Positions 1 to 37,813 of a stretch of 37,813 nt of DNA are shown here, in pieces. The stretch comes from Caldalkalibacillus uzonensis. Its GTDB lineage: Bacteria > Bacillota > Bacilli > Caldalkalibacillales > Caldalkalibacillaceae. A program made the translations under genes and the position numbers. The stretch covers positions 1-37,813 of the forward strand of contig NZ_JAUSUQ010000018.1 of assembly GCF_030814135.1 (NCBI RefSeq), read 5' to 3'. Under the pieces are notes generated by a model. That model worked only from the letters and a program-made list of their open reading frames with translations. It did not search any database and was not told where the DNA came from. Positions within the stretch are counted from its first letter, which is position 1. Each line of letters begins with the position of its first letter.

Positions 1-82
1 CGTCATCGACGATGGCGTTGTTCTCAATTTGCACTTTTTCTTCGGTATCAAAGGTGCGTTTCATCAGCACTAAAATGTTCAT
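1..82 (-). CDS. etfB: Electron transfer flavoprotein beta subunit, N-terminal part
   Basis: Only the first 27 codons lie inside the window; the gene continues past its left edge. The peptide begins MNILVLMKRTFDTEEKV, the typical start of the EtfB/FixA family, whose N-terminal strand forms the AMP-binding alpha/beta fold. ETF takes electrons from acyl-CoA dehydrogenases and passes them to the quinone pool. The ATG at 80-82 has a strong AAGGAGG site seven bases upstream. It is the last visible gene of the unit containing two acyl-CoA dehydrogenases, which fits its role as their electron acceptor. Family assignment rests on a short stretch, so confidence is moderate. Confidence 0.72.
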   Translation of the reverse strand, partial: MNILVLMKRTFDTEEKVQIENNAIVDD

Positions 83-136
83 CTTGTTCCCTCCTTACAA
101 TAGGACCCAAATGTGATAAAGCATGCGGGCTGTTTT

Positions 137-1324
137 TTAGACCAATTCAAGCATCATGGCCATGCCTTGCCCGCCCCCGACACACAAGGTGGCAATGCCA
201 TACTGCTCATTTCTTCTCCTCATCTCATACAGCAATGTGGTAACAATTCTGGCTCCTGTTGCACCAAGGGGATGCCCCAACGCAATGGCGCCTCCGTTCA
301 CATTCACTTTTTCCGGATCAAGCTGTGCTTCCCGGATCACGGCCACAGCTTGGGCGGCAAACGCTTCATTCAGCTCAATCAAGCCGATCTCATCCAGACG
401 CTTGCCGGTTCGTCCCAGGAGTTTTTGCAGTGCAGGAACAGGACCGATACCCATTACCTCGGGGGATACACCAGCTGTGGCCCAATCCACAATACGAGCC
501 AGTGGCTGAAGGGACAATGCCTTCGCCTTTTCTTCACTCATTAAAACAAGCGCTGTGGCACCGTCATTCCGACCGCAAGCATTGCCCGCCGTTACCGTTC
601 CCCCTTCCTTAAATGCAGGACGGAGTTGACTCAACACTTCCAGGGTGGTGTTTGGACGGGGGAACTCATCGGTATCAAACAGAAAAGTTTGCTTTTTTTG
701 TTTGACTTCAACTGGTACAATTTCTTCTTTAAATTTCCCTTCATTGATCGCTTTGACTGCTTTCTGCTGGCTTTGCAGGGCAAAAGCGTCCTGATCTTCC
801 CGGCTTATCTGGTACCGTTCAGCCACGTTTTCGGCTGTCATCCCCATCCCCAAATGACTGCCGTAGATCTCCATCGGTTGCTGCCCGTTTTCTAAATTGG
901 AGTCGACAAGATGAGGTGTTCCTTCTCCAAAGCGGGCTTGGCGGAGATAGATAGGCGCCCGGCTCATATTTTCAGTTCCCCCAGCCACTACAATGTCTGC
1001 CTGCTGAAACGCAATTTGCTGCACAGCAGTAGCAATGGCCTGCATGCCTGAAGCACATAAACGGTTCACGGTAAAAGCGGGTGATGTTTCGGGGATGCCT
1101 GCCCGAAGCGCCGCAACCCTGGCCACGTTGGACGATTCGGTTGTTTGACGAACCTCCCCCATAATCACTTCATCTACTTGTTCCGGGGAGATGCCCGCCC
1201 GGCTGACCGCCTCTTTGATCACATGGGCAGCCAAGTGACCGGAAGAGATATCTTTCAGGGAACCCCCAAACCGGCCGATCGGAGTTCTCACAGCACTGAC
1301 AATAACGACATGTTCCTTGTTCAT
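137..1324 (-). CDS. Thiolase (acetyl-CoA C-acetyltransferase)
   Basis: A 395-residue thiolase, full length for the family. It cleaves 3-ketoacyl-CoA with CoA, or condenses two acetyl-CoA. The nucleophilic cysteine is C90 in NRLCASGM, the active-site histidine is H351 in GGAIALGHPLGATG, and the second catalytic cysteine is C381 in CVGGGQGMA. The start ATG overlaps the stop of the preceding thioesterase fragment as ATGA, indicating translational coupling. It is the second thiolase of the same unit (the other is at 3412-4575), so the two may act on different chain lengths or branches; the sequence does not say which. Family certain, substrate unknown. Confidence 0.93.
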   Translation of the reverse strand: MNKEHVVIVSAVRTPIGRFGGSLKDISSGHLAAHVIKEAVSRAGISPEQVDEVIMGEVRQTTESSNVARVAALRAGIPETSPAFTVNRLCASGMQAIATAVQQIAFQQADIVVAGGTENMSRAPIYLRQARFGEGTPHLVDSNLENGQQPMEIYGSHLGMGMTAENVAERYQISREDQDAFALQSQQKAVKAINEGKFKEEIVPVEVKQKKQTFLFDTDEFPRPNTTLEVLSQLRPAFKEGGTVTAGNACGRNDGATALVLMSEEKAKALSLQPLARIVDWATAGVSPEVMGIGPVPALQKLLGRTGKRLDEIGLIELNEAFAAQAVAVIREAQLDPEKVNVNGGAIALGHPLGATGARIVTTLLYEMRRRNEQYGIATLCVGGGQGMAMMLELV

Positions 1325-1533
1325 GTCTTACTCCCCCCTTGATTGCGCAGAACTTTAAATGTGGCCATGCCTTTGGCTAACAAGCGCCCCTCTTCATCAG
1401 CGATTTCACCTTCCGCAGAGATGATACGGTATCCTTGCTGAATGACATGAGCTTTGGCCACCAGTTTTCCTTGACGAACAGGGGCAAAATAATGAATATT
1501 CATATTAATAGTAGCCAGCGGCTGTTTAACCAT
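1321..1533 (-). pseudogene. N-terminally truncated PaaI-like hotdog thioesterase
   Basis: The 70 residues match the C-terminal half of PaaI/YbgC-type hotdog acyl-CoA thioesterases (INMNIHYFAPVRQGKLVA, then GRLLAKGMATFKVL). The usual length is about 130-140 residues, and the half carrying the HGG and active-site segment is missing. Only 56 bases separate this ORF from the stop of the enoyl-CoA hydratase gene. In another frame those bases read roughly GDNTASPFAL, which could be a remnant of the central hotdog helix. This points to a deletion plus a frameshift. The ORF is still open and overlaps the next thiolase start by ATGA, so it may persist as a translational coupler. It could instead be a short unrelated protein, but the hotdog match is good. 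Confidence 0.62.
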
Positions 1534-1589
1534 AGAGCGAATGGTGATGCCGTATTATCCCCCCAAGCGATAATAATCGGAACTTGCTC

Positions 1590-2369
1590 TTACTTGCCCT
1601 GAAAGTTAGCTTTCCTCTTCTCCAGAAAAGCCCGGGTTCCTTCCTGTTTGTCTTCGGTGGCAAAAAGGATTGCCTGGGAGAGTTTTTCAATCAGCAAGCC
1701 GGTTTTGATATCCGTTTCTGTGCCATAGTGAACGGACAATTTGGCTAAACGGACTGCTAACGGCCCTTTGGCCAGGATTTGTTCTGCAACTTCCTCCACT
1801 TTGGCTTGTAACTGCGCTGGTTCAGCAACGGCACTGACTAAACCGATCCGCTCTGCTTCTTCAGCGGTGATAATTTTGCCGGTCAGGATCATTTCCAGCG
1901 CTTTTCCTTTACCGACAATGCGGGCCAGCCGCTGGGTTCCACCGGCACCAGGGATAATGGACAGATTCAGTTCAGGCAGGCCCAGTTTGGCGTTGGTTGA
2001 AGCGATGCGGATATCCGCAGCCATGGCCAGTTCACACCCTCCGCCAAGGGCAAAACCATTGATCATGGCAATGGTTGGTTTCTCATACAGCTCAATATAA
2101 TCGTAAAATTCCTGCATTGAACCAGACTGAAGGGCATCCAGCATCCCCTTCTCATTTAATTGGGCAATGTCGGCTCCGGCCGCGAAAGATTTCTCCCCAG
2201 CCCCCGTAAACACAACACACCCGACATCTAGGTTGGTCTTCAATTCTTCCAACGCCTGTTTCATTTCATCTAACGTATGCTTATTTAAGGCGTTGCGCAC
2301 CTCAGGACGATTGATGATGATGTAGGCCAATCTGCCGCTGTACTCCACTTTAATGTTTTCAAAACCCAT
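1590..2369 (-). CDS. Enoyl-CoA hydratase/isomerase family protein
   Basis: A 259-residue crotonase-fold enzyme that hydrates trans-2-enoyl-CoA to 3-hydroxyacyl-CoA in beta-oxidation. The oxyanion-hole segment AAGADI lies near residues 63-68. The two catalytic glutamates are E113 (GGGCELAMAAD) and E133 (LGLPELNLSIIPGAGGTQRL), 20 residues apart as in mitochondrial ECH. The ATG follows a GGAGAG site by about ten bases. It lies between the 3-hydroxyacyl-CoA dehydrogenase and the broken thioesterase. With both glutamates present, hydratase activity is more likely than isomerase-only activity. Confidence 0.93.
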   Translation of the reverse strand: MGFENIKVEYSGRLAYIIINRPEVRNALNKHTLDEMKQALEELKTNLDVGCVVFTGAGEKSFAAGADIAQLNEKGMLDALQSGSMQEFYDYIELYEKPTIAMINGFALGGGCELAMAADIRIASTNAKLGLPELNLSIIPGAGGTQRLARIVGKGKALEMILTGKIITAEEAERIGLVSAVAEPAQLQAKVEEVAEQILAKGPLAVRLAKLSVHYGTETDIKTGLLIEKLSQAILFATEDKQEGTRAFLEKRKANFQGK

Positions 2370-2482
2370 TGTTTCTTCTCTCCTTACTCCAGACTTTTGA
2401 CTAGCCAGTATGGTCTCTCCACTCTTTCAATCTATCCTCTAGTTCCATCATCAGCTTTATTGTCTAATAAACACATTTTTGT

Positions 2483-3370
2483 CTATTTCTTAAGGGCGGG
2501 ATCTTCCGTATACGTGTAAAAGCCCTTTCCTGTCTTGCGTCCCCACTCACCCCGTTCATATTTTTCCATTACCGTTTTGGAAGGCTTGTCAGCGGGATCG
2601 CCGGTCTCCTGATAGCGTTGCATACGCACGAGATAATTAACATCTATGCCAGTCAAATCCATTAAGGCAAAGGGACCAATGGGATGGTTCAATGCTTTGG
2701 TGCAAGCCAAATCAATTTCCTCATGGGTGGCAATGCCTTGTTCAAGCAGATATATCGCTTCATCCATCACTTTGCCCAGGATGCGGTTGGCCACAAAGCC
2801 GGAAATTTCTTTTTTCAGCCAGATCGGGGTTTTATTAATCCGTTTGGTTAAATCAAACGTGACTTGGGCGGTTTCTTCAGACGTGTGGGGACCTTGCACC
2901 ACTTCAACCAGTTCCATGACCAGTGCCGGATTAAAGAAGTGCATATTACACACTTTTTCCGGCCGCTGGGTGGCATCGGCGATCTTAGAGCTGACAATCG
3001 TGGAACTGTTGGTCGCCAATATGGCATGAGGCGGAGCCAATTGGTCCAGCTTGGCAAACAATTCCCGCTTGGCATCCAGCTTTTCAATAATGGCCTCAAT
3101 GACAAAATCGGCTTCCCTCACGGCCTCCTCAAGGGAAGTGGTAAAATGCAACCGTTCAAAGGCTGCCTTCACTTCCTCGGCCGTCAGTCTGCCTTTTTTC
3201 ACCCGGCGTTCCATATGTCCTTCCAGGGATGCTTTGGCCTTTTGCAAACTCTCCTCCTGAATATCCTGCACGGTGACAGGATAGCCTGCCAAGGCACACA
3301 CCATGGCAATCTGGGAACCCATCGCTCCAGAACCAATCACAGCAATCTGTTTCACTTGATCAATATGCAT
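2483..3370 (-). CDS. 3-hydroxyacyl-CoA (3-hydroxybutyryl-CoA) dehydrogenase
   Basis: Oxidises L-3-hydroxyacyl-CoA to 3-ketoacyl-CoA with NAD+. The N-terminal Rossmann motif is VIGSGAMGSQIA, and the catalytic histidine lies in the MHFFNPALVMELVEVV segment. The C-terminal domain ends with the usual GxKTGKGFYTY motif. At about 295 residues it is the short monofunctional form. The open frame starts nine bases earlier, but GGAGGG abuts that first ATG; the ATG at 3368-3370 has correct spacing and is preferred. It sits in the beta-oxidation unit between a thiolase and the hydratase. A paralogue is at 10056-10916. Confidence 0.92.
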   Translation of the reverse strand: MHIDQVKQIAVIGSGAMGSQIAMVCALAGYPVTVQDIQEESLQKAKASLEGHMERRVKKGRLTAEEVKAAFERLHFTTSLEEAVREADFVIEAIIEKLDAKRELFAKLDQLAPPHAILATNSSTIVSSKIADATQRPEKVCNMHFFNPALVMELVEVVQGPHTSEETAQVTFDLTKRINKTPIWLKKEISGFVANRILGKVMDEAIYLLEQGIATHEEIDLACTKALNHPIGPFALMDLTGIDVNYLVRMQRYQETGDPADKPSKTVMEKYERGEWGRKTGKGFYTYTEDPALKK

Positions 3371-3411
3371 GATCATCATCCCTCCATATAATAATTCTTA
3401 ATTTAAATCCA

Positions 3412-4575
3412 CTATCTTTCCACAATAACAGCGATGCCCTGGCCCCCGCCAATGCAAGCAGTAACCAACCCCCGCTTTACATCACGCCGCTTCATTTCAT
3501 AGACGAGCTTGGTGATGAGCATGGCCCCGGTAGCGGCAATGGGATGGCCGTGAGCAATGGCGCCTCCGTTCACATTTACTTTAGACCGGTCAAAGTGTAG
3601 TTCCCGGTCACAGGCCAGTACTTGTGCGGCAAAAGCTTCATTGATCTCTATCAGATCAATGTCATCCAGGCTTTTACCGGCCTTCTCCAACACTTTTTGC
3701 GTCGCCGGAACTGGACCAATCCCCATGATATTGGGATCTACCCCAGCCACCGCCCAATGGGTGATGCGTGCCAGGGGTTCCAAGCCCCTTTTGGCCGCCT
3801 CCCTGTCAGACATGATCACCAGCGCAGAAGCACCGTCGTTAACGCCTGAAGAATTTCCGGCCGTCACCGTTCCCCCTTCCTTAAACACAGGCGGCAGCTT
3901 GAGCAGGGCTTCCATGGTCGTTTCAGGGCGGGGATGCTCATCGGTATCAAATAAAATGGTTTCCCCTTGTTTTCCTTTTAAGGGAACAGGTACAATTTGC
4001 TCTTGAAACCGCCCTTCTGTCATCGCTCTGGCCATTTTTTGCTGGCTTTCATAGGCAAATTGATCTTGCTCTTCTCTGGAAATTCCATATTGTTCCGCCA
4101 AATTTTCAGCCGTAATGCCCATCGGCGGATCGCCGATTGAATCGGGAGATAGCCGGCGTCTGACAAACTGGGGCGGATTGCGGTCAAACGCCCGCTCCTG
4201 AGGGGCAAGCAGGTAAGGGGTCCGGGTCATACTTTCCGTCCCGCCAGCAACAAGAATGTCGGCACTTCCTGACCGGACCGACTGGGCTGCCAAGACCGCT
4301 GCATTGATGCCTGAACCACATTGCCGGTCAATGGTGATGCCCGGAACGAAGAGCGGTAATCCCGCTTCCAAAAGCGTCAGCCGGGCCATATTACCCCCTC
4401 CCGCCAGACAGTTACCGAAAATCCCATCTTCCACTTCACCCCCCTCAAGACCAGCCCGTTTAAGTGCCTCTTTGATCACCAGTGCCCCGTAAACAGAAGG
4501 GTGTAAATTTTTTAAAGCACCCCTTGCCTTAGCAATAGGGGTTCTGACAGCAGAAACAATAACCGCCTCATTCAT
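3412..4575 (-). CDS. Thiolase (acetyl-CoA C-acyltransferase)
   Basis: A 387-residue thiolase. Catalytic residues are C86 in IDRQCGSGIN, the histidine in GGAIAHGHPIAATG and the C-terminal cysteine in CIGGGQGIA. It is clearly different from the thiolase at 137-1324: it has a longer loop around residues 128-150 and a GHPIAA variant in place of GHPLGA. It lies downstream of two acyl-CoA dehydrogenases and upstream of the hydroxyacyl dehydrogenase, as expected for the last step of a beta-oxidation spiral. Whether it prefers acetoacetyl-CoA or longer or branched 3-ketoacyl-CoA cannot be told from sequence. Confidence 0.93.
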   Translation of the reverse strand: MNEAVIVSAVRTPIAKARGALKNLHPSVYGALVIKEALKRAGLEGGEVEDGIFGNCLAGGGNMARLTLLEAGLPLFVPGITIDRQCGSGINAAVLAAQSVRSGSADILVAGGTESMTRTPYLLAPQERAFDRNPPQFVRRRLSPDSIGDPPMGITAENLAEQYGISREEQDQFAYESQQKMARAMTEGRFQEQIVPVPLKGKQGETILFDTDEHPRPETTMEALLKLPPVFKEGGTVTAGNSSGVNDGASALVIMSDREAAKRGLEPLARITHWAVAGVDPNIMGIGPVPATQKVLEKAGKSLDDIDLIEINEAFAAQVLACDRELHFDRSKVNVNGGAIAHGHPIAATGAMLITKLVYEMKRRDVKRGLVTACIGGGQGIAVIVER

Positions 4576-4659
4576 ATTTCACATCATCCCCTTAAAACAT
4601 TATATTGTAGGTGTCCCCTCTCCACTCTCACTCTGTTATGGCCTTAATAAACGGAAATC

Positions 4660-5832
4660 TTATCCATTCTTCTCAATCATGCGCGAAATAACCAAACGCT
4701 GGATCTCAGCTGTCCCTTCCCAAATTTGATAAATCTTTGCATCCCGCAGGAATTTCTCAACGGGGTACTCCCTGATATAACCATAGCCACCCAAAATTTG
4801 AATCGCCTCCAGGGCTGTTCTGACGGCCACATCACCGGCAAACAGTTTGGCCATGCTTCCTTCACCCCGTGTAAAAGGCAGCTTATTTTTTACCATCCAG
4901 GCCGCCTTCCAGATCAAAAGTCTGGCTGCTTCAATCTCTGTGGCCATATCGGCCAGTTTAAAGGCAATCGCCTGCTGTTTAATAATCGGTTTGCCAAACT
5001 GCTTGCGCTCTCTGGCATACTCCAAGGCATATTCATAAGCAGCCCGGGCTATGCCTAAGGCAGCAGCCCCCACCGACGGCCGGGTCGCTTCAAGCATTTT
5101 TAAGGCAGCCAAACCGGTGATATAAGTGGGAGAACCGGGCTCCCCTCCCAGTCTGTTTTCAGCGGGAATGCGGCAATCTTCCAGAATGACCTGGGCTGTG
5201 TGAGAGGCACGAACACCCATTTTTTTCTCTTTTTGACCCATTTTCAGGCCAGTTGTGTCTTTATCCACCACAAATGCCGCGATTCCCTCCCAGCCAGAGC
5301 CTGGCTGTGTTTGGGCAAAAATAACATGAACGTCAGCGATGCCCCCATTGGTGATAAACTGTTTTGTCCCATTCAGTACATATTCATCTCCATCTCTGAT
5401 CGCAGTTGTCTTCATGGAAGCCACATCAGAACCTGCCCCTGGCTCCGTCAGCCCCATAGCCCCTAACCTGGGGTTATCAGGATCGCAAAACATGGGAATA
5501 TACTTTTTCTTTTGTTCTTCCGTTCCGGCAATCATAATGGCTGTGGCAGCCAGACCAGTCCCGTTTATGGCTGTAGCAATGCCAGCACAACCCCAGGCCA
5601 GCTCCTCGGTAATAATAAGTGACGTAATAGGGTCGTTAATGCCCAATCCGCCATATTCTGCCGGATACCGGTAAGCTGTCAGTCCCAGCTTCGCTGCTTT
5701 TTTGATCACTTCCCAGGGCATCTCTTCCGACTCATCATAGATATGAGCCACGGGTCGGATCTCATTCTTGGCAAAATCCCGGGCCAGCTTTTGAAACTCT
5801 TTTTGCTCCTCAGTTAAGCTAAAGTCAATCAT
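4660..5832 (-). CDS. Acyl-CoA dehydrogenase
   Basis: A 390-residue FAD enzyme that introduces the alpha,beta double bond into an acyl-CoA and reduces ETF. Family signatures are GAMGLTEPGAGSDVASMKTTA (the signature-1 region), the ERKQFGKPI helix, QILGGYGY and the C-terminal WEGTAEIQRLVI segment carrying the catalytic glutamate (E372). The start ATG is preceded by AAGGGGAT. The tryptophan in WEGTAEIQ differs from the tyrosine in the two other dehydrogenases of the window, which suggests a distinct substrate pocket. It follows the gene at 5866-7014 by 33 bases and is probably co-transcribed with it. Confidence 0.94.
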   Translation of the reverse strand: MIDFSLTEEQKEFQKLARDFAKNEIRPVAHIYDESEEMPWEVIKKAAKLGLTAYRYPAEYGGLGINDPITSLIITEELAWGCAGIATAINGTGLAATAIMIAGTEEQKKKYIPMFCDPDNPRLGAMGLTEPGAGSDVASMKTTAIRDGDEYVLNGTKQFITNGGIADVHVIFAQTQPGSGWEGIAAFVVDKDTTGLKMGQKEKKMGVRASHTAQVILEDCRIPAENRLGGEPGSPTYITGLAALKMLEATRPSVGAAALGIARAAYEYALEYARERKQFGKPIIKQQAIAFKLADMATEIEAARLLIWKAAWMVKNKLPFTRGEGSMAKLFAGDVAVRTALEAIQILGGYGYIREYPVEKFLRDAKIYQIWEGTAEIQRLVISRMIEKNG

Positions 5833-5865
5833 CTCTTATCCCCTTTCCAATAATGTTCAGCCTTT

Positions 5866-7014
5866 TTACACTTCATTAAGCACCTGGCGGGCAATAATGA
5901 TCTTTTGAATTTCATTTGTCCCTTCATAAATCTTGGTGATACGGGCATCCCGGTAAAAACGTTCCGCCGGGTATTCAGCAATATATCCCATCCCACCGTG
6001 AATTTGGACCGCTTTATCTGCCACCCGGTTAAACACTTCTGTGGCAAACAGTTTGGCCATGGAAGCCTCTTTGATCGCTTTCTTACCTTCATCAATCAGC
6101 TGGGCTGCCTTCAGTGTCAGCGTGCGGGCTGCTTCCGTTTCAGTGGCCATTTCGGCCAGCATCCACTGGATGCCCTGATTTTCGGCAATCGGTTTGCCAA
6201 ACTGAACCCTTTCCTTGGCGTAACGGGCCGACATCTCAATCAATTTGTCGCAAGAGCCTACACTTCTGGCGGCCAAACCTACTCGTCCCTCACCCAGGAT
6301 TTTCAAAGCAGAGACATACCCCATGCCCACTTCACCAATGACGTTTTCTTCAGGTACTTCACAATCTTCAAAAATAATTTGGGATGTATAAGAACCTCTC
6401 AACCCCATCTTCTTATCAATTTTGCCCACGCTAAAACCAGGGAAGTTTTTCTCTACCAAAAAGGCAGTGATCCCTCCCTTGGCTCCTTTCTCCTTGTCCG
6501 TCACGGCAAAAACAGTGATCACATCAGCCACCGGACCATTGGTGATAAAGTGCTTCATGCCATTGAGAATCCACTTGTCTCCCCGCTTTTCGGCCCGTGT
6601 TTTCAGATTAGTGGCGTCGGAGCCCGCAGACGGTTCAGACAAAGCGAAAGCAGCAATTAATTCTCCTGTGGCCATTCTGGGTAAGTATTTCTCTTTGAGC
6701 CGTTCAGAAGCCAGCTTGACCAAACCTGTACTACCAATGCCCGTGTGGGCACTAATCAGGGAGACAAAACCATTGTGGGTCCGCCCTAATTCTTGTAAAA
6801 TGACCGCTTTACCCACTGTATTCAGCCCGATCCCCCCATACTCTTCCGGAATACTCATCCCAAACAGGCCTAACGCTTTGGCTTTTTCCACTAAATGCTC
6901 TGGGATAGCATCCTCTTCTTCAATTTGCTGGGCACAAGGTTCCACCTCATTCTCTACAAAGTTGCGGATCATGGTCCTCATTTGTTCCACTTCAGTTGTT
7001 AACTTGGCAAACAT
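5866..7014 (-). CDS. Acyl-CoA dehydrogenase, short-chain type
   Basis: First gene of transcription unit A. The 382 residues carry FALSEPSAGSDATNLKT, RVQFGKPIAENQ, QIHGGMGYIAEYPAERFYRDARI and the catalytic glutamate E364 in YEGTNEIQ, as in butyryl-CoA and other short or branched-chain dehydrogenases. The ATG has GGAGGG six bases upstream. A sigma-54 promoter lies 40-56 bases upstream and gives a predicted leader of about 29 bases. An activator-type palindrome sits about 165 bases further up. Expression therefore probably depends on SigL and the activator at 14167-16242. Family sure; precise acyl substrate unknown. Confidence 0.94.
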   Translation of the reverse strand: MFAKLTTEVEQMRTMIRNFVENEVEPCAQQIEEEDAIPEHLVEKAKALGLFGMSIPEEYGGIGLNTVGKAVILQELGRTHNGFVSLISAHTGIGSTGLVKLASERLKEKYLPRMATGELIAAFALSEPSAGSDATNLKTRAEKRGDKWILNGMKHFITNGPVADVITVFAVTDKEKGAKGGITAFLVEKNFPGFSVGKIDKKMGLRGSYTSQIIFEDCEVPEENVIGEVGMGYVSALKILGEGRVGLAARSVGSCDKLIEMSARYAKERVQFGKPIAENQGIQWMLAEMATETEAARTLTLKAAQLIDEGKKAIKEASMAKLFATEVFNRVADKAVQIHGGMGYIAEYPAERFYRDARITKIYEGTNEIQKIIIARQVLNEV

Positions 7015-7053
7015 TAATTTCCCTCCATGTTCACTATCTTTCGAAAATATTCA

Positions 7054-7070
7054 TGCAAAAATGATGCCAA
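7054..7070 (-). promoter_or_regulatory. Sigma-54 (-24/-12) promoter of unit A
   Basis: On the minus strand the bases read TTGGCATC-ATTT-TTGCA. GG at 7068-7067 and GC at 7056-7055 are separated by ten bases, the invariant spacing of sigma-54 promoters (consensus TGGCAC-N5-TTGCW). The predicted start is near 7043, about 29 bases before the ATG at 7014, with the ribosome site in between. Confidence 0.8.
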
Positions 7071-7222
7071 AATAGAAATGGTCGCTGTGACTGGTCATTC
7101 GTCTTTCAATGATGAAAGCAGGATTCACTTTTGTATTAAACCCAGGCATACACTTTGTCTAAACAGTGAGATAAATTAAGAAATCTATCATATAAACGTC
7201 GATTCATTTTTGAATGATACTA

Positions 7223-7240
7223 TCATGCAGTTTTGCATCA
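7223..7240. promoter_or_regulatory. Putative activator-binding palindrome upstream of unit A
   Basis: Reads TCATGCA-GTTT-TGCATCA, one mismatch from the palindrome TGATGCA-N4-TGCATCA found upstream of the other two sigma-54 promoters. Its centre is about 165 bases upstream of the -24 element, within the usual range for bacterial enhancer sites. Confidence 0.6.
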
Positions 7241-7261
7241 ACACGAAATCCCGCGCAAAAA

Positions 7262-8689
7262 CTATTTAGTCAGTTGCAAATCCTCCTGCTCCTCATCTTT
7301 ATCCTGGTTTTGTTTCCTGAACTGTCCGTATAAGTGCAACAGATATACTCCAAGGGCGAAGAAAGAAATCGTAACCATCAAAGCAAATGTGTGACCATAT
7401 TCAACATGGGGGCCTTCCCACCATAAGTTAAAAATGACGTGCGGCTGTGTGTTATATTCCAAAAGCCGCCCAGTGCTGGCCACTCCAAAAGCCCCTCCAA
7501 AAAACTGGCAGAGTTGTAGAAATCCTATTCCCGCACCAATTTGCCGGCTGTCTAAAGCAATGCTTACCTCTCTTGGGATGCCTGTGGTCATGATGGTAAA
7601 CCCTATGGCTGCCAGCAAGTAGAAAGCCATGACCAGCCAGAATGAGAAATATCCCAAGCATGAAAATAAGATTAACGCCATCATGAGCAGGCCAATGCCT
7701 CCGGTGAAGAACGGGATGGGTGAGGCCTGATCAAACCAGCGGCCGATTAAAAATGAGGCAAGCGCTGAACAGAAGGCCCCAGGGAAAATAACAAAACCTA
7801 TCCCCATTGTTGGCAACTGGTAGATGTCAGCAAGAAGGAGCGGGACCATAAACAAGATGGCAAAATACTGAAAAAAGACAAGAAAACTAAGTACCACCAA
7901 CGGGACATACCCCCGGCTGGTCAACAGTTGTCTGGAAATAAAGGGGGTTTGTACACGGCCAATATGGATCCAAAACAGTACCAGTGAGATCAGACCGAAC
8001 AAAAACCAATCATTTCCCGTACTGATCCACACCAGCATCCCGATCACAGCCAGAGCAAGCAAGCCCATGCCGGCAACATCAAAATGGCCCCTTCTCCTTA
8101 CCTCATCTGGCAGCTGGGCACGATAAACCGGCAGCATCATCATCCCCAATAAAGTAATGAAAAACAGGGAGGCCCAACCGAAAAATTGTGAAACAAAGCC
8201 GCCCAGTACCGGTCCAAGCCCAAAGCCCAGACTTGACGCAGCTGCAATTTTGCCCAGGGCTCTTCCCCTTCGTTCCAGAGGGATATGGCGGGCCGTCAAC
8301 ACCATCCCTAACCCAGGTATGGCTGAAGCCCCAGCTGCCTGAATTAAGCGGGCCACAATTAACACGCCAAACGAAGGGGCTAACACACCCAGAACCGAAC
8401 CTAAGCCCAATAACGACAAGCCAATGGTTATCAGTTTCTTCAGTTCAAACTGATCAGCCAGTCGACCGTAAGTGACGGTACCGAGGGCAAACATTACCGA
8501 ATAGCTCATCACAACCCAAGATGCCTCAGACGGTGAGAGCATAAAATCCATACTAATGGCTGGAATCGCCACATTAAACATGGTCGTGTTCATCACAGTG
8601 ATCAAAACGTTAAATTGCAGGGCGCGATAAACCAGTCCTTCATTGGCTAATCCCTGTTCCGGTTGCAACTGATTGCTCATTTTTTCCAT
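7262..8689 (-). CDS. MFS drug/proton antiporter, Tet(K)/Tet(L)-like 14-TM type
   Basis: A 475-residue, strongly hydrophobic transporter with about 14 membrane segments. It resembles the DHA2 group, including Tet(K)/Tet(L) and related multidrug exporters. The loop 2-3 motif reads GRLADQFELKKL, and the antiporter motif C is GFGLGPVLGG in segment 5. The C-terminal tail is charged (QNQDKDEEQEDLQ). It is the last gene of unit B. In this setting it may export a toxic acid or intermediate rather than an antibiotic, but the substrate cannot be read from sequence. Two nearby ATG codons (first and fourth) are possible starts. Confidence 0.85.
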   Translation of the reverse strand: MEKMSNQLQPEQGLANEGLVYRALQFNVLITVMNTTMFNVAIPAISMDFMLSPSEASWVVMSYSVMFALGTVTYGRLADQFELKKLITIGLSLLGLGSVLGVLAPSFGVLIVARLIQAAGASAIPGLGMVLTARHIPLERRGRALGKIAAASSLGFGLGPVLGGFVSQFFGWASLFFITLLGMMMLPVYRAQLPDEVRRRGHFDVAGMGLLALAVIGMLVWISTGNDWFLFGLISLVLFWIHIGRVQTPFISRQLLTSRGYVPLVVLSFLVFFQYFAILFMVPLLLADIYQLPTMGIGFVIFPGAFCSALASFLIGRWFDQASPIPFFTGGIGLLMMALILFSCLGYFSFWLVMAFYLLAAIGFTIMTTGIPREVSIALDSRQIGAGIGFLQLCQFFGGAFGVASTGRLLEYNTQPHVIFNLWWEGPHVEYGHTFALMVTISFFALGVYLLHLYGQFRKQNQDKDEEQEDLQLTK

Positions 8690-8718
8690 CTACGCTTCAA
8701 CTTGCTACTCCCTCCCTA

Positions 8719-8832
8719 TTACTCCCGTGGCTTTTTTAATCGGTATTTTTGCAGTTTTCGAACAATCGCAGCCTGACGCATCTCCCCAAGCAATGCTCCC
8801 ACCGCTCCTGCTCCTACAATGCCAATCTTCAT
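8719..8832 (-). pseudogene. Remnant of a ketopantoate-reductase-like NAD(P)-binding protein
   Basis: A 37-codon ORF that starts four bases after the acyl-CoA dehydrogenase stop. It begins MKIGIVGAGAVGALLG, an almost ideal GxGxxG Rossmann start as in PanE/ApbA-type 2-dehydropantoate 2-reductases. It then breaks into an unrelated basic tail and stops. The family is about 300 residues long, so only the first beta-alpha-beta turn survives. An internal deletion of a formerly complete gene explains this best. It could conceivably be translated as a peptide, but no function is suggested. Confidence 0.6.
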
Positions 8833-8836
8833 CTGC

Positions 8837-9985
8837 TTAGGCATACTCCTTTTTTAACTGAGCCGCGATAATATTTTTTTGAATTTCGGAAGTGCCTTCA
8901 TAGATTTTGGTGATGCGGGCATCACGGTAATACCGCTCCACTTCAAACTCGCGAATATAACCCATCCCACCGTGAATCTGCACCGCTTTGTCAGCGACAC
9001 GGTTATACACTTCTGATCCGTACAATTTAACCATGGCAGCATCTTTGATCACGTTTTGTTTCTGGTCCACTCTCCAGGCCACCCGGTAGGTAAACCAACG
9101 CAAGGTTTCAATGTCAACGGCCATCTCGGCCAGCATATGCTGGATGGCTTGAATCTCAATTAAGGGTTTGCCGAACTGCACCCTTTCCTGGGCATAGGCC
9201 ATGCATAAGTCCAGCAGCTTTTGGGCAGACCCCAAGTTTCTGGCTGCCAAGCCAGCACGGCCATTGGCTAAAATTTTCAGAGCATTGACATAGCCTTGCC
9301 CCTCTCCTCCCAAGACGTTTTCAACCGGTACTTCCAGATCTTCAAAAATCAATTCGGCCACCTTGGAGCCGCGGAGACCCATCTTTTGCTCAATTTTGCC
9401 AAGTTTAAAACCCGGGAAGTCTTTTTCCACTATAAAGGAGGTAATCCCCTTTGGCCCTTTATCCGGATCAGTGACAGCCATTACTGTAAAAATATCGGCA
9501 ATAGGGGCATTGGTAATGAAAATTTTGGACCCATTCAAAATATATTTATCCCCTTTGCGTACGGCCCTTGTTTTCAGGTTATAAGCATGGGAGCCGGCGC
9601 TTGGTTCAGTCAGGGCAAAAGCCCCCAACCGCGCTCCACTGGCCATATCAGGCAAATACTTTTTCTTTTGTTCCTCCGTGCCCATTTCCACAATCCCTAC
9701 CGTGCCAATGCCGGTATGGGCCCCAATCACTGTGGTGTAACCGTTATGGGTCTTGCCCAGCTCCTCATAAATGAGGCATTTATCCAGCATGCTGAGACCC
9801 AGTCCACCGTATTCCTCGGGGATACTGATGCCAAACAGCCCCATTTCTTTGGACATTTCCAGAATATGCTCCGGTAGTTCATTTTCCTCTTCAATGGTCT
9901 GGGCTTCGGGATCAACCACATTGGTGATAAAATCTTGCACATTCTTTTTGATCGCTAAAATTTCTTCTGAAAAATTAAAATCCAC
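8837..9985 (-). CDS. Acyl-CoA dehydrogenase, short-chain type
   Basis: A 382-residue acyl-CoA dehydrogenase closely related to the one at 5866-7014. Motifs are FALTEPSAGSHAYNLKT, RVQFGKPLIEIQ, QIHGGMGYIREFEVERYYRDARI and E363 in YEGTSEIQ. In signature 1 the usual SAGSDA is SAGSHA; the aspartate to histidine change lies near the FAD/substrate site and may tune specificity. It follows the 3-hydroxyacyl-CoA dehydrogenase of unit B. The pair gives unit B two beta-oxidation steps of its own, separate from unit A. Confidence 0.93.
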   Translation of the reverse strand: MDFNFSEEILAIKKNVQDFITNVVDPEAQTIEEENELPEHILEMSKEMGLFGISIPEEYGGLGLSMLDKCLIYEELGKTHNGYTTVIGAHTGIGTVGIVEMGTEEQKKKYLPDMASGARLGAFALTEPSAGSHAYNLKTRAVRKGDKYILNGSKIFITNAPIADIFTVMAVTDPDKGPKGITSFIVEKDFPGFKLGKIEQKMGLRGSKVAELIFEDLEVPVENVLGGEGQGYVNALKILANGRAGLAARNLGSAQKLLDLCMAYAQERVQFGKPLIEIQAIQHMLAEMAVDIETLRWFTYRVAWRVDQKQNVIKDAAMVKLYGSEVYNRVADKAVQIHGGMGYIREFEVERYYRDARITKIYEGTSEIQKNIIAAQLKKEYA

Positions 9986-10055
9986 TCCAATCCCCTCCTA
10001 AGTTGGTTATATTTCCGTAGTCTGTATGGGTTCTTCTGTCTCAGTTTGTGTCTCT

Positions 10056-10916
10056 CTATTGATCTTGTCTATTCTCGTAATTGTAAAATCCTCTCCCTGA
10101 TTTGCGTCCTAACCGACCGGCTTTTACGTATTTAACTAACAACGGACACGGACGGTACTTTTCCCCTAAGGTCTGATACAAATATTCCATGTTGCGCAGG
10201 CGGGTGTCCAGTCCTACCAAATCAGCTAGTTCCAATGGCCCCATGGGATGGTTCAATCCCAGTTTCATCGCCTTGTCAATATCCTCTGCCGAAGCCACGC
10301 CTTCCATCAGCATGTTCATCGCTTCATTGCCGATTAAACAGTTCATGCGGCTGGTGACGAACCCGGGAAATTCATTCACTTCCACCGTTTCTTTACCCAT
10401 GCGGCTGCCCACCTGTTTAGCCAGTTCTACTGTCTCATCTGAAGTATCCAGTCCCCGGATAATTTCAATCAGTTTCATTTTGTGGACCGGGTTAAAGAAG
10501 TGCATGGCCACACATTTATCGGGACGTGAAGTCTGGGCTGCAATCTCTGTCGGACTCATTGTTGATGTATTGGTGGCCAATACCGTATGCGGCGGGCAGA
10601 TCTGATCTAATTTTTTAAAGACATCAATTTTGATATCCATGACTTCCAGGACAGCTTCAATGACCAGATCAGCCTCCCTGGAAGCTTTCTCAAGATTCGT
10701 TGTGTAAAAGATACGCGGCAAGGCCTCCTCCACTTGTTGCTGCTGTAGATATCCCCGCTGCACACTTTTGCTCATTTCCTGCTCAATATCATTTTTAGCT
10801 TTGTCTAGAGCTGCTTCATTAATATCTTGCAAATAGACATTAAAGCCGGCCAGGGCGCCAACGTAAGCGATGCCCCTGCCCATGACACCTGCGCCAACAA
10901 CAGCCAGGTTTCTCAT
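10056..10916 (-). CDS. 3-hydroxyacyl-CoA dehydrogenase
   Basis: Second NAD-dependent 3-hydroxyacyl-CoA dehydrogenase of the window, about 286 residues. It has the Rossmann motif VVGAGVMGRGIA, the substrate and catalytic segment AMHFFNPVHKMKLIEII, the linker NEFPGFVTSRMNCLIGNEA and the C-terminal GRKSGRGFYNYE. The open frame begins 18 bases earlier, but AAAAGGAG lies inside that stretch with good spacing to the double ATG at 10914-10919, so one of those is the likely start. It lies between the TRAP permease and an acyl-CoA dehydrogenase, linking uptake to oxidation in unit B. Confidence 0.92.
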   Translation of the reverse strand: MRNLAVVGAGVMGRGIAYVGALAGFNVYLQDINEAALDKAKNDIEQEMSKSVQRGYLQQQQVEEALPRIFYTTNLEKASREADLVIEAVLEVMDIKIDVFKKLDQICPPHTVLATNTSTMSPTEIAAQTSRPDKCVAMHFFNPVHKMKLIEIIRGLDTSDETVELAKQVGSRMGKETVEVNEFPGFVTSRMNCLIGNEAMNMLMEGVASAEDIDKAMKLGLNHPMGPLELADLVGLDTRLRNMEYLYQTLGEKYRPCPLLVKYVKAGRLGRKSGRGFYNYENRQDQ

Positions 10917-10940
10917 CATACCACTCCTTTTCATCTCTTT

Positions 10941-12938
10941 TTATAACGACTTTATATCATGCTGTGACTTGGTTTGTTTGATACGGGCCGACCATTGGGC
11001 CACACAAACACCAAATAACAAAATGACACCAATAATACTGGCAACGATGCTGGTTGTGACCAAGAACAAGGATGAAACCAGTAAAAGTACTCTTTGCCAC
11101 AGGGATGTTCCTGTTACTAAATAACCTTGAATACAAGAGGCAAAAGAAACCAACCCTAAAGCAGCCGTCACTAATCCAATGATGATATCAGCTGTGCTTC
11201 CTTCTAAAATCAGAGCCGGCTTATACACCAACATGTAAGGAATGATAAATCCAGCCATCCCGATACGCAGTGACTGAAAAGCAGTTTTTAACGGATCGCC
11301 GCCCGCTATTCCGGCCGTGATGTAAGATGTAATGGCCACTGGCGGTGTAATCCCTGACATAATTCCGAAATAAAAGACAAAGAAATGGGCTGAAATAACT
11401 GGCACACCGATTTGGACCAATCCTCCCACGGCTACAGTGGCTAAAATCACATATGCCGAAATGGTGGGCATGCCCATGCCTAAAATAATAGAAGCCAACA
11501 TGATCATCAGTAACATAGGCAGTAATTCACCGCCTGACAATTCGATGGCAAAGCGGGAAAAACGCGTGCCCAAACCGGTCATAATTATCGATCCAGCGAT
11601 AATGCCGGCCCCTGCACATGCCATGACAGTAGAGATGGAGTTACGAATACCAGCCTCTAAGGCGGCTAACAGTTCAATCATACTTAACCTTGTTTCTTTT
11701 CTTAAAAGACTTAAAACAAAGACTGAAATAATAGCCCACAATCCAGCCATCATCGGACTGTAGCCCTTAACCATCATGAAGATGATGATAAACAGAGGCA
11801 GGATTAAATAACCTCTGGAATAAAGAACAGTCCATAGATTGGGTAGCTGCTCCCTAGGAATGCCTTCCAATCCTTGTTTCCTTGCCTGCAAGTAAATAAC
11901 GATCCCTGCCACTAGAAAGTAGAGAACGGCAGGTGCAAGGGCATAGCCTGCGATCTGTATATATGGAATGCCTGTATATTCGGCCATAATAAAGGCCGAA
12001 GCCCCCATGATAGGAGGCATGATTTGCCCGCCCTGGGAAGCAACTGCCTCTACAGCCCCGGAAAAATTACAACTGTAGCCCACCTTCTTCATCAGCGGAA
12101 TCGTAAAAGAGCCGGTCATGGTAGCATTGGCGGCACCGTTTCCCGTAATGGTCGCCATCATGCCACTGGACAAAACGGAGGCTAAGGCGGGCCCACCCCG
12201 AAAACGACCGGTCAAGGCAAACGCCAATTCGATGAAAAATTGTCCAGCCCCTGTACGCAACAACAAGGCAGCAAAGAGCAAAAAGAGAATCAATATAGTA
12301 GATGCCACATAGATCGGATCGGAGAAAATGCCATTTGTCGTAATAAACATCGTGTCCGTCATTCTTCGGTAACTAAATCCTTGATGGCCCAAAAGTCCCG
12401 GAAACCAAGGCCCAATAAAGATATACAACCAGAAGAACAACACCAACACAGCCATAGCAAGGCCAACCGTCCGGCGTACACCCTCGATCACCAGTGCCAC
12501 CATGGTCGTGGCGACAAGTTTATCGAGGAGAGATGGATTTCCTTGCCGGAGGGACACCTCTGGATAAGAGAAATAGACAAAAAGCAAGATGAAAATGGAA
12601 AGAACAAGGGGTAATCCATCGAACAGCCAGTGCCACTGTTTATTCCCTTTTTTATACGGGACATAACTGAAACACAAAATGAGCAATACTGAGGTAAATA
12701 CCGCCCGGTGCTGCCAGGACGGCAGACCGCCAAAAGCAGCAGAATAAATAATGTAAATGGCCAAACAAATAGCCAACAGAGCGGTCGCCAACCGAGCCAC
12801 CCTTGTCAAAACAGAAACTTGATCAGGGTTATAAATGGCCTTATCTATGTTGGTTGTCAGGGATTCTTTTTCCATGGATAAATCAATTTTTTTTGCTGTA
12901 TCCTTGGCCAGGCCCTTGTTGTTTCTTTGCGCCATCAT
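10941..12938 (-). CDS. TRAP transporter permease, fused 4TM/12TM type
   Basis: A 665-residue integral membrane protein in which the small (DctQ-like) and large (DctM-like) TRAP subunits are joined, as is normal for TAXI-type systems. The first ~50 residues are cytoplasmic and hydrophilic. The DctM part carries the conserved glycine-rich stretches GNGAANATMTGSFTIPLMKK, QGGQIMPPIMGASAFIMAEY and ILGMGMPTISAYVI. It uses an ion gradient to import an organic acid delivered by the lipoprotein encoded just upstream (13044-14066). The permease at 16544-18508 is a full-length paralogue. Substrate unknown; co-transcribed acyl-CoA enzymes suggest a carboxylate that is activated to a CoA ester. Confidence 0.92.
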   Translation of the reverse strand: MMAQRNNKGLAKDTAKKIDLSMEKESLTTNIDKAIYNPDQVSVLTRVARLATALLAICLAIYIIYSAAFGGLPSWQHRAVFTSVLLILCFSYVPYKKGNKQWHWLFDGLPLVLSIFILLFVYFSYPEVSLRQGNPSLLDKLVATTMVALVIEGVRRTVGLAMAVLVLFFWLYIFIGPWFPGLLGHQGFSYRRMTDTMFITTNGIFSDPIYVASTILILFLLFAALLLRTGAGQFFIELAFALTGRFRGGPALASVLSSGMMATITGNGAANATMTGSFTIPLMKKVGYSCNFSGAVEAVASQGGQIMPPIMGASAFIMAEYTGIPYIQIAGYALAPAVLYFLVAGIVIYLQARKQGLEGIPREQLPNLWTVLYSRGYLILPLFIIIFMMVKGYSPMMAGLWAIISVFVLSLLRKETRLSMIELLAALEAGIRNSISTVMACAGAGIIAGSIIMTGLGTRFSRFAIELSGGELLPMLLMIMLASIILGMGMPTISAYVILATVAVGGLVQIGVPVISAHFFVFYFGIMSGITPPVAITSYITAGIAGGDPLKTAFQSLRIGMAGFIIPYMLVYKPALILEGSTADIIIGLVTAALGLVSFASCIQGYLVTGTSLWQRVLLLVSSLFLVTTSIVASIIGVILLFGVCVAQWSARIKQTKSQHDIKSL

Positions 12939-13022
12939 ACCTGTCCCCCTGTCACAAACTTATACACATCACAACCCATATTTCAGAAACACCTGTTCTG
13001 CCCAAGGCAAGATTGAGTGAAG

Positions 13023-13041
13023 AAGGGGGACATCCCCCCTT
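13023..13041 (-). promoter_or_regulatory. GC-rich hairpin between TAXI and TRAP genes (unit B)
   Basis: AAGGGGG and CCCCCTT form a seven-base stem with a five-base loop, starting three bases after the TAXI stop codon. No T-run follows. Such hairpins commonly protect the upstream message end, giving more binding protein than permease. A similar element sits at the same place in unit C. Confidence 0.55.
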
Positions 13042-13043
13042 AC

Positions 13044-14066
13044 TTACTCAGCTACACCAATTTCCTTGTAATAGCGTAAAGCTCCTGGGTGGATATTCTC
13101 CTCTGGATTGACGATTTCGGTATAGCCACGCTCTGCATCCATCCATTGGCCCCTACCCGGTTGTTCATCCCGGATACGTTCAAGGTTTTCCCACAGTGCC
13201 TTGGTCATTTGGTACACAATCTCCTCGTCCATATCCTTATGCACGATGAGGATGGACATGGTTACCACCGTCGGTATATCTTCTGTTTGGTTGCGATAAG
13301 TGCCGGCAGGAATCACCATATCTACGGTATAGCCATAACCCGCTTCATCAAGGGCTTGCAAGACATCATCCGGTATAGGCAGCGGGCGTACCGGACGGCT
13401 GGCATCAATTTCACTCAGACCAACAACTTCGGGGGCTCCTCCCTGGACGACCATATCAATGATACCGTCCCTTAGTTGTGTGGCCGCATCTGAATAACTG
13501 CCATATGAAATGCGCACACCAAGCTTCTCCAGGTCCTCATAAGTATAGCCCATCGCTTCAAAAACTCTGCGGGTCGTCAATTCGCTGGCATCACCTGGAT
13601 TGCCAGGGATCGTGTGTCCCCCTTGCTGAATAAAATCTTCTAAGCTTTGGATTGGACTATCATCCATGACAACAAAATTCCACCAAGCCGGATACAGGGC
13701 CCCAATAGCCTGGACATTCTCTTGTACCTCCCCTTCAAAGACACCGGTTCCCTGAACAGCATCGGCAAAGTCGGAAGCAAAGGCAAATCCTGACTGGGCA
13801 TCCTCTCCCCGATTAACCTCACGGATATTGCCTATAGCCCCTCCCTCCACGACAGTTACATTAAAGTTTTCCATTTCATCCATCCAAATGTCAGCAAAGA
13901 GTACGGACATAGGATACCAGCCTGAACCTGTTGGGCCGCTGATGTGAGCGTGATTAATCGGTCCTTGTCCCCCGGTCCCTTCACTACCGCCGCACCCAGC
14001 CAGAACAATCATCATTCCTATAACCGAAGCAACAGATAACAACTTTGTCATGCGTTTTTTTCTCAC
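13044..14066 (-). CDS. TAXI-family TRAP transporter solute-binding lipoprotein
   Basis: A 340-residue extracytoplasmic binding protein. A basic n-region and hydrophobic segment end in the lipobox VLAGC with C25 as the lipidated residue. The mature domain begins with HISGPTGSGWYPMSVLFADI, the typical start of the TAXI group, followed by VVEGGAIGNI. The start is a GTG at 14064-14066 with an AAGGGGGA site upstream; an in-frame ATG five codons later is the alternative. It lies 100 bases downstream of the activator gene and just ahead of its cognate fused permease. Ligand unknown; known TAXI systems often bind glutamate or other carboxylates. Confidence 0.92.
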   Translation of the reverse strand: MRKKRMTKLLSVASVIGMMIVLAGCGGSEGTGGQGPINHAHISGPTGSGWYPMSVLFADIWMDEMENFNVTVVEGGAIGNIREVNRGEDAQSGFAFASDFADAVQGTGVFEGEVQENVQAIGALYPAWWNFVVMDDSPIQSLEDFIQQGGHTIPGNPGDASELTTRRVFEAMGYTYEDLEKLGVRISYGSYSDAATQLRDGIIDMVVQGGAPEVVGLSEIDASRPVRPLPIPDDVLQALDEAGYGYTVDMVIPAGTYRNQTEDIPTVVTMSILIVHKDMDEEIVYQMTKALWENLERIRDEQPGRGQWMDAERGYTEIVNPEENIHPGALRYYKEIGVAE

Positions 14067-14166
14067 CTACGAGTCCCCCTTATGTTTTAGCTATAAAAAT
14101 ACGTCAATGTCTCCGATCCATCGCTGTTGATCAATTTACCATCCCTACTTATGTACTGTCAGCCCA

Positions 14167-16242
14167 TCACCCCCTCTTCATCTCTTGCCAGTCTACATCT
14201 CTGAACTTCTGCATTTTTCTGACAATGGTTGACTGATTCACCTGTAACAGGCGGGCCATACTTCTTGTGTTATTACAAAGCTTCAATGTCTTTTTGATCA
14301 GCTGCTTTTCCACTTCATCTACAGCTTCTTTCAAGGGCATGATCCCGTTCACATGAATCAGATTGTGTTCATTCTCTGTTGTAAAAGTGTCCAAGACCTG
14401 TTGTACATCCTTCTTTTTAATCTTTGGAGAAGAAACAGTGACGATAAGCCGTTCAACCACATTGACCAGCTCTCTCACATTACCCGGCCAGTGGTATTGT
14501 GTTAAAACTTGAATGGCTTCCTCTGAGAAAACCTTCTCCATGTTGTATTGCTCATTAAACTTATGCTGAAAGAGATTAACGAGAAGGGGAATATCCTCGA
14601 TGCGTTCCCGTAAGGGCGGTACTTTAATGGGCACAACATTAAGACGGTAAAATAAGTCCGGTCTGAACCGTCCTTCCTTCACTAAGCTTTCCAGGTCCCT
14701 ATTGGTGGCAGCAACAATACGCACATCCACCTTTTTGGGCTTGACCCCTCCTACCCGGATAATCTCCTTCTCTTGCAAAACACGTAACAGTTTGACTTGC
14801 AATTGCAGAGGGAGTTCCCCAATTTCATCCAAGAAAATAGTTCCTTTGTGAGCCACTTCAAATAAACCTTCTTTTCCCTTGCGGTTAGCACCGGTAAAAG
14901 CCCCTGCCTCATAACCAAACAATTCCGATTCCAACAATTGTTCGGGAATGGCACCGCAGTTAATTTTAATGAACTTGTGCCTGCTCCGGGGGCTCAGACG
15001 GTGTAACAGATTGGCGATCTCTTCTTTTCCTGCGCCCGATTCCCCAAGGATCAGAACCGTTGAATCCACCTTGGCAATCTGCTGAATGCTTTCCAGTATC
15101 TTTTTCATGGCAGCAGAATGAGCCACAAATTTGTGTCCCTGTGTTTTCTCTTCCTCCAGCTGGAGGATATAACGTTTGGTCTCATCCAGTTCACGGCGCA
15201 GATTATCCAGCTCTGTAATATCTCTAATGTTAATGACCACCCTTTTAATCTTTGTTTTAAACTTAACTGGCGTCCCGGTGATCATTAATAAATTGTTTTT
15301 AGTATGGTTTCTTTCAATCACTGTCACCGTATCTTCTTTTTCTTTTACCAGGGAAATAATAGAAGACTGGAGGCAAGTGCCTACCAATTCCCCGTAATGC
15401 TGGGGTCTGTTTTTCAAGCCTAAAATCCGGCACAAAGCTTTATTGGTACGGATAATGTTCCCCCGTTCGTCGGTGATCATAATGGCGTCATAGGAGGATT
15501 CCAGTACCGTATCCAGCTCATACAACAGATTTTTAACACTGGACAATTCCTGAGAGATAAACTCAATTTCTGATATATCCTGAAAGACGCCTACCGCCCC
15601 GACAACTTTACCCCCTTGAAAGATAGGCGTCCGGTTGGTAATATACTTGCGGTTACCCACCTGATACTTCTCTGTGTGGGGCTTGCCCGTTTTAACAACG
15701 TCAAGCAATCCACTGGGAGCCACCACCTCATTTAAGTGCCGGCCTAACGCTTTTTCTTTCGTTGTCCCGGCCATCTTTTCCGCCGCTGGATTAATAGAGG
15801 TGATACATCCTCGCTCATCAATAGACAAGATGCCATTGTGGGCGGAGTTAAAAATGGCATCCAAATGCCCCAGCTGTTCCTGTACTTCTTCTTTAAATTT
15901 TTCTAAGAGAAGTGTGCGGGTTGTAAAACCTGTCACCTGTTCCCTGTCATTTTTAACGGGTAAGATAGACTCTGCCCGATCAATGATATCTCTAATCAAC
16001 GCATGCTCATAAAGGCTGTGAGCACAGGGAATCATCACCTGTTTAATGGTTTTGCCCCCTTGAGCTAAACCATTGATTAACGCAAGCTCATCAATCATGC
16101 CAACCAGTTGCTGGTGGTCATTAAATACGAGAGCCCCTTTCAACTGATGTTGAGTAAAATAATGGGCGGCATCGACAAGCAGATCATCAGTGTAAAATCG
16201 GAAATTGGTACGAATCATGGCGTCCTTGACCCTTAAGAACAT
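14167..16242 (-). CDS. Sigma-54-dependent transcriptional activator with CBS and PAS sensors
   Basis: A roughly 690-residue enhancer-binding protein. In the open-frame numbering (694 residues) the order is two CBS-like repeats (about 7-65 and 67-122), PAS (about 128-230), PAS (about 245-350), an AAA+ ATPase, then a Fis-type HTH (about 657-683, NTRSMARLLQVNQSTIVRKM). The ATPase has Walker A GESGAGKE (403-410), the sigma-54 contact loop GAFTGA (450-455) and Walker B TIFLDE (471-476). The open frame starts at a GTG abutting TAGGAG, but the ATG at 16240-16242 is correctly spaced. It is preceded by its own sigma-54 promoter, a cre site and three palindromes, so autoactivation with catabolite repression is likely. 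CBS domains suggest sensing of an adenine nucleotide or CoA ester. Confidence 0.94.
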   Translation of the reverse strand: MFLRVKDAMIRTNFRFYTDDLLVDAAHYFTQHQLKGALVFNDHQQLVGMIDELALINGLAQGGKTIKQVMIPCAHSLYEHALIRDIIDRAESILPVKNDREQVTGFTTRTLLLEKFKEEVQEQLGHLDAIFNSAHNGILSIDERGCITSINPAAEKMAGTTKEKALGRHLNEVVAPSGLLDVVKTGKPHTEKYQVGNRKYITNRTPIFQGGKVVGAVGVFQDISEIEFISQELSSVKNLLYELDTVLESSYDAIMITDERGNIIRTNKALCRILGLKNRPQHYGELVGTCLQSSIISLVKEKEDTVTVIERNHTKNNLLMITGTPVKFKTKIKRVVINIRDITELDNLRRELDETKRYILQLEEEKTQGHKFVAHSAAMKKILESIQQIAKVDSTVLILGESGAGKEEIANLLHRLSPRSRHKFIKINCGAIPEQLLESELFGYEAGAFTGANRKGKEGLFEVAHKGTIFLDEIGELPLQLQVKLLRVLQEKEIIRVGGVKPKKVDVRIVAATNRDLESLVKEGRFRPDLFYRLNVVPIKVPPLRERIEDIPLLVNLFQHKFNEQYNMEKVFSEEAIQVLTQYHWPGNVRELVNVVERLIVTVSSPKIKKKDVQQVLDTFTTENEHNLIHVNGIMPLKEAVDEVEKQLIKKTLKLCNNTRSMARLLQVNQSTIVRKMQKFRDVDWQEMKRG

Positions 16243-16263
16243 CCCCATCACTCCTACAAAGCG

Positions 16264-16277
16264 TTAAAACGCTTTCA
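16264..16277 (-). promoter_or_regulatory. Putative CcpA cre site at the activator's transcription start
   Basis: The minus strand reads TGAAAGCGTTTTAA, which fits 13 of 14 positions of the Bacillus cre consensus TGWAARCGYTWWCW. It lies inside a larger inverted repeat at 16258-16275 (AAAGCGTT and AACGCTTT). The predicted sigma-54 start site falls at about 16277, so bound CcpA would block initiation. Confidence 0.6.
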
Positions 16278-16287
16278 GTTTTTATCT

Positions 16288-16304
16288 TGCAAGAACCATG
16301 CCAA
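16288..16304 (-). promoter_or_regulatory. Sigma-54 (-24/-12) promoter of unit B
   Basis: The minus strand reads TTGGCATG-GTTC-TTGCA. GG at 16302-16301 and GC at 16290-16289 have the required ten-base gap. The predicted start is near 16277, giving a leader of about 35 bases to the ATG at 16242. It drives the gene for the activator itself. Confidence 0.82.
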
Positions 16305-16365
16305 ACCCCTAGACAGCTTAAACTGTGAATATAAGTTGGATTTATGTGATTTAATGTGAATTTTA

Positions 16366-16383
16366 TGATGTTATATCGCATCA
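16366..16383. promoter_or_regulatory. Putative activator site (degenerate) upstream of unit B
   Basis: Reads TGATGTT-ATAT-CGCATCA, three mismatches from TGATGCA-N4-TGCATCA. It is centred 19 bases from the next site, close to two helical turns, so two dimers could bind the same DNA face. Confidence 0.5.
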
Positions 16384-16384
16384 A

Positions 16385-16402
16385 TGATGCTAATTTGCAT
16401 CA
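16385..16402. promoter_or_regulatory. Putative activator site upstream of unit B
   Basis: Reads TGATGCT-AATT-TGCATCA, one mismatch from the shared palindrome. Its centre is about 91 bases upstream of the -24 element. Confidence 0.6.
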
Positions 16403-16444
16403 CTATTACCATAATAAAAATAAAATTGAAAATTAGCAATTAAA

Positions 16445-16464
16445 TAGACTAAATTTAAAGTCTA
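16445..16464 (-). terminator. Possible weak terminator of unit C
   Basis: TAGACT and AGTCTA form a six-base stem around an eight-base loop. On the minus strand it is followed by a short T-rich stretch. It lies about 80 bases beyond the stop of the unit C permease gene. The stem is AT-rich and weak, so termination here is uncertain. Confidence 0.3.
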
Positions 16465-16477
16465 GTGATAAAAAAAT

Positions 16478-16497
16478 CTGATGCATATGTGCATCAG
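16478..16497. promoter_or_regulatory. Perfect activator palindrome upstream of unit B
   Basis: CTGATGCA and TGCATCAG are exact inverted repeats separated by TATG. This is the best copy of the motif shared by the three sigma-54 promoters and defines the consensus TGATGCA-N4-TGCATCA. It lies about 185 bases upstream of the unit B promoter. Confidence 0.65.
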
Positions 16498-16543
16498 TCA
16501 ACCGTTAAGCCATTAAATTCTTATTTTTAGTTTGTGTTATTTG

Positions 16544-18508
16544 TTAAGAAGCCACATTATCAGACGTGTTTAGCTTAGTCTTAAACGTCAACTTCTGCAG
16601 CAAATAGGCAACACCTAAAAGGAAAATACCGATAGTATCTGTATAGAGTCCTGGTTTTATTAATGTGAGGGAGCCGGCCAGCAACAGCAAACGTTCATAC
16701 CAAAGTGTTTGGCGAACTAACCATCCCTCTACAGCTGCAGCCATACCGGTTATCCCGATAATGGCCGTCATGACCGTCACCATTATTTTAACGGTATCCC
16801 CCACCAAGAGTAGGGAGGGTCCATAGACAAACATATAGGGGACAATAAAAGCCGCTATTCCCAGACGCAATGCCACCATCCCCGTGCGCATCGGCTCAGA
16901 CCCGGCAATACCCGCAGCCGCAAAAGCAGCCAAGGCAACAGGCGGGGTAATCGCTGATATGATGGCAAAGTAGAAGACAAACAGATGGGCGGCAATCGGG
17001 GTAACACCCAATTCAATCAAGGCGGGAACCGTTAAAGCGACCTGAACGATATAAGCGGCAACTGTAGGCAGTCCCATGCCCAAGATAATGGAAGTCAGCA
17101 TGGTAAAAATGAGGGTAAGCAACAAGCTTCCCCCGGCCAGAGAAATAATCATACTGCTGAATTTCAACCCTAAACCTGTCAGCGTAATAACCCCGATCAC
17201 CAAACCTGCTGCCGCACAGGCAATGGCTGTTTCCAAAACTGCTCTTGCTCCCAGATCCAAGGCCTCAATCATTTGTTTTAATTTGAGGCGCGTGACTGCT
17301 TTGGCCATCGCTACCAAGATAATGGCAACAATGGCGTACAAACCGGCCCGCATGGGAGAATAACCTTGAACCAGCATGACAACGATAACTATCAGAGGAA
17401 TGAAAAAGAGAAAGCCGGTTTTGAGCAGTGTTTTGACAGAAGGGATCTGATCCTTGCTCAAACCTTGCAAGCCTTGCCTCTTTGCCCTTAAATCGACCTG
17501 GACAAACAAACATAGATAATAAAGAATGGCCGGAATCAGGGCCGCAATGGCCACCTCAATATAGGTAATCCCCAGGTAAGAAGCAATAATAAATGCTGCT
17601 GCGCCCATGATGGGCGGCATGATCTGTCCGCCGGATGAGGAGACAGCTTCAACTGCACCTGCAAACTCTTTTTTGTAGCCTGTTCTTTTCATGAGCGGAA
17701 TGGTAAAAGCACCAGTGGTCACCGTATTGGCCACAGCACTTCCTGAAATCGTCCCCATCAGTGAACTGCCGATAATGGCTGTTTTAGCCGGCCCTCCCCT
17801 ATATTTGCCCATCAAGCCCACAGCCAAGTTAATAAAAAACTGGCCTGCCCCGGAGATCTCCAAAAACTTGCCGAACAGCACAAACATAAAAATAAATGTG
17901 GCCGAAACCCCCAATGGAATGCCAAACACACCAGACGTGGTATAAAACAGATGGTCAACCACCCACATCAGCGTAAACTCGCGGTGAGATAAAACCCCCG
18001 GCAGATGATGTCCCCAGACCGCATAAGCCAAGCTAAGAATCACGATTATTGTTAATGCATGGCCTACTGCACGTCTGGTTGCCTCAATGATCAGTAAACA
18101 TGCAGTTAAGCCAATTGCGATTTGCAGCCCAGTCAGCTTCTCAATATAAGACATGCGTGAAACAATATCCTGTCCGTTTACGAAGAAATAAGCAAAAACG
18201 CTAATAGATAATATAATGGCCATCCAATCGAACCAGGCAATTTTCTCTTGGTTAGAGTTTCTCCACGGACGATACACAGCAAAAATAAGCATCAACGAAA
18301 ATCCTAAGTGCATGGATCGCTGCATAAAAGATTCGAAGATGCCAAAGACAGCCGTATAGAGATGAACCAGTGACATGAGAACGGCGATGACGGACACCAA
18401 ACGTCCTTGCCAACCGTTCAAATCACGGCATTTTTCCGTCAATCCCAACTCCTCTTCTGCCTTTTTCCCCCTGTTTGGCAGCACAGGCTTAACCATTAGC
18501 CGTGACAC
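16544..18508 (-). CDS. TRAP transporter permease, fused 4TM/12TM type
   Basis: A 654-residue fused DctQM-type permease and paralogue of the one at 10941-12938. Conserved stretches are GTISGSAVANTVTTGAFTIP, SSGGQIMPPIMGAAAFIIASY and ILGMGLPTVAAYIV. It pairs with the lipoprotein gene at 18584-19609. The start is probably the GTG at 18506-18508, with an AAGGAAGG site upstream; an ATG four codons later is possible. As the last gene of unit C it is co-transcribed with a 3-oxoacid CoA-transferase, so the imported acid may be a ketoacid or hydroxyacid that is activated by CoA transfer. That link is inference. Confidence 0.92.
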   Translation of the reverse strand: MSRLMVKPVLPNRGKKAEEELGLTEKCRDLNGWQGRLVSVIAVLMSLVHLYTAVFGIFESFMQRSMHLGFSLMLIFAVYRPWRNSNQEKIAWFDWMAIILSISVFAYFFVNGQDIVSRMSYIEKLTGLQIAIGLTACLLIIEATRRAVGHALTIIVILSLAYAVWGHHLPGVLSHREFTLMWVVDHLFYTTSGVFGIPLGVSATFIFMFVLFGKFLEISGAGQFFINLAVGLMGKYRGGPAKTAIIGSSLMGTISGSAVANTVTTGAFTIPLMKRTGYKKEFAGAVEAVSSSGGQIMPPIMGAAAFIIASYLGITYIEVAIAALIPAILYYLCLFVQVDLRAKRQGLQGLSKDQIPSVKTLLKTGFLFFIPLIVIVVMLVQGYSPMRAGLYAIVAIILVAMAKAVTRLKLKQMIEALDLGARAVLETAIACAAAGLVIGVITLTGLGLKFSSMIISLAGGSLLLTLIFTMLTSIILGMGLPTVAAYIVQVALTVPALIELGVTPIAAHLFVFYFAIISAITPPVALAAFAAAGIAGSEPMRTGMVALRLGIAAFIVPYMFVYGPSLLLVGDTVKIMVTVMTAIIGITGMAAAVEGWLVRQTLWYERLLLLAGSLTLIKPGLYTDTIGIFLLGVAYLLQKLTFKTKLNTSDNVAS

Positions 18509-18542
18509 CTGCCTTCCTTTACAGAGTGATTATTTAAGTGAG

Positions 18543-18566
18543 AGGAAGGGGAAGTGCCCCCTTCCT
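18543..18566 (-). promoter_or_regulatory. GC-rich hairpin between TAXI and TRAP genes (unit C)
   Basis: AGGAAGGGG and CCCCTTCCT form a nine-base stem with a six-base loop, between the stop of the TAXI gene (18584) and the start of the permease gene (18508). No T-run follows. Its position copies the hairpin at 13023-13041 in unit B. Confidence 0.58.
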
Positions 18567-18583
18567 TGTTCCTTCCTTGGCTG

Positions 18584-19609
18584 CTATTCAATTAAACCCA
18601 ACTCACGGTAGTATTTTTCTGCTCCGGGATGATAGGGGCCTATATTATGTTCAACTGAATACTTTGCATTAAAATCCTTTAAATCATTGGAAAGGGTTGC
18701 CCAGCGCTCCTGCTGTTCAAAGATCATTTTGGTCAACTCATATCCTGCTTCCTCACTCAATAGATCTGTACTGGCCAAGAGCACTGTATAACTGGCTACG
18801 GTTTGTGCATCTTCTTTGAAGTTAGCGTATGTCTCTGCCTCCACAGTATAAGGCAAGTAACCCTCATTGATTTCACCCAGTGCCTGTATCGTAGACTCTT
18901 CTAAAGAGATAAGACGGATACCAATGGTCGTGTCCAATTCCTGAAACGTGGAAGCAGGGGCAACCAACATGCCTGCAAAGGCATCTATATGCCCATCTCT
19001 GATCAAGTTGGCCGCATCAGCCGTCCCCACATATTCAACTGCTGCCAAATCATCATAACTCATGCCGTGAATATCCAGAATCTGTTGGAAAGCAATCTCC
19101 CCGCTATACCCGCGGATTCCCGGGCTAACCCGCTTTCCTTTCAGATCTTCAATGGTGTAGATATCCGAGTCCGCTCTGACCACAAATTGCATCACATTGG
19201 GGTACATGGTTGCTATGGTCCCGAAATTGGCAATAGGTTCTTCAAACGCCTTCAGTCCGTTTAACGCTTCTGGAATGGTTTGTCCGTTGCTGAAAGCGAT
19301 AACAAAACTGCCGTCACCTAACCCCAGCAGATTGGCAACCGAGCCCCCTTCGACAACAGTAACCGAGGATTCAGGAAATATTTTTTGAATTTCTTCACCC
19401 ATCGCACCGGCCAGGGTGTACCAAAAACCGCCTACTGTGGCTGCTCCAAATGTGAAATCGGCAGGAACCTCAGGTGTCGCACTTTCACTTTGGTTTCCTT
19501 GCCCTTGTTGTTCCTCTTCTCCATTCGTTCCTGTGTCGGTGCTTCCCCCACAAGCGGCTGCTGCCACCACCAGCATACCCAATAACATGATCAATAAAAC
19601 TCTTTTCAT
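18584..19609 (-). CDS. TAXI-family TRAP transporter solute-binding lipoprotein
   Basis: An extracytoplasmic solute receptor of about 341 residues. The open frame begins 21 bases earlier, but the signal peptide starts naturally at MKRVLLIMLL (ATG at 19607-19609). It runs through a hydrophobic core to a lipobox ending AAAC (C20 from this start). A low-complexity Glu/Gln/Gly linker follows. The mature domain has FGAATVGGFWYTLAGAMGEEI and VVEGGSVANLLGL, the TAXI signatures. The gene lies between the CoA-transferase B subunit and the second fused permease. It is only distantly similar to the TAXI protein at 13044-14066, so a different ligand is plausible. Confidence 0.91.
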   Translation of the reverse strand: MKRVLLIMLLGMLVVAAAACGGSTDTGTNGEEEQQGQGNQSESATPEVPADFTFGAATVGGFWYTLAGAMGEEIQKIFPESSVTVVEGGSVANLLGLGDGSFVIAFSNGQTIPEALNGLKAFEEPIANFGTIATMYPNVMQFVVRADSDIYTIEDLKGKRVSPGIRGYSGEIAFQQILDIHGMSYDDLAAVEYVGTADAANLIRDGHIDAFAGMLVAPASTFQELDTTIGIRLISLEESTIQALGEINEGYLPYTVEAETYANFKEDAQTVASYTVLLASTDLLSEEAGYELTKMIFEQQERWATLSNDLKDFNAKYSVEHNIGPYHPGAEKYYRELGLIE

Positions 19610-19648
19610 CTCAAAGATCCACTCCTCCATCCGTATTGGTAAATAAGT

Positions 19649-20317
19649 TTATTTGAAACTGACAGACAAATCGGCTGCAATTTCAAAATGAGCGTCTGTA
19701 ATTGACCGTAATTGACCGAGTGTGAGTTCCGGATCCTTCTCTACCAGAATGAGCTGACCATCCGCTACTTGAAAAACTGCCTTCTCGGTGATAATCAAAT
19801 CTGCCTTTCGCAAGCCGGTGCGGGGATAGGTCAGGGTCTTGACCAGTTTAGGATCCCCGTTTTTTGTTTGATGAGTTAAAGTGACAATCACTTTTTTTGC
19901 CCCCGCCAGTAAATCCATGGCTCCCCCCACACCTAATATTCTTTGTCCAGGAACGGCCCAATTGGCTATCTCCCCGCTTTGATCCACTTGCAAGGCCCCC
20001 AGGACCGCGACATCCACATGCCCTCCCCTGATCATGGCAAACGCGTCAGCGCTGTCGAACAAGGATGCACCAGGCAGCATGGAAACAGGCTTTTTACTGG
20101 CACTGATCAGATCCATATCAATCTTTTCCTCAGGGGGAGTGGGGCCCATGCCGAGCAACCCATTTTCCGATTGCAAATACACCTGTTTTTTTCCCAAATA
20201 ATCCGGAATCAATGTGGGAATTCCGACTCCTAAATTAACGATGTCCCCTTCCCTTAATTCCTGAGCGACTCGCTTGGCAATTTTAATGCGTGGATCCTGT
20301 TCATGATGGGACAACAT
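19649..20317 (-). CDS. 3-oxoacid CoA-transferase, subunit B
   Basis: The 222-residue catalytic subunit of a heteromeric family I CoA-transferase (ScoB/AtoA/PcaJ type). The active-site glutamate that carries the CoA thioester is E51 in LQSENGLLGMG. Other family signatures are NLGVGIPTLIPDY and the GGAMDLLAGAKKVIV segment. It exchanges CoA between succinyl-CoA or acetyl-CoA and a 3-oxoacid or short fatty acid. It overlaps the A subunit by 17 bases, so the two are translationally coupled. Whether it is the succinyl-CoA or acetyl-CoA form cannot be decided by eye. Confidence 0.92.
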   Translation of the reverse strand: MLSHHEQDPRIKIAKRVAQELREGDIVNLGVGIPTLIPDYLGKKQVYLQSENGLLGMGPTPPEEKIDMDLISASKKPVSMLPGASLFDSADAFAMIRGGHVDVAVLGALQVDQSGEIANWAVPGQRILGVGGAMDLLAGAKKVIVTLTHQTKNGDPKLVKTLTYPRTGLRKADLIITEKAVFQVADGQLILVEKDPELTLGQLRSITDAHFEIAADLSVSFK

Positions 20318-20987
20318 ATTTCCCTCCTTTCTTCACATAGCGATTCCGCACAACCACATCCACATACACATGGGGTGTCACCACTTCTTCAGGATGGAAC
20401 GTTCCCGTTTCCACAATCTCGTCTACCTCGGCAATCACCAGATCTGCTGCGGTGGCCATGGCAGGATTAAAATTTCTTGCTGTCCGGTGATAAACCAAAT
20501 TGCCCAGTTTGTCTGCCTTGGCTGCCTTAATCAGGGCCACATCCCCTTTCAGGGGCTTTTGAAACAAATACCATTCACCATCAATTTCCCTCACCTCTTT
20601 CCCTTCCGCCAGTTTGGTTCCAACGGCCGTTTTGGTGTAAAATCCACCCAGTCCCGCGCCACCGGCTCGAATGGCCTCAGCCAGCGTACCTTGTGGAATC
20701 AGCTCAATTTCCAATTCACCTCTGGACCAGGCTGCAACGGCATCCCGGTTGGTTGTAAAATAGGATCCAATCGCCTTCTTTAACTGCCCCGAAAGGAGTA
20801 ATTTTCCCAGCCCCCTTCCTTCTTCGCCCAGATTGTTACTGATTACGGTCAATTCCTTAGCATGATGATGGGTTAATGCATCAAGCAACGTCAGTGGCGT
20901 TCCCGACAGCCCAAAACCGCCAACAAGCACTGTATCACCAGATTTGATCAATTTGACCGCTTCGTCAGCTTTTTTGTACTTATTCAC
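20301..20987 (-). CDS. 3-oxoacid CoA-transferase, subunit A
   Basis: The 228-residue partner of the B subunit (ScoA/AtoD/PcaI type). Signatures are GDTVLVGGFGLSGTPLTLLDAL near the N-terminus, the GRGLGKLLLSGQLKKAIGSYFTTN region, and GGAGLGGFYTKTAVGT. It starts at a GTG (20985-20987) behind a GGGGGTGAGG site. It is the first gene of unit C; a sigma-54 promoter 67-83 bases upstream gives a predicted leader of about 56 bases. Placing CoA activation in one operon with a TAXI-TRAP importer argues that the imported solute is the CoA acceptor. Confidence 0.92.
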   Translation of the reverse strand: MNKYKKADEAVKLIKSGDTVLVGGFGLSGTPLTLLDALTHHHAKELTVISNNLGEEGRGLGKLLLSGQLKKAIGSYFTTNRDAVAAWSRGELEIELIPQGTLAEAIRAGGAGLGGFYTKTAVGTKLAEGKEVREIDGEWYLFQKPLKGDVALIKAAKADKLGNLVYHRTARNFNPAMATAADLVIAEVDEIVETGTFHPEEVVTPHVYVDVVVRNRYVKKGGKYVVPS

Positions 20988-21053
20988 AACCTCACCCCCG
21001 GCATACCTTGTTTTGAATACACCCTGTTATCTGCTCATTCATGGTTATTTATT

Positions 21054-21070
21054 TGCAATCATCATGCCAA
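21054..21070 (-). promoter_or_regulatory. Sigma-54 (-24/-12) promoter of unit C
   Basis: The minus strand reads TTGGCATG-ATGA-TTGCA. GG at 21068-21067 and GC at 21056-21055 are spaced exactly as required. The -24 block is identical to that of unit B. The predicted start is near 21043. Confidence 0.82.
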
Positions 21071-21145
21071 TATATCCTAAAATTCGTTTGTTTTTAAATC
21101 TACTGACTTTAATGTGATTATATTAAACAACCCTCACTTTCATTC

Positions 21146-21163
21146 CGATGCAAACTTTCATCA
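21146..21163. promoter_or_regulatory. Putative activator site upstream of unit C
   Basis: Reads CGATGCA-AACT-TTCATCA, two mismatches from TGATGCA-N4-TGCATCA. Its centre is about 86 bases upstream of the -24 element. Confidence 0.55.
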
Positions 21164-21165
21164 AC

Positions 21166-21183
21166 ACTTGCTGTATTGCATCA
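21166..21183. promoter_or_regulatory. Second putative activator site upstream of unit C
   Basis: Reads ACTTGCT-GTAT-TGCATCA. The right half is perfect, the left half weak. It is centred 20 bases from the previous site, matching the tandem spacing seen upstream of unit B. Confidence 0.45.
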
Positions 21184-21210
21184 AAAAAATAAGCCGGGCA
21201 TTCATCCCGG
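21183..21210 (-). terminator. Rho-independent terminator, minus orientation
   Basis: On the minus strand CCGGG and CCCGG pair around a seven-base loop and are followed by CTTATTTTTTT. It lies ahead of the unit C promoter and beyond the plus-strand cassette. It would stop minus-strand readthrough from the ligase/reductase genes before they enter unit C. The stem is short but GC-only. Confidence 0.55.
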
Positions 21211-21258
21211 ATCCATTTTCTCCAGATTTGGATCATACTCTGTCCTCTATGATTTTAA

Positions 21259-21287
21259 TGAACGGTTATTCCTGATTTGAATATAAT
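21259..21287 (+). promoter_or_regulatory. Possible SigA promoter of the Mau-like cassette
   Basis: A perfect -10 TATAAT at 21282-21287 lies 17 bases after a poor -35 (TGAACG, 21259-21264). It is the only good -10 in the 389-base gap upstream of the plus-strand cassette. The weak -35 suggests that an activator may be needed. Confidence 0.35.
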
Positions 21288-21376
21288 GAATACACCCAGG
21301 GCTTACGAAGAGATCATTCCCTTACTATTGTGGCTCTCTGGGGCTTATGACACTATAAGGGGAGAAAAAACGCGCA

Positions 21377-21904
21377 ATGGATGTCTTTTTAAACGGTATG
21401 GTTTTTAGCCTTTTTGCCTTATTTTTGCTTTCATCGTTACAGAAGATCGTTCATCTCCGCCATTTTTTAGACACCGTTACAGCATACAACATTTTGCCCC
21501 AGTCCATAGCCCGGGTTGCTGGTGCACTCATCCCTTTTCTGGAGCTGGCCGGGGCAATTTTGCTCACTTCAGCAAAAACAATGATGTACGGCGCTACCAT
21601 CCTCATTTTTTTGTTGTTGTCTTTTTTGTTTGCAGTTGTGCAAGTGATAAAAACTAAACGGAACGTCATCTGCGGCTGTTACGGGCGTTTTTTGGAGGCA
21701 CAGGCCGATCTGTTTACTTTGGTGAAAATCTTTGTACTGCTTATTTTAACATTCGTCGTCATCCTAACCCCACCAAATGATGCCGCTGTATATACCCCTT
21801 TGTCGGTCAGCATCGGCCTCTTTCTGACCGGTATGATTTTACTTTGTCAAAAAATATGGACACACCATCAACACACCATGCGCATCTTAAGAAGCACAAA
21901 ATAG
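21377..21904 (+). CDS. MauE/DoxX-like redox-associated membrane protein
   Basis: A 175-residue membrane protein with four to five hydrophobic segments (about 7-21, 48-65, 69-90, 112-131 and 139-157). It has the family motif CGCYG at about residues 98-102, in the position of the CGCFG of MauE-type proteins, which support disulfide formation in the methylamine dehydrogenase light chain. The N-terminal half resembles the DoxX-like fold (FLLSSLQKIVHLRHF). It is the first gene of a plus-strand cassette and is followed after nine bases by a thioredoxin-like gene. The pair very probably works as a thiol-oxidising module at the membrane. Family good; role in this organism inferred. Confidence 0.78.
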   Translation: MDVFLNGMVFSLFALFLLSSLQKIVHLRHFLDTVTAYNILPQSIARVAGALIPFLELAGAILLTSAKTMMYGATILIFLLLSFLFAVVQVIKTKRNVICGCYGRFLEAQADLFTLVKIFVLLILTFVVILTPPNDAAVYTPLSVSIGLFLTGMILLCQKIWTHHQHTMRILRSTK

Positions 21905-21916
21905 AGGTGGACTGTG

Positions 21917-22531
21917 ATGGACCAGGTATTATTATACTCCAACATTCTTTTATGGCTGACTCAGGCCGTCGTTTTCTTTTCGCTGTTCTTGCTTTTCAGG
22001 CAGTTTGGTGAGGTTTACTTAAGTACAGGGGAAGGCATTTCCAGAGACGGGATTCCAATCGGCGACACCATCCCGCAGTTTCAAGGGGTTTCTTATCCTG
22101 CTGGAAAGGTGACAACACCAATCCAACAGTATGATAAACCCACCCTGCTTGCTTTTGTCTCGCCAAGATGTAAGGCCTGTGAACAGCTGCTGCCCGCATG
22201 GAACGCAGCCCATGAAGCTTTTCATGATCGGATTCATTTTGTGATAATCGGGCTGGGAGAGAAGGAAGAATTTGAACGGTGGCTGATGGACCGGACGCTG
22301 CAGGGGCAACTTGTCCTTGATCCCGGCAGACACATTTTCTCTTTGTGTAAGGTGCGGGTCACCCCGTTTGCTTTTATCATCGATGAACAGGGTGTTGTGC
22401 GGGGCAAAGGGTTATGCAATCACGAGGGTCATCTTAAAACATTGCTCAGCACTCTTGAAGGTGAGCCGAGGGATGGCATGATTGACAGGGAGACCAGTGA
22501 TCATACGTCGGAAAATAAACCTGCGGGTTGA
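21917..22531 (+). CDS. MauD/TlpA-like membrane-anchored thioredoxin
   Basis: About 204 residues. An N-terminal membrane anchor (about 8-28) is followed by an extracytoplasmic redoxin domain. The redox motif is CKAC in FVSPRCKACEQLLPAW, and the cis-proline loop is VTPFAFIID. The overall layout matches MauD, which with MauE handles the disulfides of the methylamine dehydrogenase light chain. The open frame starts at GTG, but the ATG at 21917-21919 has better spacing to GAGGTGG. The stop overlaps the region just before the next gene, so the two are tightly coupled. It could instead be a generic ResA/TlpA reductase, but the neighbours favour MauD. Confidence 0.8.
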   Translation: MDQVLLYSNILLWLTQAVVFFSLFLLFRQFGEVYLSTGEGISRDGIPIGDTIPQFQGVSYPAGKVTTPIQQYDKPTLLAFVSPRCKACEQLLPAWNAAHEAFHDRIHFVIIGLGEKEEFERWLMDRTLQGQLVLDPGRHIFSLCKVRVTPFAFIIDEQGVVRGKGLCNHEGHLKTLLSTLEGEPRDGMIDRETSDHTSENKPAG

Positions 22532-22548
22532 GAAAGGAACGAAAAGCC

Positions 22549-22974
22549 GTGTTTGACCTGTTTCGAGGTGAAAAAACGGACCGCCTGGCCAGGGTTGTTG
22601 CTGAACATACGGCACGCAGCGTACACAATAAAGCATTGTTTGAAGGTGTGTTCAACACTTTGATCCGTTTTGCAACCAACCCGTTTAACGTCCGCTCTGT
22701 GTCCACTGAGTGGTGTGAGGTATGGTATTCAGCAGGGGATTGCTATTTTCCCTATGGCCAAGGAACATGTGCCGCCTGCAGGGAAGATGCCCCCTGCCCT
22801 GATGGTTATCAGCTGTCCTTTGCTTATGATTATACTTCCACAGGCTGCTGGTGTGTCGCTCAATCCCCCTATATCACCAAAATTTGCTGCGACTGCACCC
22901 CTCACTGGAACAATCCTTATGTACGGCATCCTTTAGATTGCCAATGCAGCCAAACCGTCTATCATGAGGTGTAA
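22549..22974 (+). CDS. Methylamine dehydrogenase light chain (MauA)-like 12-cysteine protein
   Basis: From the preferred GTG (AAAGGA ten bases upstream) the protein has 141 residues. Twelve cysteines sit at 56, 65, 74, 77, 83, 100, 102, 113, 114, 116, 131 and 133. Paracoccus MauA also has twelve, forming six disulfides, and shares a comparable order including the adjacent CC pair. The leader DRLARVVAEHTARSV resembles the MauA leader around its twin-arginine site, though the RR pair is lost. By a cysteine-anchored hand alignment the tryptophans that form TTQ (W57 and W108 in Paracoccus) are not tryptophan here; the residue before the cysteine aligned with C109 is aspartate. No heavy chain is nearby. 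It is probably an exported disulfide-rich protein of unknown function rather than an amine dehydrogenase subunit. Confidence 0.68.
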   Translation: MFDLFRGEKTDRLARVVAEHTARSVHNKALFEGVFNTLIRFATNPFNVRSVSTEWCEVWYSAGDCYFPYGQGTCAACREDAPCPDGYQLSFAYDYTSTGCWCVAQSPYITKICCDCTPHWNNPYVRHPLDCQCSQTVYHEV

Positions 22975-22978
22975 TGCG

Positions 22979-23650
22979 ATGCTCAGTGAATATATACTGC
23001 TTGCTTTGGCTCTAATAGCTGGAAGCTCCAAAATCTGCACCTTGTGAGGGGTCAATGTGACGCTTGCCGTCTTACCCCTCGGTGAGGAGGACAGATGGAA
23101 ATTAATTTTAAAAAGATACGCCGTCTACATGCTCATCGCTCTATTAGGCGGAGGGATAGCGGGTTTTTGTATAACGGCGTTAATTTTTCTTTTGACCTTT
23201 TGGTTCCCTGCCCCCTTTAAGTTGCTTATTGTGCTGCTCCTTGGTATGCTGTTTATTTTGTATGAATTTAAAGTGATCCGCTTGAATCTGCCCCAGTTTA
23301 AATGGCAGATTCCTGCTTCCTGGCTTAGGGCCTCCCAAACAAAAAATATGATGGTATGGGGTTTCATATTGGGGGCAGGTTTTTTCACGTATGTGCCCTA
23401 TACGACGTTTTATATGCTGTACGTGTACATCGGGATTTTTGAGCAACCTTACTCCGGACTGTTGTTTGGGATGGTCTATGGGCTGAGCCGGACACTGCCG
23501 ACATTGGCGATCGTCCTGTTGAGAAAAATGAACATGTTGTCCGACGAACAGCTGATCAAAAGGATGTGGAGAGCCAAGAATGCCATTCATGCTGTCAATG
23601 GTGTCATGCTCATCATCGTTATCTTTCACTTGATGATGACACAGATTTAA
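22979..23650 (+). CDS. Multi-TM protein with an in-frame TGA (possible CxxU), CcdA-like topology
   Basis: An ATG at 22979 with GAGGTG upstream opens a frame that stops after 22 codons at TGA (23045-23047). The same frame then runs without interruption to 23650. Read through, it gives about 223 residues with six hydrophobic segments, the topology of CcdA/DsbD-like membrane electron carriers. Without the first 22 codons it has five. The TGA falls at the last position of C-T-L-x after the first segment, so decoding as Sec or a TGC/TGT ancestor would give a CxxU or CxxC motif. A GTG at 23057 behind GAGGGG could start a separate 197-residue protein. No family was recognised with certainty; its place in the cassette suggests a redox partner. 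Confidence 0.6.
23045..23081 (+). promoter_or_regulatory. Hairpin starting at the in-frame TGA
   Basis: GAGGGGT (23046-23052, beginning inside the TGA codon) pairs perfectly with ACCCCTC (23074-23080). Inside it GACG (23059-23062) pairs with CGTC (23068-23071) around a five-base loop. The position fits a bacterial SECIS element, but the loop lacks the expected early G. The stem also covers the GAGGGG site of the GTG at 23057, so control of reinitiation is an equally good reading. Confidence 0.45.
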
Positions 23651-23671
23651 TCTATCTAACAGCGGGGGCTA

Positions 23672-24430
23672 TTATGCTTTGGGACCCCCGGCCACATACA
23701 GGACCTGGCCGTTAACAAACGAAGCCTCTTCTGAGGCAAAGAATAAGGCGGCGTAGGCAATATCCTCAGGCTTGCCAGACCTTCCTACTGGAATCGATTG
23801 AATGGCCATTTGCCTGAACTGCTCAAAGTCTACCCCCACTCTGGCAGCGGTTGCTTTTGTCATCTCTGTCTCAATAAAACCAGGTGCGATGGCATTGCAG
23901 GTGATGCCAAATTTACCAAGTTCAATGGCCAAGGTTTTGGTAAACCCCTGCAAACCAGCTTTGGCCGTGGCATAATTGGCCTGGCCCCTGTTTCCCAAGG
24001 CTGACGTGGAGGAGAGATTGATGATTCTCCCATACTTTTGTTCCACCATATATTTTTGCGCAGCCCGGCTGCAATAAAAGGCTCCTTTTAAATGGACATC
24101 CATCACTTGCTCCCAGTCTTCATCCGTCATTTTAAATAACAGGTTATCGCGGATAATGCCTGCGTTATTAACCAGGATATCCAGGCGCCCCCACATACTG
24201 ACAATGCTGTCCACCGTTTTTTCCACCTGACTGCGGTCTGTCACATCACAGCGCAAAGCCATCACCGTCAATCCTTCGTTCTCCAGTTCCTGCCCGGCAG
24301 CCTGCACCAGTTCCTCATTGATATCCGCCAGACACACTTTCGCCCCTTCCTGGGCCAAACGGGTGGCAATCGCTTTGCCGATTCCCCGGCTGGCCCCCGT
24401 TACTAAAGCTACTCTGTTTTCCAAACGCAT
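23672..24430 (-). CDS. Short-chain dehydrogenase/reductase, FabG-like
   Basis: A 252-residue classical SDR. It has the cofactor motif TGASRGIGKAIA, NNAGIIRD, the catalytic serine in LSSTSALGNRGQ and YATAK with the active tyrosine and lysine. DINEE after the second strand points to NAD(H) rather than NADPH preference. It resembles 3-oxoacyl-ACP reductases and acetoacetyl-CoA reductases. It lies just downstream of an acyl-CoA ligase gene and is probably co-transcribed with it, so an acyl-CoA substrate is likelier than acyl-ACP. It is convergent with the plus-strand cassette, with only 21 bases between the two stops. Confidence 0.88.
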   Translation of the reverse strand: MRLENRVALVTGASRGIGKAIATRLAQEGAKVCLADINEELVQAAGQELENEGLTVMALRCDVTDRSQVEKTVDSIVSMWGRLDILVNNAGIIRDNLLFKMTDEDWEQVMDVHLKGAFYCSRAAQKYMVEQKYGRIINLSSTSALGNRGQANYATAKAGLQGFTKTLAIELGKFGITCNAIAPGFIETEMTKATAARVGVDFEQFRQMAIQSIPVGRSGKPEDIAYAALFFASEEASFVNGQVLYVAGGPKA

Positions 24431-24482
24431 GTCTTTCTCTCCCTTCTATCACTCTCTGTACCGTTAAGTTAAATGAGCATCT

Positions 24483-26000
24483 CTAGGCAAACTTGATCTC
24501 GCCACGCAACACTGTTTTCAAGACCTTTCCGCTTGCGTTTCTGGGCAAGGCAGCGATAAATTCCACCTCAGCCGGAACTTTATATTTGGCCAAGCGCTCC
24601 CGGCAGTAATCTATAATACTTTCCTCACTGATGCTTTGCCCTTTTTTTAACACCACGTACGCTTTGGGCACTTCACCGTACACTTTATGGGGAATGCCCA
24701 CCACCGCGGCCTCCAAAATCTCCGGAATTTCAAACAGGACTTCCTCAATCTCTACGGGATATACATTTTCTCCGCCACGGATAATCATGTCCTTTTTGCG
24801 GTCCACGATATACAAAAGGCCGTCTTCATCCAGGCGGCCCAAATCCCCGCTGTACAGCCACCCGTCTTTTATCGCTTCTTGAGTCGCCTCAGGATTATAC
24901 AAGTATCCCTTCATCACGTGGGGTCCTTTAACAATAATTTCACCGACCTCTCCAACAGGCACATCTTGGCCGTGCTCATCAACCACCCTCACTTCGCAAT
25001 TGGGCAGGGGTTCCCCCACAGAGCCGATTTTTTCGAGGGCATAGTGGTCTTTTAATGTGGTGGCTCCGGGAGCATTTTCCGTCTGGCCGTAACAGTTTTG
25101 CACTTTGGCCTGGGGAAACCGCTGCTTCACCTTTTTGACCAATTCATACGGCATTGGAGCTGCCCCATAAGTCAGGAGACGCAAGTGAGGCACTTCCACT
25201 TGCTCAATCTCCGGTTCGTTTAACAGCAGTGTGTACATGGCCGGCACTCCGAAAAAGACCGTCACCTTTTGCTCTGCCATGGTTTTCGGAGACTGTTTGG
25301 GGCTGAAACCAGGCTCGATCACCAGGGTACCTCCGGCATATATGGTGGGCAACATAAACACGTGACTGGCCGCACAGTGAAAGAGCGGCGCCACGATGTG
25401 CACCCGGTCCTGAGGGGTTAACTTAAATGCAGTGGCCCACATGTCACTGACGGACACACAATTGCGGTGGGTCAACATCACTCCTTTGGGCCGCCCAGTG
25501 GTCCCCGAAGTGTAAAAAATAACGGCTACATCCTCCTCCGTCCCATCCTTTGTGTCATATGAGTCGGTATACTGACTAAGAATCGCCTCCAAAGCAGGAT
25601 CAGAGTCACCGGGCTCGAGAACTAGATACTCTTCCACATCATTCAGCTCTGGACGCAACTGATTGACAACATCAAGATATTGGCTGCTGTAGAGCAATCC
25701 CTTTGCTTTGGAATGATTTAAAATATATTCAATTTCCCGGGCTGCCAGTCTGGTGTTCACGGGCAAAACGGTATACCCGCCCAGCTGGCAAGCAAAGTAG
25801 GCCACCATAAACCGGTCGCAATTAGGGAGCAGCAGAGCCAGAATATCCCCTTTCTCAAAACCGTTTTCCTGGAGATAGGCCGCTAAACTTTGTGACTGTT
25901 CATACAATTGGGCATACGTTGTGTCGCGTCCCTCAAACACACTAACCAGTTGCTGTGGGGTTTCTTGGGCGTAACGACGCAATATATCTCCGGTTAACAT
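24483..26000 (-). CDS. Fatty-acyl-CoA ligase (AMP-forming acyl-CoA synthetase)
   Basis: A ligase of about 505 residues that activates a fatty acid via an acyl-adenylate to acyl-CoA. The P-loop motif is YTSGTTGRPKGVMLTH. The adenylate-binding region reads YGQTENAPG, the hinge is SGDLGRLDEDGLLYIVDRKKDMI, and the C-terminal catalytic lysine lies in PRNASGKVLK. The open frame extends 54 bases further upstream, but the ATG at 25998-26000 follows GGGAGGAG with proper spacing and is preferred. The family is usually 500-560 residues. It feeds the beta-oxidation enzymes of the island but has no sigma-54 promoter of its own; chain-length preference is not visible. Confidence 0.92.
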   Translation of the reverse strand: MLTGDILRRYAQETPQQLVSVFEGRDTTYAQLYEQSQSLAAYLQENGFEKGDILALLLPNCDRFMVAYFACQLGGYTVLPVNTRLAAREIEYILNHSKAKGLLYSSQYLDVVNQLRPELNDVEEYLVLEPGDSDPALEAILSQYTDSYDTKDGTEEDVAVIFYTSGTTGRPKGVMLTHRNCVSVSDMWATAFKLTPQDRVHIVAPLFHCAASHVFMLPTIYAGGTLVIEPGFSPKQSPKTMAEQKVTVFFGVPAMYTLLLNEPEIEQVEVPHLRLLTYGAAPMPYELVKKVKQRFPQAKVQNCYGQTENAPGATTLKDHYALEKIGSVGEPLPNCEVRVVDEHGQDVPVGEVGEIIVKGPHVMKGYLYNPEATQEAIKDGWLYSGDLGRLDEDGLLYIVDRKKDMIIRGGENVYPVEIEEVLFEIPEILEAAVVGIPHKVYGEVPKAYVVLKKGQSISEESIIDYCRERLAKYKVPAEVEFIAALPRNASGKVLKTVLRGEIKFA

Positions 26001-26111
26001 TTTTACTTCTCCTCCCTTTATTTGTTTATGTTTTAATATTATTAAAATATTCATTCATTTCAGTGTATAAAACAATTGCTTAGTATAACTATATGACACC
26101 ATGTGGGCCAA

Positions 26112-26240
26112 TTAACTCCCAATCCCCGGTTCTTTGGCGATGATGGTTTTAATAATCTCATTGGTTCCTGCAGAAACAGTGGCCAAGCGGATTTCCTGCA
26201 TCAATGTAATCGCACCCATCCCAAGAATCATGGAAGCCTG
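26112..26240 (-). pseudogene. C-terminal remnant of an acyl-CoA dehydrogenase
   Basis: About 40 codons in one frame end with EIRLATVSAGTNEIIKTIIA, then a short tail and a stop. This is the C-terminal helix of acyl-CoA dehydrogenases, with SAGTNEI in the place of YEGTNEI. Nothing upstream belongs to the family: the frame runs directly into the sdh terminator. The rest of the gene has been lost. It may once have belonged to the ligase/reductase unit. Confidence 0.7.
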
Positions 26241-26242
26241 AG

Positions 26243-26282
26243 AAAAAAGAGCCCACCCTGACAAATAAGTGTGCAGGATGGG
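26243..26282 (-). terminator. Rho-independent terminator of the sdh operon
   Basis: On the minus strand CCCATCCTG(C)ACA and TGTCAGGGTGGG form a stem of about 12 pairs with one bulge and one G-T pair. The loop is six bases, and CTCTTTTTTCTC follows. It begins about 40 bases after the sdhB stop. Confidence 0.82.
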
Positions 26283-26321
26283 TGATTATACTTGTTGGAT
26301 CTAACTCCTTCGGTGTAGATG

Positions 26322-27071
26322 TTATGAATCAAGGAACTTCTTAATGGCATAAATGGTGGTATCCCTGTTCAGGGCCGCGATGGATGTAGTCAAAGGAATC
26401 CCTTTCGGACAAGATTGAACACAGTTTTGGGAGTTGCCGCATTCCTGCAGCCCGCCTTCACCCATAATGGCTTCCAGGCGCTCCTCCTTATTCATTTCTC
26501 CTGTTGGGTGCGCATTAAACAGGCGAACCTGACTTAAGGGGGCCGGGCCAATAAAGGATGACTTGCTGTTCACGTTCGGGCAGGCTTCCAAACAGACACC
26601 GCAGGTCATGCACTTGGACAGCTCATAGGCCCACTGCCGTTTGGTTTCCGGCATGCGGGGACCGGGCCCCAGATCATAGGTGCCGTCAATGGGAATCCAG
26701 GCCTTGACCCGTTTCAGGGCGTCAAACATGCGGGAACGGTTCACCACAAGGTCCCGTTCAACAGGGAAAGTGGACATAGGCTCCAGACGGATTGGCTGCT
26801 CCAGCTTATCCACAAGAGCTGTACAGGCCTGGCGGGCTTTACCGTTAATCACCATAGAGCAAGCCCCGCACACTTCTTCCAGACAATTGGCTTCCCAAGC
26901 CACAGGGGTTGTTTTTTCCCCTTTAGCGTTGACCGGGTTACGCTGAATCTCCATGAGACAAGAAATAATATTCATGTTGGGACGTTTCTCTAATTCAAAC
27001 TCTTCTTCATACGGGGTGCTATCCGGTTTATCCTGACGTTTAATAATCAGCTTGACCGTTTCCTTACTCAT
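26322..27071 (-). CDS. sdhB: Succinate dehydrogenase iron-sulfur subunit
   Basis: The 249-residue iron-sulfur protein of complex II. It relays electrons from the flavin of SdhA to quinone through three clusters. The [2Fe-2S] ligands lie in CLEEVCGACSMVINGKARQAC, the [4Fe-4S] motif is CMTCGVCLEACP, and the [3Fe-4S] site involves CGNSQNCVQSCPKG. Its start overlaps the end of sdhA by four bases, so translation is coupled. Length and order match Bacillus sdhCAB, and it is the last gene before the terminator. Confidence 0.96.
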   Translation of the reverse strand: MSKETVKLIIKRQDKPDSTPYEEEFELEKRPNMNIISCLMEIQRNPVNAKGEKTTPVAWEANCLEEVCGACSMVINGKARQACTALVDKLEQPIRLEPMSTFPVERDLVVNRSRMFDALKRVKAWIPIDGTYDLGPGPRMPETKRQWAYELSKCMTCGVCLEACPNVNSKSSFIGPAPLSQVRLFNAHPTGEMNKEERLEAIMGEGGLQECGNSQNCVQSCPKGIPLTTSIAALNRDTTIYAIKKFLDS

Positions 27072-28840
27072 TTTTGTACTGTCGCCTCCTTCGCTTTGGT
27101 GTAGTCGCGCTTCCGCGGCTTAATCAGCGACACATCGACGTCTTCATACTCAAAGCGAGGCCCTTGGGCAGACTCATCATAGAAGGCCTTGGTTGTTTTC
27201 AACCATTCTTCGTCATTCCGGTCAGGGAATTCCGGCTTGTAGTGAGCTCCCCGGCTCTCATTACGGTTTAAAGCGCCGATGGTAATCACTCGGGCCAGCT
27301 CAAACATATTCCACAGCTGACGGATGAAGGAGGCACCTTGGTTGTTCCATTTAGCCGTATCATTGACGTTAATGTTTTTATAGCGTTCCATAAGCTCCTT
27401 TATTTTCTCATCCGTTTCTTTCAGGCGGTCATTATAGCGGACAACTGTGACGTTATCAGTCATCCATTGCCCCAGCTCTTTATGCAGCACGTAGGCATTT
27501 TCATTGCCGTCCATCTTCAGGATGTTCTCATATTTCTCCTGTTGTCTCTTCAGCTCGCTGTCAAAAATGGTGGAGGACACATCCTCAGAGGACTGTTGCA
27601 ATCCGTTCATATACTCGATCGCTTTAGGCCCAGCTACCATACCTCCAAAGATACAGGATAACAAAGAGTTGGCTCCCAGACGGTTAGCACCGTGATACTG
27701 GTAGTCCACTTCGCCACAGGCAAACAGGCCGGGAATATTGGTCATTTGATCATAGTCAACCCACAAGCCGCCCATGGAATAGTGAACAGCAGGGAAGATT
27801 TTCATCGGTACTTTGCGCGGGTCATCCCCCATGAACTTCTCGTAGATTTCAATAATACCGCCCAGTTTAATATCCAGCTCTTTAGGATCCTTGTGAGAGA
27901 GATCCAGATAAACCATGTTTTCCCCGTTAATACCCAGCTTCAGATCGACACAAACGTGGAAAATCTCGCGAGTGGCAATGTCACGGGGCACGAGGTTACC
28001 ATAGGCCGGATACTTTTCTTCCAGGAAGTACCATGGTTTACCATCTTTATCATAGGTCCAGACACGTCCACCCTCACCACGGGCAGATTCAGACATTAAG
28101 CGCAACTTATCGTCCCCAGGGATAGCCGTCGGGTGGACTTGAATAAACTCACCGTTGGCGTAACAAGCCCCTTGCTGATATACTGCACTGGCTGCTGTTC
28201 CGGTATTAATCATGGAGTTGGTCGATTTACCAAAAATAATACCCGGTCCTCCAGTAGCCAAAATGACGGCATCAGCCCGGAATGCTCTGATTTCAGAGCT
28301 CTTTAAATCTTGAGCCACAATGCCGCGGCAGACACGGTCTTCATCAATGACAGCAGATAAAAACTCCCAACCTTCATATTTGGTGACAAGCCCGTTCACT
28401 TCCCAGCGGCGCACTTGCTCATCGAGCGCATACAACAGCTGCTGGCCGGTTGTTGCACCGGCAAATGCTGTCCGATGATGCCTTGTCCCACCGAAGCGGC
28501 GAAAATCCAACAACCCTTCTGATGTACGGTTAAACATGACGCCCATGCGGTCCATCAAATGGATAATGCCAGGCGCGGCTTCACACATGGCTTTAACCGG
28601 TGGTTGGTTAGCCAAAAAGTCTCCTCCGTATACTGTATCGTCAAAGTGTTCCCATGGGGAGTCACCCTCACCTTTGGTGTTGACGGCCCCATTGATCCCA
28701 CCTTGGGCACAAACGGAGTGAGAACGTTTAACTGGCACGATGGAGAACAGATCGACAGGCACACCGGCTTCAGCCACTTTAATTGTTGCCATCAAGCCGG
28801 CTAAGCCACCACCGACAACAATCACTTTACGTTTACTCAA
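27068..28840 (-). CDS. sdhA: Succinate dehydrogenase flavoprotein subunit
   Basis: A 590-residue flavoprotein that oxidises succinate to fumarate at the inner face of the membrane. The N-terminal dinucleotide motif is VVGGGLAGLMA. Covalent FAD attachment is expected at H41 in RSHSVCAQGGIN. The substrate loop includes FRRFGGTRHHRTAFAGATTGQ, and HYSMGGLWVD plus the capping RLGANSLL region are also present. Full length for the Bacillus-type enzyme. It lies between sdhC and sdhB. Confidence 0.97.
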   Translation of the reverse strand: MSKRKVIVVGGGLAGLMATIKVAEAGVPVDLFSIVPVKRSHSVCAQGGINGAVNTKGEGDSPWEHFDDTVYGGDFLANQPPVKAMCEAAPGIIHLMDRMGVMFNRTSEGLLDFRRFGGTRHHRTAFAGATTGQQLLYALDEQVRRWEVNGLVTKYEGWEFLSAVIDEDRVCRGIVAQDLKSSEIRAFRADAVILATGGPGIIFGKSTNSMINTGTAASAVYQQGACYANGEFIQVHPTAIPGDDKLRLMSESARGEGGRVWTYDKDGKPWYFLEEKYPAYGNLVPRDIATREIFHVCVDLKLGINGENMVYLDLSHKDPKELDIKLGGIIEIYEKFMGDDPRKVPMKIFPAVHYSMGGLWVDYDQMTNIPGLFACGEVDYQYHGANRLGANSLLSCIFGGMVAGPKAIEYMNGLQQSSEDVSSTIFDSELKRQQEKYENILKMDGNENAYVLHKELGQWMTDNVTVVRYNDRLKETDEKIKELMERYKNINVNDTAKWNNQGASFIRQLWNMFELARVITIGALNRNESRGAHYKPEFPDRNDEEWLKTTKAFYDESAQGPRFEYEDVDVSLIKPRKRDYTKAKEATVQK

Positions 28841-28940
28841 GCTTAACTCACCCCTTTAAAATACTGTTTACAATGCCGATTTCGATTGGTTTACACTCGG
28901 TACATACATGTGCTTCAGTGACGAACAACTGTTCATTGAC

Positions 28941-29558
28941 TTATGACAAGGAAGCAAATTCAAACACAATTATGCTTCCGCCAATAGCCAGAATGACAAA
29001 CACAAGCATCCATACGTATGTAGAGATGCGCTGTGCTTTAGGCCCAACCGTAATCCCCCACGTCACACAGAAAGACCACATGCCATTCGCAAAGTGAAAC
29101 GCTGCAGAGACAACCCCAATAATATAAATGGCAAACATCACCGGGCTGGATAAAATGTCAATCATCATCTGGGCGTTTACCTCTGCTCCAAAAGCAGCAG
29201 CTACACGGGTTTCCCATACGTGCCAGGCAATAAAAATGATCAAGATAACACCTGTCAGCCGCTGCAAAAAGAACATTGTATTACGGAAAAAGCCATAATT
29301 CAAAACATTTGGTTTGGCTTGATAAGCGATGTACAAGCCGTAAATCCCGTGGTACAACAAGGGGATAAAAATAAAAAAGGCTTCCAGAAAGTAACGGAGC
29401 GGTAAATTTTCCATAAATTGTGCGGCCCTGTTAAATGATTCCGTCCCGTACAGAATGTAATGGTTGACAAACAAGTGCTGCAGCAAGAAAATACCAAGCG
29501 GAATGACACCTAGCAAAGAGTGAAGTTTACGGTTAAAATAATGACCTTTTGCTGCCAT
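28941..29558 (-). CDS. sdhC: Succinate dehydrogenase cytochrome b558 subunit
   Basis: The 205-residue membrane anchor with five predicted transmembrane helices, as in the Bacillus-type diheme cytochrome b558. It binds heme and menaquinone and anchors SdhAB. Histidines suited as heme ligands occur in the first helices (LHSLLGVIPLGIFLLQH, LYHGIYG), in the IAWHVWETR segment and in AFHFANGMW. It is the first gene of the operon; a SigA promoter lies 50-78 bases upstream. Confidence 0.94.
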   Translation of the reverse strand: MAAKGHYFNRKLHSLLGVIPLGIFLLQHLFVNHYILYGTESFNRAAQFMENLPLRYFLEAFFIFIPLLYHGIYGLYIAYQAKPNVLNYGFFRNTMFFLQRLTGVILIIFIAWHVWETRVAAAFGAEVNAQMMIDILSSPVMFAIYIIGVVSAAFHFANGMWSFCVTWGITVGPKAQRISTYVWMLVFVILAIGGSIIVFEFASLS

Positions 29559-29607
29559 TTGACGGTCCCCCCTTCAACAACTGAGTCAATAATCTGTCAC
29601 AAATTTT

Positions 29608-29636
29608 ATTTTACTCCTTCTCAGGACAAGCGTCAA
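29608..29636 (-). promoter_or_regulatory. SigA promoter of sdhCAB
   Basis: On the minus strand TTGACG (-35, 29636-29631) and TAAAAT (-10, 29613-29608) are separated by 17 bases, five of six matches each. The predicted start is near 29600, about 40 bases before the sdhC ATG. Confidence 0.72.
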
Positions 29637-29683
29637 GAAAACGGTCTCACAGTCAGTTTGCTCCCTCTTAACGGCCACCCACT

Positions 29684-29706
29684 GGGTGAGCAAAGCAAGC
29701 TCACCC
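29684..29706. terminator. Hairpin downstream of the K+ transporter gene
   Basis: GGGTGAGC and GCTCACCC form a perfect eight-base stem with a seven-base loop, 15 bases beyond the stop of the gene at 29721. No T-run follows on the minus strand, so it may be an RNA 3'-end stabiliser or a weak terminator before the sdh promoter. Confidence 0.45.
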
Positions 29707-29720
29707 GGCATTTCCTCCAA

Positions 29721-31079
29721 CTAACCAATAATAATGCGTTCCTTAGGATAATGATACCGCTGTTTGGTTTCTGTCTTCTTCATGGAGAACAACAGTGCCA
29801 CCAGTCCGATTCGACCGATAAACATTAGCACCATCAAGATCAATTGGCTGAGGGGAGCAAGATCTGGTGTGATTCCCATAGATAACCCGCAAGTCCCAAA
29901 AGCGGAACTGACCTCGAAAATAATGGCCACCAAGTCAATGTTGTTGTCCTGCTCAATAGCTGAGATGAACAAAATGGCCAGGAACAGACCGGCGACAAAT
30001 ACTGACAAGACGATGAAAGCTTTGCGAATATCTTCCTGGTGCAATTCCCGTCCAAAGACATGGACATGCTGTTTGCCCTGGGCAAAGGCCCGAATCGTTA
30101 AGAACATGACCGCCAAGGTGGTGGTGCGGATCCCGCCACCTACACTGGATGGACTGGCTCCAATGATCATTAAACCAGAGATTAAGAGCAAGGTGGCCAC
30201 TCCATACTGGGCAATATCCATGGTGGCCAACCCGGCACTTCTGGCTGTGACAGAGTTAAACAGGGAAAAAAACAGCTGCTGGTGCCACTCCATACCTGCA
30301 TAATAGTGGCCCTGTTCCAAAAGCCAGATAGAAACGGCTCCAAAAATCAGCAAGACAAAATAGGTTGTCACTGCCACTTTGGTGAACAATGAAAAGCGAT
30401 AGCGGCTATGTTTGCCGCTTAAATACTCTTTCAGTTCCACCAAAACGGGAAAACCGATGGCCCCGGCAACAATCAGCAGCATCGTCACGACTTGCACAAA
30501 ATAATCATAGGCAAAGGGGATTAAAGACTGTCCCGTAATATCAAATCCGGCATTGGTAAAGGCTGTCAAACTGGCAAAGCCCCCTTGCAAAAAAGCTTCG
30601 TACCAAGGATCAAAGTAGTTCAGATAGTATGTACCTAACACAACAGCGCCAATGCTTTCAATTAATATGGCAATCCCCAGCATATTTTTCATCAGGTGGA
30701 CCAGACCGGAAAATTTAAGTTGATTCTGATCTACCATAATTAGCATGCGCTGGGACAAATTGATTTTCCGCCCCATGACCAGCCAGACAAACGTCCCCAA
30801 GGACATAATGCCAATACCACCCAGCTGGATAATGACAGCCAATACGCCGATGCCAAACAAACTGAATGAATCTGCTGTACTGACCACCGTTAACCCTGTC
30901 ACAGTAATCGCACTTGTCGCTGTAAACAGTGCTTCCATCAACGTTAAGTTGACTCCTGGTTTTTGAGAAACAGGCAAATACAAGAGAACAGTGCCAATCA
31001 GGATTAAAACAGCATAAGCAAGTATAATTACTCGAAATGGTGACAAAAACTGATTGAGTTTCATTCTAAAAACCCCCAA
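29721..31079 (-). CDS. Trk/Ktr-type potassium transporter channel subunit
   Basis: A 452-residue membrane protein of the TrkH/KtrB superfamily. Its four pore-loop repeats with filter glycines are visible: SAITVTGLTVV, ASLTAFTNAGFD, NSVTARSAGLATMD and SSAFGTCGLSMG. The SPSSVGGGIRTTT segment precedes the fourth membrane pair. It imports K+ (or Na+), usually with a cytosolic KtrA/KtrC ring; no such gene is in the window. The open frame begins with TTG behind AAAGGAG; the ATG at 31062-31064 is an alternative. Size fits KtrB/KtrD better than the longer TrkH. Confidence 0.9.
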   Translation of the reverse strand: MGVFRMKLNQFLSPFRVIILAYAVLILIGTVLLYLPVSQKPGVNLTLMEALFTATSAITVTGLTVVSTADSFSLFGIGVLAVIIQLGGIGIMSLGTFVWLVMGRKINLSQRMLIMVDQNQLKFSGLVHLMKNMLGIAILIESIGAVVLGTYYLNYFDPWYEAFLQGGFASLTAFTNAGFDITGQSLIPFAYDYFVQVVTMLLIVAGAIGFPVLVELKEYLSGKHSRYRFSLFTKVAVTTYFVLLIFGAVSIWLLEQGHYYAGMEWHQQLFFSLFNSVTARSAGLATMDIAQYGVATLLLISGLMIIGASPSSVGGGIRTTTLAVMFLTIRAFAQGKQHVHVFGRELHQEDIRKAFIVLSVFVAGLFLAILFISAIEQDNNIDLVAIIFEVSSAFGTCGLSMGITPDLAPLSQLILMVLMFIGRIGLVALLFSMKKTETKQRYHYPKERIIIG

Positions 31080-31195
31080 CTTTCTCCTTTTCCTAGTATG
31101 ATAATTTTCTGGACGTATATCAAGTGATTTTTGTGCATATAGTGAATTAACACGATCTTGTCCGACCTGGAGATGATGAGGAGAGGAGATTGGGT

Positions 31196-31690
31196 ATGAA
31201 CAAATTGTTTGCTCATCCTTATGACGAACCGGATCATGAGCTGGTTAAAATGAAGGGCCAAGCCATCCCTCTGATCAGCTACCATCTCATCCGTGACCAG
31301 TTGCTGCCCATGATTACCGGGGAGTATCAAAGTGTCATACTATACTGGGCAGGAAAAGATTTGGCCCAGCAGTTTAAGCCGCCAAACCTAAACAGCTTGA
31401 CTCATCTGTTTCTCGAGTTTGGCTGGGGAGAGTTAAGCTTGGAACAAAACCAGCCTCGCCTGAAAACGTTCCGTTTGACTTCTCCTTTCTTTAACCAGCG
31501 TCAAATTGAGAAAAATCAATCTACCTTCTCCCTGGAGTGCGGTTTTTTAACTGAAGCCTTGGCCCAACTTGAGAATAAAGATGCTGAAGGGGAGTATGAA
31601 CTGGTTCAAAAGAAGCAAGATGTCACGGTTCAGTTTCAGGTTTATTTGGAGGAAAAACAGGCAGAAAAGAAAGGAACATCTTCTGCCTGA
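31196..31690 (+). CDS. yslB: YslB family protein (DUF2507)
   Basis: A 164-residue soluble protein of unknown biochemical role. It resembles the B. subtilis YslB family in length, in the central ISYHLIRDQLLPMITGEYQSVILYWAGKDLA and FGWGELSLEQ segments, and in location between lysC and the sdh genes. The open frame begins at a TTG, but the ATG at 31196-31198 has AGGAG seven bases upstream and is preferred. The fold may be of the V4R/heme-NO-binding-like type seen in this family; that is family knowledge rather than something visible here. It is the only plus-strand gene in this minus-strand housekeeping block. Confidence 0.8.
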   Translation: MNKLFAHPYDEPDHELVKMKGQAIPLISYHLIRDQLLPMITGEYQSVILYWAGKDLAQQFKPPNLNSLTHLFLEFGWGELSLEQNQPRLKTFRLTSPFFNQRQIEKNQSTFSLECGFLTEALAQLENKDAEGEYELVQKKQDVTVQFQVYLEEKQAEKKGTSSA

Positions 31691-31708
31691 ACAGGTGTTC
31701 CTTTCTTT
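31666..31708. terminator. Bidirectional hairpin between yslB and lysC
   Basis: AAAGAAAGGAACA (31666-31678) and TGTTCCTTTCTTT (31696-31708) are perfect 13-base inverted repeats around a 17-base loop. The left arm overlaps the last yslB codons. The convergent lysC gene ends at 31740, so the hairpin can serve both transcripts. T-rich bases follow on the minus strand. Confidence 0.62.
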
Positions 31709-31739
31709 GAACCTCTTATTTGATGTAATGTTTTAATTT

Positions 31740-32984
31740 TTAATTGGTTGCTGAAACTTTGTCAGCGACACGGTCTAGCCCGAACGCAGCATGCAGTGTT
31801 TGTACTGCCTTCACCATATCCTTGTGTGGCACCACGCAGGAAACCTTAATTTCGGATGTAGATACCATTTTAATCTCGATGCCAGCCTCAGCCAGGCTCT
31901 GGAACATTTGAGCAGCCACCCCGGGGTTAGAGATCATACCCGCGCCGACAATGGATACTTTGGCCATATCCCGCTCATAAACAATATCTTCATAGTTCAG
32001 CTGTGCCTTGTGATCGTCCAGCACTTGCAAGGCTTTGTCCAGATCATCCGTATCCAGGGAGAAAGAAATATTGGTTTGCTCCTCTCCCTGGATATTTTGA
32101 TTGATAATAATATCAACATTAATGTGATACTCGGCCAACAAGTTAAACAGGCGGGATAATACTCCAATCTCGTTTTTCAACCCCTTGACCGTCACCTTGG
32201 TCACCTGATCATCATGGGCCACACCATGCACCACTTTACCTGTTTCCATTACTGCTTCCTCCTTCACTTCTGTTCCTTCCACCGCTTCAAAACTTGACCG
32301 GACCATCAGCTTAACCTGATAATTCTTGGCACACTCCACAGCCCGCGGATGCAAGACGCCTGCTCCCAAATTGGCCAGTTCAAGCATCTCATCATAGCTG
32401 ATTTGTTTTAACTGGGCAGCCGCAGGCACAATGCGCGGATCGGCCGTAAAGACACCGGTTACATCTGTATAAATGTCGCAGCGGTCAGCTCCCAGGGCAG
32501 CTGCCAGGGCCACCGCCGTGGTATCAGAACCTCCCCTGCCCAGCGTGGTAATCTGGCCGTCAGCGGTAATGCCCTGGAACCCAGCAACCACAACCACTTT
32601 GCCTTCCTCCACATAACCCAGGACGTTTTGCTTCTCAATATCTAAAATGCGTGCATTTTGATGAACATCTTCCGTGTGGATGCCGGCCTGCCAGCCGGTT
32701 AAGGAGACGGCCTCCAACCCCAATTCATGTAAAGCCATGCTTAACAAGGCAATAGAGACCTGTTCACCTGTAGTCAGGAGCATATCCATTTCCCGCGGAG
32801 AAGGCCGCTTGGTGATCTGGCGGGCCATATCAACCAGCTGATCAGTCGACTTGCCCATGGCTGAGACCACCACGACCAATTTGTTGCCATTGTCCACTTC
32901 CTGTTTAATCAGGTTGGCCACATGTTGAATACGCTCAACAGACCCAACTGATGTACCGCCAAATTTTTGTACGATTAACCCCAT
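31740..32984 (-). CDS. lysC: Aspartokinase
   Basis: A 414-residue aspartate kinase, first enzyme of the lysine, methionine and threonine pathway and source of diaminopimelate. The N-terminal kinase signature is VQKFGGTSVGSVERI, and the central GFQGITADGQITTLGRGGSDTTAVALAAALGA is the nucleotide/aspartate region. Two ACT domains follow (about 265-340 and 345-410). Length and layout match the Bacillus lysine-sensitive alpha/beta aspartokinase, in which an internal start yields a separate regulatory subunit. It starts 31 bases after uvrC, so no room exists for a lysine riboswitch at this gene. Confidence 0.95.
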   Translation of the reverse strand: MGLIVQKFGGTSVGSVERIQHVANLIKQEVDNGNKLVVVVSAMGKSTDQLVDMARQITKRPSPREMDMLLTTGEQVSIALLSMALHELGLEAVSLTGWQAGIHTEDVHQNARILDIEKQNVLGYVEEGKVVVVAGFQGITADGQITTLGRGGSDTTAVALAAALGADRCDIYTDVTGVFTADPRIVPAAAQLKQISYDEMLELANLGAGVLHPRAVECAKNYQVKLMVRSSFEAVEGTEVKEEAVMETGKVVHGVAHDDQVTKVTVKGLKNEIGVLSRLFNLLAEYHINVDIIINQNIQGEEQTNISFSLDTDDLDKALQVLDDHKAQLNYEDIVYERDMAKVSIVGAGMISNPGVAAQMFQSLAEAGIEIKMVSTSEIKVSCVVPHKDMVKAVQTLHAAFGLDRVADKVSATN

Positions 32985-33014
32985 AAATCTCGTTCCATTC
33001 CCTTCTAATATTTT

Positions 33015-34823
33015 TTATCCTTGACCTGACTGTTCTTTAGCGGATTGTTGGACCCCTTGGAGGTGGTCCAAAATAGTACGGGCCAGCTTTTCACTAATCC
33101 CTGCCCCTTTAAAATCAGCGATCGTGGCTTCTTTCATTTTTTTAACAGAACCGAAATGTTGCAACAAGCGCTGCTTACGTTTAGGACCAACCCCCGGTAT
33201 ATCGTCCAACACCGAATGAAACATATTTTTCTGGCGCATTTGCCGGTGAAAGGAGAGGGCAAAGCGGTGGACCTCATCCTGAATACGTTGCAACAGGTAA
33301 AATTCGGGACGATCCCGCTTGATCGACACCGGTTCGGGCGGTGATCCAAACAAGAGCTCTGCGGTACGGTGCTTCTCATCTTTGGCCAGACCAGAAACAG
33401 GAATGTCCAAGCCCAGTTCATTTTCCAGCACATCCTGAGCTGCACCCATTTGCCCTTTTCCTCCGTCCACGATAATCAGATCAGGCAATGGAAGATTTTC
33501 CTTTAACAGGCGGGTATAGCGCCTTCTGATCACTTCCCGCATCGATTCATAGTCGTCCGGCCCCTGGACTGAACGGATTTTATACTTGCGGTATTCATGT
33601 TTAGCCGGTTTACCATTGATAAAGGCCACCATGGCCGCCACCGCATGAGTGCCTTGGATGTTGGAATTGTCAAACGCTTCGATCCGGCGTAAGGGACCAA
33701 TGCCCAGCTGTTGGCCCAGATTAAGAGCGGCGGTGATGGTTCTTTCTTCGTCCCGTTCCAGCAGCTCAAATCTTTCCTTGAGCGCCGATTGTGCATTGGT
33801 CGTAGCCATCTGCAACAAATCCCGCTTGATGCCTCTTTTGGGCGTATGCACTTTAATTTTCAGCCATTCAGACAACAGTTCCCCGTCAATGACCTCCGGA
33901 ACCAGGATCTCCTTGGGCAGCACATGCTCCTTTTCAAAGTAAAATTGACCGATAAATGAAAGCAGTGCTTCAGCCACATCATCTGTGTAGAAAGGAAACA
34001 TGGACACTTCCCGCTCAATCAGTTTGCCTTTGCGGACGAAAAAGACCTGCACACACAGCCAGCCCTTATCAAAGGCATAACCGAACACATCCCGGTCCGT
34101 ATGATCGTTGATGGTAATACTCTGTTTAGCAATGACCGCTTCAATATGCCTGATCAGATCACGCAACTCTTTGGCCCGCTCGAAATTTAGCTCTTCTGCC
34201 GCCTTTTCCATCTCTGCCTTCAATTCTCTGATCAGCTGCTCATGTCCTCCATTAAGGAAACGGACAATATCCTTTGTCATCTGTTCGTACTGCTCAGGGT
34301 CTACCTTAAACTCGCAGGGTGCCACACATTGACCCATGTGGTAGTACAGACATACCCGGTCAGGGATTGTTCGGCACTTGCGCAGCGGATAGAGGCGGTC
34401 CAAGAGACGCTTCACTTCACGGGCCGATCCCACATTGGTATACGGGCCAAAATATTTGCTGCCATCTTTTTTAATCCGGCGGGTCACTTCCAACCGGGGA
34501 TGTTTCTCCTTGGTCAAGCGGATATAAGGATAAGTTTTATCATCTTTTAAAAGTACGTTATAGCGTGGGTTGTACTTTTTGATCAAGTTGCACTCCAAGA
34601 GCAAGGCTTCCACCGGGCTGGAGGTAATGATATATTCAAAATCGGCAATTTCACTGACCATTTTTTGGGTTTTACCGTCATGACTGCCGGTAAAGTAGGA
34701 ACGCACCCGGTTTTTTAACACCTTGGCTTTACCCACATAGATGACTTCATCTTGCTCATCTTTCATCATATAAACACCGGGCTTCTCAGGAAGCAGAGAT
34801 AATTTTTCTTGTAATACCGTCAT
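33015..34823 (-). CDS. uvrC: Excinuclease ABC subunit C
   Basis: The 602-residue endonuclease that makes both incisions in nucleotide excision repair. Its N-terminal GIY-YIG domain reads [22 protein letters not shown] cysteine-containing region ([21 protein letters not shown]) and a UVR domain ([13 protein letters not shown]) follow. The RNase H-like C-terminal nuclease has [15 protein letters not shown] and [10 protein letters not shown], and helix-hairpin-helix motifs ([15 protein letters not shown]) close the protein. Full length. It lies between trxA and lysC, as in other Bacillales. Confidence 0.97.
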
Positions 34824-34891
34824 TGTATACTACCCCTTTGATGCATGGAGGGTACACCTTAACTTTTTATTATAACGGAGACATAAACGGA

Positions 34892-34951
34892 AAGCCAGTT
34901 CCTTTTTCCTGCCAAAGTATGTTCCGACTGGCAAGGTCAAGGGACTGGCTT
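34892..34951. repeat. Inverted repeat in the trxA-uvrC gap
   Basis: AAGCCAGT (34892-34899) and ACTGGCTT (34944-34951) are perfect inverted repeats 44 bases apart. They lie downstream of trxA on its strand. The wide loop makes a simple terminator unlikely; an RNA structure attenuating readthrough into uvrC is possible. Confidence 0.35.
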
Positions 34952-34996
34952 ATGACTCAGCGAATTTAACGCTAAGAGCGCTTGATTGTGTTCAGT

Positions 34997-35311
34997 TTAG
35001 AGATGAGCGTTCAGTTTTTCAAGCAAAGCATCTTTGGGTTGGAAGCCCACCCATTTATCCACCACTTCGTTGTCCTTGAACAACAGCAGAGTAGGAATGC
35101 TCATCACGCCAAACTGGGAGGCAGTTTCCGGGTTTTCATCCACATTCACTTTGACAATTTTTACTTTATCGCCCAGCTCCTGATCCAGCTCTTCCAGGAC
35201 AGGGGCAATCATTTTGCAAGGGCCACACCAAGGTGCCCAAAAGTCAACCAGAACAGTTCCATTCTCCACTTCAGACTTAAAATTTTGATCAGTCGCATTG
35301 ACAATCGCCAT
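34997..35311 (-). CDS. trxA: Thioredoxin
   Basis: The 104-residue cytosolic thioredoxin with active site WCGPC in [15 protein letters not shown] and the cis-proline in MSIPTLLLF. It reduces protein disulfides using electrons from thioredoxin reductase. The open frame extends 51 bases further, but the ATG at 35309-35311 has an ideal AAGGAGG nine bases upstream and gives the standard length. A SigA promoter lies 73-102 bases upstream. Neighbour order trxA-uvrC matches B. subtilis. Confidence 0.97.
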
Positions 35312-35383
35312 TGTGTATAACCTCCTTTTTGGGAAAAGAGTTACAACTAAAGTATCCATCATTTGCAGCGCACCGATACGTTG

Positions 35384-35413
35384 ATTATATCATTAACTGC
35401 TCGTCTGTTCCAA
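35384..35413 (-). promoter_or_regulatory. SigA promoter of trxA
   Basis: On the minus strand TTGGAA (-35, 35413-35408) and a perfect TATAAT (-10, 35389-35384) are 18 bases apart. The transcript would carry a leader of about 65 bases before the trxA ATG. Confidence 0.65.
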
Positions 35414-35458
35414 GATTTTGCCCAGTGTGATGCTCACACCTTGCTATAGCCTGAGGGA

Positions 35459-35489
35459 CAAGAGGCACAACACCATAAAAAACCTCTTG
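35459..35489. repeat. Inverted repeat in the divergent trxA/rimK-like gap
   Basis: CAAGAGG (35459-35465) and CCTCTTG (35483-35489) pair around a 17-base, A-rich loop. It lies between the divergent trxA and ATP-grasp genes. It could be a regulator site or RNA hairpin; nothing identifies a binder. Confidence 0.3.
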
Positions 35490-35564
35490 CCAGGCCAATC
35501 GTTTGTACTATATAGTTCAATTGTAGGCAACATAAATTTAGAAATGATGCATGGAGGAACCTGA

Positions 35565-36467
35565 ATGAAAGGTTGGATTTTGTACAAAGAAACGGCCAAT
35601 GCCAAGCCCGAAACCTATGAAATTAACCGCTTCATCGAAGAAGCCGAAGATCAAGGCATCGATATAGATGTGTTAAGTCCCGACCAGTTTGAGTTGATCG
35701 TCACCCAGGATGACCGTAAAAGCGTGCTGGTTAACGGTGAAGTTTCTCCCTTGCCTGATTTTTTGATCCCCCGCATGGGAGCAGGCACTACGTATTTTGC
35801 CCTGGCTGTGATTCGCCATCTGGAGCGGCTGGGCGTCTTAACCATTAACTCGGCCCAAAGCATTGACACAGTCAAGGACAAGCTGTTTACCCATCAAATT
35901 CTGGCTCAGCATAATCTGCCTGTACCCAAAACAATGTTAGCCAAATATCCCGTTAACGTAGATCTGGTCGAGAAAAAGCTGGGCTTTCCTGTGGTGGTTA
36001 AAACCTTGTCCGGTTCCCAAGGCAGCGGGGTATTTCTTTCCGAAACCAAGGCTAACTTCGCCGACTTGATGGAATTTATCAATACCAACAAAAACAAGGC
36101 CAATATCATTTTACAGGAGTTTATCAAAAGCAGCCACGGCCGTGATCTGCGCGTGATCACCATTGGCGGCAGGGTGGTGGCCTGCATGCAGCGCATCTCC
36201 AAAACTGGGGACTTCAAAGCCAACTACTCCCGGGGTGGCCATGTAGAACCCTATCCGTTTTCTCCTGAGATCGAGTGGCTGGCCCTGGAGACCTCACGCA
36301 TCTTAGGCCTGGACATTGCCGGTATTGACCTCTTGTTTGACGGTGATCATTTTAAAATCTGCGAAGCCAATTCCGCTCCCGGATTTGAAGGCATCGAGCG
36401 GTGTTGTGACGTGAATATCGCCAAAGAGATTTACCAGTTTATCCGCGTCCGTTTGGGGTTGCATTAA
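35565..36467 (+). CDS. RimK-like ATP-grasp ligase
   Basis: A 300-residue ATP-grasp protein of the RimK / alpha-L-amino-acid ligase type. These enzymes join an amino acid, often glutamate, to a carboxylate via an acyl-phosphate. The pre-ATP-grasp domain (about 1-95) is followed by the grasp domain. The lysine and loop are in FPVVVKTLSGSQGSGVFL, followed by LQEFIKSSHGRDLRVITIGG. The metal-binding end is ICEANSAPGFEGIERCCDVNIA, with glutamate and asparagine ligands. The ATG has GGAGG seven bases upstream. The acceptor (ribosomal protein, cofactor or peptide) cannot be inferred, and no obvious carrier protein is adjacent. Confidence 0.83.
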   Translation: MKGWILYKETANAKPETYEINRFIEEAEDQGIDIDVLSPDQFELIVTQDDRKSVLVNGEVSPLPDFLIPRMGAGTTYFALAVIRHLERLGVLTINSAQSIDTVKDKLFTHQILAQHNLPVPKTMLAKYPVNVDLVEKKLGFPVVVKTLSGSQGSGVFLSETKANFADLMEFINTNKNKANIILQEFIKSSHGRDLRVITIGGRVVACMQRISKTGDFKANYSRGGHVEPYPFSPEIEWLALETSRILGLDIAGIDLLFDGDHFKICEANSAPGFEGIERCCDVNIAKEIYQFIRVRLGLH

Positions 36468-36491
36468 CTGTTGGTTTTGTGCAACTACAGA

Positions 36492-36520
36492 TTTACAAAC
36501 GTTTGTTCTGATGTTATGCT
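36492..36520 (+). promoter_or_regulatory. Promoter with an embedded LexA-like box
   Basis: TTTACA (-35, 36492-36497) and TATGCT (-10, 36515-36520) are 17 bases apart. Starting inside the -35 and filling much of the spacer, CAAACGTTTGTTCT (36496-36509) matches 11 of 14 positions of the Bacillus LexA consensus CGAACRNRYGTTYC, at the place where a repressor would block polymerase. Confidence 0.45.
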
Positions 36521-36584
36521 GGTATTAGTGAGTCAGTCACCAAAGCGATCGCCTCTTAATAATAATCCTAAAGGAGGCCTCCCC

Positions 36585-37058
36585 ATGGCTGAAGAGTTGC
36601 AAACGATGCTTCGCACACTTCTGCGTGAAGAACTGACCCCCATTCACACCGAACTGACCAAGATCAACACCAGGCTGGACAGTTTGCAAAAACGTATGGA
36701 CAATCTGGAACACAGAATGGATCAGCTTGAGCAAAGAATGGACAGCTTGGAACGCAGAATGGACCAGCTTGAAGCCAGAATGGACAACCTGGAGAGCAGA
36801 ATGGATAGCCTGGAGGGCAGAGTTGACCAACTGGAGGGAAGGCTCACCGCCGTGGAAAGTAACATGGCCACCAAAGAAGATGTGGCCGAATTGCCAGCTA
36901 TCCGTCAAGCCGTATTAGAAACCAGCGAACGGCTGAGAAAAATGGAGGAAGCCCGTGAGCAGGAGAAACAGATGTTAAATTTGCTGTCCAGACGTTCCCT
37001 GGAACACGAAGCTAAATTTGAGCACATGAAGGAGCACTTTGCCCAGTTAGCTCTATGA
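36585..37058 (+). CDS. Heptad-repeat coiled-coil protein
   Basis: A 157-residue hydrophilic protein of unknown function. Residues 30-92 are about nine consecutive heptads of the form RMDxLEx, with M/L at a and L at d positions, predicting one long parallel coiled coil of about 90 angstroms. The ends are helical and charged. No membrane segment or signal is present. The open frame extends 114 bases further upstream, but the ATG at 36585 has AAAGGAGG nine bases before it. Similar short coiled-coil proteins are common in thermophilic bacilli without assigned roles. The promoter carries a LexA-like box, hinting at DNA-damage control. Confidence 0.75.
   Translation: MAEELQTMLRTLLREELTPIHTELTKINTRLDSLQKRMDNLEHRMDQLEQRMDSLERRMDQLEARMDNLESRMDSLEGRVDQLEGRLTAVESNMATKEDVAELPAIRQAVLETSERLRKMEEAREQEKQMLNLLSRRSLEHEAKFEHMKEHFAQLAL
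36672..36860 (+). repeat. Tandem 21-base coding repeats (heptads)
   Basis: Nine degenerate 21-base units encode the heptads of the coiled coil, most beginning AGAATGGA(C/T). The near-identity of adjacent units suggests growth by slippage duplication; copy number may vary between strains. Confidence 0.7.
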
Positions 37059-37151
37059 TGAATCCCATATTTCGCGCGGCTTCAGATACAAAAAATCTTT
37101 TTTAGCAGGAATTTCTTCTTGAATAGCCAAGTTCTACAGTAGTAAGAACAG
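37059..37151 (+). other. Gap between coiled-coil gene and IS remnant
   Basis: The 93 bases before the transposase start should contain the left end of the element. No convincing terminal inverted repeat or target duplication is visible without the right end. An A/T-rich stretch with AAAAAATCTTTTTTAG occurs at about 37090-37105. Confidence 0.3.
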
Positions 37152-37813
37152 ATGAGGGTGATATCAGTGTCCAAATCGGCTATGGAAATTCCTGCTTTTC
37201 GTGTTTTTTATGTGGGCGCCGCCCCAGTCATTCGCCAGTTGATTGATGCAATGGGGCTCATTGAGCGCATCGACCGACGTTCGCCGGTCAAAAAAGAAGA
37301 TTGCAAGCTTTCCGTCGGCATCAGGATAGCTGCTCTCATCATCAACCAATTGACTGAACGACGAGCCCTGTACAAAGTCGAAGAATTTATCGTGAACAAG
37401 ACGTTGAACTGTTGCTCGGACCAGGCGTACAGGCATCTGACCTTAATGATGATGCACTCGCCCGGGCCTTGGATACCCTTTACAAAATCGGGTTGCAAGA
37501 CATTTATTGGGAAGCGGTGCAAGGGGTTCAACAAGCAGCTGGAGACCTAACCTTGGACCGCCTGCACTTTGATACCACTTCTTTCGTTTACTACGGCTCT
37601 TCCAAAGTGGGAGAAGACGTGTTGAACATCACCCGGGGATATTCCAAAGACCATCGTCCAGACTTGCCTCAAATTAAGTTTGGGCTGGAGCCCCCCTGAA
37701 GGGGTGCCCATTTATGGTAAGTTTTAGACGGGAATCAAGACGATAAAACATGGAATCTAGACGTGATCCAATCTCTTGAACGCAGGTTCTCGCCGGAACA
37801 ATTAGCCAACGCC
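37152..37813 (+). pseudogene. Decayed IS1634-type (IS4-like) transposase, cut by the window edge
   Basis: The reading frames together give the N-terminus of an IS1634-family DDE transposase. It opens with a DUF4277-like part (FRVFYVGAAPVIRQLIDAMG). After it come LLLGPGVQASDLNDDALARAL, the first catalytic aspartate in LHFDTTSFVYYG, and ITRGYSKDHRPDLPQIKFGL. The frame is broken at three places: about 37386-37388 (one base missing in a T run), 37691-37696 (one base extra in a C run) and 37719-37720 (one base missing). The last frame continues through GNQDDKTWNLDVIQSL to the end of the window. No terminal repeat could be identified. Either the element is dead or the assembly has homopolymer errors here. 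Confidence 0.82.

What the first reader, a model, noticed from the sequence alone, without database searches (positions are those of the whole stretch)
21377..23650. Orphan MauE-MauD-MauA-like cassette without a heavy chain
The order membrane redox protein, membrane thioredoxin, 12-cysteine light-chain-like protein, six-TM protein looks like the disulfide-maturation part of the methylamine dehydrogenase system. However, no heavy chain, MauG or amicyanin is present in the window. The set could be a self-contained system that makes and exports a six-disulfide protein with a new role, such as electron carrier, metal or sulfur handling, or a secreted effector.
Basis: partly seen in the sequence, partly recalled or inferred. 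Interest (0 to 1): 0.78.

Follow-up and report, generated by a model that had tools for sequence, protein, structure and literature searches.

The report
Hidden selenoprotein in Mau-like disulfide operon
A four-gene bacterial operon that looks like the toolkit for folding a disulfide-rich exported protein turns out to carry a membrane protein whose internal stop codon almost certainly encodes selenocysteine, so a gene that is normally read as truncated is probably a new selenium protein.

Summary
The MauE, MauD, 12-Cys and membrane-protein cassette is real: the four genes cluster in 9 of 398 sampled genomes of the class. The main result is new. All 9 copies have it at the same aligned position; 3 of 9 lack the start codon just after it. 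All 9 genomes carry selA, selB and tRNA-Sec (selA: 85 of 398). A SECIS-like hairpin follows at 33-34 nt in 9 of 9. The protein is homologous to MauF and to CcdA/DsbD, and the TGA aligns with MauF's Cys (7 of 7). A Thermomicrobium plasmid gene reads WSP-TGA-GYS where MauF reads WSPCGYS. Conclusion: a selenocysteine form of MauF, not in a 2026 review's table of 119 families. The 12-Cys protein is a distant light-chain relative without the second cofactor Trp; no heavy chain was found in 9 genomes (search without positive control). Best reading: a Sec-based relay for disulfides of an exported light-chain-like protein. Not shown: selenium incorporation, function of the product.

The parts
21377..21904 (+). 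MauE-like membrane redox protein (CGCYG motif)
   Evidence: PF07291 E 4e-20; homologue in 8 of 8 other cassettes
21914..22531 (+). MauD-like membrane-anchored thioredoxin-fold protein (CKAC)
   Evidence: TIGR02661 71.4 bits, below cut-off 188.6; homologue in 8 of 8 other cassettes
22528..22974 (+). 12-Cys protein, distant light-chain relative; TTG start overlaps the MauD stop (a GTG at 22549 is an alternative start)
   Evidence: W62, W108 and 10 of the 12 Cys invariant across 9 rows
22979..23650 (+). MauF-like (CcdA/DsbD-fold) predicted selenoprotein gene, full length through the in-frame TGA
23045..23047 (+). in-frame TGA, predicted selenocysteine codon
   Evidence: same aligned column in 9 of 9; aligns with MauF Cys
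23067..23098 (+). SECIS-like hairpin, apical loop GGT at 23081-23083, 33 nt after the TGA; -13.7 kcal/mol with its lower stem, core alone -5.2
23059..23071 (+). short upstream hairpin; the window has one compensatory pair change against the other 8 copies

Best explanation
The cassette is a stand-alone Mau-type disulfide-maturation operon whose MauF-like subunit is a selenoprotein. SelB, tRNA-Sec and a hairpin just after the UGA recode it as Sec (supported by comparative sequence, not by chemistry). The Sec sits in the first transmembrane segment at the place of the conserved Cys of MauF and of CcdA/DsbD. The second CcdA Cys is missing, so the protein works with a single chalcogen: it would form a mixed selenide-sulfide with MauE (CGCYG) or MauD (CxxC) and pass oxidising or reducing equivalents across the membrane (inferred). 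MauD then makes or shuffles the disulfides of the 12-Cys protein after export, by Tat in at least some relatives (inferred from the leader and one neighbourhood). What the finished protein does is open; a small exported electron carrier or redox partner is my first guess.
For: All 9 copies have exactly one in-frame TGA at the same column; in 3 of 9 the next in-frame ATG/GTG/TTG is only 15, 19 or 41 codons later. SelB and tRNA-Sec over cut-off in 9 of 9, selA in 9 of 9 against 85 of 398 overall (6.5e-7 by genomes, 0.0017 by genera if independent). A hairpin 33 or 34 nt after the TGA in 9 of 9, loop GGN in 8 and GTA in 1; 95.6% of cells paired, slid versions at most 58.9%. MauF homology: hhalign 60.1 against at most 21.3 in 30 permutations; Cys invariant in 7 of 7 MauF. 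Thermomicrobium roseum: WSP-TGA-GYS against WSPCGYS. CcdA-like set: 60.8 against at most 21.5 in 30 permutations. TatA and TatC genes inside the cassette of 1 of 9 genomes.
Against: No Sec/Cys switch inside the close family: all 9 have TGA. Hairpin stability beats synonymous recodings only modestly (p 0.005 to 0.28 per gene, and 2.6 to 23% of recodings also fit the SECIS model; combined about 1e-4 for 6 representatives if independent); the window's core hairpin misses the -7.5 criterion; of five pair measures two were reached by column shuffles (41 and 176 of 500). With Sec masked, the hhalign match to MauF no longer reaches TM1, though MAFFT still puts it on the Cys. In the three closest pairs the N-terminal segment has more nonsynonymous than synonymous codon changes (9:3, 10:6, 10:2). 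The tRNA-Sec model also passes its cut-off in 5 of 14 control genomes, so it is not specific alone. Two genomes (G001, G004) have the Sec machinery without the cassette. T. roseum Sec machinery untested. Structure models too poor to use.
Confidence: 0.72

Rival explanations
1. The TGA is a true stop: a short leader ORF ends there and a separate membrane protein restarts just after it by translational coupling.
For: 6 of 9 copies have an in-frame start codon within 4 codons after the TGA; the mechanical ORF call starts there; the N-terminal segment evolves fast.
Against: 3 of 9 have GCG in place of GTG and no start for 15, 19 or 41 codons, while the motif right after the TGA stays conserved; in at least 4 of 9 a strong ribosome-binding site, read by eye, precedes the upstream ATG; MauF and CcdA carry this segment in one protein with Cys at this spot.
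Confidence: 0.05
2. The TGA is read as Trp or another residue by ordinary readthrough, without selenium.
For: UGA readthrough by near-cognate tRNA is known in general (recalled).
Against: All 9 bearers have selA, selB and tRNA-Sec; the aligned residue in MauF is Cys in 7 of 7; a SECIS-like hairpin follows in 9 of 9.
Confidence: 0.03
3. It is a remnant or divergent amine dehydrogenase: a quinone-bearing light chain plus an unrecognised heavy chain elsewhere.
For: Gene order E-D-A as in Paracoccus and in a Pseudomonas amine dehydrogenase cluster; distant light-chain similarity; the T. roseum cluster keeps a PF02975 protein.
Against: PF06433 in 0 of 9 genomes (uncontrolled); first TTQ place is Trp or Tyr and the second has no counterpart in the alignment; outside the four genes no neighbour is shared by more than 3 of 9 loci, opposite-strand ORFs over the cassette itself aside.
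Confidence: 0.12
4. Sequencing error or pseudogene in the window.
For: A lone TGA in one draft genome would look like this.
Against: Same TGA in 9 genomes of 7 genera, and a like TGA in a complete T. roseum plasmid record.
Confidence: 0.01

Closest known systems
MauF of the methylamine utilisation operon (Paracoccus denitrificans WP_011750949)
   Same: Homologous over 168 columns; Cys/Sec at the same TM1 place; in one operon with mauE, mauD and a light chain
   Different: Sec instead of Cys; shorter N-terminus; gene last instead of first; no mauB or amicyanin gene in the cassette
CcdA/DsbD_TM family (PF02683)
   Same: Profile similarity over 207 columns; Sec at the TM1 [ST]PC Cys (Sec written as C)
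   Different: No Cys in the second half (YIPH, YVPY or YVPF there); PF02683 itself does not hit any of 9 members
Methylamine / aralkylamine dehydrogenase light chain (PF02975, TIGR02659)
   Same: Cys-rich domain with CPxG, leader similarity, place after mauD
   Different: No PF02975 or TIGR02659 hit; second TTQ Trp without counterpart; no heavy chain found
Selenoprotein operons Sao and Tso, incl. TsoB, a rhodanese/DsbD fusion-like selenoprotein (PMC13188914: outline, sections 5, 7 parts 1-2 of 3, and 9 seen)
   Same: Sec in operon-encoded redox or membrane proteins
   Different: NCBIfam, which holds models for these families by the review's table, gives no selenoprotein hit for 9 of 9 members; the motif TxUGxN(V/A)T is not in Table 1

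Membership tests
Bacterial selenoprotein | In-frame UGA conserved among homologues | tested here: met
   9 of 9
Bacterial selenoprotein | Cys-containing homologues at the UGA position | tested here: met
   MauF 7 of 7 (alignment); only distant, 18-19% identity to the window protein
Bacterial selenoprotein | bSECIS: loop 3-9 nt, stem 4-16 bp, G in first two loop bases, spacing 16-37, MFE at most -7.5 | tested here: met
   Geometry 9 of 9; core energy 8 of 9, the window only with its lower stem; excess over synonymous recodings modest
Bacterial selenoprotein | Sec machinery in the genome | tested here: met
   selB, tRNA-Sec, selA in 9 of 9; T. roseum not tested
Bacterial selenoprotein | Selenium in the protein | not testable with these tools
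   needs mass spectrometry or Se-75
MauF | Sequence homology with Cys or Sec in TM1 | tested here: met
   hhalign 60.1, control at most 21.3; 59.1 with Sec masked, over later columns only
MauF | First gene of a mau operon with mauB | tested here: not met
   Last of four or before Tat genes here, no mauB in the cassette
CcdA/DsbD | Two redox Cys, one in each half | tested here: not met
   Only the TM1 site (Sec); no other invariant Cys in A1
Methylamine dehydrogenase light chain | PF02975 / TIGR02659 profile match | tested here: not met
   0 of 9 members
Methylamine dehydrogenase light chain | Two TTQ Trp | tested here: not met
   First place Trp or Tyr, second without counterpart; TTQ roles recalled
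Methylamine dehydrogenase | Heavy chain in the genome | tested here: inconclusive
   PF06433 0 of 9, but no control genome rang
Methylamine dehydrogenase | MauG | not tested
   no search made

The most novel reading that the evidence does not exclude
A new selenoprotein class: Sec-MauF serves an operon that builds an exported, heavy-chain-free light-chain-like protein, possibly with its own protein-derived cofactor made from the conserved aromatic residues (W62, W108 and the Trp/Tyr at the first TTQ place), and Sec stands in for the MauF Cys in two distant lineages (the window's class and Thermomicrobiota).
Probability: 0.25. Interest if true: 0.92.

Novelty: new variant of a known kind. Interest (0 to 1): 0.8.

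Why it matters
I found no assigned mechanism for MauF. A Sec form, at the TM1 redox site of the CcdA/DsbD fold, points to the residue that does the chemistry and makes the Mau relay testable with selenium chemistry. It adds a membrane selenoprotein family whose genes are cut short when UGA is read as stop (as in the T. roseum record), and a sparse but recurrent orphan light-chain-like protein.

Tried and rejected
Pattern scans of genome contigs with the 12-Cys protein and with the full membrane protein found no relatives. Plasmid searches with the 12-Cys protein and the cassette DNA found nothing; with the membrane protein one hit at E 0.8. Six weak 12-Cys hits (E 0.003-0.01), G126 (E 4e-4) and G535 (E 6e-4) were treated as noise and left out of the counts of 9. 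Weak ArsG, MFS and PP-kinase hits rejected. The PDB search with the 12-Cys profile gave only ribosomal protein S3 at E 0.07 or worse. The T. roseum light chain against the 12-Cys profile: 5.5% probability. Rfam at gathering thresholds: no match in the window. A SelB search of plasmids did not settle T. roseum: 186 records matched, the 40 listed do not include it. Papers on T. roseum and selenocysteine gave no statement on its machinery (passages of PMC4918011, PMC5330540, PMC5029168).

Full report
Observation. They lie between oppositely directed CoA-transferase genes and a short-chain dehydrogenase gene.

The fourth gene is longer than the ORF call. Reading upstream from 23057 in the same frame gives MLSEYILLALALIAGSSKICTL, a TGA, and then GVNVTLAVLPLGE. 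In a sample of 398 genomes of the class the 12-Cys protein is found at E 3e-14 or better in 9 (six more at E 0.003-0.01 I take as noise), and a profile of the full membrane protein finds the same 9 at E 7e-95 or better, each with exactly one TGA inside (one more at 4e-4 taken as noise). In the window's own order 1 of 5 genomes has the 12-Cys protein; in the order of G212, 7 of 42 have the membrane protein, all seen before; in 398 genomes of the phylum only the window's own gives a strong match.

All 9 copies show the TGA at one aligned column with conserved residues on both sides: A-G-x-(T/S) before, U-G-x-N-x-T-L-x-V-x-P after. Six copies have a start codon within four codons after the TGA; three do not (next at 15, 19 and 41 codons). 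At least 4 of 9 have a GGAGG-type ribosome-binding site, read by eye, before the upstream ATG. Differences in the 15 codons before the TGA, pooled over 36 pairs that are not independent, are 217, 142 and 325 at codon positions 1, 2, 3. Against this, over the whole N-terminal segment the three closest pairs have more nonsynonymous than synonymous codon changes (9:3, 10:6, 10:2), so that tail is loosely constrained. A stop with a restart still does not fit the three copies without a start.

Selenocysteine machinery. Of 13 genomes tested, SelB is over cut-off in 11 and tRNA-Sec over cut-off in 11; all 9 cassette bearers are among them. Of the 4 tested genomes without the cassette, G002 and G003 lack both and G001 and G004 have both. 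The tRNA-Sec model passes its cut-off in 5 of 14 control genomes, so it is not specific by itself; the bearers' best hits score 63.8-73.9 bits against a cut-off of 47, the next hit anywhere 51.6. selA is over cut-off in 85 of 398 genomes, including 9 of 9 bearers, and in 1 of 14 controls: chance 6.5e-7 by genomes, 0.0017 by genera, if independent, which they are not fully. In the window's genome selB and tRNA-Sec lie about 1 kb apart.

SECIS. The 2026 review (PMC13188914, section 5) gives the bacterial model: loop 3-9 nt, stem 4-16 bp, G in the first two loop bases, 16-37 nt from the UGA, MFE at most -7.5. In 9 of 9 genes such a hairpin lies 33 nt (8) or 34 nt (1) after the UGA, with loop GGT, GGC or GGG in 8 and GTA in 1; 8 of 9 pass the energy limit with the core hairpin, the window (-5.2) only with its lower stem (-13.7). 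On the alignment 95.6% of cells pair and slid versions reach at most 58.9%; cells with changes on both sides and the covariation score exceed all 500 shuffles, but pairs with such changes (3) were reached by 41 and pair types by 176 of 500 shuffles. Against synonymous recodings the stability is unusual but not extreme (p 0.005-0.28 per gene; 2.6-23% of recodings also fit the model); combined about 1e-5 for 9 genes, 1e-4 for six representatives, if independent. The T. roseum gene also has a possible hairpin, without comparative support.

Homology. MauF came from 7 of the 15 plasmid records that matched. The new family matches it: hhalign score 60.1 against at most 21.3 for 30 column permutations and 21.2 reversed. 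The Sec column aligns with the Cys of STWSPCGYS, invariant in 7 of 7. As C was written for Sec, I masked it: the score stays 59.1, but hhalign then aligns only the later 100 columns, while MAFFT still puts the masked position on the Cys in 7 of 7. In T. roseum (NC_011961, locus L061) the protein annotated WP_012643071 continues upstream in frame through TGA: MTLWLVPLALASGCSALWSP-U-GYSMVDVLG; its ATG overlaps the stop of a MauD-like gene. WSPUGYS against WSPCGYS is the clearest Sec/Cys pair. This cluster also holds a PF02975 light chain (E 9e-9) and a MauE domain in a 596-aa protein. Whether T. roseum has Sec machinery I could not test.

Fold. A joint profile (6 of 9 Sec forms, T. roseum, 4 of 7 MauF) hits 20 of 319 phylum genomes, the window's own included. 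Of 12 proteins examined out of 19 foreign loci, 11 have a first-half [ST]PC and 10 a second-half one; hhalign of the Sec family to this set scores 60.8 over 207 columns (30 permutations at most 21.5) with the Sec, written as C, on the first Cys. The two tested by Pfam are PF02683 DsbD_TM. The second Cys has no counterpart: the Sec family reads YIPH (7), YVPY or YVPF there. So MauF and this protein look like CcdA/DsbD-fold proteins with one chalcogen.

The 12-Cys protein. It matches a light-chain alignment (8 of the 9 loci fetched, from 31 matching records) with hhalign score 41.8, 87%; the Cys domain alone gives 26.3, 34%, against at most 18.4 in 50 permutations. Its N-terminal part aligns with the light-chain leader; 3 of 9 (L018, L019, L021) keep RRxFLK or RKxFLK, recalled as Tat-like, the window copy does not. 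In G160, TatA and TatC genes (PF02416, PF00902) stand between the mauF-like gene and the 12-Cys gene. The first TTQ place is Trp or Tyr, the second has no counterpart. PF06433 is in 0 of 9 genomes, a search whose controls also gave nothing.

Mechanism, with status. Shown by sequence: conserved in-frame UGA, Sec machinery, homology to MauF and CcdA. Inferred: Sec insertion, Sec-S exchange with MauE or MauD, maturation of the exported 12-Cys protein. A passage in PMC7794033 says MauE has been speculated to help form the disulfides of the amine dehydrogenase beta-subunit and reports mauE and mauD homologues in putative peptide clusters of genomes without other mau orthologues, so orphan Mau parts have been seen before.

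Novelty. Table 1 of PMC13188914 (119 families; seen whole in parts 1 and 2 of section 7) has no such family, and NCBIfam gives no selenoprotein hit for 9 of 9 members (weak ArsG and kinase-domain hits only). Literature searches, seen as capped listings, showed nothing on a selenocysteine MauF; the library is open-access only. The deep-Sep paper (PMC12013277) was searched for words, with five passages seen: no 'mau', 'membrane', 'Bacillus' or 'Bacillota' in its main text.

Noticed in passing
L061 (NC_011961.1 473850-490068): Thermomicrobium roseum plasmid cluster with a light-chain protein, a 596-aa protein with a MauE domain, a MauD-like protein and a TGA-containing MauF whose public annotation is truncated; 390-460-aa hypothetical proteins nearby might be heavy-chain-like (guess, no Pfam support beyond a weak PQQ_2 hit).
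   Followed up: partly
L018:9206-13989 (G160): A TatA-TatC gene pair lies between the mauF-like and the 12-Cys gene, and a second TatC with a TatA-like stretch lies on the other side of the cassette.
   Followed up: partly
L017:9057-9536 (G203): The 12-Cys gene ends in a shifted frame (TDVAAAG instead of TDCGCGW); a fitting ending is readable in another frame, so a frameshift or sequencing error.
   Followed up: no
window 22528-22630: The window's 12-Cys leader lacks the RR/RK-x-FLK motif that 3 of 9 copies keep, so its export route is unclear.
   Followed up: no
G001 and G004: A same-genus and a same-order genome have selA, selB and tRNA-Sec but no cassette was found in them.
   Followed up: no
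window 23672-24430: The short-chain dehydrogenase gene beside the cassette has relatives in the flanks of L022 and L023, farther from their cassettes.
   Followed up: no
window 16544-19630: Fused TRAP-type transporter and a lipoprotein solute receptor (names by eye) next to CoA-transferase subunit genes.
   Followed up: no
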